Program-made: the position numbers and the translations under genes
Shown here: positions 1 through 64,000 of the stretch, piece after piece
How the letters are laid out: each line of letters starts with the position of its first letter
How positions within the stretch are numbered: the stretch's first letter is position 1
Assembly: GCF_900460315.1 (NCBI RefSeq)
Contig: NZ_UHIO01000001.1
Coordinates: forward strand, 1,951,501 to 2,015,500
Direction: 5' to 3'
From: Veillonella criceti
Lineage (GTDB): Bacteria; Bacillota; Negativicutes; Veillonellales; Veillonellaceae
Length of the DNA stretch: 64,000 nucleotides
The notes under the pieces: generated by a model
Database searches by the model: none
Seen by the model: only the letters and a program-made list of their open reading frames with translations
What the model was told of the DNA's origin: nothing

Positions 1-1
1 T

Positions 2-199
2 GCGTTTGAGCAAACGGTACAAACAATATTGAAAAATGAATCAACGATAAGAAATTCTCGCTTTGTTGTACTAGGTGGTCATGGATTTATGAAACAATGG
101 ATTCATGGATTACGGACAGCCGGTATAGAGGACGAACGAATATTTATTGATCGGTTAGATTCACAACGTAGTATATACTTCCCTGAAATAAGTCCCTAG
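2..199 (+). CDS. C-terminal fragment of a probable flavin/NAD(P) oxidoreductase
   Basis: This open frame enters from the left edge and stops with TAG at 197-199, leaving about 65 residues. The segment VVLGGHGFMKQWIHGLRTAG followed by IEDERIFIDRLDS resembles the end of ferredoxin-NADP-reductase-like NAD-binding domains. Those typically read CGPxxM, an amphipathic helix, then a Gly/Glu-rich turn and a final strand. The usual Cys-Gly-Pro is Gly-Gly-His here. It lies about 110 bases upstream of a siroheme reductase on the same strand, so it could be that enzyme's electron-donating partner. The family call is inferred from a short tail; the N-terminal part is outside the window. Confidence 0.5.
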   Translation, partial: AFEQTVQTILKNESTIRNSRFVVLGGHGFMKQWIHGLRTAGIEDERIFIDRLDSQRSIYFPEISP

Positions 200-307
200 C
201 ACGGCATTCAGTATTGACGCGGTTTAGGGGACGTGTTACGATTGAATAGTTGTATATCATCTTGATTGATATAAGTATGTCGTTACAAAGATTGAGAGGG
301 ACAAGTT

Positions 308-1876
308 ATGACATTTTTGACCAATGAGGTGAAGGAACGCCTCATTAAAGATTTACCAAGTTTTGCTAAAACGAGTGAACAATTCTTTAATAAAGAAATT
401 TCTGTTAATGATTATAAGGGCTTGTCTGGTCCTTTTGGTACTTATGCAGAACGTGGTGCTAATACGGCTATGTATCGTTTGCGTTTGCCAGGGGGGCGCA
501 TTACGCAACAACAATTAGCGTTCTTAGCAGATATGTTTACACGTTTTGAATTGCCACATCTTCATTTTACAACAGGCCAGTCTATCCAGATTCATGGCTT
601 ACAGGGACCACAAGTTGTTGAAATGTTTAGAGAATGCCATGCTCATGGCATCTATTCTCGTGGTGGTGGTGGTGACCATCCACGTAATATTGCCGCTAGT
701 CCTTTACGCGGTGTAGTTGCTGGTGAACCATTTGATATTACACCATATGTACAAATTGCGAGTGAATATATTCTTACATTGATTCCTGATTTTAAAATGC
801 CTCGTAAACTTAAAATCGCGTTTACCAATGGTCTTGAAAATAGTACCCATGTTACTTTTAAGGACTTAGGGTTCTGGGCACAAGCTGATGGTACTTTTAC
901 TGTGTATGCAGCTGGTGGCTTGGGTGGTAATCCCCGTAAGGGCATTTTATTAGCTGAAAAGGTAGATCCTGCTGAGATTTTATACTACATTAAAGCGATG
1001 GTTCGCACATTTATTGAAAATGCAGATTATAAAACACGCAGTAAGAACCGTACTCGTTACATGGTAGCGGATATGGGTGAAGATAAATTCCGTGAAACAT
1101 TTAATAAATTCTTAACGTTTGTAAAACGGACTGAAAATTTAAGTTTCGAATTGCCAGAAACAGCCATTACTAAAACAGGCACTGAACATTTGACAGACGA
1201 AGAGTTAGCTAAGGCTAATGGCTTAATTGGCGAACAAGTACAAGATGGTTTATACTACGTGTATTATCATCCAGTAGGTGGTCATGCACAACCGGTAGTG
1301 GCTCGTGATGTATTCCAATACGTAGGCTCCTTAGAAGGTGCTGAAGCCCGTATGACCAGTGAAGAAGGGACTTATTTTATTAATTTAACGGCTACGGAAG
1401 CACGTAAAGTGTACGAGTTAATTAAAGATGATAGTTCCACTTCTGAGTTTTCTGCTAGTGTATGTTGTGTAGGGGCTGCTAAATGTCAGGTCGGGTTCCA
1501 GAATTCTCAAGCAGCCTATAAGGATATTTTAGCGCATTTGGCGGCTGAAGGAATTGATGATAGCTTATTACCTAAGATTCATATGTCTGGTTGTCCATCT
1601 TCTTGTGGTACCCATCAAATTGGTACGCTTGGCTTACATGGCTTTGTTAAACAAGTAGACGGTAAACCACAGCCAGCATTTAACCTGTTCAAGGGCGGTA
1701 GTGATGCCTTAGGATTTGTTACGTTTGGTGAACCTTTAGGCGCGATTACTACAGCTGATTTACCAGCTTTTTTTGCTGACTTAGCCAATACCTTGAATAA
1801 AGCAGGTCAACCTTATGATACATGGATTAAAGATCATAGTGATGACTTTGAAACGCTAGCTAAAAAATATATCTAA
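308..1876 (+). CDS. siroheme- and 4Fe-4S-dependent sulfite/nitrite reductase hemoprotein
   Basis: A 522-residue protein of the nitrite/sulfite reductase family, which performs six-electron reduction of sulfite to sulfide or nitrite to ammonia. An N-terminal ferredoxin-like half-domain spans about residues 40-105. The cofactor motif is complete: CVGAAKC has Cys387 and Cys393 (C-x5-C), and CPSSC has Cys429 and Cys433 (C-x3-C). These ligate the 4Fe-4S cluster and siroheme. The ATG at 308 follows a GAGAGGG ribosome site. The length fits a single-polypeptide ferredoxin-type enzyme. Sulfite and nitrite cannot be told apart from the sequence alone. A probable flavin reductase lies just upstream. Confidence 0.85.
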   Translation: MTFLTNEVKERLIKDLPSFAKTSEQFFNKEISVNDYKGLSGPFGTYAERGANTAMYRLRLPGGRITQQQLAFLADMFTRFELPHLHFTTGQSIQIHGLQGPQVVEMFRECHAHGIYSRGGGGDHPRNIAASPLRGVVAGEPFDITPYVQIASEYILTLIPDFKMPRKLKIAFTNGLENSTHVTFKDLGFWAQADGTFTVYAAGGLGGNPRKGILLAEKVDPAEILYYIKAMVRTFIENADYKTRSKNRTRYMVADMGEDKFRETFNKFLTFVKRTENLSFELPETAITKTGTEHLTDEELAKANGLIGEQVQDGLYYVYYHPVGGHAQPVVARDVFQYVGSLEGAEARMTSEEGTYFINLTATEARKVYELIKDDSSTSEFSASVCCVGAAKCQVGFQNSQAAYKDILAHLAAEGIDDSLLPKIHMSGCPSSCGTHQIGTLGLHGFVKQVDGKPQPAFNLFKGGSDALGFVTFGEPLGAITTADLPAFFADLANTLNKAGQPYDTWIKDHSDDFETLAKKYI

Positions 1877-1934
1877 CGCTTTAAGGAGGATATAGAAGAT
1901 TCTTTCATAATTAAATATGTGAGTTAAGAAATAG

Positions 1935-1980
1935 ATAAGCCGTAGGCTACTAAAAGTTAGTAGACCTACGGCTTATTTTT
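1935..1980. terminator. intrinsic terminator between convergent genes
   Basis: A long hairpin has arms ATAAGCCGTAGG...ACTA and TAGT...CCTACGGCTTAT with a small internal mismatch, followed by TTTTTAG on the plus strand. The 5' side is A-rich, so it may also stop minus-strand transcription. It lies between the siroheme reductase gene and the end of the convergent aminotransferase gene. Confidence 0.8.
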
Positions 1981-2029
1981 AGTTATATATGGTATTTTAA
2001 GTAATGGCGGGCCTCATTGTAGGCTACGA

Positions 2030-3205
2030 TTATTGTTTGATTTCTGTTAAGAATTCTTTAATTCGTTTTAAGGCCTCTTTAATATTGGCTAAGGAGTTAG
2101 CATAAGCTACGCGGACGAAACCTTCACCACAGTCGCCAAAGGCATTACCTGGCACGATAGCGACATGTTTGGCAAAGAGAAGTTTTTCACAGAAAGTTTC
2201 AGAGTCAAAGCCTGTGGAACGAATATCAGGGAATACATAGAAGGCGCCTTCTGGTTCAAAGCAAGTAAGACCTAATTCATTAAAGGTATTCACTAAGAGA
2301 CGACGACGAATATCGTATTGATCACGCATGTACTCAATATCCTTATCGCCATTTTTAAGGGCTTCAATAGCGGCATATTGTGCAATGGATGGTGCACTCA
2401 TAATGCCATATTGATGAAGTTTAGTCATTTGTGCAATCACTTCTTTAGGGCCTACGGCAATGCCTAGACGCCAGCCTGTCATAGCGAATGCCTTAGAAAA
2501 ACCATTAATGACGATAGAGCGTTCCTTCATACCTGGAATAGAAGCAATTGTTACATGCGGTTGCGAACCATAGGTCAACTCACTATATAATTCATCAGAA
2601 ATGACAAATAAATTATGCTTTTCAATGACGTGAGCGATTTCTTCTAAATGTTCACGGCGCATAACGGCTCCGGTTGGATTATTAGGAAATGGGAGCACTA
2701 ATAGTTTAGTCCTTGGTGTAATATGTGCTTCTATATCAGCCGCAGTGAGGCGGAAGTTATTTTCTGCTTTAGTCTCAACTTGGACAGCCACGCCTTTAGC
2801 AACTTCTGTAAGTGGTGTATAACACACAAAGCTAGGTACGGGGATGAGGACTTCATCACCAGGATTAAGTAAACTACGTAGCGCCAAATCAATCGCTTCA
2901 GAGCCACCGACACTGACTAAAATATCAGTTGCAGGCGCATAGCTTACACCATATTTTCGTTCAAACCACCGACTGATTTCTTCTCGAAGATCAGCAAAAC
3001 CCCGATTGGGAGAATACCAAGTTTTACCTTTTTCTAAGGAATCAATACCTGCTTCGCGGATATGCCAAGGGGTAGAGAAGTCAGGTTCCCCAATGCTAAG
3101 TGAAATCACATCATCAATTTCACTGGCAATATCAAAAAAACGGCGAATACCGGAAGGTTTTACATTAGCTAATTCTTGATTTAAAAACTGATCATAATTA
3201 ATCAT
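2030..3205 (-). CDS. PLP-dependent class I/II aminotransferase (aspartate/aromatic type)
   Basis: A 391-residue fold-type I aminotransferase. Visible landmarks are the NPTG motif (about 176-179), DELY (204-207) and the Schiff-base lysine at about 238 in GFSKAFAMTGWRLG. These are typical of the PatA/AspC-like subgroup, which transfers amino groups between amino acids and 2-oxo acids. I chose the ATG at 3205 (protein MINYDQF), because an AAGGAG site lies 11 bases ahead. Longer in-frame starts would put the start on top of that site or deep inside the preceding gene. The start overlaps the Lrp-type regulator by 8 bases, so the two are translationally coupled. The exact substrate is unknown. Confidence 0.85.
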   Translation of the reverse strand: MINYDQFLNQELANVKPSGIRRFFDIASEIDDVISLSIGEPDFSTPWHIREAGIDSLEKGKTWYSPNRGFADLREEISRWFERKYGVSYAPATDILVSVGGSEAIDLALRSLLNPGDEVLIPVPSFVCYTPLTEVAKGVAVQVETKAENNFRLTAADIEAHITPRTKLLVLPFPNNPTGAVMRREHLEEIAHVIEKHNLFVISDELYSELTYGSQPHVTIASIPGMKERSIVINGFSKAFAMTGWRLGIAVGPKEVIAQMTKLHQYGIMSAPSIAQYAAIEALKNGDKDIEYMRDQYDIRRRLLVNTFNELGLTCFEPEGAFYVFPDIRSTGFDSETFCEKLLFAKHVAIVPGNAFGDCGEGFVRVAYANSLANIKEALKRIKEFLTEIKQ

Positions 3206-3710
3206 AGAACACATTGCTCCTTGTTTCTTTTTGTACCTCATCATGGTAAATTACGTTACGGTCTTTGTAACGGCTAAGAATGAAGTGTGTGCCCGTACCG
3301 CGTACCCCTTCGAGTGTAGATAGTCGACGAGCTACAAAAAGGGCAATATCACGCATACTTTTGCCTTGGATGATAACTGTTAAGTCATAGCCACCAGACA
3401 TGAGATAAACGCCTTCTACTTCTTCAAATTGCATAATACGGTGGGCTAATTTATCAAAGCCTTGTTCTGGTTCTGGCGTTACCTGTAATTGAATGAGAGC
3501 CGTGGCCTTATTAGCATCAATTGCTTCCCAGTCAATAACAGCTTGATACCCTTTGATGATACCTTGTGATTCTAAGGCGGCAATACGTTCAGATACCTCG
3601 GCTTCGGCTACACCTAGCATGGCGGCTAATTGGCCATGGGTTAAATTAGCATCCGCGGCCAAAAGGTCGAGTAGCTTTTTGTCAGTAGCAGTTACATTAG
3701 AATTACTCAT
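3198..3710 (-). CDS. Lrp/AsnC family transcriptional regulator
   Basis: A 170-residue regulator. The N-terminal winged helix-turn-helix (about residues 10-60, DKKLLDLLAADANLTHGQLA...) is followed by the ligand-binding RAM domain (about 70-155), including a segment VYLMSGGYDLTVIIQGKSM typical of AsnC-family proteins. The start ATG follows AAAGGAGACATTAATT. It is the first gene of a two-gene unit with an overlapping aminotransferase. In this arrangement, known in several Firmicutes, the regulator probably senses an amino acid handled by the enzyme. The C-terminal tail after about residue 150 is slightly longer than usual. Confidence 0.88.
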   Translation of the reverse strand: MSNSNVTATDKKLLDLLAADANLTHGQLAAMLGVAEAEVSERIAALESQGIIKGYQAVIDWEAIDANKATALIQLQVTPEPEQGFDKLAHRIMQFEEVEGVYLMSGGYDLTVIIQGKSMRDIALFVARRLSTLEGVRGTGTHFILSRYKDRNVIYHDEVQKETRSNVFYD

Positions 3711-3882
3711 AATTAATGTCTCCTTTCATCTATCGGAAGGGTGAAACCATCCGAGGTAGGTCGGTTAGTCCGACGATTCATATACTGTCTATTTTACCAC
3801 TCTTTGAAACTGAATAAAATAGTTGATTTAAATAAAATGCGTAAAAATTATAATTTAAATAACTTATATGCATATATAAAAC

Positions 3883-3928
3883 AAAGGCCCTTACCACTAG
3901 TTAATATAGTTAGTAGTAGGGGCCTTTA
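3883..3928 (-). terminator. intrinsic terminator of the rbs operon
   Basis: Inverted repeat AAAGGCCCTTACCACTA / TAGTAGTAGGGGCCTTT. Read on the minus strand it is followed by GTTTTATATAT. It lies about 40 bases past the rbsB stop codon and ends the ribose operon. It also faces the divergent promoter region of the Lrp regulator. Confidence 0.7.
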
Positions 3929-3969
3929 ATAGTTTCTATATGAGTTTCTATCAAATTTGTTGAAAAGTA

Positions 3970-4881
3970 TTATTGTTTAGTAACAACTTTTAATTCTACA
4001 GGAATTTTGCTGTCAACTTGTTCGCCTTTGATCACTTTAGCAGCAGTATCTACGGCAATTTTACCCATTAATTCAGGTTGTTGGGCAATCGTAGCTGCTA
4101 AGGTACCATCTTGTACAGCTTTTTGTGCATCTTCAGTGCCATCAAAACCTACGATAAATACTTGTTTACCAGCAGATTTAGCAGCTTGAATAGCACCAAG
4201 CGCCATTTCGTCATTGTGAGCGAAGATAGCTTTTACATCAGCGTTAGCTTGAAGAATGTTTGTGGATACGTTTAAGCCTTTAGTGCGGTCAAAATCAGCA
4301 CTTTGTTTAGCTACTACGTCTAAGGATTTATCAGCTACATTGTGGAAACCTTGACCACGTTCGCGTGTAGCCGATGCACCAGGGATACCTTCGATTTCAG
4401 CCACTTTAGCATTATTACCTAATTTATCAACGATTAATTGAGCAGCCATTTCGCCACCTTTTACATTGTCAGAAGCGATGTGGGCTACGACTTTACCATT
4501 ATCAGTAGAGCGGTCAACCGTAATAACAGGAATGTTTTTAGCATTGGCAGCTTCTACAGAAGTAGCGATAGCTGCGGAGTCAACAGGGTTAACGATTAAA
4601 ATGGATACACCACTTTCTAATAAATCAGCTACGTCATTAGCTTGTTTAGCTGGGTCATTTTGAGCGTCAACGATTTTAACTTTAAGACCTAATTCTTTAG
4701 CTTGTTTTTCAACACCATCTTTTAAAGATACAAAGAATGGGTTGTTTAAGGTAGAAACAGAGAAACCGATAGTACCTTGTTTTTTGTCGCCATCGCCACC
4801 GTTAGAAGAGCTGGAGCCACAGCCAGCGATTAAGCCAATCACTAGAACCATAGCAGCGATGATTGTTAATAATTTTTTCAT
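3970..4881 (-). CDS. rbsB: ribose ABC transporter, substrate-binding lipoprotein
   Basis: A 303-residue periplasmic-binding-protein-family receptor of the RbsB class (type I fold, sugar-binding). The N-terminus is a lipoprotein signal: a hydrophobic stretch ending LIAGC with the lipidated Cys at 21, then a Ser/Gly/Asp-rich linker. The mature part starts GTIGFSVSTLNNPFFVSLKDG, the usual RbsB opening. VGFDGTEDAQKAV and the C-terminal VELKVVTKQ also match the family. It captures ribose for the RbsC/RbsA transporter encoded just upstream. It is the last gene of rbsKDACB. Lipid anchoring suggests an inner-membrane tether in a diderm cell. Confidence 0.93.
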   Translation of the reverse strand: MKKLLTIIAAMVLVIGLIAGCGSSSSNGGDGDKKQGTIGFSVSTLNNPFFVSLKDGVEKQAKELGLKVKIVDAQNDPAKQANDVADLLESGVSILIVNPVDSAAIATSVEAANAKNIPVITVDRSTDNGKVVAHIASDNVKGGEMAAQLIVDKLGNNAKVAEIEGIPGASATRERGQGFHNVADKSLDVVAKQSADFDRTKGLNVSTNILQANADVKAIFAHNDEMALGAIQAAKSAGKQVFIVGFDGTEDAQKAVQDGTLAATIAQQPELMGKIAVDTAAKVIKGEQVDSKIPVELKVVTKQ

Positions 4882-4890
4882 TCTAACCTC

Positions 4891-5826
4891 CTACGCTTTT
4901 TTGCGGTCCCCAAGGACAGCAAGTAAAATTACAATACCTTTTACAATTTGTTGATAGAAACTGGAAACGTCGAGAATATTTAAACCATTATTTAAGGTAC
5001 CAATGATAAGGGCACCAATTAAAGTGCCAACGATGTGACCACGGCCACCAGCAAGGCTAGTACCACCAAGTACTACGGCTGCGATAGCATCGAGCTCATA
5101 GCCCATACCAGCAGTAGGTTGGGCCGAGTTAAGACGAGAGGTGATGATGGCCCCTGCAATAGCACTAAGCATACCTGTTAAGGCATAGGCAAAGATTTTT
5201 ACGCGATTAATCTTAATCCCTGCAATGTAACTGACTTTTTCACTACCACCAATAGCATAGGTTTGGCGACCTAGCGATGTTTTCTGTAAAATGAACCATA
5301 AAATGAGGAAGGATAAAAACATAGTGATAGCTGGGATTGGGAGTCCGGCTATATCGCCTTGTCCAAAAGCGTGGAACATAGGATCTGAAGTAAGACCACT
5401 AATAGGATTACCATCTGTGAAAACCAGCGTGGCCCCGCGGTAGATGGTCATCGTAGCCAAGGTGGCAATGAATGGAGCCACTTTGCCATATGCAATTACA
5501 ATACCATTGATACCCCCTAAGAGGATACCAACGCCAGCAGACGCTAAAATAGCCACTTCTGGATTCATACCATTGACGATAAAATTGGCCATAATAGCAC
5601 TTGATAAGGCTAAGATAGAACCAACCGATAAGTCAATACCGGCTGTTAAAATAACAAAGGTCATACCAAAGGCAATAATGGCATTGATAGATACTTGGCG
5701 TAATAAGTTACGCAAGTTAGAAAAATCTAAGAAGCTGTCATTAAGACTAGCAATGATAATAAATAACGCAATTAGACCGATGAGGGGGCCTAATTTTTTG
5801 ATTGTGTCTGTCATAGTTCGATTCAT
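4891..5826 (-). CDS. rbsC: ribose ABC transporter permease
   Basis: A 311-residue integral membrane protein of the BPD_transp_2 family, with about eight to ten hydrophobic segments. The family signature region reads GIDLSVGSILALSSAI (about residues 66-80), and GGTSLAGGRGHIVGTLIGALIIG lies near the C-terminus. It forms the ribose channel in the inner membrane with RbsA as ATPase. The ATG follows AGGAGGACAATA. It shares one base with the rbsA stop (TAATG), a tight coupling. Confidence 0.93.
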   Translation of the reverse strand: MNRTMTDTIKKLGPLIGLIALFIIIASLNDSFLDFSNLRNLLRQVSINAIIAFGMTFVILTAGIDLSVGSILALSSAIMANFIVNGMNPEVAILASAGVGILLGGINGIVIAYGKVAPFIATLATMTIYRGATLVFTDGNPISGLTSDPMFHAFGQGDIAGLPIPAITMFLSFLILWFILQKTSLGRQTYAIGGSEKVSYIAGIKINRVKIFAYALTGMLSAIAGAIITSRLNSAQPTAGMGYELDAIAAVVLGGTSLAGGRGHIVGTLIGALIIGTLNNGLNILDVSSFYQQIVKGIVILLAVLGDRKKA

Positions 5827-7307
5827 TATTGTCCTCCTGTAGCTAGGTTCATGATGGATTCTGGCGTTGCCGCTGCACGGTCTAAAATACCAGCTACGGC
5901 GCCTTCGTGAATAACCATGACCCGATCGCTCATACCTAATACTTCTGGTAGCTCTGAGGATACCATGATGATGGAGACCCCTTGGCTAGTTAATTCATTC
6001 ATTAAGTCATAAATATCTCGTTTGGCCCCGATGTCGATGCCTCGAGTAGGTTCATCCATGATGATGATAGAGGGGGAGAGGCCAATCCATTTGGCGATAA
6101 CGACTTTCTGTTGATTCCCACCAGACAGGGAGGAGGCTGGCAAATGAACCGATTGGGTTTTAACACCGAGTTTTTTGGATAAGGTGTCAGCAAACGTTAC
6201 GAGTTTATTTTTATTTAATACATGGGTAGGGCAGACTTGTTTTAGATTGGGTAAGGTAATATTTGTACCTATAGAAAAATCAAGAATTAAGCCTTCGCCT
6301 TTTCGGTCTTCTGTAATAAAAGCAATACCAGCTTTTATCGCGTCTTCTGGTTTTTTGAAATGAAGAGGTTGGCCGTTTAAGGTGATTTCACCGCCATCAT
6401 GAGAATCGATACCGAAAATGGCACGCATGATTTCAGTACGACCAGCGCCCATAAGACCAGCAACACCTAAGATTTCACCTTTTCGTAAATCAAAGGAAAT
6501 ATCATGTTTAAATTCTTTCGGTTTTAAATGATTGACCGTTAGAATCACATCTCCTGGAGTAGTTGTACGATCAGGATAGAACTCATCAATTGAGCGTCCT
6601 ACCATATCACGGACTACTTCATCGACTGTAGTATCTGTCACTGGTTTGGTGCTAATTGTATGACCATCGCGCATAACCGTAATGATGTCACATTCACTAA
6701 ATACTTCTTCCATACGATGAGAGATATAGACAATAGCTACGCCTTGTTCTTTTAATTGGCGCATCATGCGAAAGAGTGTGGCTGTTTCACGTTCTGTTAA
6801 TGCCGCAGATGGTTCATCCATGATAACGACTTTGGCATTGAGCATTAAAACACGTAAAATTTCCGCCATTTGCTGTTGGCCAACGGAACAAAGACCCGCT
6901 TCTTTAGTTAATGGCAGGTCAATTTTCATTTCTTCACATTTGGCTTTGGCTTCTTGTAGCATAGCCTGTTTATTAAGCATACCTAAGCCATTTGTTTTAG
7001 GCTGCATTAAGTACAGATTTTCTAGTAGGCTTAGATTAGGCCAAATATTTAATTCTTGATGAATGAAGGCAATGCCGTGCTTTTCCGCTTCACGAGGACT
7101 GCTATAGGTTGTATTTACACCATCGATGGTAACAGTGCCTGCATCAGCCTTATGAAGACCGGTCAGAATATTCATGAGGGTAGACTTACCAGCTCCATTT
7201 TCACCCATTAGGGCATGCACTTCACCGGCTTTTAAAGTGATATTAACATCTTTAAGTACCTGGTTAGTACCAAATGCTTTGGCAATGCCGGTCATTTTAA
7301 TTTCCAT
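5826..7307 (-). CDS. rbsA: ribose ABC transporter ATP-binding protein (two ABC domains)
   Basis: A 493-residue fused ATPase. Domain 1 has Walker A GENGAGKST, a degenerate signature SVGQQQMAE and Walker B VVIMDEPSAAL. Domain 2 has the altered Walker A GLMGAGRTE, a canonical signature LSGGNQQKV and Walker B IIIMDEPTRGID. This asymmetry between the two halves is normal for the RbsA/MglA/XylG class. It energises ribose import through RbsC. A 75-base gap separates it from rbsD, the only sizeable gap inside the operon. Confidence 0.94.
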   Translation of the reverse strand: MEIKMTGIAKAFGTNQVLKDVNITLKAGEVHALMGENGAGKSTLMNILTGLHKADAGTVTIDGVNTTYSSPREAEKHGIAFIHQELNIWPNLSLLENLYLMQPKTNGLGMLNKQAMLQEAKAKCEEMKIDLPLTKEAGLCSVGQQQMAEILRVLMLNAKVVIMDEPSAALTERETATLFRMMRQLKEQGVAIVYISHRMEEVFSECDIITVMRDGHTISTKPVTDTTVDEVVRDMVGRSIDEFYPDRTTTPGDVILTVNHLKPKEFKHDISFDLRKGEILGVAGLMGAGRTEIMRAIFGIDSHDGGEITLNGQPLHFKKPEDAIKAGIAFITEDRKGEGLILDFSIGTNITLPNLKQVCPTHVLNKNKLVTFADTLSKKLGVKTQSVHLPASSLSGGNQQKVVIAKWIGLSPSIIIMDEPTRGIDIGAKRDIYDLMNELTSQGVSIIMVSSELPEVLGMSDRVMVIHEGAVAGILDRAAATPESIMNLATGGQ

Positions 7308-7382
7308 TATAATCTCCTGCTTAGTTTATTTGTCTGGAATATAGACAGACATATGATTTGTAGTTGCTACATATGTATGTAA

Positions 7383-7796
7383 TTATTTTTCTTCATTAAA
7401 GATACAATCTGCTTGTAAAATTACATTGGCATACGGTGTAGTTTCACCTGTACGGATAATGCATTTACAGTGTTTAGTAGCTTCTTTAAATTCTTCATGG
7501 CTTGTTAAACGCCATGCGTAGCGATCTTCTGGATATAATTCTTGAAGAACGGCATAATTTCTAGGATTTTCCGTTTTTATAGGTTCGGCCACATGGATTG
7601 ATTCAGCTTGCATATGTTCTTTGAGCAGTCTTACGACTTGTTCAAAGCTAGGTGTACCAAAGGCCAGGGCTAAATCAATTTTTAAGACTCCCGTTGGTAC
7701 GGGAAGACCGCAGTCACCGATGCAAATAGTATCTGTATGACCTAAATCAGCTAATACTTTAGCAATATGACTGTTTAAAATACCACCTTTTTGCAT
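7383..7796 (-). CDS. rbsD: D-ribose pyranase
   Basis: A 137-residue RbsD/FucU family protein. It interconverts beta-pyranose and beta-furanose ribose, supplying the furanose form that ribokinase uses. The N-terminus MQKGGILNSHIAKVLADLGH with the catalytic-region His, and IGDCGLPVP, are the family hallmarks. The length matches the usual 130-140 residues. The start is one base beyond the rbsK stop (TAATATG), so the two are co-translated. Confidence 0.94.
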   Translation of the reverse strand: MQKGGILNSHIAKVLADLGHTDTICIGDCGLPVPTGVLKIDLALAFGTPSFEQVVRLLKEHMQAESIHVAEPIKTENPRNYAVLQELYPEDRYAWRLTSHEEFKEATKHCKCIIRTGETTPYANVILQADCIFNEEK

Positions 7797-7797
7797 A

Positions 7798-8688
7798 TTA
7801 GCTCCTTTCGGCGAGGAAGGCTGTTACTTCAGCTGCCGTTGGCATACCTTCTTGAGCGCCTAATTTTAAAATAGAAAGAGCAGCCGCTGCATTTCCATAG
7901 TGAACAGCTTCTTCAATGGTTTTATTATTAACAATGGCTGTCGCAAAGGCCCCATTGAAGGTATCGCCAGCACCCGTTGTATCTACAGGTGTTACTTTGA
8001 AACTACGCATGCGTCGCAATTCGCCATCTTGTGCGTAGGCAACCCCTTCACTGCCTAAGGTTACAATAATTTTACCTTCATTAGCTAAGATGATATCTTC
8101 CGTATTATTGGCTGGGTAGAGAGCAGCTAATTCATGTTCATTGGGGGTAATGTAAGTGGCATTCGTTAGCCATTGCGCTTCTAAATCAGCAGCTGGTGCT
8201 GGATTTAAAAGCACTTTAATACCGTTTTTAGCGCATTTTTCGGTAATATAACCGATTGTAGGTAATGGAATTTCATTTTGTACCATCACTAAATCAGCTT
8301 TTTCTATAGCGTCCCACGCTTTGTCGACAACGTCTTTTGAAACGTGTGCATTCGCACCGGATAATACAATGATGCTATTATCGCCTTCGGCTAGTGTAAT
8401 ATGAGCTGTGCCGCTATTTTCATTATCTAAAGTTATAAGATAATCGGTATTGATTTGGTAACGGTGTAAATTATCTTTAATCATTTGACCATAGGCATCA
8501 TTACCGATGCAACCAACCATAGTTACCTTGGCACCAAGTTTAGCCGCCGCAACGGCTTGGTTAGCCCCTTTACCACCAGGGGAAATATTTAAGCCTGTGC
8601 CTAAAATAGTTTCACCTGCAGCGGGACGCTTTGAGGCCAATACGGTAATATCTATATTACAACTGCCGATAACCACAATATTATTCAT
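7798..8688 (-). CDS. rbsK: ribokinase
   Basis: A 296-residue PfkB-family kinase that phosphorylates ribose to ribose 5-phosphate, feeding the pentose phosphate pool and PRPP. The N-terminal signature GGKGANQAVAAAKLGA and the C-terminal DTTGAGDTFNGAFA, holding the catalytic Asp and anion hole, are both intact. The ATG follows GGGAGGTTTCC. It is the first gene of the operon; no rbsR regulator gene lies next to it. Ribose 5-phosphate from this operon is also the precursor for the purine genes encoded a few kilobases away. Confidence 0.94.
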   Translation of the reverse strand: MNNIVVIGSCNIDITVLASKRPAAGETILGTGLNISPGGKGANQAVAAAKLGAKVTMVGCIGNDAYGQMIKDNLHRYQINTDYLITLDNENSGTAHITLAEGDNSIIVLSGANAHVSKDVVDKAWDAIEKADLVMVQNEIPLPTIGYITEKCAKNGIKVLLNPAPAADLEAQWLTNATYITPNEHELAALYPANNTEDIILANEGKIIVTLGSEGVAYAQDGELRRMRSFKVTPVDTTGAGDTFNGAFATAIVNNKTIEEAVHYGNAAAALSILKLGAQEGMPTAAEVTAFLAERS

Positions 8689-8722
8689 GGAAACCTCCCT
8701 AACGTTTAATGTGCATTTCTTT

Positions 8723-8783
8723 AGTATACACCAGATTTCTTTATTTTAATAGATAGTTTAATTCTTAATTTAGTATATACTAA
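8723..8783 (-). promoter_or_regulatory. candidate rbs promoter and palindromic operator
   Basis: On the minus strand a perfect 14-base palindrome TTAGTATATACTAA (8770-8783) lies upstream of a second half-copy, TATACTAAAG, at about 8723-8732. The half-copy sits where a TATACT -10 element for rbsK would be expected. Repetition of TATACTAA in the operator and over the -10 suggests a repressor site, but no regulator is identified. The promoter assignment is inference. Confidence 0.4.
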
Positions 8784-8931
8784 TTATTTGTGGTTGCCTA
8801 CTGTCAAAATACAATGACTAAAAATATATATGAAATATGGTAAAATTAGGAATTTTATTTTAAAATAGGTTGAAATTTTGATAAAATATAATATATCTAT
8901 TAGAAAAAACGTATTTTAAAGGAGGATTTGA

Positions 8932-9267
8932 ATGGCGACGTTACCTAATTGTCCAAAATGTGGTGAAGCTTATACATATGAGGATGGTCATATGTATATA
9001 TGCCCAATGTGTGCTCATGAGTGGACAGCTGCTGATGCAGAGAGTGAAGCAACTGCTCTAGTTGTGCGTGATGCTAATGGCAATGTTTTGCAAGATGGCG
9101 ATTCCGTGACTATTATTAAAGATTTGAAAGTAAAAGGTGCTTCTGTATTAAAACAAGGTACACGGGTAAAAAATATCCGTCTTGTTGATGGCGATCATAA
9201 TATTGATTGTAAAATTGATGGTTTTGGGGCGATGGCGTTAAAATCAGAATTTGTGAAAAAATTATAA
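8932..9267 (+). CDS. yjdM: PhnA/YjdM-like zinc-ribbon protein
   Basis: A 111-residue protein of the YjdM/PhnA family. The N-terminal zinc ribbon has two Cys pairs, CPKC (about 8-11) and CPMC (about 27-30). The C-terminal domain carries the family pattern [25 protein letters not shown]. It is historically called an alkylphosphonate utilisation protein but is found without phosphonate genes in many bacteria. Its role is not established, and no phn genes are nearby. An AAAGGAGG ribosome site precedes the ATG. It is monocistronic, with its own terminator. Confidence 0.88.
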
Positions 9268-9287
9268 GTCATATTAGAATAAATTAG

Positions 9288-9347
9288 AAAACCCCTCCAC
9301 AGTGACTCTGTTTATATGCATTGAGTCAACGTGGAGGGGTTTTTATT
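9288..9347 (+). terminator. intrinsic terminator after the YjdM gene
   Basis: Arms AAAACCCCTCCAC and GTGGAGGGGTTTTTATTT pair perfectly across a loop that itself contains TGACTC...GAGTCA pairing. It lies 20 bases after the stop codon. The A-rich 5' side would also allow it to stop minus-strand transcription. Confidence 0.9.
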
Positions 9348-9419
9348 TAGATTAAGAACTTATTTTTATAACTTTCTCTGTATTAGACTGAGTCAATTAA
9401 CGGATAGGTAAGTTATATA

Positions 9420-10658
9420 TTATAAGCTAAAGGTTTGAATTTCAGTAGCTTCGATGGAGGCTACAATATCATCAGCTAATTTTTCAAAGAGTGGTAATTG
9501 TTGTGGATGTAGAGCGCCACGAATATCGAGTGGGGTACCTACAATTTCCATATCTTTAAATTCATTTGTAAAGTATTCAACCATTCGTTTCATAGCCGCT
9601 GAAGCCCAAGAGTGATTACCTACAATGGATACTTTATGATTGTGGAAGTTAAGAGCTTTCAATTCATATAATAAGTTTTCCATAGTGAGGTATAAGGCTA
9701 AGTTGTAAGTAGGGGCCATACATACGAGATGGCTGTACTTCCAAGCATCGGCAATGATATAGGATGGATTCGTTTTAGAAACGTCGTAAATTTTAATATC
9801 CGTAATGCCACGTAAAGACAATAATTTAGCCAATTGTTGTGCCATTTCAGCGGTGTTACCATACATGGAGCCAAAGGCAATGACTACGCCTTTCTTTTCA
9901 GCTGAGTAAGTGCTCCAGTGCATGTATTTTTCAATCATATATTTAATGCTTTCAGGCGTACGCCAGATTGGACCGTGTAGTGGTGCAATCATTTTAATGC
10001 CTAATGGTAGTGCTTTTTTTATTGCATTTTGTACTTGAACACCGTATTTACCAACGATATTGGTGTAGTAGCGACGTGCTTCGTCTTCATATACGCGTTC
10101 AAAATCAAGCTGATCGGCAAAGATATTGCCATTAATGGTGCCAAAAGTACCAAACGCATCAGCTGAGAATAAAATACCTGTAGTAGCTTCAAAGGTACAA
10201 GTAACTTCTGGCCAATGTACCATTGGCATTGTATAAGAATGTAAGGTATGTTTACCTAATTCAATTGTGTCGCCTTCTTTTACTTCATAGTAATTATCTG
10301 GACAAGGGCGACCATAAAATTGTTCGAATAAGCGGAAGGTAGTACGATTGCCCACCAATTTTACATTAGGGTAACGATCAACTAATTCAACTAACGTAGA
10401 GCAATGGTCTGGTTCCATGTGATTAACCACAACGAAATCCAAGTCGCGACCATTTAGTAAATATTCAACATTGTCAAAAAATTCTTGACGAATGCTGTCA
10501 TCTACAGAGTCAACGATACAAGTTTTTTCATCATCAATAAAATAAGAGTTGTAGCTAACACCTAAAGGAATTGGGAATAGATTTTCAAAACGTTCTGTAT
10601 CCCAATCATTGCTACCTATCCAATAAATATTATCTGTCAATTTTTGTGCGCAATGCAT
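9420..10658 (-). CDS. flavodiiron protein (A-type flavoprotein, O2/NO reductase)
   Basis: A 412-residue two-domain protein. The N-terminal metallo-beta-lactamase domain carries the di-iron ligands H80-x-E82-x-D84-H85 (NHMEPDH), plus the later His in MVHWPE, the Asp in SADAFG and the His in PLHGPIW. The C-terminal flavodoxin domain begins AFGSMYGNTAEMA, the FMN phosphate loop. Such enzymes reduce O2 to water or NO to N2O in the cytoplasm and protect anaerobes. I chose the ATG at 10658 (MHCAQKL), because AAAGGA lies nine bases ahead. A TTG six codons upstream sits on that site. No rubredoxin domain is fused and no rubredoxin gene is adjacent. Confidence 0.9.
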   Translation of the reverse strand: MHCAQKLTDNIYWIGSNDWDTERFENLFPIPLGVSYNSYFIDDEKTCIVDSVDDSIRQEFFDNVEYLLNGRDLDFVVVNHMEPDHCSTLVELVDRYPNVKLVGNRTTFRLFEQFYGRPCPDNYYEVKEGDTIELGKHTLHSYTMPMVHWPEVTCTFEATTGILFSADAFGTFGTINGNIFADQLDFERVYEDEARRYYTNIVGKYGVQVQNAIKKALPLGIKMIAPLHGPIWRTPESIKYMIEKYMHWSTYSAEKKGVVIAFGSMYGNTAEMAQQLAKLLSLRGITDIKIYDVSKTNPSYIIADAWKYSHLVCMAPTYNLALYLTMENLLYELKALNFHNHKVSIVGNHSWASAAMKRMVEYFTNEFKDMEIVGTPLDIRGALHPQQLPLFEKLADDIVASIEATEIQTFSL

Positions 10659-10768
10659 GTCCGTACATCCTTTCAACTTAAGAATAACAAGAGCTGGTTA
10701 TGTCTCTAAACTTATTCACCAACTATTATGATACTAGTAATCATATAGATACGCAACCTATAGATAAG

Positions 10769-10803
10769 AAAAAAACGACATTTGTCATGCCGTTTTCTTC
10801 TTT
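10769..10803 (-). terminator. intrinsic terminator downstream of purL
   Basis: On the minus strand AAAACGGCAT / ATGTCGTTTTTTT forms a short hairpin followed by a T run. It lies about 100 bases beyond the purL stop and upstream of the flavodiiron gene, so it separates the two minus-strand units. Confidence 0.7.
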
Positions 10804-10903
10804 TAGTATGCATTTTTTGAAATAATAGGTGTTTCCAATTGGTGTATTTCAAAATGAATTATGTTTATAAGTACCTAATTAGTAGTGACACTCGTACATA
10901 TAA

Positions 10904-13900
10904 TTAATCTTTGAAATACGCTACACCAGAGGCAAAGACAGGCATACCTTGTTGGCCTGGAATATTTTTAGCAATGCCATAGCCAGTTCGTTCAATATGT
11001 CCCATTTTGCCAAAAACGCGCCCATCTGGACTAAATAAGCCTTCGATGGCGGCTACCGATTGGTTTGGATTAAAGCGCGCATCATAGGACGCAATCCCTT
11101 CCAAATCTACATATTGTGTTGCAATTTGACCACTGCGGTTAAATTCAACAACTTGGGCTGGGGAGGCAATGAAGCGTCCTTCACCATGGGAAATTGGTAC
11201 TGTGTAGATTTCGCCAGCTTTAGTGAGATTCATCCATGACGATTTTGTAGAAATAACTTTAGTACGAACCATACCAGATAAATGGCGTCCAATCGTATTG
11301 TACGTTAAGGTAGGACTAGATTCTGTCATAGGGGCGATATCACCATATGGTAAAAGGCCTAATTTAATGAGCGCTTGAAAGCCGTTACAGATACCTAATG
11401 CTAAGCCATCACGATTATGTAATAAGTTATGTAAAGATTCACTTAAATATGGATTTCGGAATAAAGTAGCCATGAATTTACCAGAGCCGTCTGGTTCATC
11501 TCCGGCACTGAAGCCACCAGGGAAGAATAGAATTTGAGCCTCATCTAATTTGCGTTTCATTAGTTGGATTGAGTCTTCTAGTTCAGCAACGGTACGATTG
11601 CGAATGATTACAATATCGGCTAGGGCACCAGCCGTTTCAAAAGCGCGCGCTGAATCATATTCACAGTTAGTACCAGGGAATACGGGAATAATAACCTTTG
11701 GCTTAGCGATACTTGGACTTTGACGCGGTTTGGCGTGTTGGTCGTGAATATAAGCAACCGCTTCACCTTGGCCTGATTTGGCTGTTAGTGGGAAAATAGG
11801 AGCTAGCGTACTTTCGTAGGCTGCTTCAAGTTCTTCTAATTCAAGCTCGTTATCATCGATGACGATTTGAGACTCTTCGGTAATGGTACCAAGTAATGTT
11901 ACATGATCCTGTTTGGCCCATTCAGTTGCCGTCGTTTCATCGGTTTCAATAATCCAAGAGCCACTGTATGGAGCAAAGAGCATAGGTTCTACGTCGTCAA
12001 TTAATTTTACGCCTAAGCGATTGCCTAAAGCCATTTTGGTAATTGCTGCGGCAATTCCACCTGCTTCAACCACATAGGCGGCGGCTACCTGACCGGATAA
12101 AGCGTGTTTAGTAATCGAGTCCGCTTGTGCTTTGAAGACATCCCAAGCCGGTGTAGCATCTGCTTTGCGTGGCGTGTTTATGTGTAATAGTACATGACCG
12201 GCCTCTTTAAGATGTGGTGTCATAATATCATCTACATTGGCTGTCGTAACGGCAAAGGATACGAGAGTTGGTGGTACCGTTAAATTCATGAACGTACCAG
12301 ACATAGAATCTTTACCGCCAATAGCACCAATTTCTAATTGTTTTTGTGCATCATAAGCGCCTAATAGGGCTGCGACTGGTTTACCCCAGGCCGTTTTATC
12401 TTGATTTAACCGTTCAAAATATTCTTGTAAGGTTAAATATACAGAACTACGGTTTCCACCTAGAGCTACAATTTTAGCTACGGATAATAGGATGGCTTGT
12501 TGGGCTCCGTGGAATGGGCTCCATTCGGAGAGATAAGGGTCAAAACCATGTGTCATAAGGCTAGCCGTTTTTGTTTCACCATGTAATACAGGGAGTTTCG
12601 CCGCCATCCCTTGGACTGGCGTTTTTTGGAAGCGACCACTAAATGGCATGAGTACCGTACCCGCACCAATTGTACTGTCAAAGCGTTCACCTAGACCTTG
12701 TTGAGAGGCAACGGCCAAGTCTTTTAGGGTAGCAAGCCAATGTTCTTTGATATCGTCTACGATAGGTTCTTCGTAGTAAGTGCCAACGGGAGCGACTACG
12801 TGTGCAGCTTGGCTTTGTTTAGCCCCATTGGTATTTAAGAAATCTCGTGAAATATCTACAATGTTAGTACCTTGCCAGGTCATAATCAACCGATTAGAAT
12901 CTGTTACATCAGCAACGATAGTAGCTTCCAGATTTTCTTCATCACAGAATTGGCGGAATGTATCCCAGTCATTGGCTGCGATGACACAGGCCATGCGTTC
13001 TTGTGATTCTGAAATAGCTAATTCAGTGCCATCAAGACCTTCATATTTTTTAGGTACCGTGTCTAAGTTGATGAGTAGGCCATCAGTTAATTCACCGATA
13101 GCTACGGAAACCCCACCGGCACCGAAATCGTTACAACGCTTAATTAAGGTGGTCACTTCTGGGCGACGGAATAAACGTTGAATTTTACGCTCTGTTAACG
13201 GATTGCCTTTTTGGACTTCTGCTCCACAGCTAGCCAGCGAGGATAAGTCATGTTCTTTTGAGGAACCAGTAGCACCACCACAACCATCACGACCTGTTTT
13301 ACCACCGAGGAGCACGACAATGTCACCAGGGGCAGGGGCCTCACGACGTACATTACTGCGTGGAGCAGCCCCCACAACAGCGCCGATTTCCATGCGTTTA
13401 GCAACATAGCCTGGATGATAGTATTCGCGTACTTCACCTGTAGCGAGGCCAATCTGGTTGCCGTAAGAGCTATAACCACGGGCTGCGCCTACTGTAATTT
13501 GTGATTGTGGTAGTTTACCTTCCAAGGTTTCACTGAGAGGTGTTAATGGATTGCCTGAACCAGTAACACGCATGGCTTGATATACATAGGCACGACCACT
13601 TAATGGATCGCGGATACAACCGCCTAAGCAGGTAGCAGCGCCACCATACGGTTCAATTTCAGTCGGGTGATTGTGCGTTTCATTTTTGAAAAGTAACAGC
13701 CACTCTTCAGTTTCACCGTTTACATCGACAGGTACAACAATAGTACAAGCATTGATTTCATCAGATTCATCAATTTCTTGTAAGCCGCCTTGCTCACGTA
13801 ATTCTTTGACGGCTAAGGTGGCCATATCCATTAAGTTACGTGCTTTTTCACGACTGGCGTAAAGATGACGCCGACCATCCATGTATTCTGCTAAGGCTGC

Positions 13901-14644
13901 TTGGATAGGCACCGTTTCCGGTGTATTATCAATCGTAATATCTGTTAGCTCGGTCATAAAAGTAGTATGACGGCAATGATCAGACCAGTAGGTATCTAAT
14001 ACTCGAATTTCAGTGATTGTTGGGTTGCGCTTTTCTGTATTGGCAAAATATTCTTGAATTAACTCAATATCGGCAGCACTCATAGCTAGACCTAATTCAC
14101 TGCGCCAATTTTGTAATTCTTCAGGACTGGCGGTAATGAAATTATCTAAGGTGGCAACCGGTTCTGCTGGTTGCACATCAAGTTGTAATGTTGTAGGTAA
14201 TTCAAGTGAGGCTTCTCTTGAGTCTACTGGGTTGATATAATATTGCTTTATACGAGCAATGTCTTTGTCACTTAAATCGCCTTCTAAAGCAAACACGCGG
14301 GCTGTGCGCACGGTTGCGCCTGATTTAAGGGTTAACATAGCTAGACATTGCTCAGCTGAATCAGCACGTTGGTCATATTGGCCAGGTACATATTCCGTGG
14401 CAATGATATGAGTTTGTTCTGTATGAGGGAGGGTGTCAAATAGTTCATCTACCGGTGGTTCGGAGAAGATGAGTTGCTTAGCGTTCGCTAAGTCGTCAGT
14501 TGATACGCCTTCAATGTCATAGCGTTCGTAAATGGTTACAGAATCTACGGGAATGCCGAGTTCGGTACGAATGGTGTGACACATAGATGTAGCTTCGTGC
14601 GCAAAGGTGTTACGCTTACGGACGAAAATGCGATGAATTGACAT
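10904..14644 (-). CDS. purL: phosphoribosylformylglycinamidine synthase, single-chain
   Basis: A 1246-residue enzyme for step four of purine synthesis (FGAR + Gln + ATP to FGAM). The PurS-like N-terminus, two AIR-synthetase-like halves (including HNHPTEIEPYGGAATCLGGCIRD and IGGKDSMSGTF) and a C-terminal glutamine amidotransferase are fused. The amidotransferase nucleophile is Cys1086 in GICNGFQAL; HGEGRFIA supplies the rest of the active site. Its layout matches the long form found in clostridia, streptococci and Negativicutes. The ATG at 14644 (MSIHRIF) follows GAGGAGGCTTACT; a longer upstream start lacks a ribosome site. It is transcribed away from the purE operon and replaces separate purS, purQ and purL genes. 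Confidence 0.95.
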   Translation of the reverse strand: MSIHRIFVRKRNTFAHEATSMCHTIRTELGIPVDSVTIYERYDIEGVSTDDLANAKQLIFSEPPVDELFDTLPHTEQTHIIATEYVPGQYDQRADSAEQCLAMLTLKSGATVRTARVFALEGDLSDKDIARIKQYYINPVDSREASLELPTTLQLDVQPAEPVATLDNFITASPEELQNWRSELGLAMSAADIELIQEYFANTEKRNPTITEIRVLDTYWSDHCRHTTFMTELTDITIDNTPETVPIQAALAEYMDGRRHLYASREKARNLMDMATLAVKELREQGGLQEIDESDEINACTIVVPVDVNGETEEWLLLFKNETHNHPTEIEPYGGAATCLGGCIRDPLSGRAYVYQAMRVTGSGNPLTPLSETLEGKLPQSQITVGAARGYSSYGNQIGLATGEVREYYHPGYVAKRMEIGAVVGAAPRSNVRREAPAPGDIVVLLGGKTGRDGCGGATGSSKEHDLSSLASCGAEVQKGNPLTERKIQRLFRRPEVTTLIKRCNDFGAGGVSVAIGELTDGLLINLDTVPKKYEGLDGTELAISESQERMACVIAANDWDTFRQFCDEENLEATIVADVTDSNRLIMTWQGTNIVDISRDFLNTNGAKQSQAAHVVAPVGTYYEEPIVDDIKEHWLATLKDLAVASQQGLGERFDSTIGAGTVLMPFSGRFQKTPVQGMAAKLPVLHGETKTASLMTHGFDPYLSEWSPFHGAQQAILLSVAKIVALGGNRSSVYLTLQEYFERLNQDKTAWGKPVAALLGAYDAQKQLEIGAIGGKDSMSGTFMNLTVPPTLVSFAVTTANVDDIMTPHLKEAGHVLLHINTPRKADATPAWDVFKAQADSITKHALSGQVAAAYVVEAGGIAAAITKMALGNRLGVKLIDDVEPMLFAPYSGSWIIETDETTATEWAKQDHVTLLGTITEESQIVIDDNELELEELEAAYESTLAPIFPLTAKSGQGEAVAYIHDQHAKPRQSPSIAKPKVIIPVFPGTNCEYDSARAFETAGALADIVIIRNRTVAELEDSIQLMKRKLDEAQILFFPGGFSAGDEPDGSGKFMATLFRNPYLSESLHNLLHNRDGLALGICNGFQALIKLGLLPYGDIAPMTESSPTLTYNTIGRHLSGMVRTKVISTKSSWMNLTKAGEIYTVPISHGEGRFIASPAQVVEFNRSGQIATQYVDLEGIASYDARFNPNQSVAAIEGLFSPDGRVFGKMGHIERTGYGIAKNIPGQQGMPVFASGVAYFKD

Positions 14645-14909
14645 AGTAAGCCTCCTCGTAATGGTTGTCAATGAATGTACTAACTATTGTGTAGATGCTG
14701 AAATATAGATATAATATACCTATATTGACAATTCTAGTATATACGGTTTAGACTTATTAGTAAAGAAAAATTTAATTAGTTGGAGTTAATAATCAGTTTT
14801 TAATGATTAGATAAACTAATTAAAAAATAAGTTATACCTGTTGCTATGGTTTGACAGTATTTATGGGGTATTGAGTGGTAGTTGTTGTAAAGGAGATAAA
14901 AGATATTAT

Positions 14910-15791
14910 ATGAGTATTTCCACAGATTTGTATCGTACTTTTTTAGGGGTAGGGTTGCACTTATCCTTTTCTAAAGCAGCTAAAGAGATAGGGGTATCTC
15001 AGTCTGCTATTAGTCAAAGTATTAAGCAGCTGGAAAAAGAATTGAATATTGTACTCTTTGAACGTACGACTAAGTCAGTTTCTTTTACGCCGGAAGGAAA
15101 AGAACTTTTCGATACAGTGGCCAACGCGTTCTCTATTTTAGACAATGGGGTAACACAGTTACAAGATCGGCTTACGCATGAACAAGAAAGTGTGAAGCTG
15201 GCAGCCACCGATACTTTATGTCGCCACTTTTTATTGCCGTATTTTAAAAAATGGCAAGAAAAAGAGTTAGAAACGGGGTTACAGATTACGAATCGACCAT
15301 CGCCTATTTGTGTGCAAATGGTTGAAAATCGAGAAGCCCAAATGGCAATTGTTAATACCTATGAAGGGCTAGAATCGAATCCGCAATTAGAAGTTATCGA
15401 ATTACAGACTATGCAGGATGTATTTGTTGGTGGTCCTTTTTATAAAGGTATGGGAACAATTGATTTAAATCGATTAATGCAGGAGCCATTATTGCTATTA
15501 ACGCAAGGGGCCGCAAGTCGTGAATTCTTTGATAACTTGACGGGCAAAGCTTGTAAAAAACCTTCCTTTGAATTAGGCAGTCTTGATGTTTTGATGGACT
15601 TAGTAGAAATTAATATGGGCATATCATTAGTGCCCGATATTTTGGTGAAACAAAAAATAAAAGAAGGGCGTGTGGTAGAGATTAAAACAGATATTATTGT
15701 GCCACCACGTAAAATTGCTTTAGTTCGGTCCCGCTTATTGCCCGTATCACAAGGGGCGGCGAAATTTATTGACCTTCTTTTAAAGAAGTGA
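14910..15791 (+). CDS. LysR family transcriptional regulator
   Basis: A 293-residue regulator. The N-terminal winged helix-turn-helix (about residues 1-60) reads FSKAAKEIGVSQSAISQSIKQLEKELNIVLFERTTKSVSFTPEG, a textbook LysR DNA-binding domain. A substrate-binding-like effector domain runs from about residue 90 to the end. The ATG at 14910 gives the family's standard N-terminus (MSISTDLYRTFLGVG). The AAGGAG site lies 14 bases upstream, longer than usual. It is divergent from purL across a 265-base gap and 82 bases ahead of xpt. Its target genes and effector are unknown. Confidence 0.88.
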   Translation: MSISTDLYRTFLGVGLHLSFSKAAKEIGVSQSAISQSIKQLEKELNIVLFERTTKSVSFTPEGKELFDTVANAFSILDNGVTQLQDRLTHEQESVKLAATDTLCRHFLLPYFKKWQEKELETGLQITNRPSPICVQMVENREAQMAIVNTYEGLESNPQLEVIELQTMQDVFVGGPFYKGMGTIDLNRLMQEPLLLLTQGAASREFFDNLTGKACKKPSFELGSLDVLMDLVEINMGISLVPDILVKQKIKEGRVVEIKTDIIVPPRKIALVRSRLLPVSQGAAKFIDLLLKK

Positions 15792-15872
15792 TATTGTAGT
15801 ATAATCAGTATAGTATTAGTACTTGTAATGAGTACGTAAGTAATAAATATAACGCAACAAGGAGACTCTCGT

Positions 15873-16448
15873 ATGGAATTGTTAAAAAAACGCATTATGG
15901 AGGAAGGCATTGTTTTAAACAATCGCGTCTTAAAAGTAGACAGCTTTTTGAATCATCAAATTGATCCTAAATTGTTTGTCGCTATTGGTAAGGAAATTGC
16001 GGCGCGCTTTAAAGATAAGGGCATTCAACGTATTGTGACCATTGAGGCTTCTGGTATTGCCGTCGCTTTGCAAGTTGCTATTGAGATGGATGTACCACTT
16101 GTATTTGCGCGCAAGAAAAAATCGATTCTTATGACGGACGATGTATATCATTCCGTAGTGTATTCCTATACTAAAGAAGAAAACTATGATGTGACGATTT
16201 CTAAGAAATTCTTACCACAAGGTGAGAAAGTTCTTATCATTGATGACTTCTTAGCTAGTGGGGAAGCGGCTATGGGGTTAGTTAAATTAGTAGAAAGCGC
16301 GGGCGATACCGTAGAAGGAATCGCTATTGTTATTGAAAAGTCCTTCCAACCTGGTCGTGAACGTTTAGAACGAGCTGGTTATGATGTACAGTCTTTAGTT
16401 CGGATTGCTAAATTTGAAGATGACCATTGTGTATTTATTGACGAGTAA
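15873..16448 (+). CDS. xpt: xanthine phosphoribosyltransferase
   Basis: A 191-residue type I phosphoribosyltransferase that salvages xanthine to XMP. The N-terminus MELLKKRIMEEGIVLNNRVLKVDSFLNHQIDP and the PRPP loop VLIIDDFLASGEA are diagnostic of Xpt. AFARKKKS-type base-binding residues (LVFARKKKSILM) are also present. A GGAGACTCTCGT stretch precedes the ATG. I see no purine riboswitch in the 81-base leader, unlike xpt in bacilli. It lies between the LysR regulator and the two unknown paralogues, ahead of the purine operon. Confidence 0.93.
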   Translation: MELLKKRIMEEGIVLNNRVLKVDSFLNHQIDPKLFVAIGKEIAARFKDKGIQRIVTIEASGIAVALQVAIEMDVPLVFARKKKSILMTDDVYHSVVYSYTKEENYDVTISKKFLPQGEKVLIIDDFLASGEAAMGLVKLVESAGDTVEGIAIVIEKSFQPGRERLERAGYDVQSLVRIAKFEDDHCVFIDE

Positions 16449-16493
16449 GCATTGTCAATTTATTATTAGTATTATATAAAGGGAGATGTAATA

Positions 16494-16988
16494 ATGAACA
16501 CAAAAGCAGAACAATTTGATCAATTTTTACAAGAACGCAATGTGGCGAATTGGTTTACTAAAGAAGAACACCAAGATGATGTTCATTCCGTAGTATATCG
16601 TGGCTATTTTGATGTAGCAGCTCAACAGTTGCCATTGTTTGTAGTGTTAGATGATACTGTATTTAATTTGGTTCGTTTAGTGGTAACGACTGGGGCTGTA
16701 CCGGCAGAAAAGCAAGCTGATGTAGTGGCGTATCTTAATGAATTAAATGGTAAATTTAAAATCTTCAAATACTATTTAGGGGAAGACGATAATGTCGTAT
16801 ATATGGATATTAGCTTGCCAGCGTCTAAAGAAACATTTGATCCTAATTTATTAGTTGGCCTTTTGTTAGAAGTATTAGAACCTCACATTAAAGAATATTA
16901 CCCAAGCATTCTTGGTAAAGTGTTAGCTACAGAAGATTCAGATACTAAAGAAAAAGGTAAAAAAGATAAGAAAGATAAAGTAAACTAA
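16494..16988 (+). CDS. YbjN-like protein of unknown function (paralogue 1)
   Basis: A 164-residue soluble protein. It resembles YbjN/type III chaperone-like domains in pattern: short strands and helices with FVVLDD, FKYYLGEDDNVVYMDISLP and a long C-terminal helix. That fold assignment is tentative. The last 20 residues are highly charged, a Lys/Asp-rich tail. It is clearly related to the next gene: both share F..FL.E..., VVYRxYF/YIQ, LPLF/MPIFV.LD.T, FKYY.E.DDN and a C-terminal hydrophobic helix. A GGGAGATG site precedes the ATG. The pair sits between xpt and purE with a terminator after the second copy. I do not recognise a function. Confidence 0.6.
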   Translation: MNTKAEQFDQFLQERNVANWFTKEEHQDDVHSVVYRGYFDVAAQQLPLFVVLDDTVFNLVRLVVTTGAVPAEKQADVVAYLNELNGKFKIFKYYLGEDDNVVYMDISLPASKETFDPNLLVGLLLEVLEPHIKEYYPSILGKVLATEDSDTKEKGKKDKKDKVN

Positions 16989-17064
16989 GTATTCGTTTTT
17001 GCTAGCTAGTTAATCGATAGGTAAGATGACTAGTGATAAGTCCACAGAGCAGAAGAGGTGTAGT

Positions 17065-17556
17065 ATGGCAAAGCCTAAGAATGAAAAAAGCACTGTTTTT
17101 GAGGCGTTCTTAGTTGAAGAAAACATAACTTGCTTTGATAAGCGTGAGATTCAGGACGAAGAAGATACTATTGTATATCGCTCTTATATTCAAACTGATA
17201 TAGGTGATATGCCTATCTTTGTGTTGCTTGATGCAACGATTTATAGTGTCATACGCGTAGTGGTAGGTGGCAATGTAGTAACGCCAGAGAATTACCAAGC
17301 GATTGTGGACTTTATTAATCGTGAAAACAGTATTTATAAAAACTTCAAATATTATGTAGAGCATGATGATAATAGCTTATATTTAGACTGTGTATACATG
17401 TGTTCTAATTCATCGTTTGAACCACAGCTATTGTATGTGTTGATGAATCAAATTGTACAATATATGCCAAAAGCGGTACCAGCTCTTAAAGAGGCTATGG
17501 GGATTTCGCAATTGCCAGATCCCTTTATTGCTCATGCCCATGAACATGATGAATAA
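17065..17556 (+). CDS. YbjN-like protein of unknown function (paralogue 2)
   Basis: A 163-residue protein paralogous to the preceding gene; the aligned regions are FKYYVEHDDNSLYLDCVYM and MPIFVLLDATIYSVIRVVV. It lacks the Lys-rich tail of its neighbour and ends in a His/Glu-rich HAHEHDE. I chose the ATG at 17065 because AGAGGTG lies six bases ahead; a longer frame begins at 17026 without a good site. The pair probably arose by tandem duplication. A strong terminator follows, so it does not belong to the purE transcript. Confidence 0.6.
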   Translation: MAKPKNEKSTVFEAFLVEENITCFDKREIQDEEDTIVYRSYIQTDIGDMPIFVLLDATIYSVIRVVVGGNVVTPENYQAIVDFINRENSIYKNFKYYVEHDDNSLYLDCVYMCSNSSFEPQLLYVLMNQIVQYMPKAVPALKEAMGISQLPDPFIAHAHEHDE

Positions 17557-17560
17557 TAAT

Positions 17561-17597
17561 AAAAGACTCTCTAATTAATTTTAGAGAGTCTTTTTAT
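17561..17597 (+). terminator. intrinsic terminator after the YbjN-like pair
   Basis: AAAGACTCTCTAA / TTAGAGAGTCTTTTTA hairpin directly after the stop of the second paralogue, with a T run. It separates the xpt-side transcript from the purine operon. Confidence 0.92.
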
Positions 17598-17654
17598 TAA
17601 TGTTCGGAAAGTATCGAACATTAATAAAAATAAATAAATCAACATTCGAATATT
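17594..17654 (+). promoter_or_regulatory. PurBox-like inverted repeat upstream of the purE promoter
   Basis: A perfect 13-base inverted repeat, TTATTAATGTTCG (17594-17606) and CGAACATTAATAA (17615-17627), is separated by 8 bases. The inner part resembles the Gram-positive PurR box AWWWCCGAACWWT: the minus-strand copy at 17599-17611 matches 12 of 13 positions and the plus-strand copy at 17610-17622 matches 11 of 13. A third, weaker element, ATTCGAAT, follows at 17644-17651. It lies just upstream of the purE -35 element. No T run follows on the plus strand, so it is not simply a terminator. Binding by a PurR-like protein is inference. Confidence 0.55.
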
Positions 17655-17657
17655 ATA

Positions 17658-17686
17658 TTGACTAATAAGTTTGGGTTTGTTAGAAT
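17658..17686 (+). promoter_or_regulatory. purE operon promoter
   Basis: TTGACT (17658-17663), 17 bases, TAGAAT (17681-17686): a near-consensus housekeeping promoter about 75 bases before the purE ATG. It sits directly downstream of the PurBox-like repeat. Confidence 0.75.
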
Positions 17687-17763
17687 TTAGATAGAAATTA
17701 ATATCGTGATAGACTTGTGATTTTAGTCAATGTATAGGGTCAGTTTATATAGGAGGGACTCAC

Positions 17764-18255
17764 ATGAAAGTTGGCATTGTAATGGGTAGTGACTCTGATT
17801 TAGGAGTTATGAAAAAAGCGGCAGACGTACTGAAAGAGTTTGGTATTGATTATGAAATGGTTATTGCATCGGCTCATCGTACGCCAGAAGAAGTAAAAAA
17901 ATTTGTAACTCGCTTAGAAGCTGAAGGTGCTATTGCCTTTATTGCAGGAGCTGGAGCGGCTGCTCATTTACCTGGGGTTATTGCTAGTTTCACTGTATTG
18001 CCTGTTATAGGTGTACCTTTAAATGCTACGGCCTTAAAAGGTATAGACGCTCTATTAGCGATTGTGCAAATGCCGTCCGGTATGCCTGTTGCTACTATGG
18101 CTGTTGATGGCGCTAAAAATGCGGCTTTATTTGCAGTACAAATTGGGGCTGCTCAAAATGCTGATTTAAAAGCGCAGTATAAAGTGTATCGTGAAGATAT
18201 GGCAAAAGCAGTGATTGCGAAGAATGAAAAATTACAAGCAACATTAAATAAATAA
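17764..18255 (+). CDS. purE: N5-carboxyaminoimidazole ribonucleotide mutase
   Basis: A 163-residue PurE. The active-site loop GSDSDLGVMKKA, the SAHRTPEEV histidine segment and AGAGAAAHLPGVIAS identify it as the class I (mutase) type. That type converts N5-CAIR made by PurK into CAIR. No purK is present in this window. It opens the purE-C-F-M-N-H-D operon behind an AGGAGGGACTCAC ribosome site. An 88-base gap follows before purC. Confidence 0.94.
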   Translation: MKVGIVMGSDSDLGVMKKAADVLKEFGIDYEMVIASAHRTPEEVKKFVTRLEAEGAIAFIAGAGAAAHLPGVIASFTVLPVIGVPLNATALKGIDALLAIVQMPSGMPVATMAVDGAKNAALFAVQIGAAQNADLKAQYKVYREDMAKAVIAKNEKLQATLNK

Positions 18256-18343
18256 TTTAACGATTTCCCGTCAGTTTTAGGGCAGTTGATAGACTGTTCC
18301 TCGTTTATAAAATGACTATATTATGTTAATAGGAGGCAACACC

Positions 18344-19048
18344 ATGAACATGTTATATGAAGGTAAAGCAAAACAAGTATTTGAAACAGAAAACGCTAAT
18401 GAATATTTAGTTCATTATAAAGATGATGCTACGGCATTTAATGGTGAAAAAAAGGGGACAATCCATGATAAAGGTGTTTTAAACAATAAAATATCCTCCT
18501 TCTTCTTTGAATTGTTGGCAAAAGAAGGGGTACCTAATCATTTCATTAAACGTCTTAATGATCGTGACCAATTAGTTAAAAAATTAGAAATTTTGCCATT
18601 AGAAGTTATTGTTCGTAATATTATTGCTGGTTCTTTGTCCAAACGTCTTGGCATTGAAGAAGGAACGCCTTGTAAACGCCCTATTCTTGAATTTTGCTAT
18701 AAAAATGATGATTTAGGGGATCCTTTCATTAATGAAGATCAAATTTTAGCATTAGGTTGGGCCACTGAAGAACAAGTAGCGCTAGTTCGTAAATATGCTA
18801 TGCAAGTTAATGAAATTCTTAAAAAATTCTTAGCTGAAAAGAAAGTTACCTTGGTTGATTTTAAATTAGAATTTGGCCTTCATAATGGTGAAGTATTGCT
18901 AGGCGATGAAATTTCCCCTGATACTTGCCGTTTCTGGGATAGCGAAACGAATGAAAAACTTGATAAAGATCGTTTCCGTCGCGACCTTGGCAATGTAGAA
19001 GATGCTTATAAAGAAATGTTATTCCGCCTAACTGGCGAACGTGCGTAA
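18344..19048 (+). CDS. purC: SAICAR synthetase
   Basis: A 234-residue enzyme that condenses CAIR with aspartate using ATP. The N-terminus MLYEGKAKQVFE, LPLEVIVRNIIAGSL and VDFKLEFG with a downstream DEISPDTCRFWD are the family signatures. The ATG at 18344 follows AGGAGG at seven bases; a start seven codons earlier would overlap that site. Thirteen bases separate it from purF. Confidence 0.95.
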   Translation: MNMLYEGKAKQVFETENANEYLVHYKDDATAFNGEKKGTIHDKGVLNNKISSFFFELLAKEGVPNHFIKRLNDRDQLVKKLEILPLEVIVRNIIAGSLSKRLGIEEGTPCKRPILEFCYKNDDLGDPFINEDQILALGWATEEQVALVRKYAMQVNEILKKFLAEKKVTLVDFKLEFGLHNGEVLLGDEISPDTCRFWDSETNEKLDKDRFRRDLGNVEDAYKEMLFRLTGERA

Positions 19049-19060
19049 TAGGAGATACAC

Positions 19061-20485
19061 ATGCATTACGACTCTATATTTGACAAGTGGCATGAAGAGT
19101 GTGGCGTATTTGGGATGTATGATCGCCATTTAAATGTAGGTAATTTCACCTATTGGGGCTTGTTTGCCTTGCAGCATCGCGGACAGGAAAGTGCCGGTAT
19201 TGCTATTAGTGATGGATCTAATATTGAGGTTACTAAGGGCATGGGCCTTATTACCGAAGCCATTAAACAATTGCCTGATGTACCTGGTGGTTTCATTACG
19301 TCAGGCCATGTACGTTACTCTACAACGGGGTCTAATAATCCTAAAAATATCCAGCCTTTGGTTATTCATTATCAAGGCGGCGATATGGCAGTTGCTCATA
19401 ATGGGAATTTAACTAATGCCTTAGATTTGCGCCGTGAACTAGAAGGTAGTGGGTCAATTTTCCAAACGACTATGGATTCGGAAGTTATTGTTAATTTGAT
19501 TGCTCGTTCTAAAGCAGAAAGTACAGAGGAGCGCATTGTAGAAGCGGTGCGTCGTATTGAAGGGGCATTTTCTTTAGTTATTAGCACAAATGACAAACTG
19601 ATTGGGGTTCGTGATGCTAATGGCTTTAGACCACTTTGTTTAGGCAAGACGGAACATGGGTATGTGTTGTCTTCTGAAACTTGTGCACTTGATGCGATAA
19701 AAGCAGAATTTGTGCGTCATATAGATCCCGGTGAAATGGTTATTATTGATGACAGTGGTGTACGAAGTCGTTTATTTGTAGAATCCGAAGCGGCTATTAA
19801 TAAAGCTCTTTGCGTATTTGAATATATTTATTTTGCCCGTTCTGATAGTGAAATTGATGGCCAAAGTGTGTACCAAGCTCGTTTAAATATGGGACGCGAG
19901 TTAGCACGAGAAACTAAATATGAAGCAGATTTAGTTATGTCAATTCCTGACTCAGGCACAACGGCAGCGCTCGGCTATGCACGGGAATCAGGGATTCCTT
20001 TTGGCGAAGGATTGATTAAAAATCGCTATATGGGACGTACCTTTATTAAACCAGATCAAGCACAGCGAGAATTAGCTGTGCGCATGAAACTAAATGCAGT
20101 GGCTGATGTGGTGAAAGGTAAACGCATTGTTTTAATTGATGATTCGATTGTTCGCGGTACTACCAGTGGTATTATTGTGCGGATGTTAAAAGAAGCAGGC
20201 GCTAAAGAAATTTATATGTGTGTTAGCTCACCGGCTATTGAATATCCATGCCATTATGGAATTGATACATCCGTGCGTAAAGAGTTAATTGCAGCGACGC
20301 ATACAACGGATCAAATTAGAGAGTATATCCAAGCGGATAAACTTCATTATTTAAGCCGTGAAGGCTTGTGCCGTGCAGTAAGTGGTGTACCAGAAGCAGA
20401 GCTGTGCTTTGCTTGTTTTGATGGCGATTATGCTGTAAGTGTTCCGGAAGACCAAGACGAGGGAGGAAAATATGTGCTCGAATAA
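19061..20485 (+). CDS. purF: amidophosphoribosyltransferase
   Basis: A 474-residue enzyme committing PRPP to purine synthesis (PRPP + Gln to phosphoribosylamine). The catalytic N-terminal Cys of the mature enzyme is Cys14 in ECGVFG, preceded by a short propeptide. The PRPP loop reads VLIDDSIVRGTTS. Cysteines in CVFEY, MCVSSPAIEYPC and CFAC match the 4Fe-4S ligands of the Bacillus-type enzyme, suggesting an oxygen-sensitive iron-sulfur form. The stop overlaps the purM start by 14 bases. Confidence 0.95.
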   Translation: MHYDSIFDKWHEECGVFGMYDRHLNVGNFTYWGLFALQHRGQESAGIAISDGSNIEVTKGMGLITEAIKQLPDVPGGFITSGHVRYSTTGSNNPKNIQPLVIHYQGGDMAVAHNGNLTNALDLRRELEGSGSIFQTTMDSEVIVNLIARSKAESTEERIVEAVRRIEGAFSLVISTNDKLIGVRDANGFRPLCLGKTEHGYVLSSETCALDAIKAEFVRHIDPGEMVIIDDSGVRSRLFVESEAAINKALCVFEYIYFARSDSEIDGQSVYQARLNMGRELARETKYEADLVMSIPDSGTTAALGYARESGIPFGEGLIKNRYMGRTFIKPDQAQRELAVRMKLNAVADVVKGKRIVLIDDSIVRGTTSGIIVRMLKEAGAKEIYMCVSSPAIEYPCHYGIDTSVRKELIAATHTTDQIREYIQADKLHYLSREGLCRAVSGVPEAELCFACFDGDYAVSVPEDQDEGGKYVLE

Positions 20486-21536
20486 AGGTGGCGTAACATA
20501 TCGTGATGCTGGTGTTGATATTGATGCTGGCAATAAAGCAGTCGATTTAATGAAAGCAGCGGTGCGACGTACGTATACATCTGGGGTAGTTGGTGATATC
20601 GGTGGCTTTGGAGGCTTGTTCTCCTTAGCTGGTTTTGATATGAAAGAACCTATGCTTGTATCCGGTACAGATGGTGTAGGTACTAAATTACGCTTGGCAA
20701 TTATGATGGATAAACACGATACGATTGGCCAAGACTGTGTGGCTATGAGTGTGAATGATATCCTTGTACAAGGTGCTACACCACTTTTTTTCTTAGACTA
20801 TATTGCCGTTGGTAAATTAGTGCCAGAACAAGTCGCTACTATCGTGCGCGGTGTGGCCGAAGCTTGTGAAGAGTCGGGCTGTGCTTTATTAGGTGGTGAA
20901 ACGGCTGAAATGGCTGGTTTCTATGGTGATGGTGACTATGATGTGGCTGGTTTTGCCGTTGGCATTGTAGACCGTCCGCGTTTGTTGACAGGTGAAACAA
21001 TTAAAGCTGGTGATATTTTATTGGGGTTACCATCTACAGGCGTTCATTCCAATGGTTTTTCTTTAGTTCGTAAAATCGTATTCGACGTACAGAATATGAA
21101 GTTGACGGATGGAATTCCAGAATTTGGTAAAACACTAGGTGAAGAATTATTAACGCCAACTCGTTTATATCCAAAAGCTGTATTGCCATTGACTCGTAAA
21201 GGGCTTTTAAAAGGAATGGTACACGTGACGGGGGGCGGATTCTATGATAATATTCCACGTATTTTACCAGATGGTACCTCTGCCCGTGTAAATGCGGATG
21301 CGTGGCCTAAATTACCTGTTTTTGAAAAATTACAAGAATGGGGTAAGGTGGCGACAAAAGAAATGTACCGTACCTTTAATATGGGAATTGGTATGATTTT
21401 AGTCGTAGCTCCTGAAGATTTAGCGGCTGTGAAAGCACAATTGGCTAAAGTAAATGAAACGGTATATGAAATTGGGCGTATTGAAACTGCTGGCGATGAA
21501 CGTGTAATTATGGAAGGACGTGAATTCGTTGACTAA
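20472..21536 (+). CDS. purM: AIR synthetase (phosphoribosylformylglycinamidine cyclo-ligase)
   Basis: A 354-residue enzyme that closes the imidazole ring of FGAM to give AIR. The N-terminal YRDAGVDIDAGNKAV, the core GTDGVGTKLRLA, and HVTGGGFYDNIPRILP are characteristic. The ATG at 20472 follows GGGAGGAAAAT inside the end of purF, so translation is coupled. The 3' end overlaps the purN start region. Confidence 0.95.
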   Translation: MCSNKGGVTYRDAGVDIDAGNKAVDLMKAAVRRTYTSGVVGDIGGFGGLFSLAGFDMKEPMLVSGTDGVGTKLRLAIMMDKHDTIGQDCVAMSVNDILVQGATPLFFLDYIAVGKLVPEQVATIVRGVAEACEESGCALLGGETAEMAGFYGDGDYDVAGFAVGIVDRPRLLTGETIKAGDILLGLPSTGVHSNGFSLVRKIVFDVQNMKLTDGIPEFGKTLGEELLTPTRLYPKAVLPLTRKGLLKGMVHVTGGGFYDNIPRILPDGTSARVNADAWPKLPVFEKLQEWGKVATKEMYRTFNMGIGMILVVAPEDLAAVKAQLAKVNETVYEIGRIETAGDERVIMEGREFVD

Positions 21537-22137
21537 GCGAATTGCCATTTTTGCAAGTGGTCGTGGTTCGAATGCAGCTGCTTTATATGAAGCCATTCAA
21601 GCAGGGACGATTCAGGCGCAAGTAGTGGTTGTGTTAAGCGATCATCAAGAGGTACCTGTGTTAGGACGAGCGGCTGAATGGGGTGTGCCCTCTGTTGTTG
21701 TAGAACGTAAAGCCTATGCGAGTAAAGAGGCTTTTGAAGAAGCTATGTTAGCAGCTATTGCACCTTATGAACCAGAAGCGATTGTATTGGCTGGTTATAT
21801 GCGCTTGTTAGGGCCTACGTTTATTAAGCCGTATGAACATAAGATTTTAAATATTCACCCCGCCTTATTACCTTCTTTTCCTGGGTTGCATGCGCAGGGG
21901 CAGGCTGTAGCAGCGGGTGTAAAGGTAAGTGGCTGTACGGTTCACTTTGTTGATACGGGTATGGACTCAGGGCCGATTATTATGCAAGCTGTGGTACCAG
22001 TTTATGCGGATGATACCGAAGATACCTTAGCAGCGCGTATTCTTCCAGAAGAACATAAAATATATAAAAAAGCATTGGCCCTCTTTTGTGAGGACAGATT
22101 AACGATTAAGAATCATATTGTGCACATTGAGGACTAG
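21529..22137 (+). CDS. purN: glycinamide ribonucleotide formyltransferase
   Basis: A 202-residue 10-formyl-THF-dependent transformylase making FGAR. It opens with KRIAIFASGRGSNAAAL and contains HPALLPSFPGLHAQGQAV with the catalytic-region His, then VHFVDTGMDSGPIIMQ. I chose TTG at 21529 (protein start MTKRIAIF), ten bases after GGAAGGA inside purM, matching the family N-terminus. The GTG at 21520 is only one base from that site. A TTG start overlapping purM by eight bases implies coupled, reduced translation. The start choice is moderately certain. Confidence 0.9.
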   Translation: MTKRIAIFASGRGSNAAALYEAIQAGTIQAQVVVVLSDHQEVPVLGRAAEWGVPSVVVERKAYASKEAFEEAMLAAIAPYEPEAIVLAGYMRLLGPTFIKPYEHKILNIHPALLPSFPGLHAQGQAVAAGVKVSGCTVHFVDTGMDSGPIIMQAVVPVYADDTEDTLAARILPEEHKIYKKALALFCEDRLTIKNHIVHIED

Positions 22138-22198
22138 CCTTAGGGCGGTCCTTTTGTGCCCATTTGGGCTTGTTGAGCCAGTTTGTAGGAGGTTTTCT

Positions 22199-23728
22199 AT
22201 GATTAAAAATGCACTCATTAGTGTATCCGATAAAACAGGTGTTGTTGAATTTGCGAAATCTTTGGCTGACTTAGGCGTAACGATTTACTCTACTGGTGGT
22301 ACATTTCGCGCAATAGCTGATGCTGGTGTGGCAGTACATCAAGTAGAAGAGTTAACACAATTTCCTGAAATGATGGATGGTCGTGTTAAAACGTTGCATC
22401 CTATGGTTCATGGTGGCATTTTGGCCGTACGTGATAATGCGGAACATGTAAAAGCTATGAATGACCATGGTATTCAACCATTAGATTTAGTGGTCGTTAA
22501 TTTATATCCATTCCGTGAAACGATTGCTAAACTTAATGTTGCTTTAGAAGAAGCCATTGAAAACATTGATATTGGTGGCCCTACCATGGTTCGCTCGGCG
22601 GCTAAAAATAATGCCTATGTAGGGATTGTAGTCAATCCTGAACGCTATGATGAAGTGATTGCTCGTTTGAAGGCCGATGGTGATTTAGGCCGTGAATTCC
22701 GGTTTGCTTTAGCGAAAGAAGCCTTTGCACATACAGCGGCTTATGATACAGCCATCGCTAATTATTTTAGTGAACAATTAGGGCAGACGCCATTTCCACC
22801 AGAATATTTACAGGCTTATGAAAAAGTAACGGACCTTCGCTATGGTGAAAATCCACATCAAAAAGCAGCTTTTTATAAAGAAATTGGGGCAGCCACTGGC
22901 ATGGGGGCCATGAAACAACTTCATGGCAAAGACTTATCCTATAACAATATTGTAGATATGGAAGCGGCTTGGAATATGGTTTGGGAATTTGAAGAGCCGG
23001 CTGCTTGTATCATTAAGCATACAAACCCTTGTGGGGCCGCTACGGGCGCAACCTTGCAAGAGGCATATGTAAAAGCCTATGAAGCTGATTCCGTATCAGC
23101 CTTTGGCGGTATTGTGGCACTTAATCGAGACGTAGACGAAGCTACGGCAACGGAAATGAGTAAACTTTTCTTGGAAGTGATTATGGCGCCTAAATTCTCA
23201 GCTAAAGCGTTAACTATTTTGGAAGCCAAGAAAAATATTCGTCTTATTGAATTAGAAAAACCAGCGTCCGATCAAGTAGTCGTAAAAAAAGTATCTGGTG
23301 GCCTATTAGTGCAGACAGAAGATGATTTACAAGAAGATGAAACTTCATATACGGTGGTTACTAAAGTACAACCCACTGAGGAGCAGTGGCAAGCGCTTCG
23401 CTTTGCTTGGAAATTGGTTAAACATGTAAAGTCTAATGCCATTTTAATTGCTAAAGATAACCAAACCTTAGGCGTTGGCGCCGGTCAGATGAATCGTGTA
23501 GGGGCGGCCAAAATTGCGCTTGAAGAAGCTGGTGAAAACGCACAAGGGGCAGTACTTGCATCTGATGCTTTCTTCCCATTTGGAGATACTGTGGCTACGG
23601 CTGCAACCCATGGTATTACGGCGATTATTCAACCAGGTGGTTCTATTCGTGATGAAGAGTCAATTGCTAAGGCTGATGAAGCAGGCATTGCTATGATATT
23701 CACGCATGTACGTCATTTTAAACACTAA
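22199..23728 (+). CDS. purH: bifunctional AICAR formyltransferase / IMP cyclohydrolase
   Basis: A 509-residue bifunctional enzyme performing the last two steps to IMP. The N-terminal MGS-like IMP cyclohydrolase domain (about 1-190) shows ALISVSDKTGVVEFAK and GGTFRAIADAG. The transformylase domain contains IIKHTNPCGAATG, and the C-terminal DAFFPFGDTV. The ATG follows GTAGGAGGTTTTCT. A 61-base gap follows purN; 18 bases separate it from purD. Confidence 0.95.
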   Translation: MIKNALISVSDKTGVVEFAKSLADLGVTIYSTGGTFRAIADAGVAVHQVEELTQFPEMMDGRVKTLHPMVHGGILAVRDNAEHVKAMNDHGIQPLDLVVVNLYPFRETIAKLNVALEEAIENIDIGGPTMVRSAAKNNAYVGIVVNPERYDEVIARLKADGDLGREFRFALAKEAFAHTAAYDTAIANYFSEQLGQTPFPPEYLQAYEKVTDLRYGENPHQKAAFYKEIGAATGMGAMKQLHGKDLSYNNIVDMEAAWNMVWEFEEPAACIIKHTNPCGAATGATLQEAYVKAYEADSVSAFGGIVALNRDVDEATATEMSKLFLEVIMAPKFSAKALTILEAKKNIRLIELEKPASDQVVVKKVSGGLLVQTEDDLQEDETSYTVVTKVQPTEEQWQALRFAWKLVKHVKSNAILIAKDNQTLGVGAGQMNRVGAAKIALEEAGENAQGAVLASDAFFPFGDTVATAATHGITAIIQPGGSIRDEESIAKADEAGIAMIFTHVRHFKH

Positions 23729-23746
23729 TTGACCCAAGGAGGATAT

Positions 23747-25018
23747 ATGAAAGTTTGCGTAATTGGATCAGGTGGTCGTGAACATACGTTAGCCTGGAAG
23801 TTGGCTCAGAGCGCATCGGTTAGCTCTGTCTATGCATTACCTGGTAGTAAGGCTATGGAAGATGTAGCGACTTGTGTAGCTTTAGATTGGCAAAAATTTG
23901 ATGAAGTGGTTGCGTTTGTGCAAAAAGAAAACATAGATCTTGTAGTGATAGGCCCAGAAGCTCCGTTAGTAGCAGGTTTAGCTGATGCAGTGCGGGCTGT
24001 TGGGATTGCTGTGTTTGGACCATCTAAAGCAGCGGCACAATTAGAAGGGTCTAAAGTGTTTGCTAAGGATTTGATGCAAAAATATAATATTCCAACGGCG
24101 GCGTATGGTGTTTTTTCAGAAGTAACAAAAGCTAAAGAATTTATCGCTAAGACAGGGGCACCTATTGTTATTAAGGCAGATGGGTTAGCAGCTGGTAAGG
24201 GTGTTGTTGTAGCGATGACGGAGGCAGAGGCTAATGCTGCCGTAGAAGATATGCTTTCAGCAAATCGTTTTGGTGATGCTGGTCATACCGTAGTCATTGA
24301 AGAGTTTATGGCGGGGGAGGAAGCATCTCTCTTGGCATTTGTAGATGGCACAACAGTAGTCCCTATGATTTCCTCGCAGGACCATAAGCGTATTTTCGAT
24401 GGCGATAAAGGCCCTAATACAGGCGGTATGGGTACCTATGCTCCCGCGCCTGTTATGACAGAGGATCTTCTCAAAGAGGCCTATGATACAATTTTAGTGC
24501 CTATGGTAGCTGCTATGAAAGCAGAAGGTATGCCATATGTAGGCTGCCTATATGCCGGTCTCATGATTACGCCAGAAGGACCTAAAGTGGTAGAATTTAA
24601 TGCTCGTTTTGGTGATCCTGAAACGCAAGTAGTCTTGCCTTTACTAAAGGGGGATTTAGGGACCATCATGTTAGCTTGTGCTAAGGGGGAATTAGATTCT
24701 CATATGGTAGAGTGGCATAAAGGGAGTGCTGCTTGTGTTATTTTAGCCTCTCAAGGTTATCCTGAAAGCGCTCACAAGGGGGACGTTATTACTGGTGATT
24801 TAAGTTTTACTGAAGATACCTTAGTGTTCCATTCGGGGACAGCTTTTGTTGAGGATCATTTTGAAACCGCCGGTGGTCGTGTATTGGGAGTCGTTGGCCT
24901 TGGTAAAGACTTACAAAGCGCTCTTGATGTAGCCTATCAGCGAGTAGGTCGCATTCAGTTTGAAGGTAGCCAGCATCGCACTGACATTGGACAAAAGGCA
25001 TTTGCTCATTTAGTTTAA
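23747..25018 (+). CDS. purD: phosphoribosylamine-glycine ligase
   Basis: A 423-residue ATP-grasp ligase (PRA + Gly + ATP to GAR). The N-terminal Rossmann-like GSGGREHTLAWKLAQS, the ATP-grasp PIVIKADGLAAGKGVVVA and MITPEGPKVVEFNARFGDPE are present. The ATG at 23747 follows AAGGAGGATAT; a TTG-like earlier start is less likely. It is the last gene of the operon, and I see no clear terminator before the next promoter. Confidence 0.95.
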   Translation: MKVCVIGSGGREHTLAWKLAQSASVSSVYALPGSKAMEDVATCVALDWQKFDEVVAFVQKENIDLVVIGPEAPLVAGLADAVRAVGIAVFGPSKAAAQLEGSKVFAKDLMQKYNIPTAAYGVFSEVTKAKEFIAKTGAPIVIKADGLAAGKGVVVAMTEAEANAAVEDMLSANRFGDAGHTVVIEEFMAGEEASLLAFVDGTTVVPMISSQDHKRIFDGDKGPNTGGMGTYAPAPVMTEDLLKEAYDTILVPMVAAMKAEGMPYVGCLYAGLMITPEGPKVVEFNARFGDPETQVVLPLLKGDLGTIMLACAKGELDSHMVEWHKGSAACVILASQGYPESAHKGDVITGDLSFTEDTLVFHSGTAFVEDHFETAGGRVLGVVGLGKDLQSALDVAYQRVGRIQFEGSQHRTDIGQKAFAHLV

Positions 25019-25052
25019 AATTCAGCGATTTGTGAAGTATTAAATCAAAATA

Positions 25053-25082
25053 TTTACGCTTGTTGAAAAATAGGTGTATAAT
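25053..25082 (+). promoter_or_regulatory. probable promoter of the XRE regulator gene
   Basis: TTTACG (25053-25058), 18 bases, TATAAT (25077-25082), with a consensus -10, about 60 bases before the ATG of the XRE gene. Confidence 0.55.
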
Positions 25083-25144
25083 AGAGACAGAATTTGTCTA
25101 TTTTGAGTAGTATATGATAGGCCAATGAAGCGGGGCGTGATAAT

Positions 25145-25507
25145 ATGGCGTTATATAAAAATCTTAAACGAGTTCGTATGAGGACCGGTAAAAGTCAATT
25201 GGAAGTAGCTAATAGTGTAGGTATTAGTAATGCTGCTCTATCTAATTATGAAACTGGCTACCGTGAGCCTGACTTAGAAACGTTAAAGCAATTAGCCGTA
25301 TATTATGGTGTGTCCTTAGATGAATTGGCTGAGGTCAAACCTAGTTTGCCTCCAGTCTACGACTTATGGGCTGTTATCAAAAACAAGGAAGTTGCCTTTA
25401 ATGGTAAACAGTATGCCTTGAAGCCTTCACAGCGGCAACAATTGCGCAAACAATTGGCTGCATTTTTTGAGAAATACGACCCTGTAGTCGAAAAAACAAA
25501 GAAGTAA
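25145..25507 (+). CDS. XRE family helix-turn-helix regulator
   Basis: A 120-residue protein. An N-terminal HTH_3 domain (about residues 4-60, LKRVRMRTGKSQLEVANSVG then SNAALSNYETGYREPDLETL) resembles phage-type repressors. A short C-terminal region with a basic QRQQLRKQL helix follows. It has its own promoter and lies after purD; its target is unknown. A chromosomal housekeeping regulator is more likely than phage origin, since no phage genes are near. Confidence 0.85.
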   Translation: MALYKNLKRVRMRTGKSQLEVANSVGISNAALSNYETGYREPDLETLKQLAVYYGVSLDELAEVKPSLPPVYDLWAVIKNKEVAFNGKQYALKPSQRQQLRKQLAAFFEKYDPVVEKTKK

Positions 25508-25645
25508 GGTAACCGTAAATAACAGAATAAGTTAAAAGGGTAGGCTGATTGCTTAGCAAAAGCATACCAACGATTAGTAATGAATACATAAATGTAAGTA
25601 GTAAGTTGTAAAATGTTATGTATGAATTAAAATAGGCGAAATACT

Positions 25646-25694
25646 AAAAAGGAGCTATGGCCTCAAGCTTGTCTTGAGGGATAGCTCCTTTTTG
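25646..25694. terminator. bidirectional intrinsic terminator
   Basis: AAAAAGGAGCTAT-CCTCAAG / CTTGAGG-ATAGCTCCTTTTT forms a long symmetric hairpin with an A run on one side and a T run on the other. It lies between the XRE gene and the convergent hydrolase gene and can serve both. Confidence 0.92.
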
Positions 25695-25778
25695 GGTGGT
25701 GACTACTATCGAAAATAGAGTCTTGTCCTATAACCCAGAGTCTGATAGATGTATAAGTGATTAAGATGAAAATTACTT

Positions 25779-26450
25779 TTATAAGGTAATTGTAGTACCT
25801 GGATCTACCACAAGTCCTTTTAATTTATGGGTAGCTTCTAATTGTTTCACATAGTCATGCGGATCTTTGTCGATAACAGGCCAAGTTTTATAGTGAATAG
25901 GAATTGTAACTTTGGCTTTGATTAGAGAGGCTGCTAATAGCGCATCTTCAACGCCCATTGTGAAATTATCACCAATAGGTAATAAGGCATAATCAATATC
26001 GCCAAAGCGATTTAAATATTGCATATCACTAAAGAAGGCCGTATCTCCCGCAAAGTAGATTGTTTTGCCGTAGAAGTTAAAAATGCCACCCGCTGCATGG
26101 CCCCCTGGAATACCGGCACCATGAAAGGCAGGGGTAAGACGGACAGAACCAAATTCGAAATCAAACTTGCCCCCTAGATGCATAGCATGGGCTTTTAAAC
26201 CTGCTGATTCTGCTTTGTGTGCGACTTCTGCTGTAGAAATGAGTAATGCATCATTGGCTTTACCGATAGTATCGGCATCACCATAATGATCGCCATGGCC
26301 GTGGCTGACAAAAATATATTGGCACTTAATATCTTCGGGTTTAGCAATCTCCCAAGTATTACCATTGAAAAAAGGATCGCATACAATAGAAACTTCGCCA
26401 TTGCTGAGTAAAAAGGTAGAGTGACCATAATAGGTTAATGTTACTGCCAT
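25779..26450 (-). CDS. metallo-beta-lactamase-fold metal-dependent hydrolase (UPF0173/YtkL-like)
   Basis: A 223-residue cytoplasmic hydrolase of the UlaG/UPF0173 group. It starts MAVTLTYYGHSTFLLSNGE. The metal motif HGHGDHYGD (about residues 50-58), FAGDTAFF and the later IPIHYKTWP are typical of the family. The substrate is not known. An AAGGAGGC site precedes the ATG. It stands alone on the minus strand between the XRE gene and moaC. Confidence 0.88.
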   Translation of the reverse strand: MAVTLTYYGHSTFLLSNGEVSIVCDPFFNGNTWEIAKPEDIKCQYIFVSHGHGDHYGDADTIGKANDALLISTAEVAHKAESAGLKAHAMHLGGKFDFEFGSVRLTPAFHGAGIPGGHAAGGIFNFYGKTIYFAGDTAFFSDMQYLNRFGDIDYALLPIGDNFTMGVEDALLAASLIKAKVTIPIHYKTWPVIDKDPHDYVKQLEATHKLKGLVVDPGTTITL

Positions 26451-26618
26451 AAGAGATGCCTCCTTGTGATTAAAATATTAGACTACTTATATATAACATG
26501 ATACCATAGAATTAGATTGAATTATATGAAATAAGTAAGCGCTATTATATTAATAAAGCGCGTAAAGATTAAACATGTAAGAGTTGTTAAAAATAATAGT
26601 ACATTTTTGAGGTTGTAT

Positions 26619-27107
26619 ATGGAACTAACACATTTTGATGAAGCGGGTAATGCGCGTATGGTAGATGTCAGTGATAAAGCGGTAACAACGCGTGTGGCTG
26701 TAGCAGAAGGATTCATTACGGTTAATGAAGAGATTTATAAACGGATTGCAGCAGGGACAATGAAAAAAGGGGACGTGTTAAGTGTTGCTCAGTTAGCGGC
26801 GATAATGGGTGCCAAGCAAACATCTAATCTAATCCCTTTGTGTCATCCTTTAAGTTTGAGTAAAGTGGCTGTGATTTGTGAATTAGAGCCAACTAAACAA
26901 GCCGTTAGAATTGAAGCGACGGTTAAAACAACAGGACAAACTGGAGTAGAAATGGAAGCGCTTACCGCTGTGCAGGTGGGATTACTCACTGTATATGATA
27001 TGTGTAAGGCTATTGATAAAAGCATGGTTATGGGGCCAGTCTATTTACTTGAAAAGTCGGGGGGCAAGAGTGGTCATTTTGTGAATACTTCAGTTAAAAC
27101 CGTGTAA
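26619..27107 (+). CDS. moaC: cyclic pyranopterin monophosphate synthase
   Basis: A 162-residue MoaC, the second enzyme of molybdenum cofactor synthesis. It shows [30 protein letters not shown] and [24 protein letters not shown] with the catalytic-site KAIDK, ending SGGKSGH. The ATG at 26619 gives the standard N-terminus. Other moa genes are not adjacent, so it is a detached member of the pathway. It could support a molybdoenzyme elsewhere in the genome. Confidence 0.93.
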
Positions 27108-27209
27108 ATTCTTTTGTGGTGACAAGCCATATTGAGAAAAGACTTGAAGGTAGCGTTATAATTAGGTAAAATAAGATGTTAGACTAAATAGTAAAAAGAA
27201 GGATGACTT

Positions 27210-27701
27210 ATGGAAATAGTATTAGTAGAACCAGAAATTCCTGGTAATACAGGAAATATTGCTCGTCTTTGCGCAGCTAATCATATGACACTTCACTTGG
27301 TAAAACCCTTAGGGTTTAAGTTAGAAGATAAGTATTTGAAACGAGCTGGTCTTGATTATTGGCATTTAGTGGATGTGCAAGTGCATGAAAACTTGCAAGA
27401 AGTATATGATAAATATCCAGACCGTCGCTATTTTTATGCTACAACGAAAGCAAAACATACCTATGCGGAAGTAAAATATGAGATTGGGGATATGCTAGTG
27501 TTTGGTAAGGAAACAAAAGGCTTACCAGAAGAATTATTAGCAGCAAATTATGAGCAAACCATTCGCATTCCTATGATTGAAGAAGCCCGTTCTTTGAACT
27601 TATCCAATTCAGTAGCCATTATTGCCTATGAAGCAATGCGGCAATTGAATTTTCCAGATTTAAAAAATTTAGGTCATTTAACAATGAAAGGTGGTAATTA
27701 A
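27210..27701 (+). CDS. trmL: tRNA (cytidine/uridine-34 2'-O)-methyltransferase
   Basis: A 163-residue SPOUT-class methyltransferase of the TrmL/YibK type that modifies the wobble base of leucine tRNAs. Family motifs are VEPEIPGNTGNIARLCAAN at the N-terminus, LVFGKETKGLPEELL, and the trefoil-knot SAM site IPMIEEARSLNLSNSVAI. The length is typical. An AGAAGGATGACTT stretch precedes the ATG. It ends five bases before the ylbF-like gene. Confidence 0.94.
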   Translation: MEIVLVEPEIPGNTGNIARLCAANHMTLHLVKPLGFKLEDKYLKRAGLDYWHLVDVQVHENLQEVYDKYPDRRYFYATTKAKHTYAEVKYEIGDMLVFGKETKGLPEELLAANYEQTIRIPMIEEARSLNLSNSVAIIAYEAMRQLNFPDLKNLGHLTMKGGN

Positions 27702-27705
27702 ATCC

Positions 27706-28059
27706 ATGAATTACGACAAAGCGTATGAATTACAAAAAGCAATGCGTGAGAGCGAAGAGTACAAAGCATTGATGGAAGCGCAAGCGGCTGTTGAAAGTGA
27801 TGCAACAGCTAAAGGTTTAATTGAACAATTTTTGATGCAACAGATGCAGTGGGAATATGCCAAGATGGCTGAAGCGCCTGAAGCTGAAGAAATTGGCAAA
27901 AAATTAGAAGAATTAATGCCGATGATTCAAGCTAATTCTGGTGCGCAAAGTTATTTGCAGGCCCATGTACGTTGGACGCAAGTATCCAATGATGTATATC
28001 GTATCATTAGTGAACCTATTACAGAAGGAATGAAAATTCTTGAAAAAGCTAAACAGTAA
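27706..28059 (+). CDS. YlbF/YmcA family protein
   Basis: A 117-residue all-helical protein of the YlbF/YmcA/YheA family (Com_YlbF). In Bacillus, YlbF and YmcA form a complex with YaaT that influences RNase Y. The pattern KAYELQKAMRESEEYKALMEA and the following helices match. It starts with ATG at 27706 and its 3' end overlaps murB by 20 bases. Whether the Y-complex function applies here is inference. Confidence 0.8.
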   Translation: MNYDKAYELQKAMRESEEYKALMEAQAAVESDATAKGLIEQFLMQQMQWEYAKMAEAPEAEEIGKKLEELMPMIQANSGAQSYLQAHVRWTQVSNDVYRIISEPITEGMKILEKAKQ

Positions 28060-28969
28060 TTTACAAGCGCTTTATGCCGATTTACAGCATATTGTACCGG
28101 CATCTGCTGTATGCTGTGAAGAATCACTAGCAGCTCATACAACGTTTAAAATTGGTGGACCTGCGGATATCTTTGTAACACCACAGACCATGCATGAGTT
28201 AAGCCAAGTGTTAGCGGCAATTCATAAAGCACAAGTACCATTGACAGTATTAGGCAGTGGCTCTAATGTGCTCGTATTAGATGGTGGCATTCGTGGGGTT
28301 GTATTATCTCTTAGTGAGATGAAAGAAACAATGGCGGCCATTGGTAGTGTTTTGACGGTTAGTGCTGGTTATATGTTAAAAGATGCCTCTCAGTTTGCCT
28401 ATGCAGCCGGGTTAACAGGTTTAGAGTTTGCTATTGGCATTCCAGGCACCTTAGGGGGCGCCGTTTTCATGAATGCTGGTGCTTATGGTGGCGAGATGTG
28501 TCAAGTGGTAACTAAAGTGCGGGCCGTGGATGTAACTGGGCATATTAATGAATATACTGCAGAAGAATTAGCCTTTGATTATCGTCATAGTCGTTTTCAC
28601 GAAAGTCATGAAATTATTGGTGAAGTGGATATCACCTTGAAAACAGGAGATAAAGATGCCATTCTTGAAATGATGGAAGATTTGACACAACGCCGTGAGA
28701 GTAAACAACCATTAGAATATGCTAGTGCAGGTTCAACGTTTAAGCGACCACCTGGGTATTTTGCAGGCACTTTGATTGAACAAACAGGTCTAAAGGGATT
28801 GGCTGTCGGTGATGCTGAAGTGTCTCAGAAACATGCCGGTTTTGTGATTAATAAAGGCTGTGCATCGGCCAAAGATGTGCTAAATTTAATACATAGTGTG
28901 CAAGCGCGTGTAGCAGAAGCTCATGGTGTTAATTTAGAAACAGAAGTGCGCATTATTGGGGAAGAATAA
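28040..28969 (+). CDS. murB: UDP-N-acetylenolpyruvoylglucosamine reductase
   Basis: A 309-residue FAD enzyme of peptidoglycan precursor synthesis. TTFKIGGPADIFV, LGSGSNVLVLDGG, IGIPGTLGGAVFMNAGAYGGEM and the active-site SAGSTFKRPPG are all visible. A TTG start at 28040, ten bases after GAAGGA within the preceding gene, gives MKKLNSNLQ. The overlap suggests translational coupling with the YlbF-like protein. Confidence 0.93.
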   Translation: MKKLNSNLQALYADLQHIVPASAVCCEESLAAHTTFKIGGPADIFVTPQTMHELSQVLAAIHKAQVPLTVLGSGSNVLVLDGGIRGVVLSLSEMKETMAAIGSVLTVSAGYMLKDASQFAYAAGLTGLEFAIGIPGTLGGAVFMNAGAYGGEMCQVVTKVRAVDVTGHINEYTAEELAFDYRHSRFHESHEIIGEVDITLKTGDKDAILEMMEDLTQRRESKQPLEYASAGSTFKRPPGYFAGTLIEQTGLKGLAVGDAEVSQKHAGFVINKGCASAKDVLNLIHSVQARVAEAHGVNLETEVRIIGEE

Positions 28970-29051
28970 ATAATTAAACAGATAAGTTTGACATTGAAGT
29001 ATTCTCTCCATAAGTAAATGAGCATTATATTTAAAATATCTGAAATAGTGG

Positions 29052-29081
29052 TTGACAGTCTATAGTCAAATCACGTATAAT
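29052..29081 (+). promoter_or_regulatory. rplM-rpsI promoter
   Basis: TTGACA (29052-29057), 18 bases, TATAAT (29076-29081): both hexamers match consensus exactly. It drives the ribosomal protein pair and leaves a leader of about 85 bases. Confidence 0.85.
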
Positions 29082-29087
29082 ATTTCG

Positions 29088-29175
29088 GTAAGCATTTGTA
29101 TCTTATTCCATTAGCCCCGGAAAGAGAGCAGGATGCTTTTTGGTAAAGTAGTCGTTATGAGGAGGAATTAGCAGC
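29088..29175 (+). promoter_or_regulatory. candidate L13 leader RNA
   Basis: The leader begins near GTAAGCA and contains TGCTTTTT about 40 bases later; AAGCA and TGCTT can close a stem around CCATTAGCCCCGGAAAGAGA. L13 leaders that control rplM-rpsI are known in Firmicutes. I cannot confirm a match to that family from memory of its consensus. The strong GAGGAGGAATTAGCAGC ribosome site follows. Confidence 0.4.
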
Positions 29176-29616
29176 ATGAAAACTACATATATGGCCAATC
29201 CGAACACTATTGAACGGAAATGGTATGTTGTTGACGCTGAAGGTAAAACTTTAGGACGCCTTGCTGCCGAAGTAGCTAAAGTTCTTCGGGGCAAAAATAA
29301 ACCGACTTTCACACCACACGTTGACACTGGTGACCATGTTATCGTAATCAACGCTGAGAAAGTTCGTTTCACAGGTAAAAAATTAACTCAGAAAACATAT
29401 TTCCGCCATTCTGGTTACCCAGGTGGTTCCCGTTTCGTTACTCTTGGTAACATGTTGGAAAAACATCCAGAACGCGTTGTGGAAATGGCAGTTCGTGGGA
29501 TGCTTCCTAAGAACAAGCTAGGCGCTCAAATTTATCGCAAATTGAACGTATATGCTGGTCCTGAACATCCACATGCAGCTCAGAAACCTGAAGTTTTGGA
29601 ATTTGATATTCGGTAA
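29176..29616 (+). CDS. rplM: 50S ribosomal protein L13
   Basis: A 146-residue ribosomal protein of the large subunit. [26 protein letters not shown], the HSGYPGG motif and [11 protein letters not shown] are diagnostic. It has a strong promoter and ribosome site and is followed 23 bases later by rpsI, the conserved gene pair. Confidence 0.97.
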
Positions 29617-29639
29617 TTACCGGGAGGAGGAACATTTAC

Positions 29640-30032
29640 ATGGCAGTAGCTCAGTACTACGGTACAGGTCGTAGAAAATCTTCCGTTGCCAGAGTTCGTC
29701 TGGTACCGGGCACAGGTAAAATTGTAATCAATAAACGTGATCTTAGCGATTACTTTGGTCGTAAGACTTTAGAATTAATCGTAAAACAACCGCTTAACCT
29801 TACTGGTACGGTTGAACAATATGATGTTATCGCTGACGTTGCTGGTGGTGGCCCATCTGGTCAAGCTGGCGCAATCCGTCACGGTATCTCTCGTGCTTTA
29901 TTAGGCGTTGACAGTGAACTTCGTCAATCTCTTAAAAAAGCTGGTTTCTTGACTCGTGACCCACGTATGAAAGAACGTAAAAAATACGGTCTTAAAAAAG
30001 CTCGTAAAGCATCTCAGTTCTCGAAACGTTAA
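29640..30032 (+). CDS. rpsI: 30S ribosomal protein S9
   Basis: A 130-residue small-subunit protein. [21 protein letters not shown] at the start, [19 protein letters not shown], and the basic C-terminal tail ending in Lys-Arg that reaches the P site are all standard. A GGGAGGAGG site precedes the ATG and a perfect terminator follows. Confidence 0.97.
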
Positions 30033-30051
30033 TTTGTATTTTACAAATTAT

Positions 30052-30082
30052 ACCCTGCAACCATATGGTTGCAGGGTTTTTG
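30052..30082 (+). terminator. intrinsic terminator after rpsI
   Basis: ACCCTGCAACCAT / ATGGTTGCAGGGT is a perfect palindrome followed by TTTTTGC, 20 bases past the rpsI stop. Confidence 0.95.
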
Positions 30083-30243
30083 CATATTATGGAAGTCTTT
30101 GTGCGCAATAGAAGAGATTGGATACAATAGGTGCTTTTCAGGCTATAGACTCAATAGAATTAGTATAATATGATATAATGAAAAGAAAAATAGGATTAAG
30201 TAATTAGTCAAATTTGAAATAATTATAGATAAGGGAGTCGTAT

Positions 30244-30552
30244 ATGAAAACCAATGAATTATTAGCTTTACAAGAATTAACACAGGCACAGCGTGAATAT
30301 GTATTACTTAAAGTTACTAATCAAAAAGATACAGGAATGGCATATTTGTGGTGGTTTATTTTTGGTGTACATTATTTTTATCTTAAAAAGCCAATTATTA
30401 ATTTATTATATTGGATAACGGCAAGTGGTTTTGGGATTTGGGCGGTAATTGATTTATTTCGAATTCCAGGGATGGTTCGTCGTTATAATGAACAACTACT
30501 GAAAGAAGCGATTCTTGAAGCTAAAAATTTGTATCCGAATCAATCTTTGTAA
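30244..30552 (+). CDS. TM2 domain membrane protein
   Basis: A 102-residue small membrane protein. A charged cytoplasmic N-terminus (about 35 residues) precedes two hydrophobic helices in MAYLWWFIFGVHYFYLKKP and NLLYWITASGFGIWAVIDLFRIPGMV. The G-H-Y-F-Y-L and DLFRIPGMV elements are the TM2 domain signature. The function of bacterial TM2 proteins is not established. It is a single gene between rpsI and the polysaccharide locus. Confidence 0.8.
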   Translation: MKTNELLALQELTQAQREYVLLKVTNQKDTGMAYLWWFIFGVHYFYLKKPIINLLYWITASGFGIWAVIDLFRIPGMVRRYNEQLLKEAILEAKNLYPNQSL

Positions 30553-30739
30553 AGTATCGTAAAATATGGGCTATACTTGGTGAAAAAGGTAGAGATAAGC
30601 TAGCTTTTTTGATAAAATATAATATAAGTGATTTATAAAAAAAACAGTGGGATTATGCAATAAAATTAATGTTTAGATAGAAAATTTATATGTAAATATT
30701 AATTTTATACAAATCTTGTGAAGGAAGGGCAAGTTAGTA

Positions 30740-31528
30740 ATGATTGATATTCATACGCATATACTCTATGACATTGAAGGTGATGATGGATCAAGAAGCC
30801 AAGAGATGACATTAGAGATGCTAAAGCTGGCGGTAAATTCGGGGACTACTGCTATGATTGCAACCCCACATATTAATCGTCAGGGAATTATACCTAGTTG
30901 GCAATCTATTTTAGATAGAGTAGAACAGGTTAATCAGTTAGCTTCTGTAAATGAATTACCTATTAAGATTTATTCAGGAGGGGAAGTTCAATTAGATTAT
31001 GATGCCATGGCAAAATTAACGGGCAAAAATAGAGAATACTGTTTGGCAGATAGTCGATATATTTTAATTGAGTTAACTGAAAATAGCGAAGCTAAAGCGG
31101 TAGAACAAATGCTTTTTGAATTAATGCTTCGTGGTTATATGCCTATTTTAGCTCATCCTGAAAGATATACACGTATTATGCATCACCCGGAGATTGTATT
31201 GGAATGGATGCATAAGGGGATTGCTACGCAGTGTAATACTGGTAGTTTTCATGGATATTTTGGTGAAAAGGTACAAGCGCGAGTTGAGCGATTATATAGA
31301 CATCGGATGATTACATTTTTGGGAACTGACGCTCATAGAGAACAGATTAGAACACCAGATTCAACACCGGCTAAGCAGGCCATTTGTCAGTTGTCTAATG
31401 GTGAAATTTTTTGGAACAATTGTCAATCGAATGCACAGTTTATTTTAGAGGATAGAGTTTTATATCCTGATGTTCCTGCATCTTATGAAACAAAAAAACG
31501 AGGATTCTTTAGTCGTTTATTTGGTTAA
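30740..31528 (+). CDS. CpsB/CapC-type PHP-domain tyrosine-protein phosphatase
   Basis: A 262-residue metal-dependent phosphatase of the PHP superfamily. It starts MIDIHTHILYDIEGDDGSRS (metal-binding H-x-H), with ATPHINRQG, LAHPERYT and FLGTDAHREQ as further metal sites. In Gram-positive capsule loci it dephosphorylates the BY-kinase, which here is encoded three genes downstream. It is the first gene of the 17-kb polysaccharide operon. The type is unusual next to outer-membrane export genes, but the assignment is firm. Confidence 0.9.
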   Translation: MIDIHTHILYDIEGDDGSRSQEMTLEMLKLAVNSGTTAMIATPHINRQGIIPSWQSILDRVEQVNQLASVNELPIKIYSGGEVQLDYDAMAKLTGKNREYCLADSRYILIELTENSEAKAVEQMLFELMLRGYMPILAHPERYTRIMHHPEIVLEWMHKGIATQCNTGSFHGYFGEKVQARVERLYRHRMITFLGTDAHREQIRTPDSTPAKQAICQLSNGEIFWNNCQSNAQFILEDRVLYPDVPASYETKKRGFFSRLFG

Positions 31529-31546
31529 TTAGAGTACGAGGTTTTT

Positions 31547-32194
31547 ATGAAAAGAAAAATAGCATTACTTACATTGGTTGCTTCTACATTTTTAGGGGCT
31601 AATGTTCTCGCAGCAGATTATACACTACGGTCGGGTGATGAACTTAATATTGTGGTGGCTCAGGATCCTGCCATTAGCAGTACCCAAAATGTAAATACCA
31701 CATCCTATCATGTGCGTCCTGATGGTAAAGTGTCAGTTCCATATGTTGGTGAAGTTGATGCATCAGGCATGACTGTTAGTGAATTTACTACGATTCTTAC
31801 ACAACGTTTATCCAAGTATTATGTGAATCCAGATGTATCGGTGAATGTGACTAAATTAGGTACAGTGAGAGTGTATGTATTTGGTGAAATTAATAAACCA
31901 GGGGCCTTTGAGTTGACTAAAGGGCACACTGTGATGGATGCAATAGGGGCTGCTAATGGTTTTAACTGGGACACAGGCAAAAAGAAAATTTACTTAATTC
32001 GCCAAGATAATAAAAATCAAATTATTCCTATTAATTTGAATAAAATGTTAGAGACTGGTGATTTAACAGAAAATTATGAAATGCAAGAAGGGGATATTCT
32101 TTACTTAACTAAAAATGGTCGTATTAGCTTCTCTAGAGATATTGCGCCATTATTTAGTGCTGCATATACTATTTCTGAGATTAATAAAGATTAA
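31547..32194 (+). CDS. outer-membrane polysaccharide export protein (Wza-like)
   Basis: A 215-residue secreted protein. A Sec signal peptide ends near residue 22 (VLA-AD). A Poly_export domain (YTLRSGDELNIVVAQDP through VSVPYVGEVDASGMT) and an SLBB domain (VRVYVFGEINKPGAFELTKGHTV) follow. Such proteins form the periplasm-to-surface channel for polysaccharide. No lipobox is visible, and it is shorter than E. coli Wza (about 380 residues); the C-terminal transmembrane helix of Wza is absent. It may act as a minimal periplasmic/outer-membrane component. Confidence 0.85.
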   Translation: MKRKIALLTLVASTFLGANVLAADYTLRSGDELNIVVAQDPAISSTQNVNTTSYHVRPDGKVSVPYVGEVDASGMTVSEFTTILTQRLSKYYVNPDVSVNVTKLGTVRVYVFGEINKPGAFELTKGHTVMDAIGAANGFNWDTGKKKIYLIRQDNKNQIIPINLNKMLETGDLTENYEMQEGDILYLTKNGRISFSRDIAPLFSAAYTISEINKD

Positions 32195-32212
32195 TTAAAA
32201 AGGAGTTTACTA

Positions 32213-33682
32213 GTGGAAGATCAAGTAATTGACTTGAAAGATATATATAACTCTATATCTGCCAATAAAAAATTTATAACATATACTACCGCAGGATTTG
32301 CTTTATTAGGTGGCATTTATTTATTATTTGCTACACCTACATATCAGTCCACATCATTACTTAGGATACAACAAGAAAAAGGCCTTGGAGATTCGTTATT
32401 GCAGACTGTAACGGGAGGAAACTCTGCGATGACTACTCAACGTATGCAAACGAATGCAGAGATTCTTAAGAGTAGAAATGTTATTATTCCTGTTATTGAA
32501 GCAACTGAAGAACCAGAAAGTGATGGATCCTATCCGGAATATGAAGAATATATAAAAAAGCATGTTGTTACTAAGCCATTTAAAGATACTGAAATTTTAG
32601 AGGTAGCTGTAACAGCAGATAGTCCTGAAAAAGCACAAAAAGTTAATAATTTGATAGTAAATGGTTTTATTAGTCGGTTGACGGATTTGTCACATGATCA
32701 ACAAAAACAAACTCGAGAGTTCTTAGAAAAAAGAGCTCAAACATCAAAGCAAGAATTAATGGAAGCAGAAGATAAATTACAAAAGTATCAGGTCGCTAAT
32801 CAAATGTATTCTGCTAGTGATCAAGTTAAGGCTTTTACAGATAAGGTATCATTAACAGATAAAACAAAAGCTGAAAGTCAGTTAAACTTAGATACAGCTC
32901 AGGCTTCATTATCTTCGATTAATGGGCAATTAGACAGTGCCGGAAAAAGTATTGCTGATAGCCCTGCTATACAACAATATAAAACTCAATTAGCTCAGCT
33001 TGTAAGTGAGAAAGCAAGTTATCTTGGAAAATTTACTGATGAGCATCCTAAGATGCAGGAAGTAAATGAACGTATTGCTCAATTAAATGTGGCAATGAAT
33101 GAAGAAATACAGCGAATTATCAACCAAGAAGCGCCTTCTAGTAGTTCGGTTCAACAAGAGTTATTAGCTAGCAAATTTAAAAATGAGGCTATTATTGCTG
33201 CTGAACGAAGTAAGTTAGCTACTTTGGGAGCAATGGAGAATGAAAATAATAAAACATTATCAGAGCTTCCTGCAAAAGAACAAGGATATGTTCGTGTAAA
33301 ACGGGATGCTGATGTAGCTCAAGAAATATATGTAATGTTGGCAAAACGTTTAGAAGAAGCTAAGGTAGCAGAAGTAATGGTGCCTAATGAAATTCAGGTT
33401 GTTGATAGTGCTACGTTACCTGAGAAGCCGATTGCGCCACGAAAAGCGCTTATATTAGCAGTGGTGTTAATATTAGGGTTTATTTCTAGCTCTCTGTATG
33501 TTATTATTAGGGACTTTTTTAATAAAAAAATTATATCTGCGGAAGAGGTGGAACGTCTTCTTGAGATTCCTGTAATTGGGTCAATTCCTGATGCGGCTAA
33601 AAAGTTAGACTCTTATGGTGAGGACAGTAATACAAAATCTGGATTTATTACTAGAATGAAAGGATTATTATGGAAGAGATAA
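32213..33682 (+). CDS. polysaccharide co-polymerase / chain-length determinant (Wzz family)
   Basis: A 489-residue inner-membrane protein with a GTG start. Two membrane helices flank a large periplasmic domain: near residues 25-45 (FITYTTAGFALLGGIYLLF) and about 410-430 (LILAVVLILGFISSSLYVII). The periplasmic part is rich in coiled coil (residues about 160-300) and ends with the PxxP-type segment VDSATLPEKPIAPRKA, the Wzz/GNVR signature. It controls chain length and connects to the kinase encoded next, which overlaps it by 13 bases. Confidence 0.88.
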   Translation: MEDQVIDLKDIYNSISANKKFITYTTAGFALLGGIYLLFATPTYQSTSLLRIQQEKGLGDSLLQTVTGGNSAMTTQRMQTNAEILKSRNVIIPVIEATEEPESDGSYPEYEEYIKKHVVTKPFKDTEILEVAVTADSPEKAQKVNNLIVNGFISRLTDLSHDQQKQTREFLEKRAQTSKQELMEAEDKLQKYQVANQMYSASDQVKAFTDKVSLTDKTKAESQLNLDTAQASLSSINGQLDSAGKSIADSPAIQQYKTQLAQLVSEKASYLGKFTDEHPKMQEVNERIAQLNVAMNEEIQRIINQEAPSSSSVQQELLASKFKNEAIIAAERSKLATLGAMENENNKTLSELPAKEQGYVRVKRDADVAQEIYVMLAKRLEEAKVAEVMVPNEIQVVDSATLPEKPIAPRKALILAVVLILGFISSSLYVIIRDFFNKKIISAEEVERLLEIPVIGSIPDAAKKLDSYGEDSNTKSGFITRMKGLLWKR

Positions 33683-34353
33683 CACTAATAGCACATAAAG
33701 ATAAAAAATCCCCAATATCAGAAGCCTATCGATCTATTCGAACTAATTTAATATTTGCTTCTGCTGGTAAGAAAGAAAAGATTATTAGTATAACATCAGC
33801 TACCCCGGGGGAGGGAAAATCGACAACATCTTCTAACTTGGCTATTATTATGGCTCAGGCAGAAAAAAGAGTATTGTTAATAGATTGTGATTTACGCAAG
33901 CTATCTTTACAGAAAAAATTTAATTTGCAGAATAAAGGATTAACTAATTATATTGCAATGAATGAGTCCTTGGATGATGTGTTATATGTTGATGTTGTAC
34001 CTGGTCTCGATTTGCTATTGAGTGGACCTGTGCCACCAAATCCTTCTGAACTACTAGGGTCTAAAAAAATGGAAGAATTATTAAAACTTGTTGAAGAGCA
34101 ATATGATTATATTTTTCTTGATTTACCACCTATTTTAGCAGTAACGGATGCTGCAGTTTTAGCAAAATATATAAATGGAACTATATTTGTTATGCAAGCA
34201 GGTGCTTTAGGAAAAAATGAAGCTCTTGAAGCAAAAAAAAGGTTGACTCAAAGTGGTGTGGAAATATTAGGGATTGTTTTAAACAAGGTTGAACCTACTA
34301 AACATAGTGGAAGCTATTATTATTATTATGGTGAAAAAGATTTGAAACCCTAA
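33670..34353 (+). CDS. BY-type tyrosine kinase (CpsD/CapB family)
   Basis: A 227-residue cytoplasmic tyrosine autokinase. Walker A is in SATPGEGKSTT, Walker A' in VLLIDCDLRK and Walker B in YIFLDLPPI. The C-terminal Tyr cluster SGSYYYYYGEKD is the usual autophosphorylation tail. A separate kinase plus Wzz pair is the Gram-positive arrangement, in contrast to the fused Wzc of proteobacteria. The CpsB-type phosphatase is its likely antagonist. Confidence 0.92.
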   Translation: MEEITLIAHKDKKSPISEAYRSIRTNLIFASAGKKEKIISITSATPGEGKSTTSSNLAIIMAQAEKRVLLIDCDLRKLSLQKKFNLQNKGLTNYIAMNESLDDVLYVDVVPGLDLLLSGPVPPNPSELLGSKKMEELLKLVEEQYDYIFLDLPPILAVTDAAVLAKYINGTIFVMQAGALGKNEALEAKKRLTQSGVEILGIVLNKVEPTKHSGSYYYYYGEKDLKP

Positions 34354-34397
34354 AATATGTAAATAATATGGTTTGGTATTAAGAGAGGTGATTAGTT

Positions 34398-35759
34398 GTG
34401 GGGTTTCAGAATCCTGTTAGTATAACTTTATTTAGAATAGTGAAATTATTGAATGTTCTTTTAATTACACTTCCATTTGGATTTATATGGATGCAATTTT
34501 ATTCCAATGCTATTTATGAGTCTTTTTATTTTTGGGGGAATTGGGCTGTAATAGCATTATTCGTATTATGCTATATTATATTTTCTAGAATATATCATGT
34601 ATATAATATTTCGTTTAGTTCTATTAGTGAAATTTTTTATAGTGAATTATTAGCACTGTTCTTTACTAATATTATAATGTTTTGCATAATTGTATTGTTA
34701 ATGAGGTCTATGCCAAACCTTTTACCTCAAGCTATATCTATTATTTTTGAAATATTTATTGCCTATGCCTGGGCGTATAGTGCGTATACTTGGTATTTTA
34801 ATCATAATGGTGTTAATCGTACATTAATCTTATATGATGAGCATTATAAAAAAGATAATCTCTATAAGCAATTACAATCTTTGCGTGCGTTTAATGTAGA
34901 AGGTGAGATGAATATTCATAGTGCAATTGATAATGGCTTAGGCTTGTTGAAAAATGTAAATTCAGTTATATTATGTGATGTTCATAGCCATGAGAGAAAT
35001 AAAGTATTAAAATATTGTATTGAACATAATATTTATGTATTTGTTTTACCTCGTATTGGAGATGTATTAATGACAAGTTTAGAGCCTATTCATTTATTAC
35101 ATTTGCCAGTATGGAAAGGATGTCGTTATTCACCAGCATTAGAATTTACTTTTTTTAAACGTATATTTGATATTGTATCTTCGGGGATTGTATTGTTATT
35201 AGCTTCTCCTATTATGTTAATTACTGGATATTTAATACATAAAACTGATGGTGGTCCTGTTTTTTATCGACAATGCCGCTTGACGAAAGATGGAAAGAAG
35301 TTTGATGTATTAAAGTTTAGAAGTATGCGTGTTGATGCTGAAAAAGATGGAGTCGCACGTTTATCTACTGGTGAAAAAGATGACCGTATTACTCCAATAG
35401 GTCGGTTTATTAGAAAATGTCGTATTGATGAATTACCTCAATTAATTAATATTATTAAAGGGGATATGAGTGTAGTGGGACCAAGGCCAGAGCGTCCTGA
35501 AATTGCGGCTCAATATGAAAAATTTTTGCCAGAATTTTCTTTACGATTACAGGCTAAAGCAGGGTTAACTGGGTTAGCACAGGTTTATGGAAAATATAAT
35601 ACAACGCCATATGATAAATTGCAAATGGACTTAATGTATATTGCTAGACCAAGTCTTATTGAAGATCTTCGTATTATTTTTGCTACGATTAAAATTTTAT
35701 TTGTAGCAGAAAGTACGGAAGGTTTTGAGGTAATGAGAGATTCTAAAGATGAGAAATAA
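34398..35759 (+). CDS. undecaprenyl-phosphate sugar phosphotransferase (WbaP/CpsE type)
   Basis: A 453-residue initiating transferase of polysaccharide synthesis. Four to five hydrophobic helices occupy about residues 1-125, followed by a poorly conserved central region. The C-terminal bacterial sugar transferase domain (about 250-450) contains KRIFDIVSSGIVLLLASP, RQCRLTKDGKKFDVLKFRSM, RKCRIDELPQLINIIKGDMS and VGPRPERPE. It loads the first sugar phosphate onto undecaprenyl phosphate. Start GTG at 34398 after AGAGAGGTG. Confidence 0.92.
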   Translation: MGFQNPVSITLFRIVKLLNVLLITLPFGFIWMQFYSNAIYESFYFWGNWAVIALFVLCYIIFSRIYHVYNISFSSISEIFYSELLALFFTNIIMFCIIVLLMRSMPNLLPQAISIIFEIFIAYAWAYSAYTWYFNHNGVNRTLILYDEHYKKDNLYKQLQSLRAFNVEGEMNIHSAIDNGLGLLKNVNSVILCDVHSHERNKVLKYCIEHNIYVFVLPRIGDVLMTSLEPIHLLHLPVWKGCRYSPALEFTFFKRIFDIVSSGIVLLLASPIMLITGYLIHKTDGGPVFYRQCRLTKDGKKFDVLKFRSMRVDAEKDGVARLSTGEKDDRITPIGRFIRKCRIDELPQLINIIKGDMSVVGPRPERPEIAAQYEKFLPEFSLRLQAKAGLTGLAQVYGKYNTTPYDKLQMDLMYIARPSLIEDLRIIFATIKILFVAESTEGFEVMRDSKDEK

Positions 35760-35829
35760 ATTATTGTGAGTGATGATTTTGAAGTTGAAGTATAAAATTT
35801 GTAAGTATTTTATATAGAGAGGATATAAA

Positions 35830-36591
35830 ATGATTTTAGATTTAGTTTCAATTATTACACCTTGTTATAACGGAGCTCGATATATTGGAGAAACAATTGA
35901 TTCTGTTTTAGCACAGACACATACTAATTGGGAAATGATTATTGTTGATGATGGATCTAAAGATGATTCAGCGCAAATTATAAAAGAATATGTAGAAAAA
36001 GATCCAAGAATAAAGTTCATCCAACAAAAAAATGCGGGGTCGGCAGCGGCAAGAAATAATGGGATTAGAAATGCTTCAGGGCAATATATTGCGTTATTAG
36101 ATGCAGATGATATTTGGTTACCAGATTTTTTAAAAAAACAAATTAAATATATGAAAGACAATGATGGTATATGTGTAGCTGGATCTTATGGACTTATAGA
36201 TGAACATTCAAAAGATATTTTAAGTCCTGTTCAAGTAAAAGAAATTATTACGATAAAGGATATGCGAGTTAGAGGGCAGGTTGGTTGCTTGACAGGATTA
36301 TATGATTGTTCTAAATATGGGAAAATTTATTTAAAAGAAGAATTAAGAAGTTTACGTGATGACTATGCGTATTGGTACGATATTGTTTCGTTAGAAGGTG
36401 TCATTTATGGAAATCCAGAAATTTTAGCTAAATATAGGGTGTTAAGTAATAGTACTACTGGAAATAAAATTAAACTAATAAAGCCACAATATAAATTTTA
36501 TCGAAATTATTTGAAAGAAGGTAGAATTGAAGCATTTATCAATTTAATACGTTGGGGATCTGTAGGAATAAAAAGATTTTTCAAAATATAG
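35830..36591 (+). CDS. family 2 glycosyltransferase
   Basis: A 253-residue GT-A glycosyltransferase. The N-terminal VSIITPCYNGARYIGETIDS, IIVDDGSKDDS and ALLDADDIWLP (the D-x-D nucleotide-sugar site, about residue 92) define the GT2 family. It probably adds a sugar to the lipid-linked repeat unit on the cytoplasmic side. The donor and acceptor are unknown. Confidence 0.88.
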   Translation: MILDLVSIITPCYNGARYIGETIDSVLAQTHTNWEMIIVDDGSKDDSAQIIKEYVEKDPRIKFIQQKNAGSAAARNNGIRNASGQYIALLDADDIWLPDFLKKQIKYMKDNDGICVAGSYGLIDEHSKDILSPVQVKEIITIKDMRVRGQVGCLTGLYDCSKYGKIYLKEELRSLRDDYAYWYDIVSLEGVIYGNPEILAKYRVLSNSTTGNKIKLIKPQYKFYRNYLKEGRIEAFINLIRWGSVGIKRFFKI

Positions 36592-36603
36592 CTGAGGATT
36601 ACA

Positions 36604-37740
36604 ATGAAAGTTTTATTTATAAGAGCTAATAAAGGGCTACCAGATTCTAGAGTAGAAAAGGAATTATATTCTTTATCTAAAGAACACGAGGTTGAACTAT
36701 TAGGTTGGAATAGAGAGGAAAATACTGAGAATATAGAAGAAAAGAATATTGCCATTAATAATAAAAACTTTAAGTATTATTGGATTGGTATTAAGGCTCC
36801 ACAAGGAGAAGGATTTAAAAAAATACTTTTTCCCATGCTTAAATTTTGGATTACTATTTGCATTTTCTTATATAAAAATAGTGGTAAATATGATGTAGTA
36901 CATTTTTGCGATTTTGATACATCGGCTATAGCTTTTTTTGTTGCGAAATTTAAAAAAATGAAAATTGTATATGATATTTTTGATTATTATGCAGATTCTC
37001 ATAATGCTCCTAAGTTTATTAAATCAATAATTAAAAAATGGGAAAACTATATAATAAATAATAGTGACACTGTTATTTTGTGTAGCGAAAAACGAAGAGA
37101 GCAAATTTTACCAGCAAAAGCAAAAAAAATTATTATAATTAATAATAGTCCTAGTAAAGCAATTGAATTTGAAAATATTAACTTGCAGGGGGATGGAACA
37201 CGTAAAAGATTAGTATATGTAGGGATGTTATCTGAAGATCGATTGTTAGATAAAATTGCACAAGTAATAATAACACGTAATGATATAGAATGGCATGTTG
37301 CAGGTATGGGGATATTAGCGCCATACTTTGAAAAAATCTCCAAGAAATATGATAATATTTTTTATTATGGAAAAATATCGTATCCTCAAGCTCTCTGTTT
37401 AGAATCTCAATGTGATTATATGACTGCTATTTATGATCCTCAGGTATCTAATCATAAATATGCTGACCCTAATAAATTTTATGAGGCAATTCTATTGAGA
37501 AAACCTATAGTTGTACTTAAGGGAACTGGGATAGATGAAGTTGTGATAAATAAAAAGTTAGGCATTGTTCTTGATTATAATGTAAAAAATTTTAAAAGAG
37601 ATTTTAGTAATGCATTAAATAATCTTGTAGAAAAAAATGAGATATATTTTAATAGAACAAACGCGTCAATTTTATCTGATACAGTTTACTCTTGGGAAAT
37701 AATGGAGAAAAGATTATTGGAGGCATATAAATGGCTATAG
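36604..37740 (+). CDS. family 4-like glycosyltransferase
   Basis: A 378-residue GT-B fold transferase. The N-terminal strand MKVLFIRANKGLPDSRVEKEL and the C-terminal half RKRLVYVGMLSEDR, WHVAGMGILAPYFE, NIFYYGKISYPQALCL and DPNKFYEAILLRKPIVVLKG resemble GT4 proteins, although the classical E-x7-E is not obvious. The AT content is high, as in the neighbouring locus-specific genes. It ends overlapping the next open frame by 10 bases. Confidence 0.75.
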   Translation: MKVLFIRANKGLPDSRVEKELYSLSKEHEVELLGWNREENTENIEEKNIAINNKNFKYYWIGIKAPQGEGFKKILFPMLKFWITICIFLYKNSGKYDVVHFCDFDTSAIAFFVAKFKKMKIVYDIFDYYADSHNAPKFIKSIIKKWENYIINNSDTVILCSEKRREQILPAKAKKIIIINNSPSKAIEFENINLQGDGTRKRLVYVGMLSEDRLLDKIAQVIITRNDIEWHVAGMGILAPYFEKISKKYDNIFYYGKISYPQALCLESQCDYMTAIYDPQVSNHKYADPNKFYEAILLRKPIVVLKGTGIDEVVINKKLGIVLDYNVKNFKRDFSNALNNLVEKNEIYFNRTNASILSDTVYSWEIMEKRLLEAYKWL

Positions 37741-38968
37741 ACCCATTATTAAGAGAAAACGCTCGGATGAGCAAAATTATAAGTTGTATTTTAGTTTTTT
37801 TACCTTTATTAGATATTTATGAAATTCCTATATTGCCAATATCAATATCTGAAATAATATTAATTTTTTTAGTTTTATATTCTTTGTTTTTGCGAAATAT
37901 AATTTTAAGCAATTATGCATATATATTTTTTTTGATATATGCATTTACTACATCTTTAATTATTGCGAATTTAAATAATTATTTCTACATTGATGAATGG
38001 ATTTTTAAGTGGGGAAGGATTATTTTATATTCTTATTGTTTTTTATCTTTGGCTCCTCAATATTTAAATTTGAATATTTTTGTTATAACTATAAAAAGGT
38101 TAAGTGTTTTTTTTGCGATTATTCAAATTTTGCAATCTTTTCTGTGGTATATTTTAGATATACCTCTTTATTTTATTGTTCCAGGTATAAAATTGCATTA
38201 TGTTATTAGCGATTATAATGAATATATTCAGCATTTGATGGAATGGGGGGGAGCAACATGGAGGCCTTCTAATTTTTTCTTAGAACCTGCACTTTTTTCT
38301 TTTTATGCTGTTGTTGCGTTAATATCATTTTTATTTTTACAAAAAATAAAGAGAACCTAGTAGGCCCTATACTAATTACTCTTTCTATTTTTTTAGCAGG
38401 GAGTGCATTAGGAATTATCATATCAATTATAGTTTGGTTTATGTGGGGATACCATTTTAGCCGAAAAAATATGATAAGATATTTACCGCTGTTTATTATT
38501 ATAATAATTAGTGGTATTTTATTTGTTTTTATAGATAATTCTGTAATGAATCAAGTAATGTATAGAGTAGGGACTATTGGTGAGGAAAATTCTTCAACTG
38601 GAAGTTTAAGATTATTAAGAGGTATGGCTATTTTTGAAAGGCTCCCAATTGAGTTACAAATCTTGGGAGTTGGGCTTGGAAGTTTAAAATCTTATTTAGT
38701 TACAAATTTCATTGTCACTATATACGATAATAATTTACCTATAGGTAATGAATACATGAATACGTTATCATATATTTTAGTGAATACAGGTATAGTAGGA
38801 ATAACTTTTTTTATAATTTTTGTTGGTACTCTATTTTATAAATATCAAGAATATGGAAAACGGGTTCTTATAATTTGTTGGCTGTTTTTTTCTATTGCTT
38901 CATCAGATTTTTTAAGTATTAATTATGTATATCCTCTAATGCTAATTACGTCTAGAAGTAATAATTGA
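37731..38968 (+). pseudogene. O-antigen/capsule polymerase (Wzy-like), split by frameshift
   Basis: The first part (37731-38360, 209 residues) is a chain of hydrophobic helices. It ends SFLFLQKIKRT at a stop just after an A6 run at 38341-38346. A second frame continues without a gap: reading from the A run in the other frame gives QKNKENLVGPILITLSIFL, then more membrane helices to the stop at 38968. The joined product would be about 412 residues with ten or more helices, as in Wzy/O-antigen polymerases. A one-base change in the A run would restore it. It could be a sequencing error, a true mutation, or slippage. The polymerase call rests on topology and locus position. Confidence 0.75.
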
Positions 38969-39017
38969 TATTTAAAGTATAAGATAAAAAATAAATTTTG
39001 GGTTTAAGAGGCTAAAT

Positions 39018-39890
39018 ATGGAAATTCAAAAAATAGCTTGTGTTGTGTTAAATTATAATGATGCTGAAGAGACTATTAAGTATGTATCTTGGGTTAAAGA
39101 ATTAGATTTTTATTCTATAATTATCGTGGTAGATAATAATTCATCTGATGGTTCATATGAATTATTAAAGCAATTATCTTGTGAGAAAGTTTATGTTGTT
39201 CAATCTGATAAAAATGGTGGATATGGATATGGGAACAACTTTGGTATAAGAATTGCTAAAGAAAAATATCAGTGTGATATGGCTTTTATTTCAAATCCAG
39301 ATGTATCATATAGTGAAGAAAGCATTGCTAATATGGTAAAGTATTTAAATGAAAATCCTACTTGTGCAGCTGTTACAGGTCTACAATATAACGGGTTCAC
39401 AAAAAAGCCAATAAAAGATATTGCTTGGAAATTGCCTACTTATAAGAATTGTTTACTCATTAATTTGTATTTGGGTAGAAAATTCAATAAAGATATGTAT
39501 TATCAATTGAGTGAAAAATATGAAATTGTCGATTGTATTCCCGGTGCTTTTTTAGGGGTTAAAATTGATGAATTTTTACTTTGTGGTGGATATGATGAGC
39601 GACTTTTTTTATACTGTGAAGAGGCTACGTTAGCCTATCGATTAAAGGAACAAGGTTTGTATACATGTTTATTGACAAATGAATCTTATTTCCACTATGT
39701 GTCAACGTCGATTTCTAAAAATATTCCTAATGCAGTTAAAAGGCATAAACTGCTTTTAAATAGTTATTATTTTTATATTGAGAATTATTTAAAAGTGAAT
39801 TTTAGTAAAAGAATTTTAGCAAAACTAGTTTTTAAAGTGTCTATTTTAGAAGAGTATTTAAAAACTTTTATTCGAAGTGTAAAAAATTAG
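39018..39890 (+). CDS. family 2 glycosyltransferase (rhamnosyltransferase-like)
   Basis: A 290-residue GT2 enzyme of the WbbL/rhamnosyltransferase type. It shows IACVVLNYNDAEETIKY, VDNNSSDGSYELL, GGYGYGNNFGIRIA, FISNPDVSYSEE and CEEATLAYRLKEQG. The dTDP-L-rhamnose genes in the same operon make rhamnose transfer plausible. The acceptor is unknown. Confidence 0.85.
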   Translation: MEIQKIACVVLNYNDAEETIKYVSWVKELDFYSIIIVVDNNSSDGSYELLKQLSCEKVYVVQSDKNGGYGYGNNFGIRIAKEKYQCDMAFISNPDVSYSEESIANMVKYLNENPTCAAVTGLQYNGFTKKPIKDIAWKLPTYKNCLLINLYLGRKFNKDMYYQLSEKYEIVDCIPGAFLGVKIDEFLLCGGYDERLFLYCEEATLAYRLKEQGLYTCLLTNESYFHYVSTSISKNIPNAVKRHKLLLNSYYFYIENYLKVNFSKRILAKLVFKVSILEEYLKTFIRSVKN

Positions 39891-39944
39891 TAGAAGTATA
39901 AATTAATCAAATATATTTTTAGAATAGTAAGTGAGGTGTTAATA

Positions 39945-41057
39945 ATGTATGATTATTTAATTGTTGGTGCGGGCTTATATGGGGCTGTTATGGCTCATGA
40001 GTTAAAAAACTTAAATAAAAAGATTTTAGTGATTGATCGACGTGAGCAGATTGGTGGAAATGTTTATACTAAAGAAATAAATGGAATTCAAGTACATCAG
40101 TATGGTGCACATATATTTAATACTCATTCTACTGAAGTGTGGGAATACGTACAGCAATTTGCTAAGTTTAATAGATTCACAAATTCACCAATTGCAAATT
40201 ATAAGGGGGAAATTTTTTCCTTACCATTTAGCATGTATACATTTAATAAAATGTGGGGAGTTATAAAACCTGAAGAAGCTAAAGTTATTATAGAAAAACA
40301 AAAAAAAGAATCAGGGATTATTGAGCCACAAAATTTAGAGGAGCAGGCTATAAGTTTAGTTGGAAAAGATATTTATGAGAAATTAATTAAAGGATATACT
40401 GAAAAACAATGGGGACGAGCTTGTAAAGATTTACCTTCTTTTATTATAAAGCGATTACCAGTACGATTTATATATGATAATAATTATTTTAATTCTCCCT
40501 ATCAAGGGATTCCTATTGGTGGATATACAAATATGGTCGCTAATATGTTGAAAGATATTGAGATTGAATTGGGTGTTGATTATATTAAAAATAGACAAGT
40601 CTATAGTAAGATGGCTAAAAATATTATATATACGGGCCCAATAGATGAATATTTTGATTATAAAGTAGGAAATTTGGAATATCGTTCAGTAAGATTTGAA
40701 ACAGAAGTGCTTGATATATCTAACTTCCAAGGGAACGCTGTTGTTAATTATACTGATGCTGAAACTCCTTGGACTAGAATTATTGAACATAAATGGTTTG
40801 AGTTTGGTAAAGATCAATCCGGAAAAGATATAGAAGGTACTGTAATTTCAAGAGAATATAGTTCTGAATGGTCTCGTGGAGATGAACCATATTATCCAGT
40901 TAATGATGAACGTAATAATTTACTTTATAAAAAATATGTGGAACTTGCAAAGCAAGAATCTAATGTACATTTTGGTGGCAGATTAGCAGAATATAAATAC
41001 TATAATATGGACGCAGTTATTGCAACTGCACTGTCTTCAGTAAAAAAGGTATTATAG
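39945..41057 (+). CDS. glf: UDP-galactopyranose mutase
   Basis: A 370-residue flavoenzyme converting UDP-galactopyranose to UDP-galactofuranose. The Rossmann motif YLIVGAGLYGAVMAHEL, the VHQYGAHIFNTHS and KGYTEKQWGR segments, and WSRGDEPYYPVNDERN are diagnostic. The ATG at 39945 follows GTGAGGTG; an in-frame ATG three codons before is less well placed. Its presence predicts galactofuranose in the surface polysaccharide. Confidence 0.95.
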   Translation: MYDYLIVGAGLYGAVMAHELKNLNKKILVIDRREQIGGNVYTKEINGIQVHQYGAHIFNTHSTEVWEYVQQFAKFNRFTNSPIANYKGEIFSLPFSMYTFNKMWGVIKPEEAKVIIEKQKKESGIIEPQNLEEQAISLVGKDIYEKLIKGYTEKQWGRACKDLPSFIIKRLPVRFIYDNNYFNSPYQGIPIGGYTNMVANMLKDIEIELGVDYIKNRQVYSKMAKNIIYTGPIDEYFDYKVGNLEYRSVRFETEVLDISNFQGNAVVNYTDAETPWTRIIEHKWFEFGKDQSGKDIEGTVISREYSSEWSRGDEPYYPVNDERNNLLYKKYVELAKQESNVHFGGRLAEYKYYNMDAVIATALSSVKKVL

Positions 41058-41076
41058 TATAATCCGAGAGGGGAAG

Positions 41077-42483
41077 ATGAATCAATCTCGTTTTTTACAG
41101 AATATTTCTTATTCTTTTGGCGCTAATATTTTATCGTTATTAGTATCGGTTATAATGGTTATTATCGTTCCTAAATTTTTGTCTTTAGAAGCGTATGGTA
41201 CATGGCAATTGTTCTTGTTTTATTTCTCTTATATAGGTTTTTTTCATTTTGGCTGGATTGATGGATTGTATCTTAGATATGCTGGAAAGGATTATAGAAA
41301 ACTAGATCCTAAGTTATTTTCAGGACAATTATTAGGTATATTTATTTTACAATTGATTATTGCTAGTATAATAGTTTTTTATTCTTTATATTATGTTGAA
41401 ATATCTAATAAGAGAGAAGTTTTAATGGGATTAGCAATATTAACTCCTATGGTAAACCTAAATAATGCATATAACCAAATTATGCAATTTACAAACCGAA
41501 TAAAAGATTATGCTAAATTATTATCTTTAGAACGTATTTTATTGTTATTATTTGTGTTTGTATTTATCTTTTTAGGATATAATTCATATACAGATTTATA
41601 TTTTGCTAAACTTATATCCGTTACTATTGTTTTTTTATTTAGTATTTTTATTACTAAATCTTTAGTGACTTTTTCTTTATACTCCCCTGGTTCTATTTTA
41701 AAAGAAGCTAAACTTAATATTGAAGCTGGTAGTAAATTAATGTTTGCTAATATTGCTAGTATGCTTATTATAGGCTGTATCCGTTATGGAATTTCCGAAG
41801 GCTGGGATATTGAGACTTTTGGGAAAGTTTCATTAACTTTAGGGATTTCAAATTTTCTGTTAATTTTTATTAATGCACTAAGTGTTGTATTCTTTCCTGT
41901 TATAAAACGAGCAGAGGAGAAAGAATTAGTAAATTTATACATATACATTAGAACTTTATTATCAGTGATATTGTTAGCATTATTATTGTTGTTTTATCCT
42001 CTAAAAGAAGGGCTTGTGTGGTGGTTACCACAGTATGAAGATAGTTTTATATTTATGTCGGCATTATTTCCTATATGTATTTTTGAAGGGCGCGTACAAT
42101 TATTAGTTAATACATATTTAAAAAGTCTAAGAGAAGAGACTTTAATGTTAAAAATTAATTTAGCATCAGTGATTTTAGGATTTTTTGTTACATTACTTAC
42201 AGTTTTTATACTCCATAATTTGTTATTAACTGTATTTGCTATTGTATTTGTATATGGATTTCGTTGTATTTTGTCAGAAGTTTTTTTACAGAAAATTCTT
42301 AACATAACATTATATAAAGACTTTATTATAGAAATGATTTTAATCTTAGTTTTTATAATAAGTGGAACATTTTTTTATAGTATATATTCTGCTTTATTAT
42401 ATTTGTTGTTATATTTAGTATATATTCTTTTTAATAAGTCAATAGTAATCGAACTATATAATAAATTGAATAAATCAATTTAA
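41077..42483 (+). CDS. polysaccharide flippase (Wzx-like)
   Basis: A 468-residue protein with about 12 hydrophobic helices across its length. The N-terminus [23 protein letters not shown] is typical of the MOP/polysaccharide transporter superfamily. It is expected to flip the lipid-linked repeat across the inner membrane before polymerisation. Very AT-rich coding sequence. Confidence 0.85.
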
Positions 42484-42512
42484 AATTATTTATTAATGCT
42501 GGGATGGATATT

Positions 42513-43406
42513 ATGAAAGGTATAATTTTAGCAGGTGGAAGTGGCACTCGTTTATATCCACTTACATTGGTAACCTCAAAGCAGTTGTTGCCAGTATATG
42601 ATAAGCCGATGATATATTATCCTTTATCGACTTTAATGTTAGCAGGGATTCGGGATATATTAATTATTTCTACACCAAATGATTTGCCTAATTTTGAAAG
42701 ATTATTAGGAGATGGTTCTGCTTATGGAATTCAATTAAGTTATAAAGTTCAACCTTCTCCTGATGGATTAGCTCAAGCGTTTATTTTAGGTGAAGATTTT
42801 ATTGATGGTGAGCCTTGTGCAATGATTTTGGGGGATAATATATTCTATGGTGCTGGATTAAGTAAGTACTTAAAAATGGCAGTAGAGTCAGTACAAGAAG
42901 GTCAGAGTGCCAATGTTTTTGGTTATTATGTAGAGGATCCAGAGCGCTTTGGTGTTATAGAGTTTGATGATGAAGGACGGGCCATTTCAATTGAAGAGAA
43001 GCCGAGAAGCCCAAAATCAAATTATGCTGTAACAGGATTATATTTTTATGATGAACATGTATGTGAATATGCTAAGCAAGTTACACCGTCAGCGCGTGGT
43101 GAACTGGAAATTACTGATTTAAATAAGATTTATTTAAATCGAGGTGAACTAAAAGTAACTACGTTGGGGCGTGGTTATGCATGGTTAGATACGGGGACAA
43201 TAGATAGCTTGAATGAGGCATCTCAATTTGTTAGAGCTATTGAAACTCGTGCAGGTATACAAATTTCTGCATTAGAAGAAATATCATTTAATAATGGCTG
43301 GATTTCAAAAGAGATTTTATTAGAGAATGCTATAAAATATGGAAAAGCACCGTATGGTCAATATTTAAAAAAAGTGGCAGACGGAAAAATTTTAAAAGAA
43401 CAGTAA
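42513..43406 (+). CDS. rfbA: glucose-1-phosphate thymidylyltransferase
   Basis: A 297-residue enzyme making dTDP-glucose. [22 protein letters not shown] at the start, [10 protein letters not shown], and [20 protein letters not shown] are standard. The ATG at 42513 (MKGIILAG) follows GGGATGG; three residues upstream are not part of the family N-terminus. First of the four dTDP-rhamnose genes, in the order A-B-D-C. Confidence 0.96.
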
Positions 43407-43419
43407 AGGGATATTTAAT

Positions 43420-44448
43420 ATGAAGATAATAGTAACAGGTGGAGCAGGCTTTATTGGTGGTAATTTTGTACATTTGATGGTAAATAAATATCCAGAGGAT
43501 CATATTATTTGTTTAGATGCATTAACTTATGCAGGAAATTTAGCCACTTTAAAGAGCGTAATGGATAAACCTAATTTTTCATTTGTTAAAGGTGATATTG
43601 CTAATCGTGAGTTTATATATGACTTATTTGAAAAAATCAAGCCAGATATAGTTATAAATTTTGCAGCCGAGAGTCATGTAGACCGTTCTATTTTAGATCC
43701 GGAAGTTTTTTTACGAACTAATGTTATTGGTACGAGTGTTTTAATGGATGCATGTCGAAAGTATGGTATTACGCGGTATCATCAAGTTTCTACTGATGAG
43801 GTATACGGAGATTTGCCATTAGATAAGCCAGATTTGTTTTTTACAGAAGCAACTCCTTTGCATACTTCATCTCCATATTCTGCCTCTAAGGCAAGTGCAG
43901 ATTTATTAGTTTTAGCCTATCATAGAACGTATGGATTGCCAGTTAGTATTAGTCGTTGCTCTAATAACTATGGGCCTTATCATTTTCCTGAAAAGTTAAT
44001 TCCTTTAATGATTATTAATGCTTTGCATAATAAGAGTTTACCGGTTTATGGTGATGGTTTGAATGTACGGGACTGGTTATATGTGACTGATCATTGTGAA
44101 GCAATTGATTTAATTGTGCGTCAGGGAAAAGTTGGAGAAGTTTATAACGTAGGTGGTCATAATGAAGTTAATAATTTGACTATTGTGAAAACAATTTGTT
44201 CGATATTAGGAAAATCGGAAAATTTAATTGAATATGTTACTGATCGTCAAGGCCATGATCGTCGATATGCAATTGATCCAGCAAAAATACATAGTGATTT
44301 GGGATGGCTTCCTAAAGTTAAATTTGAAGATGGTATTGTAAAGACTATTGAGTGGTATAAGCAAAATAAAGATTGGTGGGAGCCCATTATTTCTGGAGAG
44401 TATCAGAAATATTATGAGTCTATGTATCAAGGAAAATTCAATAATTAA
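43420..44448 (+). CDS. rfbB: dTDP-glucose 4,6-dehydratase
   Basis: A 342-residue extended short-chain dehydrogenase. The N-terminal GGAGFIGGNFVHLMV NAD site, NFAAESHVDRSI, STDEVYGDL and the catalytic YSASKAS are all present. It converts dTDP-glucose to the 4-keto-6-deoxy intermediate. Thirteen bases after rfbA. Confidence 0.96.
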   Translation: MKIIVTGGAGFIGGNFVHLMVNKYPEDHIICLDALTYAGNLATLKSVMDKPNFSFVKGDIANREFIYDLFEKIKPDIVINFAAESHVDRSILDPEVFLRTNVIGTSVLMDACRKYGITRYHQVSTDEVYGDLPLDKPDLFFTEATPLHTSSPYSASKASADLLVLAYHRTYGLPVSISRCSNNYGPYHFPEKLIPLMIINALHNKSLPVYGDGLNVRDWLYVTDHCEAIDLIVRQGKVGEVYNVGGHNEVNNLTIVKTICSILGKSENLIEYVTDRQGHDRRYAIDPAKIHSDLGWLPKVKFEDGIVKTIEWYKQNKDWWEPIISGEYQKYYESMYQGKFNN

Positions 44449-44466
44449 GTATTGTTAGGTGATTCT

Positions 44467-45384
44467 ATGAAAATATTAATTACAGGTGTGACAGGGCAAT
44501 TAGGATATGATGTGGCTGTAGAAGCACTTAGTAGAGCCCATGAAGTTATTGGTATTTCACGAAGAGCATACACGATTAATAATACTAGATATAAAAACTT
44601 TATTTGCTCTATTACTGATGAAGCGAAAATTAAGGAAGTCTTTACTGCTGTTAAACCTGATGTAGTGATACATTGTGCTGCTTGGACAGCTGTTGATGCA
44701 GCTGAGGAGTCAGAGAATAAGGATATTTTGTATAAGACTAATGTAGAAGCGACAAAATATATTTCTAAGTGCTGTGAAGTAATAGATGCTAAATTGATAT
44801 ATATTAGTACTGATTATGTTTTTGATGGTCAGGGGACAGCCATATGGCAGGAAGCTGAGCAAAATTTACATCCTATTAATTTATATGGAGAGTCTAAATT
44901 ATTAGGTGAACAGGCGATTCTTTCTGCTTTGAAGAAGTATTTTATTGTGCGAATTTCTTGGGTTTTTGGGATTAATGGTAATAATTTTGTAAAGACTATG
45001 TTAAGTGTTGGTCAAAAATATGATTCTTTAAAAGTGGTTAATGATCAAATTGGATTACCAACATATACTAAAGATTTAGCAGGATTATTACTTGATATGG
45101 CAGAGTCAACGTCTTATGGAATTTATCATGCTACCAATACTGGTTCTTATATTTCATGGTATGATTTTGCTAAAGAAATTTTTAAACAAGCTAATTATCA
45201 AACTAACGTAATTCCTGTAACCACGGATGAATACGGTATATCTAAGGCCAATAGACCCAAAAATAGTCGTTTATCGTTAAATAGATTAAGTGATAATGGA
45301 TTTACACTGTTGCCGAATTGGAAAGATGCTTTACAGCGCTATTTGCAAGAATTGAGGAATGAGGATGAAATTAACAAAAACTAA
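44467..45384 (+). CDS. rfbD: dTDP-4-dehydrorhamnose reductase
   Basis: A 305-residue NAD(P)H-dependent reductase, the last step to dTDP-L-rhamnose. MKILITGVTGQLGYDV, CAAWTAVDAAEES, STDYVFDGQG and YGESKLLGEQA (YxxxK) are typical. The ATG at 44467 is preferred over an upstream in-frame start. It overlaps rfbC by 20 bases. Confidence 0.95.
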   Translation: MKILITGVTGQLGYDVAVEALSRAHEVIGISRRAYTINNTRYKNFICSITDEAKIKEVFTAVKPDVVIHCAAWTAVDAAEESENKDILYKTNVEATKYISKCCEVIDAKLIYISTDYVFDGQGTAIWQEAEQNLHPINLYGESKLLGEQAILSALKKYFIVRISWVFGINGNNFVKTMLSVGQKYDSLKVVNDQIGLPTYTKDLAGLLLDMAESTSYGIYHATNTGSYISWYDFAKEIFKQANYQTNVIPVTTDEYGISKANRPKNSRLSLNRLSDNGFTLLPNWKDALQRYLQELRNEDEINKN

Positions 45385-45916
45385 ATTAGAAGGCGTGATT
45401 ATTTTAGAGCCTAAAGTATTTGGAGATAATAGAGGCTTTTTTATGGAAAGTTGGAGCAAGCGACAATTAGAAGAATTAGGCCTATATTATGATTTTGTAC
45501 AAGATAATCACTCATCTTCAACACGAAGAGGGACTTTAAGAGGTATTCATTATCAGAAAGGTGAGCACAGTCAGGCTAAATTAGTTCGTTGTGTTAGAGG
45601 GGCGGTTTTTGATGTAGCGGTCGATTTAAGAGTTAAAAGCCCAACATATGGACAATGGATTGGCGTGGAATTGTCTGAAAAGAATAAGAAGCAGCTATTA
45701 ATTCCGCGTGGGTTTGGACATGGATTTGTTACATTAACAGATGATGTAGAATTTATGTATAAAGCTGACAATTATTATTGCCAAGAGTCAGATAGAGGCA
45801 TTCTGTGGAATGATCCTCAAATTAAGATTGAATGGGGGATTGATGAACCTATTTTATCTGAAAAAGATAAGAGGCATCCAGCTTTGAGTGAAATTAATGA
45901 AAGTGAATTATTTTAA
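45365..45916 (+). CDS. rfbC: dTDP-4-dehydrorhamnose 3,5-epimerase
   Basis: A 183-residue cupin epimerase. NRGFFMESWSKRQ, DNHSSSTRRGTLRGIHYQ with catalytic His, and RGFGHGFVTLTD identify it. The ATG at 45365 lies six bases after GAGGA within rfbD; the ATG two codons earlier sits on that site. It completes the dTDP-L-rhamnose set. Confidence 0.95.
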   Translation: MKLTKTKLEGVIILEPKVFGDNRGFFMESWSKRQLEELGLYYDFVQDNHSSSTRRGTLRGIHYQKGEHSQAKLVRCVRGAVFDVAVDLRVKSPTYGQWIGVELSEKNKKQLLIPRGFGHGFVTLTDDVEFMYKADNYYCQESDRGILWNDPQIKIEWGIDEPILSEKDKRHPALSEINESELF

Positions 45917-45969
45917 TTATATTTTATAATTATTAAAGTTAAAAAGGTTTTTGGGAAAGTGTGGTTATA

Positions 45970-47481
45970 ATGAGAAAATCTTTGCTTACTTCTATGTTGG
46001 GGGTACTTTTTGCAAGTGCACTTCCTTTTGCTTCTGTTAGTGCGCAACATATTGTTTCGCCTAATGTACCTCAAGATTCATATGTATATGATTATATTGA
46101 TAAACTTGATGCACTGGGATATTTACCAGAAGCTCGCCAAACTTCTAAGTCATATAATCGTTTGCAAGTTGCAAAATGGATTGTGACCATAGAAGAGGCT
46201 GTTGCACAAAAAGGGGCGAAAAGTCCTTTTGTAATAGCTATGCTAAATCAATTACGGGAAGACTTTGCAACAGAGTTAGAAATTTTGTCAACTGGTGAAG
46301 TTCCACATGAGTTCAACGTTACACAAGCAAAAGTTGGTATTGATGTAACTAAAGGAAAAACAATTTCACAAAATAGAACTAAATCCTCATATCAGCCTTT
46401 TGCAGTAAATAATAGCGGTTATGATTATGCTGATGGTGTAAATGGTAATGCATCATTTGAAGTTTCGGGATATTTAGGTAATAAATTTGCGGCAGAGATT
46501 ACCCCTAGATTTGATATAGATAAGGATGATGCTGAACTCTCTTTAGCTCGTGGATATGTGAAAACGTATTTAGGAAGTATGGAAATTCAGATTGGTAAAG
46601 ATGATATGTGGTGGGGACCTAATCAACGAGGTGTGTTAGGGATGACTACCAATGCTAAAGCTCAAACAGGCATTAAATTATCGTCTATTGATCCTATAGA
46701 AATTGGTGGGACATTTAAATTTTTAGGTAAAGTAAAACCAACTTTCTTTTTGTCTAAATTATCAGATAACCGTACTGATGTTAAGGAACCAAATTTATTT
46801 GGTGGTCGTATAGAGATTATGCCTAATAAGCGTTTAGTATTAGGTGCTAGTATGCTATCAATTGTAGGTGGGGAAGGAAATCATCTTTCTTCAAGTGACT
46901 GGGGAAATTGGCTAGTTGGTAAAAATGATGATTCTAATGATAAATGGAATAGTTTAGCTGGATATGATGTGATCTATAAAATGCCTAAAGTACAAATTTA
47001 TGGTAGTATTTATGGGGAAGATCAATCTACGGGACTCGGGTTTATTCCATCACCATCGAAAATAGCTTGGAATGCAGGTCTATATTTGCCAACATTGTCA
47101 ACTGATGGTCGTTGGGATTTACGAATTGAGGGTGGTAAAACTAATAATTGGTGGTATAATCATTGGGTTTTTACGGATGGCTTTACTCATAAAGGACATA
47201 TAATGGGTGATTATATGGGGCATGATAGTCGACGTTTATATGCTCGCTTAGGTTATTTTGATGATAAGGCAAATCAAATTGGGCTTAATGTTGAGTATTT
47301 AGAGATGAATAAAAATAGTCTTGAAAAACCAGAAGTGTTGGCCGTATGGTTAGATGCTCGTCATCGCTTGCAAGAAGACCTGCTTCTTGAAGGTCGTTTA
47401 GGTGTAGCTTCTATTGATAGAAGTAAGTCTGGTGACACTACTGATTATATTGTGGGTGTTAATGTGACAAAAACATTTTAA
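45970..47481 (+). CDS. capsule assembly Wzi family outer-membrane protein
   Basis: A 503-residue protein with a Sec signal peptide cleaved after about residue 25 (SVSA-QH). The N-terminal part SYVYDYIDKLDALGYLPEA precedes a long beta-rich region with many aromatic-ended strands and WWGPNQRGVLGMTTNA, a hallmark of Wzi-type barrels. The C-terminus ends in Phe (VGVNVTKTF), as outer-membrane barrels do. In Escherichia, Wzi anchors capsule to the outer surface. It closes the polysaccharide operon here, supporting a surface-attached polymer. Confidence 0.85.
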   Translation: MRKSLLTSMLGVLFASALPFASVSAQHIVSPNVPQDSYVYDYIDKLDALGYLPEARQTSKSYNRLQVAKWIVTIEEAVAQKGAKSPFVIAMLNQLREDFATELEILSTGEVPHEFNVTQAKVGIDVTKGKTISQNRTKSSYQPFAVNNSGYDYADGVNGNASFEVSGYLGNKFAAEITPRFDIDKDDAELSLARGYVKTYLGSMEIQIGKDDMWWGPNQRGVLGMTTNAKAQTGIKLSSIDPIEIGGTFKFLGKVKPTFFLSKLSDNRTDVKEPNLFGGRIEIMPNKRLVLGASMLSIVGGEGNHLSSSDWGNWLVGKNDDSNDKWNSLAGYDVIYKMPKVQIYGSIYGEDQSTGLGFIPSPSKIAWNAGLYLPTLSTDGRWDLRIEGGKTNNWWYNHWVFTDGFTHKGHIMGDYMGHDSRRLYARLGYFDDKANQIGLNVEYLEMNKNSLEKPEVLAVWLDARHRLQEDLLLEGRLGVASIDRSKSGDTTDYIVGVNVTKTF

Positions 47482-47511
47482 ATAAAGAATATTTATTCTA
47501 ATTAGTGCCTC

Positions 47512-47570
47512 TTATACCAATGAGGTTGGGGCTGAGGAAATAGTTAGATTTGAAAATCTAATTGGTATAA
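47512..47570. repeat. nested inverted repeats between the Wzi-like gene and ompA
   Basis: TTATACCAAT (47512-47521) and ATTGGTATAA (47561-47570) are exact inverted copies. Between them lies TTAGATTT-GA-AAATCTAA (47544-47561), a perfect 8-base arm repeat. Together they could form a branched RNA structure or a protein site. No T run follows. The gap of about 230 bases otherwise holds the presumed ompA promoter, with no gene. Confidence 0.5.
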
Positions 47571-47712
47571 TGGTTTCTATTTGTAAAAATTGATAATATC
47601 TTTCTTTGTGAATATTCTATTGATTTTATGTCAATATAACTCTATAATTATATCAATATATCATTTTATTGTGTTATAGTTGTGTTGTAGTTTTACGAAA
47701 AGAGGAGATATT

Positions 47713-48840
47713 ATGAAAAAAAGAGCTTTATTATTAGCAGTAGTAGCTGCTTGCGTAACGTCAGCCACTTTCGCGACTCCACAAACTCAATGGCAAGAAG
47801 GAGAATGGCAAGTAGATTTAGGGGCTTGGAATGTAGAAGCAAGTACTGATACTAATAAGTTATTTGGAGATGCCGGTATAGGTGATGTCACTACCAATGA
47901 TAAATGGAATCTTCAAGGTGGTGTTACTTATGGTTTAAATAACTTGTGGGCTCTTCAATATAACTATTATGGGTTAGAAACTAAGGACAGTAATAGTACC
48001 GCTGATTTTCATACTGATGGTAATAGCCAAGAAGTAAATCTACTTTACTCTATTAACAAAAATTTTGCAGCTTATGCTGGCTGGAACCGTATTGATAATA
48101 AAATTAAAGGAGACGATGAAATCGGCTCTAGAAAGAATAATATTGCTCAAATTGGTATTATTGGTAAAGCTTCGTTAACAGATAAATTAGATGTATATGG
48201 CAAAGCTGCTATTGGTACTAAAAATACGACAATTTGGGAAGCTGGTCTTGGTTATAGTATTACTCCTGATTTAGATGTAAATGCTGGGTATCGTTATATA
48301 AATACTAAATTAGTTGATAAAGGCGATTATGATGTTATAGGCGATGATGCTAATATTAGTTATAAAGGTTTTATTGCTGGACTTTCTTATCGTTTTGGCA
48401 GCGATTCTTATGAAATAGAAGAACCAACGCCAGCGCCGGTATATCGTCCACAGTCGCAACCACAAACTGTGCCTGTAGTGCAACAAATGCCAGCACCTCG
48501 GAATGACTATTATTTAGAAAGTGTTCATTTTGGCTTTGATGAAGATCAACCATTAGGCACTGAACAATCTAAATTAGACCATTTTGTACAAGTTGCTAAA
48601 GCTAATCCAACGCATACTTTTAAATTAGTAGGTAATACTGATGCAAAAGGCTCGAATGATTATAATACTGCATTATCACAACGTCGTGTAAATAATGTAG
48701 CCGCATATGCACAGAGTCAAGGTGTTGCAGCTTCTCAATTAGTCCTTAACTACAAAGGCGAAGTAAATCCAGTATCCACCAATGATACAGATCAAGGCCG
48801 CGCCGATAATCGTCGTGTAGATATTTGGGAAAATAAATAA
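47713..48840 (+). CDS. OmpA family outer-membrane protein
   Basis: A 375-residue protein. A signal peptide (MKKRALLLAVVAACVTSATFA) is followed by an eight-strand-like barrel domain (about residues 25-235). A Pro/Gln-rich linker (PTPAPVYRPQSQPQTVPVV) follows. The C-terminal OmpA peptidoglycan-binding domain contains SVHFGFDEDQPL, VGNTDAKGSNDYNTALSQRRVN and a final RADNRRVDIWENK. It links the outer membrane to peptidoglycan. The ATG at 47713 follows AGAGGAGATATT. It is monocistronic with its own terminator. Confidence 0.92.
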   Translation: MKKRALLLAVVAACVTSATFATPQTQWQEGEWQVDLGAWNVEASTDTNKLFGDAGIGDVTTNDKWNLQGGVTYGLNNLWALQYNYYGLETKDSNSTADFHTDGNSQEVNLLYSINKNFAAYAGWNRIDNKIKGDDEIGSRKNNIAQIGIIGKASLTDKLDVYGKAAIGTKNTTIWEAGLGYSITPDLDVNAGYRYINTKLVDKGDYDVIGDDANISYKGFIAGLSYRFGSDSYEIEEPTPAPVYRPQSQPQTVPVVQQMPAPRNDYYLESVHFGFDEDQPLGTEQSKLDHFVQVAKANPTHTFKLVGNTDAKGSNDYNTALSQRRVNNVAAYAQSQGVAASQLVLNYKGEVNPVSTNDTDQGRADNRRVDIWENK

Positions 48841-48936
48841 ATCATATAATGAGATTTAATTTTACAAATGATATCATTTGTAGTAGAATACATTATTGTC
48901 TCGGTAAATAATTTTGTATGGCAACATACAATCAAA

Positions 48937-48968
48937 GAGGATTCCTCCATATGGGGGAATCCTTTTTT
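48937..48968 (+). terminator. intrinsic terminator after ompA
   Basis: AGGATTCCTCCAT / ATGGGGGAATCCTTTTTT forms a perfect-ended hairpin with a T6 run, about 95 bases past the ompA stop. Confidence 0.9.
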
Positions 48969-49032
48969 ACTTAAATCATTGATAGATATTTAGGATAATA
49001 TATTTAAAATAGAGTAGGAGGAATGGAAGTAC

Positions 49033-50199
49033 ATGAATACAATTACAATATTATTAATTGCTTTTATGGCTGCTATAGGGCCTTTAAGTACAGATATTTA
49101 TTTGCCCGGGCTGCCTAATATAGCAGCTGATTTAGGCACGAATGCATCGGGGGGACAATTAAGTTTAACAGCTTGTTTTCTAGGATTAGCTATTGGTCAG
49201 ATTATCATAGGTCCTTGGAGTGATGGGGTAGGGCGACGTAAACCAGCTATTTTATCGTTTATAGGATTTGCGATTACTTCATTTTTTTGTAGTACGGCGA
49301 CTACGTTACCTATGTTTTTGCTTTGGCGTTTTGTACAAGGGCTAGCAGGCGCTGGTTGTATTGTATTAGCACGATCGATTGCGTCTGATAAATTTTCTGG
49401 AAATGAATTAACTCGCTTTATAGCCTTATTAGTTTTAATATCTTCCGTGGTACCCATCGCGGGTCCTATTATAGGAGGGTTTATCTTAGAAAAATTTACT
49501 TGGCCATATATTTTTATGTTACTTACTGTGGCTGGTATTATTGGTAGTATTGGTGTTTTGTGGCAATTACCGGAAACTCTTCCATTAGAAAAACGCATGG
49601 CTGGTGGCTTAAAAACATCATTACATAATATGCGTATATTATGGCAAAACACATCATATAGAGGTTATTTATTAGTGCAGGGGTTAACCGCTATGGGCTT
49701 ATTTGGTTATATTGGAGCTGCACCGTTTATTATGGAAGAGATTTATGGATTTTCGCCTAGTGAATTTAGTATATTCTTTGGGATAGGGTCAGCTAGTTTT
49801 GCTGCTGCGGCACAAATCAGTGGTCGTATTAGCAAAGCATTCGGTGAACCACAGATTTTGAAATTAGGCATTGGGTTAGGCGGTCTGATTGGTTGTGGTT
49901 TGCTATTGGCATCGTTTATTCAGCCTGAAACCCCATATATAGTAGCGGCTCTGTTGATAGGTTTGATTTTTAGCTGTGGCGTTACTTTGCCATTGAGTTT
50001 TTCATGTGGTATGAATTCACATGTAGGCATAGCCGGTAGTGCTTCGGGCTTATTGGGTGTCATGTCATTTTTAGCAGGTGCTGTTGCTTCTCCGTTAGTC
50101 GGATTAGGTGGTTCCCATACGATGTGGCCATTAGCCATTTTAGTTATGGTTGTACATGGGGGCGCTATTATTGTAATGAGACGATGGGCTCTTTCTTAA
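49033..50199 (+). CDS. Bcr/CflA family multidrug efflux transporter (MFS)
   Basis: A 388-residue transporter with 12 predicted hydrophobic helices. The opening GPLSTDIYLPGLPNIAADL and the motif A region IGPWSDGVGRRKPAILSF are typical of Bcr/CflA drug:proton antiporters of the 12-helix group; RFVQGLAGAGCIVLARSIASD follows. It sits in the inner membrane and probably exports drugs or sulfonamide-like compounds. The start is ATG 49033 after a TAGGAGGAATGG site. Standalone gene. Confidence 0.9.
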   Translation: MNTITILLIAFMAAIGPLSTDIYLPGLPNIAADLGTNASGGQLSLTACFLGLAIGQIIIGPWSDGVGRRKPAILSFIGFAITSFFCSTATTLPMFLLWRFVQGLAGAGCIVLARSIASDKFSGNELTRFIALLVLISSVVPIAGPIIGGFILEKFTWPYIFMLLTVAGIIGSIGVLWQLPETLPLEKRMAGGLKTSLHNMRILWQNTSYRGYLLVQGLTAMGLFGYIGAAPFIMEEIYGFSPSEFSIFFGIGSASFAAAAQISGRISKAFGEPQILKLGIGLGGLIGCGLLLASFIQPETPYIVAALLIGLIFSCGVTLPLSFSCGMNSHVGIAGSASGLLGVMSFLAGAVASPLVGLGGSHTMWPLAILVMVVHGGAIIVMRRWALS

Positions 50200-50285
50200 T
50201 CCTAATTGTTAGCGTTGAATTAATCTATCATTATATAGTGAAAAATTCTTATATTAAATAATTTTTGAATAAAGTAGTGTATAAA

Positions 50286-50334
50286 ACAGTGGCTATTATA
50301 TATTGATTTTAGTATATAATAGCCACTATTTTAT
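50286..50334 (+). terminator. intrinsic terminator after the efflux gene
   Basis: A long hairpin ACAGTGGCTATTATATA / TATATAATAGCCACTATTTTATTT about 90 bases past the stop, near-symmetric, with a T-rich tail. The rest of the 326-base gap to the next gene holds only AT-rich sequence and a presumed promoter. Confidence 0.8.
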
Positions 50335-50525
50335 TTATATTTATTACAAATATAGTTTCAGTATTCATTAGATAATAGGTAAAAATTAATCATACTTTAT
50401 TGACAGGAATTAATGCGCGGTGTAAAATGAATGCACATTCATATATAAATTTGGATGTTTTTTATTTTTATCAGTTATTCCTATACAAAAAGAAGGAATT
50501 AAAACTTATACTAAGGAGAGAGAGT

Positions 50526-51617
50526 ATGATTAAAGACAAATCTATTGAAGAAGCTAGAGCTGAGATTCATTTTACTCGAAAAATGAATGCGTGCCCTATT
50601 GATTTTTCCCCATTTCAATCGAGTAATCCAAGAGCTATAGGGGAACAAAAAGAATATGAAGGCCGTGATGCATCTAACTTTAATCGTCGTCAAAAATATG
50701 CAGATCCAGAAGAGCCTCAATTTACAACGCCATTTGGTGATGGTGAAGGAGAACTTCCAGTAGAAGAAGGTCGTTACCGTTTAGTTTGGTCTCGTCATTG
50801 CCCTTGGGCTAATCGTGTGTCTATCGCTATTGATTATTTAGGGTTAGATAAAGTAATTTCTAAAGGCGTAGTAGATCCGCTCCGTCCTGCTGGCGTTATT
50901 GGGGATTGGTTCTTTACTCTTGATGAGGGGGATGTGGATCCTGTTCTTAAAATTCACTCTTTAGGGGAGGCTTATCGTAAAGGTAATCCTAATTATGATC
51001 AACGTTCGACTGTACCTGCCATTGTAGATGTGCAAACAGGAGCTGTGGTTAATAATGACTATCATGTGTTGACTACGGATATTGCTGTGGCATTTAAAAA
51101 ATTGGCAGATCCTACAGTACCAGATATTTATCCAGAAGAGTTGAGAGATGATATTGACGCTCTTAATGAAGTAATTTATGCGGATGTCAATTTAGCTGTT
51201 AATTTGGCGGCTATGGTGAATAATCAGAAAGATTATGAATTCTATTTTGATCGAATTTTTAATCGTTTAGATTGGCTCGAAGAACGTCTTAGCCGTATGC
51301 GTTATCTTATGGGGGATACAATTACAGATCCAGATATTCGTCTATTCGTAACATTGCAACGTTTTGATCTCGTGTTTTATCAAAAATACTTTGTTAATAA
51401 GAAACGTTTGGTTGATTATCCAAATCTTTGGAATTATGCTAAAGATTTATATTCCATTCCTGCTTTTGGTAATAATACAGACTTTGATTCCATGCGTAAA
51501 CGTTTTTATTATGTGGATTATACACCGATTGAAGATTTACCACGTTTAGTTCCGAAAGGACCTGATGATGCTATTTGGTTAGAACCTAATGACCGTGCTG
51601 AGAAATTTGCAAAATAA
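50526..51617 (+). CDS. xi-class glutathione S-transferase-like protein (glutathionyl-hydroquinone reductase family)
   Basis: A 363-residue thioredoxin-fold plus helical protein of the YqjG/ECM4 type. The diagnostic active site WSRHCPWANR places the catalytic Cys at 92. The N-terminal extension before it (about 85 residues) is usual for xi-class enzymes. The C-terminal GST helical domain runs from about residue 190. Classical members reductively remove glutathione from hydroquinone conjugates. Here it heads an operon with an MmgE/PrpD protein and an amino-acid importer, which suggests a different thioether substrate. The ATG at 50526 follows AGGAGAGAGAGT. Confidence 0.88.
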   Translation: MIKDKSIEEARAEIHFTRKMNACPIDFSPFQSSNPRAIGEQKEYEGRDASNFNRRQKYADPEEPQFTTPFGDGEGELPVEEGRYRLVWSRHCPWANRVSIAIDYLGLDKVISKGVVDPLRPAGVIGDWFFTLDEGDVDPVLKIHSLGEAYRKGNPNYDQRSTVPAIVDVQTGAVVNNDYHVLTTDIAVAFKKLADPTVPDIYPEELRDDIDALNEVIYADVNLAVNLAAMVNNQKDYEFYFDRIFNRLDWLEERLSRMRYLMGDTITDPDIRLFVTLQRFDLVFYQKYFVNKKRLVDYPNLWNYAKDLYSIPAFGNNTDFDSMRKRFYYVDYTPIEDLPRLVPKGPDDAIWLEPNDRAEKFAK

Positions 51618-51626
51618 GGAATTTTT

Positions 51627-52985
51627 ATGAAAGAGATGGATGAAAACACAGCCACTATTGTGGAATTAATTCAGACTACCAATCTAATAGATAGACCTGA
51701 TTTGTTAGCATTGGCTAAAGTTGCTTTTATTGATTATGTAGCCTCTACCTTGGCTGCTTCTAAGGAGCCTAAGGTAGTGGCTACAGCACAGCAACTTGCA
51801 ACGCGTAAACGTGTTGCTCATAATCGAAAGCTAATAGGTCAACCGTATGAAGCGGCACCTGAGTATGCGGCCTTTTTTAATGGCTTTTGTTCTCACTATT
51901 TAGATTATGATGATGCACAGGCCAATATTGCCGGTCATTTTAGTACCGTGCTATTTTCTGTTCTGCTGTCTGTTGCTAAACCCACTGATATGGTGTTAGA
52001 TATTTTGACTGCTTATGTAGTAGGTGCTGAACTAGAAGGTTTGCTAGGTGCCTATCTAAATCCACAACATAAATTGGTTGGTTGGCATTCTACAGGTACG
52101 ATAGGTCCTTTAGGTGGTGCGGCCGCTTTAGCTAAATTAGCTAAGCTTACCGCGTCTGAAACGGCTCAATTATTATCGTTAGCAGGTACACAATCGGCAG
52201 GAATGGCTTTTCAAGCCGGATCAGATACTAAACCGCTTCATGCAGGGTTAGCGGCTCGTAATGCGGTCTTTGCTTTTTGGCTCTTACAAGAAACAAAATT
52301 AACTGCGAACCAGAATGTATTTAATAATGAGACCGGTTGGCTTAAGACATTAGGTGCTGTTGATATAGAGCCAACACAGTTACAATCACAGTGGTTACAG
52401 CCAGGGCAAATTAAAGAACCTGGCTTATGGATGAAGCTACATCCTTACTGCTCGGCAGCTATTTGTGGTGCTTCTGCTTGTGAAAAAATTCGTAAGCAAT
52501 ATCTAGTTCCAAGAGGATATAGTTGGGCAGATATTGAGCGCGTTACCTTTCACTTTCCGCCAAAGGCAGATACTGCTTTGCGATATAGCGCACCACAGAG
52601 TGGACAAGAAGGTCGTTTTTCTATGGAATTTGTTGGTTGGCAAATGTTAGCTTTAGGTCATATTGAAGACGATTTATTTAAACAGGCATCGGTACCGGAG
52701 GGATTTGTAGAATCACTGCAAGCAGGTCGTTTTTGTCGAAAGCATGATTTGCCTGAAGTCGCTAAGGATGTACGGATTACGAAAGTTACTGTGCAGGTAA
52801 AAGATGGGCAAGAATTTTCCTATATGGAAACGGCACCATTAGGCTCCCCTGCAAATCCATTTACTGCGGATATCTTATCTATAAAATTGGCTAACGCGAC
52901 ATCAACTAAAATGAGTGAAACCTTATTAGCGGTTATGAAAGATTGGCCACAGGGTACTATGGCTGAGATATTAAAACTTTTATAA
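51627..52985 (+). CDS. MmgE/PrpD family protein
   Basis: A 452-residue protein related to 2-methylcitrate dehydratase and cis-aconitate decarboxylase. The N-terminal helical domain contains FNGFCSHYLDYDDAQANIAGHFS and WHSTGTIGPLGGAAALAKL. The C-terminal domain has KLHPYCSAAICGASAC. No methylcitrate-cycle genes are nearby. In Bacillus subtilis a member (YxeQ) belongs to an operon with an acetyltransferase and an amino-acid ABC transporter, as here. Substrate unknown. Ten bases after the GST-like gene. Confidence 0.88.
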   Translation: MKEMDENTATIVELIQTTNLIDRPDLLALAKVAFIDYVASTLAASKEPKVVATAQQLATRKRVAHNRKLIGQPYEAAPEYAAFFNGFCSHYLDYDDAQANIAGHFSTVLFSVLLSVAKPTDMVLDILTAYVVGAELEGLLGAYLNPQHKLVGWHSTGTIGPLGGAAALAKLAKLTASETAQLLSLAGTQSAGMAFQAGSDTKPLHAGLAARNAVFAFWLLQETKLTANQNVFNNETGWLKTLGAVDIEPTQLQSQWLQPGQIKEPGLWMKLHPYCSAAICGASACEKIRKQYLVPRGYSWADIERVTFHFPPKADTALRYSAPQSGQEGRFSMEFVGWQMLALGHIEDDLFKQASVPEGFVESLQAGRFCRKHDLPEVAKDVRITKVTVQVKDGQEFSYMETAPLGSPANPFTADILSIKLANATSTKMSETLLAVMKDWPQGTMAEILKLL

Positions 52986-53084
52986 GTCAATGATTTATAG
53001 AAAGAAATCAGTATATATTTACATAAAAGATAGTAATTAAATATTGAAATACATAAAATGTTGTGAAAAGAGATGAGGAATAGT

Positions 53085-53927
53085 ATGAAGTTAAGAAAAT
53101 ATTGGAAGCGTGCAGCCTTATTAGGTACTTTGGTATTAGCTTTGGGGGTAGTTGCTGGTTGTGGTAGTGATGAAAGTACGGATACAGCCACTGTAAATCC
53201 CGATGCAAAAGTAGTAAATGTAGCTACGCGAGGTACATCGAAACCATTTTCTTATACGAATGATGATGGTACATTAACGGGGTATGATGTAGAGATATTG
53301 AAGGAAGTAGAACGACGTGATTCAAGCTTGCATTTTAACTTTAAGCCAATGGCTGTAGATGCGGCATTTGTAGCAATGGATGCAGGTCAAGTAGATATGA
53401 TTGCGAACCAAATGCGTAATAATCCACAGCGAGCTGCGAAATATATTTATACTAAAGAAATTAATAATTACACAGTTCGGAAGTTAGTAGTTAAAAAAGG
53501 GCGCACTGATATTCATTCTTTAAAGGATTTAGAAGGGAAAACAGTAGCTGCAACTACTAATTCAGAATTTGTAGATTTATTAAAACAATATAATGAAACG
53601 GCAACAACTCCAATTAATGTTATTTATACAGATAAGGGGACGGTAGAAACATTAAACTTAGTAGCTACTGGTCGTGCAGATGCAGCTGGTGAATATGAAT
53701 ACATGGTAACTACGGCTCAGAAAGATCGTAATTTACCAGTTGAATCTGTGGGTGATACATTAACGGATGTTCCTACTTATTTCTTACTTCGTAAAGATCC
53801 TGAAATGCAAAAAGTAGCAGATAAGATTGACGCACAAGTAAAAGCTATGCGCGCCGATGGGACTCTTAAAAAATTATCTGAGCAGTATTTAGGTGGTGAC
53901 TATACAGTAGAACCAGCTAAGCAATAG
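53085..53927 (+). CDS. polar amino-acid ABC transporter, substrate-binding lipoprotein
   Basis: A 280-residue family 3 solute-binding protein. The lipobox VVAGC places the lipidated Cys at 26. The mature protein shows VNVATRGTSKPFSYTNDDGTLTGYDVEIL, AFVAMDAGQVDMIANQMR and LKDLEGKTVAATTNSEFVDLLK, typical of cystine/polar amino-acid receptors. ATG 53085 was chosen for its AGGAA site; the ATG at 53073 is too early. It feeds the two permeases downstream. Confidence 0.9.
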   Translation: MKLRKYWKRAALLGTLVLALGVVAGCGSDESTDTATVNPDAKVVNVATRGTSKPFSYTNDDGTLTGYDVEILKEVERRDSSLHFNFKPMAVDAAFVAMDAGQVDMIANQMRNNPQRAAKYIYTKEINNYTVRKLVVKKGRTDIHSLKDLEGKTVAATTNSEFVDLLKQYNETATTPINVIYTDKGTVETLNLVATGRADAAGEYEYMVTTAQKDRNLPVESVGDTLTDVPTYFLLRKDPEMQKVADKIDAQVKAMRADGTLKKLSEQYLGGDYTVEPAKQ

Positions 53928-53945
53928 TTGGTAGGGAGGAATAGT

Positions 53946-54674
53946 ATGGGACAGTATTTTGATGTAGCCTATATGGTGAAATCCTTTCCAATCCTATTAA
54001 CATCGCTTAATATAACATTAACTATTACGATTGTAGCAACTATATTGGGTATTTTATTAGGATGCCTAATTGCCATTGCGCGTGTTAACAGAGTGCCTGT
54101 TTTAAAACAGGCACTTACTGTTTATGTCTCATTTATGAGAGGAACTCCTTTTTTAGTACAACTGTTTTTAATTTATTTTGGAGTGCCTGAAATTTTGAGT
54201 CATGTAGGTATTAGCACTAAGAATGTACCCGGCTTATTATTTGTTCTTGTTGTATTTACATTACATATAGGGGCTTATAGTTCTGAAATTTTGCGCAGTA
54301 GTATTTTGACGGTGTCACAAGGTGAAAAAGAAGCCGCTATGAGTTTAGGGATGACTAGTTTTCAAAGTTATCGCCGCATTATTTTACCACAAGCGTTTAC
54401 TATGGCGATTCCGCCATTAATTAATAGTGTGATTGGTATGATGAAAGGTACATCTTTAATTTTTAATGTAGGTGTAGTAGATATTATGCGTCGTGCTGAT
54501 TTAATGGGAGCTAATTCACAGCGTAGTTTAGAGTTATTTGTAGATGTTGCTATTATCTATGGGTTATTAGTATTGATTATTTCATTAATTGGGCGATTTT
54601 TAGAGCGTCGTTATACTATTAGTGAGCGCGTTGCACGGATGACGGCAAACCGTACCGTTGCTAGTAAGGGGTGA
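53946..54674 (+). CDS. amino-acid ABC transporter permease 1 (HisM family)
   Basis: A 242-residue inner-membrane permease with five hydrophobic helices. The FMRGTPFLVQLFLIYFGVP segment and the EAA loop EKEAAMSLGMTSFQSYRRIILPQAF are family signatures. The ATG at 53946 follows GGGAGGAATAGT. Four-base-type overlap with the next permease's upstream site (GTGA). The heterodimer partner is the next gene. Confidence 0.9.
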   Translation: MGQYFDVAYMVKSFPILLTSLNITLTITIVATILGILLGCLIAIARVNRVPVLKQALTVYVSFMRGTPFLVQLFLIYFGVPEILSHVGISTKNVPGLLFVLVVFTLHIGAYSSEILRSSILTVSQGEKEAAMSLGMTSFQSYRRIILPQAFTMAIPPLINSVIGMMKGTSLIFNVGVVDIMRRADLMGANSQRSLELFVDVAIIYGLLVLIISLIGRFLERRYTISERVARMTANRTVASKG

Positions 54675-54679
54675 GGCAC

Positions 54680-55402
54680 ATGGAATCAACCAGTATTATT
54701 AGCTTTCAATACATAAGCGGTACTTTTTGGTATGTATTAGGATATGTAAAAGTAACTTTGTGGCTTACGTTTGCTAGTGTAGGCCTTGGTGTAGTATTAG
54801 GTTTACTTAGCTCGGTGGCACAGCTTAATCGAATACCGATTATGAGTCAGATGGCAGATATTTTTGTTATTGTATGTCGTAGTTTGCCTAATATGGTATT
54901 ACTTTATTTAGTATATTATGGTTTACCTATTGTATTCCTTGCCTTAGAAGATCAGACGGGTGTTCATGTACCATATGAAAAAGTACCAGCTTCGTTAGTC
55001 GCTGTAGTGGGCTTAACCTTGCATACAGGAGCCTATTTGAGTGAAATTTTCCGCGCCGCGATTCAGTCAGTTCCTAAAGGGCAAGTAGAAGCTGCATTAG
55101 CTATTGGCATGACATGGACACAAGCATTTCGTCGTATTGTGTTACCACAGGCTACCGTATTTGCCTTGCCTTTATTCGCTAATCAGTTCTTAAATACGAT
55201 GAAAAGTACTAGTATAGTATTTATTATTACCGTAGTAGAATTATTGGGGGCTGCGAAGCTTTATGTGGAAGATAATTCAGCCTATTTTGAAGCGTATATT
55301 GTAGTAGCGCTTATTTATTGGGGATTAGGAATTATTTTTGAGTTTATTTTTGAACAGTTGGAGCACCGGTTGAGTCAATATAAACGAGGTAATGCTGTGT
55401 AA
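54680..55402 (+). CDS. amino-acid ABC transporter permease 2 (HisM family)
   Basis: A 240-residue permease homologous to the preceding one, but clearly diverged. CRSLPNMVLLYLVYYGLP replaces the RGTP motif and the EAA loop reads GQVEAALAIGMTWTQAFRRIVLPQA. Two distinct permeases imply a heterodimeric channel, as in TcyL/TcyM of Bacillus. The ATG at 54680 follows GGGGTGAGG. Confidence 0.9.
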   Translation: MESTSIISFQYISGTFWYVLGYVKVTLWLTFASVGLGVVLGLLSSVAQLNRIPIMSQMADIFVIVCRSLPNMVLLYLVYYGLPIVFLALEDQTGVHVPYEKVPASLVAVVGLTLHTGAYLSEIFRAAIQSVPKGQVEAALAIGMTWTQAFRRIVLPQATVFALPLFANQFLNTMKSTSIVFIITVVELLGAAKLYVEDNSAYFEAYIVVALIYWGLGIIFEFIFEQLEHRLSQYKRGNAV

Positions 55403-55495
55403 GTAAAGTATATCTATATGTATTTAGTTACATAAGATTATAGTATTAGCATGTCTAATGGCGTATATATAGATTAATTGAGAGTAGAGGATTCT

Positions 55496-56254
55496 ATGAT
55501 TGAGATACAAAATGTGAGAAAATCCTTCGGGAATCGTGAAATTTTGAAGGGCATAGATATAACGGTACCGACAGGGTCGGTTACTGTTATTCTGGGGCCT
55601 TCAGGGAGTGGTAAAACTACATTTTTACGGACGCTTAACTTTTTAGAAAAAGCGGATGCTGGAAAAATGACCTTGAATGATGTGACGGTAGACTTACATA
55701 ATGCATCAAAGAAAGAAATATTACATATTCGTCGCAACACATCTATGGTATTTCAGATGTATAATCTATTTTCTAATATGACGGCTCTTGAAAATGTTAT
55801 GGAAGGGCTTGTGACTGTTAAAGGGATGAAAAAATCGGAAGCTCGTATTAAAGCTGAAAAATGTTTGGAAGCAGTTGGGATGAAAGACTTTGCAGATTAT
55901 TATCCCGTACAACTATCTGGAGGTCAACAACAGCGTGTTGGTATAGCCCGGGCGATTGCAATGGATCCGGCTGTCATATTATTTGACGAACCAACCAGTG
56001 CGCTTGATCCTGAACTTGTGGGTGAAGTGTTGGGGGCGATTAAAACGATTGCTCGTGAAATGCATGTTACCATGATTGTCGTTACCCATGAGATTGGCTT
56101 TGCTAAAGAAGTAGCTGATCAAGTTATCTTTATGGAACAAGGTGTTGTAGTAGAACAAGGAACGGCCAAAGAAGTGATTAGTAATCCTCGTGAAGAGCGT
56201 ACTCGCCAATTTTTAAATCGCTACTTAGGACAGTGGGAGGATTATGTAATATGA
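55496..56254 (+). CDS. amino-acid ABC transporter ATP-binding protein
   Basis: A 252-residue ATPase. Walker A is GPSGSGKTT, the signature [14 protein letters not shown], and Walker [21 protein letters not shown]; Thr-His of the switch region is [15 protein letters not shown]. This is the GlnQ/TcyN type. The start is ATG 55496, after GTAGAGGATTCT. A 93-base gap separates it from permease 2, and its stop overlaps the acetyltransferase start (ATGA). Confidence 0.93.
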
Positions 56255-56814
56255 GTCAAACTGATGTAGATAATCAAAATATGGATAAACAAGTTAAGTC
56301 AATTCGTATTGAATCACTTGATAATCTTACGTATCGTCAATTGACTGAGGCTGATGGAGCTGTGTATTACCAAGTTCTTCATGAGGGGTATGCTAGCAAT
56401 TTAGAGTATGGTGTTGATTTTTCAGCTAGTCATATGACTGAAGTAGATGCTACAGCTTGGCTGAGGGAACATCCTACATATGGTTTATTTGTAGCCGAGC
56501 AATTAGCGAGTTCCATTACCTTGCGTATGCCATGGGGGCCGAAGCCAGGGCCGCGGGAGTATCCGCATATTGGTCATTTTGTAACGTCACCACATTTCAA
56601 AAATCAAGGCTATGCAAAGAAATTGCTTCAATGGTTAGAATCAGAGGTTTTGCATAATCAGTTAAAGGCCCCATTAGTTACTTTGGGCACGGCGGATACA
56701 CATCCCTGGCTTAAGGATATGTATATAAGTTTAGGGTTCACGATTACGAAAGTAATGCAACTGCCGGGACTTACACATCAAACAATTTATTTTGAAAAGA
56801 AAATTTCACAATAA
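56251..56814 (+). CDS. GNAT family N-acetyltransferase
   Basis: A 187-residue acetyltransferase. An N-terminal extension of about 30 residues precedes the GNAT fold. Motif A includes [23 protein letters not shown] (the Q/R-x-x-G-x-A acetyl-CoA loop) and the C-terminal strand [13 protein letters not shown]-type segment [12 protein letters not shown]. Start ATG 56251 overlaps the ATPase stop by four bases. It ends the GST/PrpD/ABC operon. An amino-acid-type substrate imported by the transporter is likely, as with YxeL in Bacillus; this is inference. Confidence 0.85.
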
Positions 56815-56891
56815 GGCAGTAATAGAAATATTTTATATATAATATTTAATAAGGTAAGCTAGGTGTTAGCAAAAATTTGTGGTATACTGCA

Positions 56892-57070
56892 GTGGGAGAT
56901 AGTATTCTGCGGAAACTATACTCTATCTGACACACAATGCTTCATGTATATAGACGAGAGACAGTCTCACCATGTAGGGGCAATCTATAGGATGCTTCAT
57001 ACAGTTCGGAGAGGCTTAGTTTGCCTATTTTTAGTGTTCGATGGATACGCTCCTCGAGCACTTTTTTTAT
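56892..57070 (+). ncRNA. candidate structured RNA or leader upstream of panD
   Basis: The 362-base gap between the acetyltransferase gene and panD holds a likely transcript start near TGTGGTATACT (-10 at 56883-56888). It is followed by a hairpin AGATAGTAT/ATACTCTATCT, the palindrome GAGACAGTCTC, TATAGA/TCTATA and two copies of ATGCTTCAT (about 56938 and 56992). A terminator AGTGTTCGA/TCGAGCACT with T7 ends it at 57033-57068. The segment CAGTTCGGAGAGGCTTAGTTTGCC-like resembles part of 6S RNA, but I cannot establish homology. It could be a small RNA or a panD attenuator. No open frame with a ribosome site fits. Confidence 0.5.
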
Positions 57071-57176
57071 TGCTTATTGTTGATGGTTGTTAGTTTTGGT
57101 TGTGACGTAAATATATGTAACAAATAGCGTTAGCCTGAGAACATCATAGGGATAAGTATTGATAAAGGAGATAAAA

Positions 57177-57569
57177 ATGATACGTGAAGTGTTAGCTGGT
57201 AAGATTCATCGTGCTACGGTGACTCAAGCCGAGCTTGATTATGTAGGAAGTATTACTGTAGATTCAGAATTATTAAAAGCCGCAGGTATTTATGAATATC
57301 AAAAAGTAGACATTGTTAATATTAATAATGGTGAACGATTTCAAACTTATACTATTTGTGGAGAACCTAATAGTGGTGTTATTTGTTTGAATGGAGCGGC
57401 TGCTCGTTGTGCCTGCACAGGGGACATGATTATTATTATGGCCTATGGGCAATTAGATGACGAAGCGATTGAACATCATAAACCGTCCGTTGTGTTTGTG
57501 GATGAAAAGAATGCCATTGTAAGAGTAACGAATTATGAGAAACATGGTTTGTTAGCTGATATGAAGTAA
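57177..57569 (+). CDS. panD: aspartate 1-decarboxylase
   Basis: A 130-residue pyruvoyl enzyme making beta-alanine for pantothenate. The self-cleavage site is Gly24-Ser25 in YVGSI, and the N-terminus [20 protein letters not shown] is canonical. [18 protein letters not shown] also matches. The ATG at 57177 follows AAAGGAGATAAAA. It begins the panD-panC-transporter unit. Confidence 0.95.
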
Positions 57570-57627
57570 TTGTGCTGTCAGAGCAGAGCTATCTTCACAA
57601 ACATAAGTCATGAAAGGACGGATTAGT

Positions 57628-58497
57628 ATGAAAATTATAACGACGATTGCTGAGGTGCGTGCTATTGTTAAAGAATGGCGCCGTGCTGGTGAGACGGTAG
57701 GCTTTGTACCTACTATGGGATATTTACATGAAGGTCATGCTTCATTAATTAGTCGGGCGGTAGCTGACAATGATCATGTTGTAGTCTCTACATTTGTTAA
57801 TCCGACTCAATTTGGGCCAACGGAAGATTTGGAGGCATACCCTCGTGATGAAGCGCGTGATGCCGCCTTGTGTGAAGGTATGGGCGCAGATATTATGTTT
57901 CGTCCAGACCCTGCTGAAATGTATAATAATCCTAAAGTATCCGTTGTTGTTAACGATATGAATGAACATCTGTGTGGGCTTAGTCGCCCTATTCATTTTC
58001 ATGGTGTATGTACAGTCGTTACTAAATTATTTAATATTGTGACACCGGATACAGCTTATTTTGGTGAAAAAGATGCGCAACAATTGGCAATTATTCGTAA
58101 AATGGTTCAAGATTTGAATATGCCATTAGAAATTGTTGGCTGCCCTATCGTACGAGAGGCGGATGGACTTGCTAAATCTTCGCGCAATACCTATTTATCA
58201 TCAACGGAACGAGAAGCCGCACTTTGTTTATCACGAAGTATTTTTTATGGCCAGGAACAAATTAAAGCGGGGATGCGGGCTAATGATTTAGAACAGGCTA
58301 TGAAAGAAATAATTGCTAAAGAGCCATTAGCTAGAATTGAGTATGTGAAGGTAGTAGATGCTCTTACAATGAATGATATAGAAATCATTGATCGGCCTGT
58401 ATTAATCGCTGTGGCGGTGTATATTGGCAAAACCCGCTTGATAGATAATTTTAGTTTTGATCCTAAGATAAATACTACACCATCTAAAAATAAATAG
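57628..58497 (+). CDS. panC: pantothenate synthetase
   Basis: A 289-residue ATP-dependent ligase joining pantoate and beta-alanine. The HIGH-like VPTMGYLHEGHASLI, FVNPTQFGPTEDLEAYPRD, YFGEKDAQQLAIIRKM and the KMSKS-like KSSRNTYLS are visible. The ATG at 57628 follows AAAGGACGGATTAGT. No panB or panE is adjacent, so pantoate may be supplied from outside or by genes elsewhere. Confidence 0.96.
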   Translation: MKIITTIAEVRAIVKEWRRAGETVGFVPTMGYLHEGHASLISRAVADNDHVVVSTFVNPTQFGPTEDLEAYPRDEARDAALCEGMGADIMFRPDPAEMYNNPKVSVVVNDMNEHLCGLSRPIHFHGVCTVVTKLFNIVTPDTAYFGEKDAQQLAIIRKMVQDLNMPLEIVGCPIVREADGLAKSSRNTYLSSTEREAALCLSRSIFYGQEQIKAGMRANDLEQAMKEIIAKEPLARIEYVKVVDALTMNDIEIIDRPVLIAVAVYIGKTRLIDNFSFDPKINTTPSKNK

Positions 58498-58520
58498 GCC
58501 GAGGCCAGAGGAGGAAGCTT

Positions 58521-59510
58521 ATGAATACATTTGTAGCTATCTTGCAACGCATTACGGGGATGATTATTAAGTATATTGGTGTCATTATTATTGCGTTTAC
58601 GATTTGGGCCTGTTGGACTCCTAATGTTTTTAGTTGGACTGTTAGTTATACGTCTATTTTTCTAGGTGTTGCTATGTTTGGGATGGGGCTTTCTATTAAG
58701 GCACAAGATTTCAAAATTGTATGGGCTAATCCTAAGGAAATTTTGTTAGGTGGCGTCTTATTGCAATATACTATTATGCCTATTACAGCCTATATACTTT
58801 GTCAGGCTTTGCAATTGCCGACAGATATTGCAATTGGTGTTATCTTAGTAGGGTGTTGTCCAGGGGGCACAGCGAGTAATGTAATTACGTATATTGCTAA
58901 AGGTGATGTTGCGTTATCCGTGGGGATGACGATTGCCTCTACGTTGCTAGCGCCTTTGATTACCCCATTTCTTATTTTTTCATTAGGGGGTACTTGGGTA
59001 GATGTATCCTTTTTAGCCCTGGTCATGTCTGTTATTAAGGTGGTATTAATACCTGTCCTAGTAGGTATTGTGATTCATCATTTCTTTGGTAAAAAATTAG
59101 AGGCCTTATTGGCTTGTATGCCTTTAGTTTCATCCATAGCCATTGTTATGATTATTGCCGGTATTATATCTGTGAATGTTAGTAAAATTTTTACGGCTGG
59201 GATATTAGTGTTAGCCGTTGTTATGCTACATAATTTGATTGGTATGGGATTGGGACTTATAGCGTCAAAAATTTTGCGTACTACCTATCCTAAAGCGACC
59301 GCCATTGCCATTGAAGTGGGAATGCAAAATAGTGGGCTGGCTGTATCTTTAGCGACGTTGCACTTTGCTATGAATCCATTAGCTACGTTGCCAGGCGCTA
59401 TTTTCAGTGTATGGCATAATATTTCTGGTGCTATCTTTGCGTCTATACGCCAAAGGCATAAGGGGGACGAAGTAGCGATGCCTACTGATTTTGTAGGAGA
59501 ATCTGAATAG
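58521..59510 (+). CDS. bile acid:sodium symporter family transporter (PanS-like)
   Basis: A 329-residue membrane protein with about nine to ten helices. GVALFGMGL-type segment GVAMFGMGLSIKAQDF and VGCCPGGTASNVITYIAKGDVALSVGM (the sodium-site crossover) place it in the BASS family. PanS of Salmonella, a BASS member, carries ketopantoate/pantoate. Its position 24 bases after panC makes a pantoate or ketopantoate importer likely. The N-terminal 30 residues form an additional hydrophobic stretch. Confidence 0.85.
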   Translation: MNTFVAILQRITGMIIKYIGVIIIAFTIWACWTPNVFSWTVSYTSIFLGVAMFGMGLSIKAQDFKIVWANPKEILLGGVLLQYTIMPITAYILCQALQLPTDIAIGVILVGCCPGGTASNVITYIAKGDVALSVGMTIASTLLAPLITPFLIFSLGGTWVDVSFLALVMSVIKVVLIPVLVGIVIHHFFGKKLEALLACMPLVSSIAIVMIIAGIISVNVSKIFTAGILVLAVVMLHNLIGMGLGLIASKILRTTYPKATAIAIEVGMQNSGLAVSLATLHFAMNPLATLPGAIFSVWHNISGAIFASIRQRHKGDEVAMPTDFVGESE

Positions 59511-59573
59511 GCGATTTTTTGACGATTCTATACTAAAATGTAATATTATTAATTCATTATTCGTAAATGATAA

Positions 59574-59601
59574 TTGACACTCTTATGAAACGATGTAAAA
59601 T
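59574..59601 (+). promoter_or_regulatory. probable cstA promoter
   Basis: TTGACA (59574-59579), 16 bases, TAAAAT (59596-59601). It implies a leader of over 300 bases before cstA. Confidence 0.6.
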
Positions 59602-59607
59602 GGGTAT

Positions 59608-59924
59608 ATGAAAGATTGCATTTTGGCATAAGTGTGTAATAATGATTAATATTTTTTAGAATTGTAGAAAATAATTAAGCATTTTATGATTTGTGTCATC
59701 GGGAGGATGTAATCACAGCTAGACACTGGGCCATACAATGTCAGTTTGTGAACTCTAATTTAGGTTGTTTATGAGCGGAGATATGGACTTATGTCTTGAA
59801 GAATAGACGCTCCCTTAATAACAACATTGCTTGTGGGGACACATCGATTATTATTTTGTTCTTATTTTTTATGAATGTGAGCCATCACCTTCAGTGTTGT
59901 TATAAACACTGGAGGTGTTTTTTT
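59608..59924 (+). promoter_or_regulatory. cstA leader with terminator that buries the ribosome binding site
   Basis: The long leader has several pairing segments: CACA/TGTG and ACTG/CAGT around 59715-59755, and GAGCG/CGCTC around 59773-59814. It ends in a hairpin CACCTTCAGTGTT (59886-59898) / AACACTGGAGGTG (59905-59917), 13 pairs with one G-U, followed by T7 (59918-59924). The 3' arm contains GGAGGTG, the cstA ribosome site. The layout is that of an attenuator or riboswitch controlling both termination and translation. I do not recognise a known riboswitch or T-box motif. Confidence 0.6.
59886..59924 (+). terminator. intrinsic terminator overlapping the cstA ribosome site
   Basis: A 13-pair stem with a six-base loop and T7 tail; the start codon GTG follows at once. 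Because the gene must be expressed, the hairpin has to be conditional or leaky. Confidence 0.75.
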
Positions 59925-61763
59925 GTGGAAATGAATGGTTTGTATTTAGTAATTGCCTCGGCGTGTATCCTCGTCCTAGCGTATCGCTTTTACGGGGCGT
60001 TCCTCGCGTCAAAGGTATTGGTGTTAGACCAATTTCGTCCAACACCAGCGGTCGTTCATAATGACGGCCATGACTATGTACCTACAAATAAGTGGGTTAC
60101 CTTTGGTCATCACTTTGCGGCTATTGCTGGTGCCGGTCCATTAGTAGGTCCTGTTATTGCGGCGCAATTTGGGTATTTACCAGGTCTACTTTGGATTTTA
60201 ATTGGCTCGGTAGTAGCTGGTGCAGTGCATGACATGGTCATCTTATTTGCGTCAGTTCGTTATGACGGTAAATCGATTGCTGACATTGCGAAAGAAGAAA
60301 TTTCCAATTTAGCGAGTGTAGGGGCTATGTTAGCAACGTTGTTCTTGCTTATCATTACATTAGCAGGGATGGCCGTAGTAGTTGCAAATGCACTTCATAA
60401 CTCTGCTTGGGGTTTCTTCTCTGTAAGTATGACAATTCCAATTGCTATTTTTGTTGGTATTTACTTACGTTGGTTACGACCTGGTAAAATTCAGGAAGCT
60501 ACTGTAATTGGCGTAGCACTTATCTTTGCAGCTATCTTTTATGGTCCTGAAGTTGCGGCATCTCAATATGCTTCTTGGTTTACCTATGATTTGCAAACAA
60601 TTGAAATCATGTTAGCTGTTTATGGTTTTTTTGCTGCTGCATTACCAGTTTGGTTGTTATTAGCACCTCGTGATTATTTATCTACCTATTTGAAAATTGG
60701 TACTATTGGTGCGTTAGCACTTGGTATTATTATCGTAATGCCAGTCATTCAGATGCCAGCGGTGACTCAATTCATTCATGGTGGTGGCCCTGTATTAAAA
60801 GGATCGGTTTTCCCATTCATCTTTATTACCATCGCTTGTGGTGCTTTGTCTGGTTTCCATACCGTAATTGCTACCGGTACTACACCTAAGATGATTACAA
60901 ATGAACGTGAAATTTTACCTATCGGTTATGGTGCTATGCTTACCGAAGCGTTCATTGCTATGATGGCATTGATTGCAGCTACAGCTTTACATCCAGATGA
61001 TTATTTTGCCATTAATTCAACGGCTGAATCTTTCAAAACATTAGGCTTACAGGTTCATGAATTACCAGCTTTATCCGCTATGGTTGGGGAAGATTTAATG
61101 CATCGTCCAGGCGGTGCAGTATCTTTGGCTGTTGGTATGGCTCATATTTTCTCTAAATTGCCTAATATGGACCATTTAATGGGCTACTGGTATCATTTCT
61201 GTATTATGTTTGAAGCTTTATTTATCATGACATTAATTGATGCGGGTACTCGTGTAGGTCGTTACTTATTACAGGAATTATTAGGTCGCTTCTACAAACC
61301 ACTTGAAAACGTTAACTGGGCACCTGGTGTATACGGTTGTGCGGCCCTTATCTGTATTATGTGGGGATATCTTGTATTACAAGGTAATATTGGTATTATT
61401 TGGCCATTATTTGGTGTATCGAATCAGTTGTTAGGGACTATGACCTTAGCTGTTAGTACTACTGTTATTATGCGTCTTGGTCATAAACGTTACGCTTGGG
61501 TAACTGCTGTCCCTTGTTTCTTTATGGCTATTATCGCTATCGCTGCTGATTTTGAAAATGTATTCTATAGCTACATTCCAGCAGGTAAATGGACACTTGT
61601 TGCTTTTAGTTTAGTTATGTTCCTTATGATTGTAATTGTGCTTGTAGAAGCAATTCGTAGCTGGATTCGTTTAGCTAAAATGCCACAAAGTTATCGTACA
61701 CAAGAAGAAATTGAAGCAGAGAGCCTCAAAAAATATGGCGCTCCTAATGTAGAAATAAAATAA
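59925..61763 (+). CDS. cstA: carbon starvation protein CstA family transporter
   Basis: A 612-residue inner-membrane protein with about 16-18 helices. FVPTNKWVTFGHHFAAIAGAGPLVGPVIAAQ-type sequence (residues about 45-75), GAVHDMVILFASVRYDGKSI and GCGALSGFHTVIATGTTPK-like ACGALSGFHTVIATGTTPKM are family hallmarks. CstA proteins import peptides or pyruvate. I chose GTG 59925 (MEMNGLYL), seven bases after GGAGGTG; the ATG at 59931 is 13 bases away. An open frame continues upstream through the leader but is not expected to be translated. Its own terminator follows. Confidence 0.93.
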   Translation: MEMNGLYLVIASACILVLAYRFYGAFLASKVLVLDQFRPTPAVVHNDGHDYVPTNKWVTFGHHFAAIAGAGPLVGPVIAAQFGYLPGLLWILIGSVVAGAVHDMVILFASVRYDGKSIADIAKEEISNLASVGAMLATLFLLIITLAGMAVVVANALHNSAWGFFSVSMTIPIAIFVGIYLRWLRPGKIQEATVIGVALIFAAIFYGPEVAASQYASWFTYDLQTIEIMLAVYGFFAAALPVWLLLAPRDYLSTYLKIGTIGALALGIIIVMPVIQMPAVTQFIHGGGPVLKGSVFPFIFITIACGALSGFHTVIATGTTPKMITNEREILPIGYGAMLTEAFIAMMALIAATALHPDDYFAINSTAESFKTLGLQVHELPALSAMVGEDLMHRPGGAVSLAVGMAHIFSKLPNMDHLMGYWYHFCIMFEALFIMTLIDAGTRVGRYLLQELLGRFYKPLENVNWAPGVYGCAALICIMWGYLVLQGNIGIIWPLFGVSNQLLGTMTLAVSTTVIMRLGHKRYAWVTAVPCFFMAIIAIAADFENVFYSYIPAGKWTLVAFSLVMFLMIVIVLVEAIRSWIRLAKMPQSYRTQEEIEAESLKKYGAPNVEIK

Positions 61764-61800
61764 TTTATATTATGAATATGGTTTGAATGACATTTACCAT

Positions 61801-61846
61801 AAAAATAACCGCTTTGAGCTCGAAAGAGCTTGAGGCGGTTATTTTT
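61801..61846 (+). terminator. intrinsic terminator after cstA
   Basis: AAATAACCGC...GAGCT / AGAGCT...GGCGGTTATTTTTG hairpin with T5, about 40 bases after the cstA stop. Confidence 0.92.
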
Positions 61847-61985
61847 GTGTTCGTATTTTTTATATATGATTTAAGTTATGATGTATAATCGATTATTCGA
61901 AAAAAATAGATATTATTTCAAGAAAATGAAACTATTATGAGATATAGATATAATTGAATGTAAAAAAATAGTAAAAATGTCTTGT

Positions 61986-61993
61986 GGGGGGGG
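61986..61993 (+). repeat. G8 homopolymer run
   Basis: Eight consecutive G in a very AT-rich stretch, followed by ATTTTTG. Runs of this length can change by slippage. It lies 457 bases before the adhesin start codon, outside any gene. Confidence 0.8.
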
Positions 61994-62014
61994 ATTTTTG
62001 TGCTATTATTTCTT

Positions 62015-62035
62015 TGGAAAGTGGAAAGTGGAAAG
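62015..62035 (+). repeat. tandem repeat TGGAAAG, three copies
   Basis: Three exact seven-base copies, 22 bases after the G8 run. It may change copy number by slippage. Its distance from the adhesin gene leaves its role unknown. Confidence 0.8.
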
Positions 62036-62211
62036 AGATCTTGGGAGTATATTGTAATTTATTAAATATTTGTATTTTAATCATTAGCAAATACTAGTAA
62101 ATTAGTAATACACACAACATTTAACACATAAAATAATATAGATATGTACTCAAAGATGCTTCCCTTTTTGATGTCGGCCATAAGTTTAGTGATATTGTGA
62201 AACGTAGAGGC

Positions 62212-62248
62212 TCCCATTTGTGAGATTCCTCATGAATGGGATTTTTTT
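62212..62248 (+). terminator. terminator-like hairpin, possible end of a small RNA
   Basis: TCCCATT...TGAG / CTCA...AATGGGA with a T7 tail. It lies 200 bases before the adhesin gene and 400 bases after the cstA terminator, so it must end a short transcript of its own or act on adhesin transcription. Confidence 0.65.
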
Positions 62249-62449
62249 CTAGCTTATAACTCACTATTTCACTATACATTTGGTTAGAGAATCATATAAC
62301 TTTGAGGATTAATTTTGTTGATTATTATTCAAGTATTATCACATTATATGATTCGATTATTTGCGTGAATATTTTGTGTTAGAGGATATTAACTTTGGCG
62401 ATGGCTTTAATAGTTAGTATCAAAAGTGGAAGAAAGGGTGAATTTTAGC

Positions 62450-64000
62450 GTGAATAAGATTTACAAAATTATTTGGAGTCGTACAAAAAATTGTTATGTA
62501 GTTGCATCTGAATTGGCTAAAGGTCATGGGAAAGCAACTTCATTGGGGATCGCTAAGAAGACTAGCCTAGCATTGGCAATTAGTTTAGCTTTGGGGGGTT
62601 CTCTTTCGGGAAATGCTGTTTGGGCTGCACAGGGACCTGAAGACAAGACTTCAACGGCTACGGGTACCAATAGTGTCGCATTTGGTGGTGCTACGGCTAA
62701 TGGGCAAGGTACAGTTGCTTTAGCTGGTGGTATTGCTAGCGGAGATGGGAGTATAGCTATTGGTGAAGGCGCAGAAGCGGCTGATGGTGCATTAGCTATA
62801 AATGGTCAAGCTAGCAATGGTGCATATGCAGCGATTAAAGGTTATAGTGATGGATCTCAAACTTTGACATTTGGTGGTAGTGCTTTAGGCATGATGTCTC
62901 AATCGATGGGTGTACTTTCTTATGCAGATGGGGAAGGAGCTTTATCATATGGGTTTAGAGCTGCTGCAGTAGGTGATAATACCATTTCTATTGGTCGTGA
63001 GGCTAGAGCAGATAATAATGACTCGGTTGTGATTGGCGCTATGGCTAGTGCTCAGGGGGCAGGCGATGTATCCATAGGTAAAGAGGCTGTGGCGAATGGT
63101 GGTATTGCCATTTTAGGTACTCTTAATCAGGACTTAGAGGATGAACCTGAAGGCGGTAGTGTAGCCGTTCTAGGTAAGGTAGATGGTAATCGTTCATATA
63201 CTATTGGTGGTCTGACAGAGGGTGATGATTCGCTATCTATAGGTTCCCGTGCTAATGTTGATGGTAATTATTCATATGCTATTGGGGTTAATTCATCTGC
63301 AATAAGTAATCATGGTATTGCTATTGGTGACTATGCAGTTTCTAAGGCTGATAGTACACAAGCGATAGGGGAGCAAGCTCAAGTTTGGTCATCAGGCGGA
63401 ACGGCTATTGGCTCATGGTCATCTGTTGATAAGGATTCACCAAATGCAGTTGCCATTGGTTATTCCACAGCAGCTAGTGCTGACAAAGCTTCCGCACTTG
63501 GTGCTGAAGCGAGTGCAGATAAAGCAAATTCCGTAGCACTTGGTGCGAACTCTTTAACTAATAAAGATTTTGCTGTTGTGACAGCAACTTCTGAAATTAC
63601 TAAAGGAACCGGATCTAATGCTGTAGCAACTAAGTTTGGGAATTTTGCTGGCACCGCTACAGGTGTAGTATCTATTGGTAATGTTGGAGCTGAACGTCAA
63701 ATTATTAATGTAGCGCCAGGTGAAGTATCGGCTTTTTCTACTGATGCAATTAATGGCTCTCAATTATTTACTGTTGCAGATCAAGTAGTTCAAAATCAGG
63801 CGGATATTAAAGCAGTTACATCTACTGCTGATTCAACAGCTAAAGCTGTTAATGAAAAAGGTATTACCTTTGCCGGCGATACCGGTTCAAAAGTTACTAA
63901 AAAATTAGGTGAAGAAGTTAAAGTCTTTGGTGGTAAAACTAATACTGATAATTTAACAAATAATAATATTGGTGTAGTAGCAGGGACAGAGGGCTTAGAA
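62450..64000 (+). CDS. trimeric autotransporter adhesin, N-terminal part
   Basis: A GTG start at 62450, nine bases after GAAAGGGTG, opens a frame of 517 codons that runs off the window. The N-terminus MNKIYKIIWSRTKNCYVVASELAKG is an extended signal peptide region (ESPR). The hydrophobic core LALAISLALGGSLSGNAVWA follows, with cleavage near residue 62. Many YadA-head-like repeats follow (GSIAIGEGAEA, NTISIGREARA, NSVALGANS and similar), then a neck-like ATDAINGSQLF-type motif (STDAINGSQLFTV) and the start of a coiled-coil stalk. Such proteins trimerise on the outer membrane and mediate attachment; Veillonella haemagglutinins are of this type. The anchor domain is outside the window. Confidence 0.92.
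   Translation, partial: MNKIYKIIWSRTKNCYVVASELAKGHGKATSLGIAKKTSLALAISLALGGSLSGNAVWAAQGPEDKTSTATGTNSVAFGGATANGQGTVALAGGIASGDGSIAIGEGAEAADGALAINGQASNGAYAAIKGYSDGSQTLTFGGSALGMMSQSMGVLSYADGEGALSYGFRAAAVGDNTISIGREARADNNDSVVIGAMASAQGAGDVSIGKEAVANGGIAILGTLNQDLEDEPEGGSVAVLGKVDGNRSYTIGGLTEGDDSLSIGSRANVDGNYSYAIGVNSSAISNHGIAIGDYAVSKADSTQAIGEQAQVWSSGGTAIGSWSSVDKDSPNAVAIGYSTAASADKASALGAEASADKANSVALGANSLTNKDFAVVTATSEITKGTGSNAVATKFGNFAGTATGVVSIGNVGAERQIINVAPGEVSAFSTDAINGSQLFTVADQVVQNQADIKAVTSTADSTAKAVNEKGITFAGDTGSKVTKKLGEEVKVFGGKTNTDNLTNNNIGVVAGTEGLE

Follow-up and report, generated by a model that had tools for sequence, protein, structure and literature searches.

A xi-fold GST-like enzyme and a divergent MmgE/PrpD protein in a candidate third variant of yxe-type cysteine salvage loci from Veillonella criceti

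A seven-gene operon of Veillonella criceti, at positions 50526-56814 of the window (the whole stretch of 64,000 nucleotides that was analysed), is best described, judging from its protein sequences, as a divergent, third kind of yxe-type salvage locus, and not as a yxe locus with one enzyme swapped. We draw this from two features: its glutathione transferase (GST)-like enzyme lacks several catalytic and binding residues of glutathionyl-hydroquinone reductases (GHRs), and its MmgE/PrpD-family protein, missing the Tyr base, falls into a clade apart. We give an even chance to the view that the operon serves to recover cysteine from an S-substituted form of this amino acid, most likely a carboxyalkyl adduct like S-(2-succino)cysteine (2SC). 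Going further, and a good deal more tentatively, the GST-like enzyme might represent a new GST subclass that works independently of glutathione: once N-acetylated, the substrate would mimic glutathione, and Cys92 would strip off its substituent reductively, with no oxygen involved. Yxe-type loci would then have a third solution to C-S cleavage, after YxeK (a monooxygenase) and 2SL (a lyase), common to Negativicutes (Veillonella, Megasphaera) and lactobacilli. The first-pass annotation, which had read the locus as a possible disposal route for an S-modified cysteine, is partly supported.

The seven reading frames are all unbroken and lie on the forward strand. They encode the GST-like enzyme (50526..51617), the MmgE/PrpD protein (51627..52985), a family-3 substrate-binding lipoprotein (SBP) of an amino-acid ABC transporter (53085..53927, with an alternative start at 53073), two permeases (53946..54674 and 54680..55402), the ATPase (55496..56254) and a GNAT N-acetyltransferase of the family found in yxe loci (56251..56814). 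Intergenic gaps measure 9, 99, 18, 5 and 93 bases, followed by one 4-base ATGA overlap; the co-directional gene set first described thus stands, but its gaps are not all short, two of them reaching 99 and 93 bases. A terminator-like hairpin of 18 pairs, from a consensus scan only (50288..50327, forward strand), separates the operon from an upstream MFS gene. The likely operon start is a promoter-like site, TTGACA-17-TAAAAT, which matches 11 of 12 sigma-70-like consensus positions (50400..50428, forward strand) in a scan where such sites are, overall, at shuffle level (32 against 27.7). Above the Pfam cut-offs we find GST_C_2, MmgE_PrpD_N, SBP_bac_3, BPD_transp_1 (twice), ABC_tran and GNAT; no NCBIfam family matches the GST, PrpD or GNAT of the operon.

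The first enzyme has the xi fold and, at its N-terminus, a conserved extension of some 65 residues. In phmmer it matches 4pts (9.8e-76) and YqjG (5e-38). A structure model built with 46 sequences is good (pLDDT 85.8; a model with 10 was poor) and aligns to 4pts with Z 36.6 (rmsd 2.2, 303 aligned) and to YqjG 4g0i with Z 33.2 (rmsd 2.8, 304 aligned). With the xi-class GHRs (YqjG, ECM4, PcpF) and MstX it shares the fold, the CPWA cysteine and the G-site Trp, and with YqjG and ECM4 also an Arg. In the actinobacterial relatives 4pts and 3m1g, Gly takes the place of Arg130 of the G-site, so that the role of this residue varies across the wider group. The active-site cysteine (in the window Cys92 of CPWANR, codon 50799-50801) is retained in 25 of 25 members, and across 46 aligned homologs it is invariant together with Trp128, Arg160, Val163 and Pro164. 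The binding residues tell another story. In GHRs a Glu-Ser pair makes contacts to the gamma-glutamyl part of glutathione, according to PMC5063366; present in nine of nine GHR controls, it is replaced by Asp178-Tyr179 in the window, and by Asp or Asn, then Tyr, in all 25 members. The tyrosine triad of EcYqjG (Tyr195, Tyr253, Tyr296) is given as perfectly conserved in the xi class by PMC6345682. Here, the equivalents of Tyr195 and Tyr253 are Asn226 and Phe284 (25/25), while the third site is ambiguous because the alignments disagree, MAFFT giving Phe327 and HMMER pairing Tyr328. The His295-Tyr296 region is also changed, and the N-terminal extension and the operon context set the enzyme further apart. 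An ordinary GHR is therefore rejected, at least two triad tyrosines and Glu-Ser being lost in every member. The xi-class protein with intact Cys92 that the first reading saw is there as regards fold and cysteine, but it fails the residue tests of GHRs; the idea of a reductive attack on a C-S bond survives, yet GHR chemistry cannot be carried over to it unexamined. The GST tree excludes L096 (internal stop) and includes L051b without its N-terminus. Glutamate-cysteine ligase (PF04262) is absent from all nine Negativicutes genomes searched, that of the window included, and has a match in nine of ten Lactobacillaceae genomes, one of them weak. Like those for 2SL, M20 and PF00296, this search covered the genomes of 18 loci plus that of the window, leaving out L044, L052 and L058.

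The MmgE/PrpD protein has diverged as well. Its best PDB match is 7bra, itself 57-70% identical to the PrpDs of YxeK-type loci. Because identity groups it with these proteins, we infer that 7bra is YxeQ, and we take its PDB name, IRG1, to rest on homology; an itaconate-forming role for the window protein was rejected from the same grouping. In a tree the GST-linked PrpDs form a separate clade (support 100/100, branch length 2.16). With iminodisuccinate epimerase, also of the MmgE/PrpD family, the window protein shares the His base and, within those conserved blocks that were compared, Lys residues. The Tyr base, however, is found in none of the 14 GST-linked PrpDs compared, against ten of ten comparison proteins, where YxeQ-type proteins and the epimerase keep it. 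Thus the counterpart of YxeQ first proposed is homologous, but of a distinct clade that lost the second base of YxeQ-type proteins, and its substrate may therefore differ from 2SC. Beyond the GST type, we read 13 neighbourhoods among the best PrpD matches: eight are YxeK-type, three 2SL-type, and two (L114, L118) neither.

The gene set is more than a chance assembly, being conserved across families with co-occurring GST and PrpD. In 14 of 14 Negativicutes loci, window included, GST and PrpD are adjacent and accompanied by the SBP, two permeases and the GNAT, with the ATPase in 13; carriers include V. parvula SKV38, a strain amenable to laboratory work, V. ratti, Megasphaera, Acidaminococcus and Mitsuokella. 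Among 200 Negativicutes genomes, a GST at 75% or above and a PrpD at 47% or above occur in the identical 13 genomes in addition to that of the window, the next-best PrpD being at 33%. Among 398 Bacilli, the sole GST above 51% and the sole PrpD above 32% (over most of the length) are both in one genome, G207. Eleven Lactobacillaceae loci carry a reshuffled set: within the stretch analysed around the GST, the SBP is found in 11, the GNAT in ten, PrpD in eight, an M20 hydrolase in six and a 2SL-like lyase in five. Around ten YqjG-like GSTs of Bacilli, PrpD, GNAT, SBP, permease, M20 and 2SL are all absent, and four neighbourhoods show weak ATPase matches only. The first-pass annotation had suggested looking for the neighbourhood in other anaerobes; it exists there, with a conserved link of the GST to PrpD and transporter. 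L058, on a 3 kb contig, is excluded from these linkage counts. In L051, with 4.6 kb upstream of its GST, a number of genes are split, which may reflect faulty assembly; a split is possible in the PrpD of L053 as well.

How does this locus relate to the yxe loci, defined as holding three of five components (PMC9706529)? With the yxe (scm) locus of Bacillus subtilis (YxeK, YxeL, YxeMNO, YxeP, YxeQ) it shares, in one unit, a YxeL-like GNAT, an MmgE/PrpD protein and a polar amino-acid ABC transporter. The GNATs of GST, YxeK and 2SL loci make up one family, with the motifs PWGPxPGP ... PHxG ... LGTAxxHPWL. That of the window, predicted to be a YxeL-like acetyltransferase, is 39-42% identical over 159 residues to those of one YxeK-type and one 2SL-type locus; a GNAT was seen as an open reading frame in five of eight YxeK-type loci. 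The transporter, 29-55% identical to those of three reference yxe loci, is homologous to YxeMNO but has two permeases. GNAT identity and the PrpD match to 7bra bear out the kinship first noticed. Equally correct was the absence of the yxe monooxygenase and deacetylase: the operon has no YxeK, and no YxeP-type deacetylase is linked in the Negativicutes loci. The xi-fold GST comes first in the operon instead. We rejected a YxeK elsewhere in the window genome, since its only PF00296 match is not YxeK-like (E 0.088 or worse with three YxeK-like queries); the genome has no close 2SL, and its best M20 relative is 36% identical to that of Lactobacillaceae. (In L106, L107 and L110, Pfam confirmed YxeK, which is assigned elsewhere by similarity; the name 2SL is given on the grounds of similarity and family only.) The 2SL-type loci (PMC9706529), also seen in other Negativicutes (L115-L117), share GNAT family, PrpD, ABC transporter and, as the scheme would have it, independence of oxygen with the window, but have a fumarate-lyase-type enzyme where the window has its GST, and in the tree their PrpD groups with YxeQ.

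It is tempting to go one step further and to see here a strict third 2SC pathway, in which the GST replaces YxeK or 2SL and itself cleaves N-acetyl-S-(2-succino)cysteine. The GNAT and transporter are of the yxe kind, the window genome is without close 2SL or YxeK-like protein, and the carriers are fermenters. YxeK requires oxygen, and 11 of 102 yxe loci are without both YxeK and 2SL; additional genes may be involved (PMC9706529). Against this stand the separate PrpD clade with its altered active site, the difficult chemistry and the fact that several Lactobacillaceae have a 2SL next to their GST. Orthologs of 2SL (at least 65%) occur in six of the ten GST-carrying Lactobacillaceae genomes searched, which argues against simple redundancy; with a lyase resembling 2SL and an M20 deacetylase next to it in part of this family, the GST is not everywhere a plain substitute for yxe enzymes, as first supposed, even if YxeK is indeed missing. 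We hold this strict version to be rather improbable.

Regulation ties the relatives of the operon to the supply of sulfur amino acids. A T-box precedes all ten Lactobacillaceae loci scanned (specifier AUG for Met, T-box UGGU), and the Megasphaera locus has one with specifier UGC for Cys and T-box UGGA; what follows UGG reflects the discriminator base of the tRNA, which is U in tRNA-Cys. None was found at the window, V. ratti (gathering level only), V. parvula, Acidaminococcus and Mitsuokella loci (the scan took L041 at gathering level only and left out L039, L040, L042, L044, L051 and L058), and in the window candidate T-boxes or riboswitches came down to weak miRNA-model matches on a palindrome. 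The transporter has two different permeases, as first remarked, which match each other's sister-species orthologs at 35-37% identity; the best solved relatives of the SBP are Lmo2349 and YtmK, and two permeases with a YtmK-like SBP recall the TcyJKLMN and YtmJKLMN importers. It scores nevertheless below the cystine-transporter cut-offs, its ATPase reaching 310.2 bits on the closest NCBIfam model, TcyN, against 406. The ytm S-alkylcysteine operon comprises, as here, an acetyltransferase, but also flavin monooxygenases, of which the window operon has none. One may then ask whether the operon imports and reduces disulfides, its GST acting as a thiol transferase on the mixed disulfides of cystine-like compounds that have been taken up. 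Besides the likeness to cystine importers and the Cys or Met T-boxes, the xi enzyme MstX of C. glutamicum is a monothiol transferase, according to PMC6815410. The YxeL-like acetyltransferase and PrpD, which accompany the GST, are left unexplained, and we find this reading improbable.

Further down, it is quite unlikely that the C-S bond is split in an elimination catalysed by PrpD or some other protein, with a side role left to the GST, such as handling the released thiol. Enzymes of the PrpD family do perform proton abstraction and elimination, and this PrpD changed in step with the GST; yet it is absent near the GST in three of the 11 Lactobacillaceae loci (one with 4.6 kb of upstream sequence), and it is broken in two sister Veillonella species where GST and the rest of the operon are intact. 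Removal of quinone or catechol adducts of cysteine, as GHRs do for glutathione, has the least credit: the closest solved relatives are xi-class enzymes, but every one of the 25 members has Asn and Phe in place of at least two of the three quinone-site tyrosines.

Salvage of an S-substituted cysteine, the reading that we prefer, builds on the gene set and its conservation, on family kinship, on Cys92 retained amid altered binding residues and on the T-boxes of relatives. The ABC transporter would import the substrate, and the YxeL-like GNAT would N-acetylate it to an N-acyl-cysteine resembling the glutathione core. PrpD might then act on the acid side chain, by epimerisation or related proton chemistry. 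By capturing the sulfur on Cys92, the GST would set the side chain free, and N-acetylcysteine would remain in a mixed disulfide, which a small thiol or thioredoxin could resolve, while a general amidohydrolase encoded elsewhere would remove the acetyl group. We know of no precedent for a thiolate attacking a plain thioether when the leaving group is a carbanion stabilised by a carboxylate. Co-occurrence with 2SL, the lack of a linked deacetylase in Negativicutes, the broken PrpD of two species, the window without T-box and the variation of Arg130 also speak against the scheme. If it is right, it illustrates how anaerobes recover cysteine from adducts with no need for oxygen, and gives a role to a GST group whose name suggests glutathione chemistry while its active site argues against it. 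The locus offers a candidate enzyme for the 11 of 102 yxe loci without YxeK or 2SL (PMC9706529), as well as named carriers, and its relatives add the regulatory link to cysteine and methionine. Among the open-access literature matches listed (subscription papers being outside the scope), none describes a GST in a yxe-type locus.

Finally, a lyase adjoins the operon in Mitsuokella. Considered as a 2SL, it was rejected: it is an adenylosuccinate lyase, with 534.6 bits on TIGR00928 (cut-off 326.2), while the 2SL search found a 39% relative elsewhere in this genome (L105).

Seven unbroken, co-oriented genes span 50526-56814 of the window, encoding a xi-fold GST-like enzyme, an MmgE/PrpD protein (PrpD), a substrate-binding lipoprotein (SBP), two permeases, an ATPase and a GNAT acetyltransferase. 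A sigma-70-like site is found by consensus scan at 50400-50428, and a hairpin, a near-perfect 40-base palindrome (50288-50327), lies between the upstream MFS gene and the operon; the weak animal miRNA-model matches that it draws are probably fortuitous, owing to its hairpin form. The operon PrpD is the sole PF03972 match in this 2.25 Mb genome.

The grouping of these genes, from which the first-pass annotation had drawn a possible disposal route for an S-modified cysteine, was sought in other genomes and recurs there. A GST match is present in 16 of 200 Negativicutes genomes: the window's own, 13 at 75-96% identity, a remnant (G055) and divergent paralogs (G069). The PrpD query matches 66 of the same genomes, with a best-segment identity of at least 47% only in the window genome and the same 13 GST carriers, the next being at 33%. 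In all 14 Negativicutes loci GST is followed by PrpD and accompanied by SBP, two permeases and GNAT (which precedes SBP in L036, unlike in the other loci); the ATPase is present in 13. The named carriers fall within the genera Veillonella, Megasphaera, Acidaminococcus and Mitsuokella, the nearest found being Veillonella sp. R32, V. intestinalis and V. ratti (GST 95-96% identical). In G055, of the same genus, the operon is deleted and GNAT alone is left (L026 8700-8875); the GST is joined at codon ~36 to the ATPase at codon ~229, within a short stretch that both genes share. Two sister species have a disrupted PrpD, each at its own place: Veillonella sp. R32 (L039 11102-12441) by a deletion across the GWHSTG motif, and V. 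intestinalis (L040 11102-12470) by a frameshift, the GST, transporter and GNAT matches being intact in both. The MAG INTA.CYC.021 carries a second, broken GST copy immediately behind the intact one (L044 384-2145).

Scanning genome contigs with the GST gave 21 loci: nine from Negativicutes, 11 from Lactobacillaceae with usable flanks, and one 3-kb contig, excluded from linkage counts. The GSTs of the 11 Lactobacillaceae loci are 61-66% identical to that of the window; gene order is shuffled there, and the transporter has a single permease, as in yxe loci. Near the GST lie SBP (11/11), GNAT (10/11) and PrpD (8/11), with an M20 hydrolase in six and a 2SL-like lyase in five of the 11 stretches. 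PrpD seems to be the least essential part of the operon: besides its disruption in the two Veillonella species, no PrpD was found near the GST in three of these 11 loci. Of 398 Bacilli, 17 show some GST match, but only G207, one of the lactobacilli, exceeds 51%; it is likewise alone in having a PrpD above 32% across most of the protein. Ten Bacilli GSTs at 57-65% identity to E. coli YqjG served as controls: nearby there is no PrpD, GNAT, SBP, permease, M20 or 2SL match, and four have ATPase matches, weak ones only. DUF1684 proteins, possible members of the same pathway, adjoin the Lactobacillaceae GST in L047 (12533-14470), L050, L051, L055 and L057, paired in four of the five. A second, divergent GST (~40%) is found in L050 (17214-18134), L051 and L104 (9341-10234); its neighbours are 2-hydroxyacid dehydrogenase, M20 hydrolase, SBP and 2SL-like lyase genes in Secundilactobacillus, and SBP, permease and PLP lyase genes in Paucilactobacillus.

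T-box leaders (Rfam) lie upstream of the operon in all 10 Lactobacillaceae loci tested, at or above the gathering score in L047, L048, L055 and L059, and under it, the best one at E 3e-15 or better, in L049, L050, L052, L053, L054 and L057; L049 and L053 carry tandem pairs. In Megasphaera there is a single one, scoring above gathering; none was found in the window, V. ratti (at gathering level only), V. parvula, Acidaminococcus or Mitsuokella. The specifier-position triplet is AUG in Lactobacillaceae and UGC in Megasphaera, and by eye the two share one register relative to the following GAG (L048 compared with L046); the T-box UGG is followed by U in the former and by A in the latter. In L. 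paracasei, ATG has been reported as the Met and TGC as the Cys specifier (PMC6004538). The L047 T-box sits between the 2SL-like gene and GST, which are therefore likely separate units. The remaining T-boxes of these stretches lie ahead of MetE-like genes in L054 and L057, and of a second M20/PLP/ABC cluster in L059.

Kinship with yxe loci is manifest in the acetyltransferase: GNATs from GST-, YxeK- and 2SL-type loci form one family with motifs in common, that of the window being 41.5% identical to the one in L117 and 39.0% to that in L110, over 159 residues. The 13 neighbourhoods of the best other PrpDs comprise eight of YxeK type (L106-L113, Bacilli), three of 2SL type (L115-L117, Negativicutes) and two of neither (L114, L118), none of them showing a GST. 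In the PrpD tree, rooted at its midpoint only, 14 GST-linked proteins stand on one side (support 100/100, branch 2.16), and the YxeK- and 2SL-linked ones, with L114 and L118, on the other. PDB 7bra, named B. subtilis IRG1, is presumably YxeQ, since it is 57-70% identical to YxeK-linked PrpDs. PMC7347537 gives this protein the same active-site residues as iminodisuccinate epimerase, for which a His and a Tyr have been suggested as bases. Both are kept in the PrpDs of L106-L108, L110-L113 and L115-L117, which suggests that the role of YxeQ may be epimerisation at the 2SC succino carbon; the Tyr is present in 10/10 YxeK-/2SL-linked PrpDs against 0/14 GST-linked ones (Lys, Arg or Ala there). Arg100 of GST-type PrpDs is lost in 7/7 Negativicutes and kept in 7/7 Lactobacillaceae, and this PrpD may do something altered. 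The altered PrpD, a weak leaving group and close 2SL orthologs in six of 10 tested GST-carrying Lactobacillaceae genomes make it rather unlikely that the operon is plainly a third 2SC pathway. YxeK and 2SL variants of the locus have been described, 11 of 102 loci having neither (PMC9706529); a text search of that paper returned neither GST nor glutathione S-transferase. The deacetylases are the subject of PMC12757645. Among the matches listed, no open-access description of a GST-linked yxe-type variant was found.

Sequence and structure model both assign the operon GST firmly to the xi class. Mapped on E. coli YqjG, it retains Cys63, Trp96 and Arg130 (its own Cys92, Trp128 and Arg160), whereas Glu148-Ser149 becomes Asp178-Tyr179, Tyr195 Asn226, Tyr253 Phe284, and His295-Tyr296 Arg-Phe (MAFFT) or Phe-Tyr (HMMER). 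The changes are present in 25/25 operon-type proteins, which share one clade (support 100/100) with three divergent paralogs. Glu-Ser is retained in nine GHR controls, as are all three tyrosines, termed perfectly conserved in the xi class (PMC6345682). According to PMC5063366, glutathione is bound through Glu and Ser at its gamma-glutamyl end, through Trp and a Val backbone at its cysteinyl part, and through Arg at its glycine carboxylate. From the residues kept and changed, the pocket for the cysteinyl unit is predicted to persist, and the glutamate and quinone parts to be lost. The actinobacterial relatives 4pts and 3m1g have Gly in place of Arg160/Arg130. Glutamate-cysteine ligase (PF04262) has no match in the nine Negativicutes genomes tested, and one in nine of 10 Lactobacillaceae genomes, one of them weak. 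N-acetylcysteine thioethers would occupy the site.

Gene content, its conservation and kinship, the residues and the T-boxes have been observed, and the substrate, the order of steps, the cleavage and the reductant are inferred; our best reading, with about an even chance of being right, is an O2-independent route of import, acetylation and substituent removal. The substrate would be imported and N-acetylated, its side chain adjusted by PrpD-type chemistry, and its substituent removed via Cys92, without oxygen, to yield N-acetylcysteine. A disulfide importer is improbable, given the acetyltransferase in the operon. Quinone adducts, with the GST tyrosines lost, are a very remote prospect. The acetylation route leaves Negativicutes without an evident deacetylase: M20 orthologs, at least 68% identical to the Lactobacillaceae protein, are found in seven of 10 Lactobacillaceae genomes and none of nine Negativicutes, where the best relatives reach 36-46%.

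A further xi-like group (L037, L088, L089, L090) keeps Tyr195 and Tyr253, with Glu-Ser replaced by Asp-Tyr. Its GST members, in groups of three or four genes next to a GNAT and an ABC transporter for amino acids, constitute a second GST-linked amino-acid import cluster.
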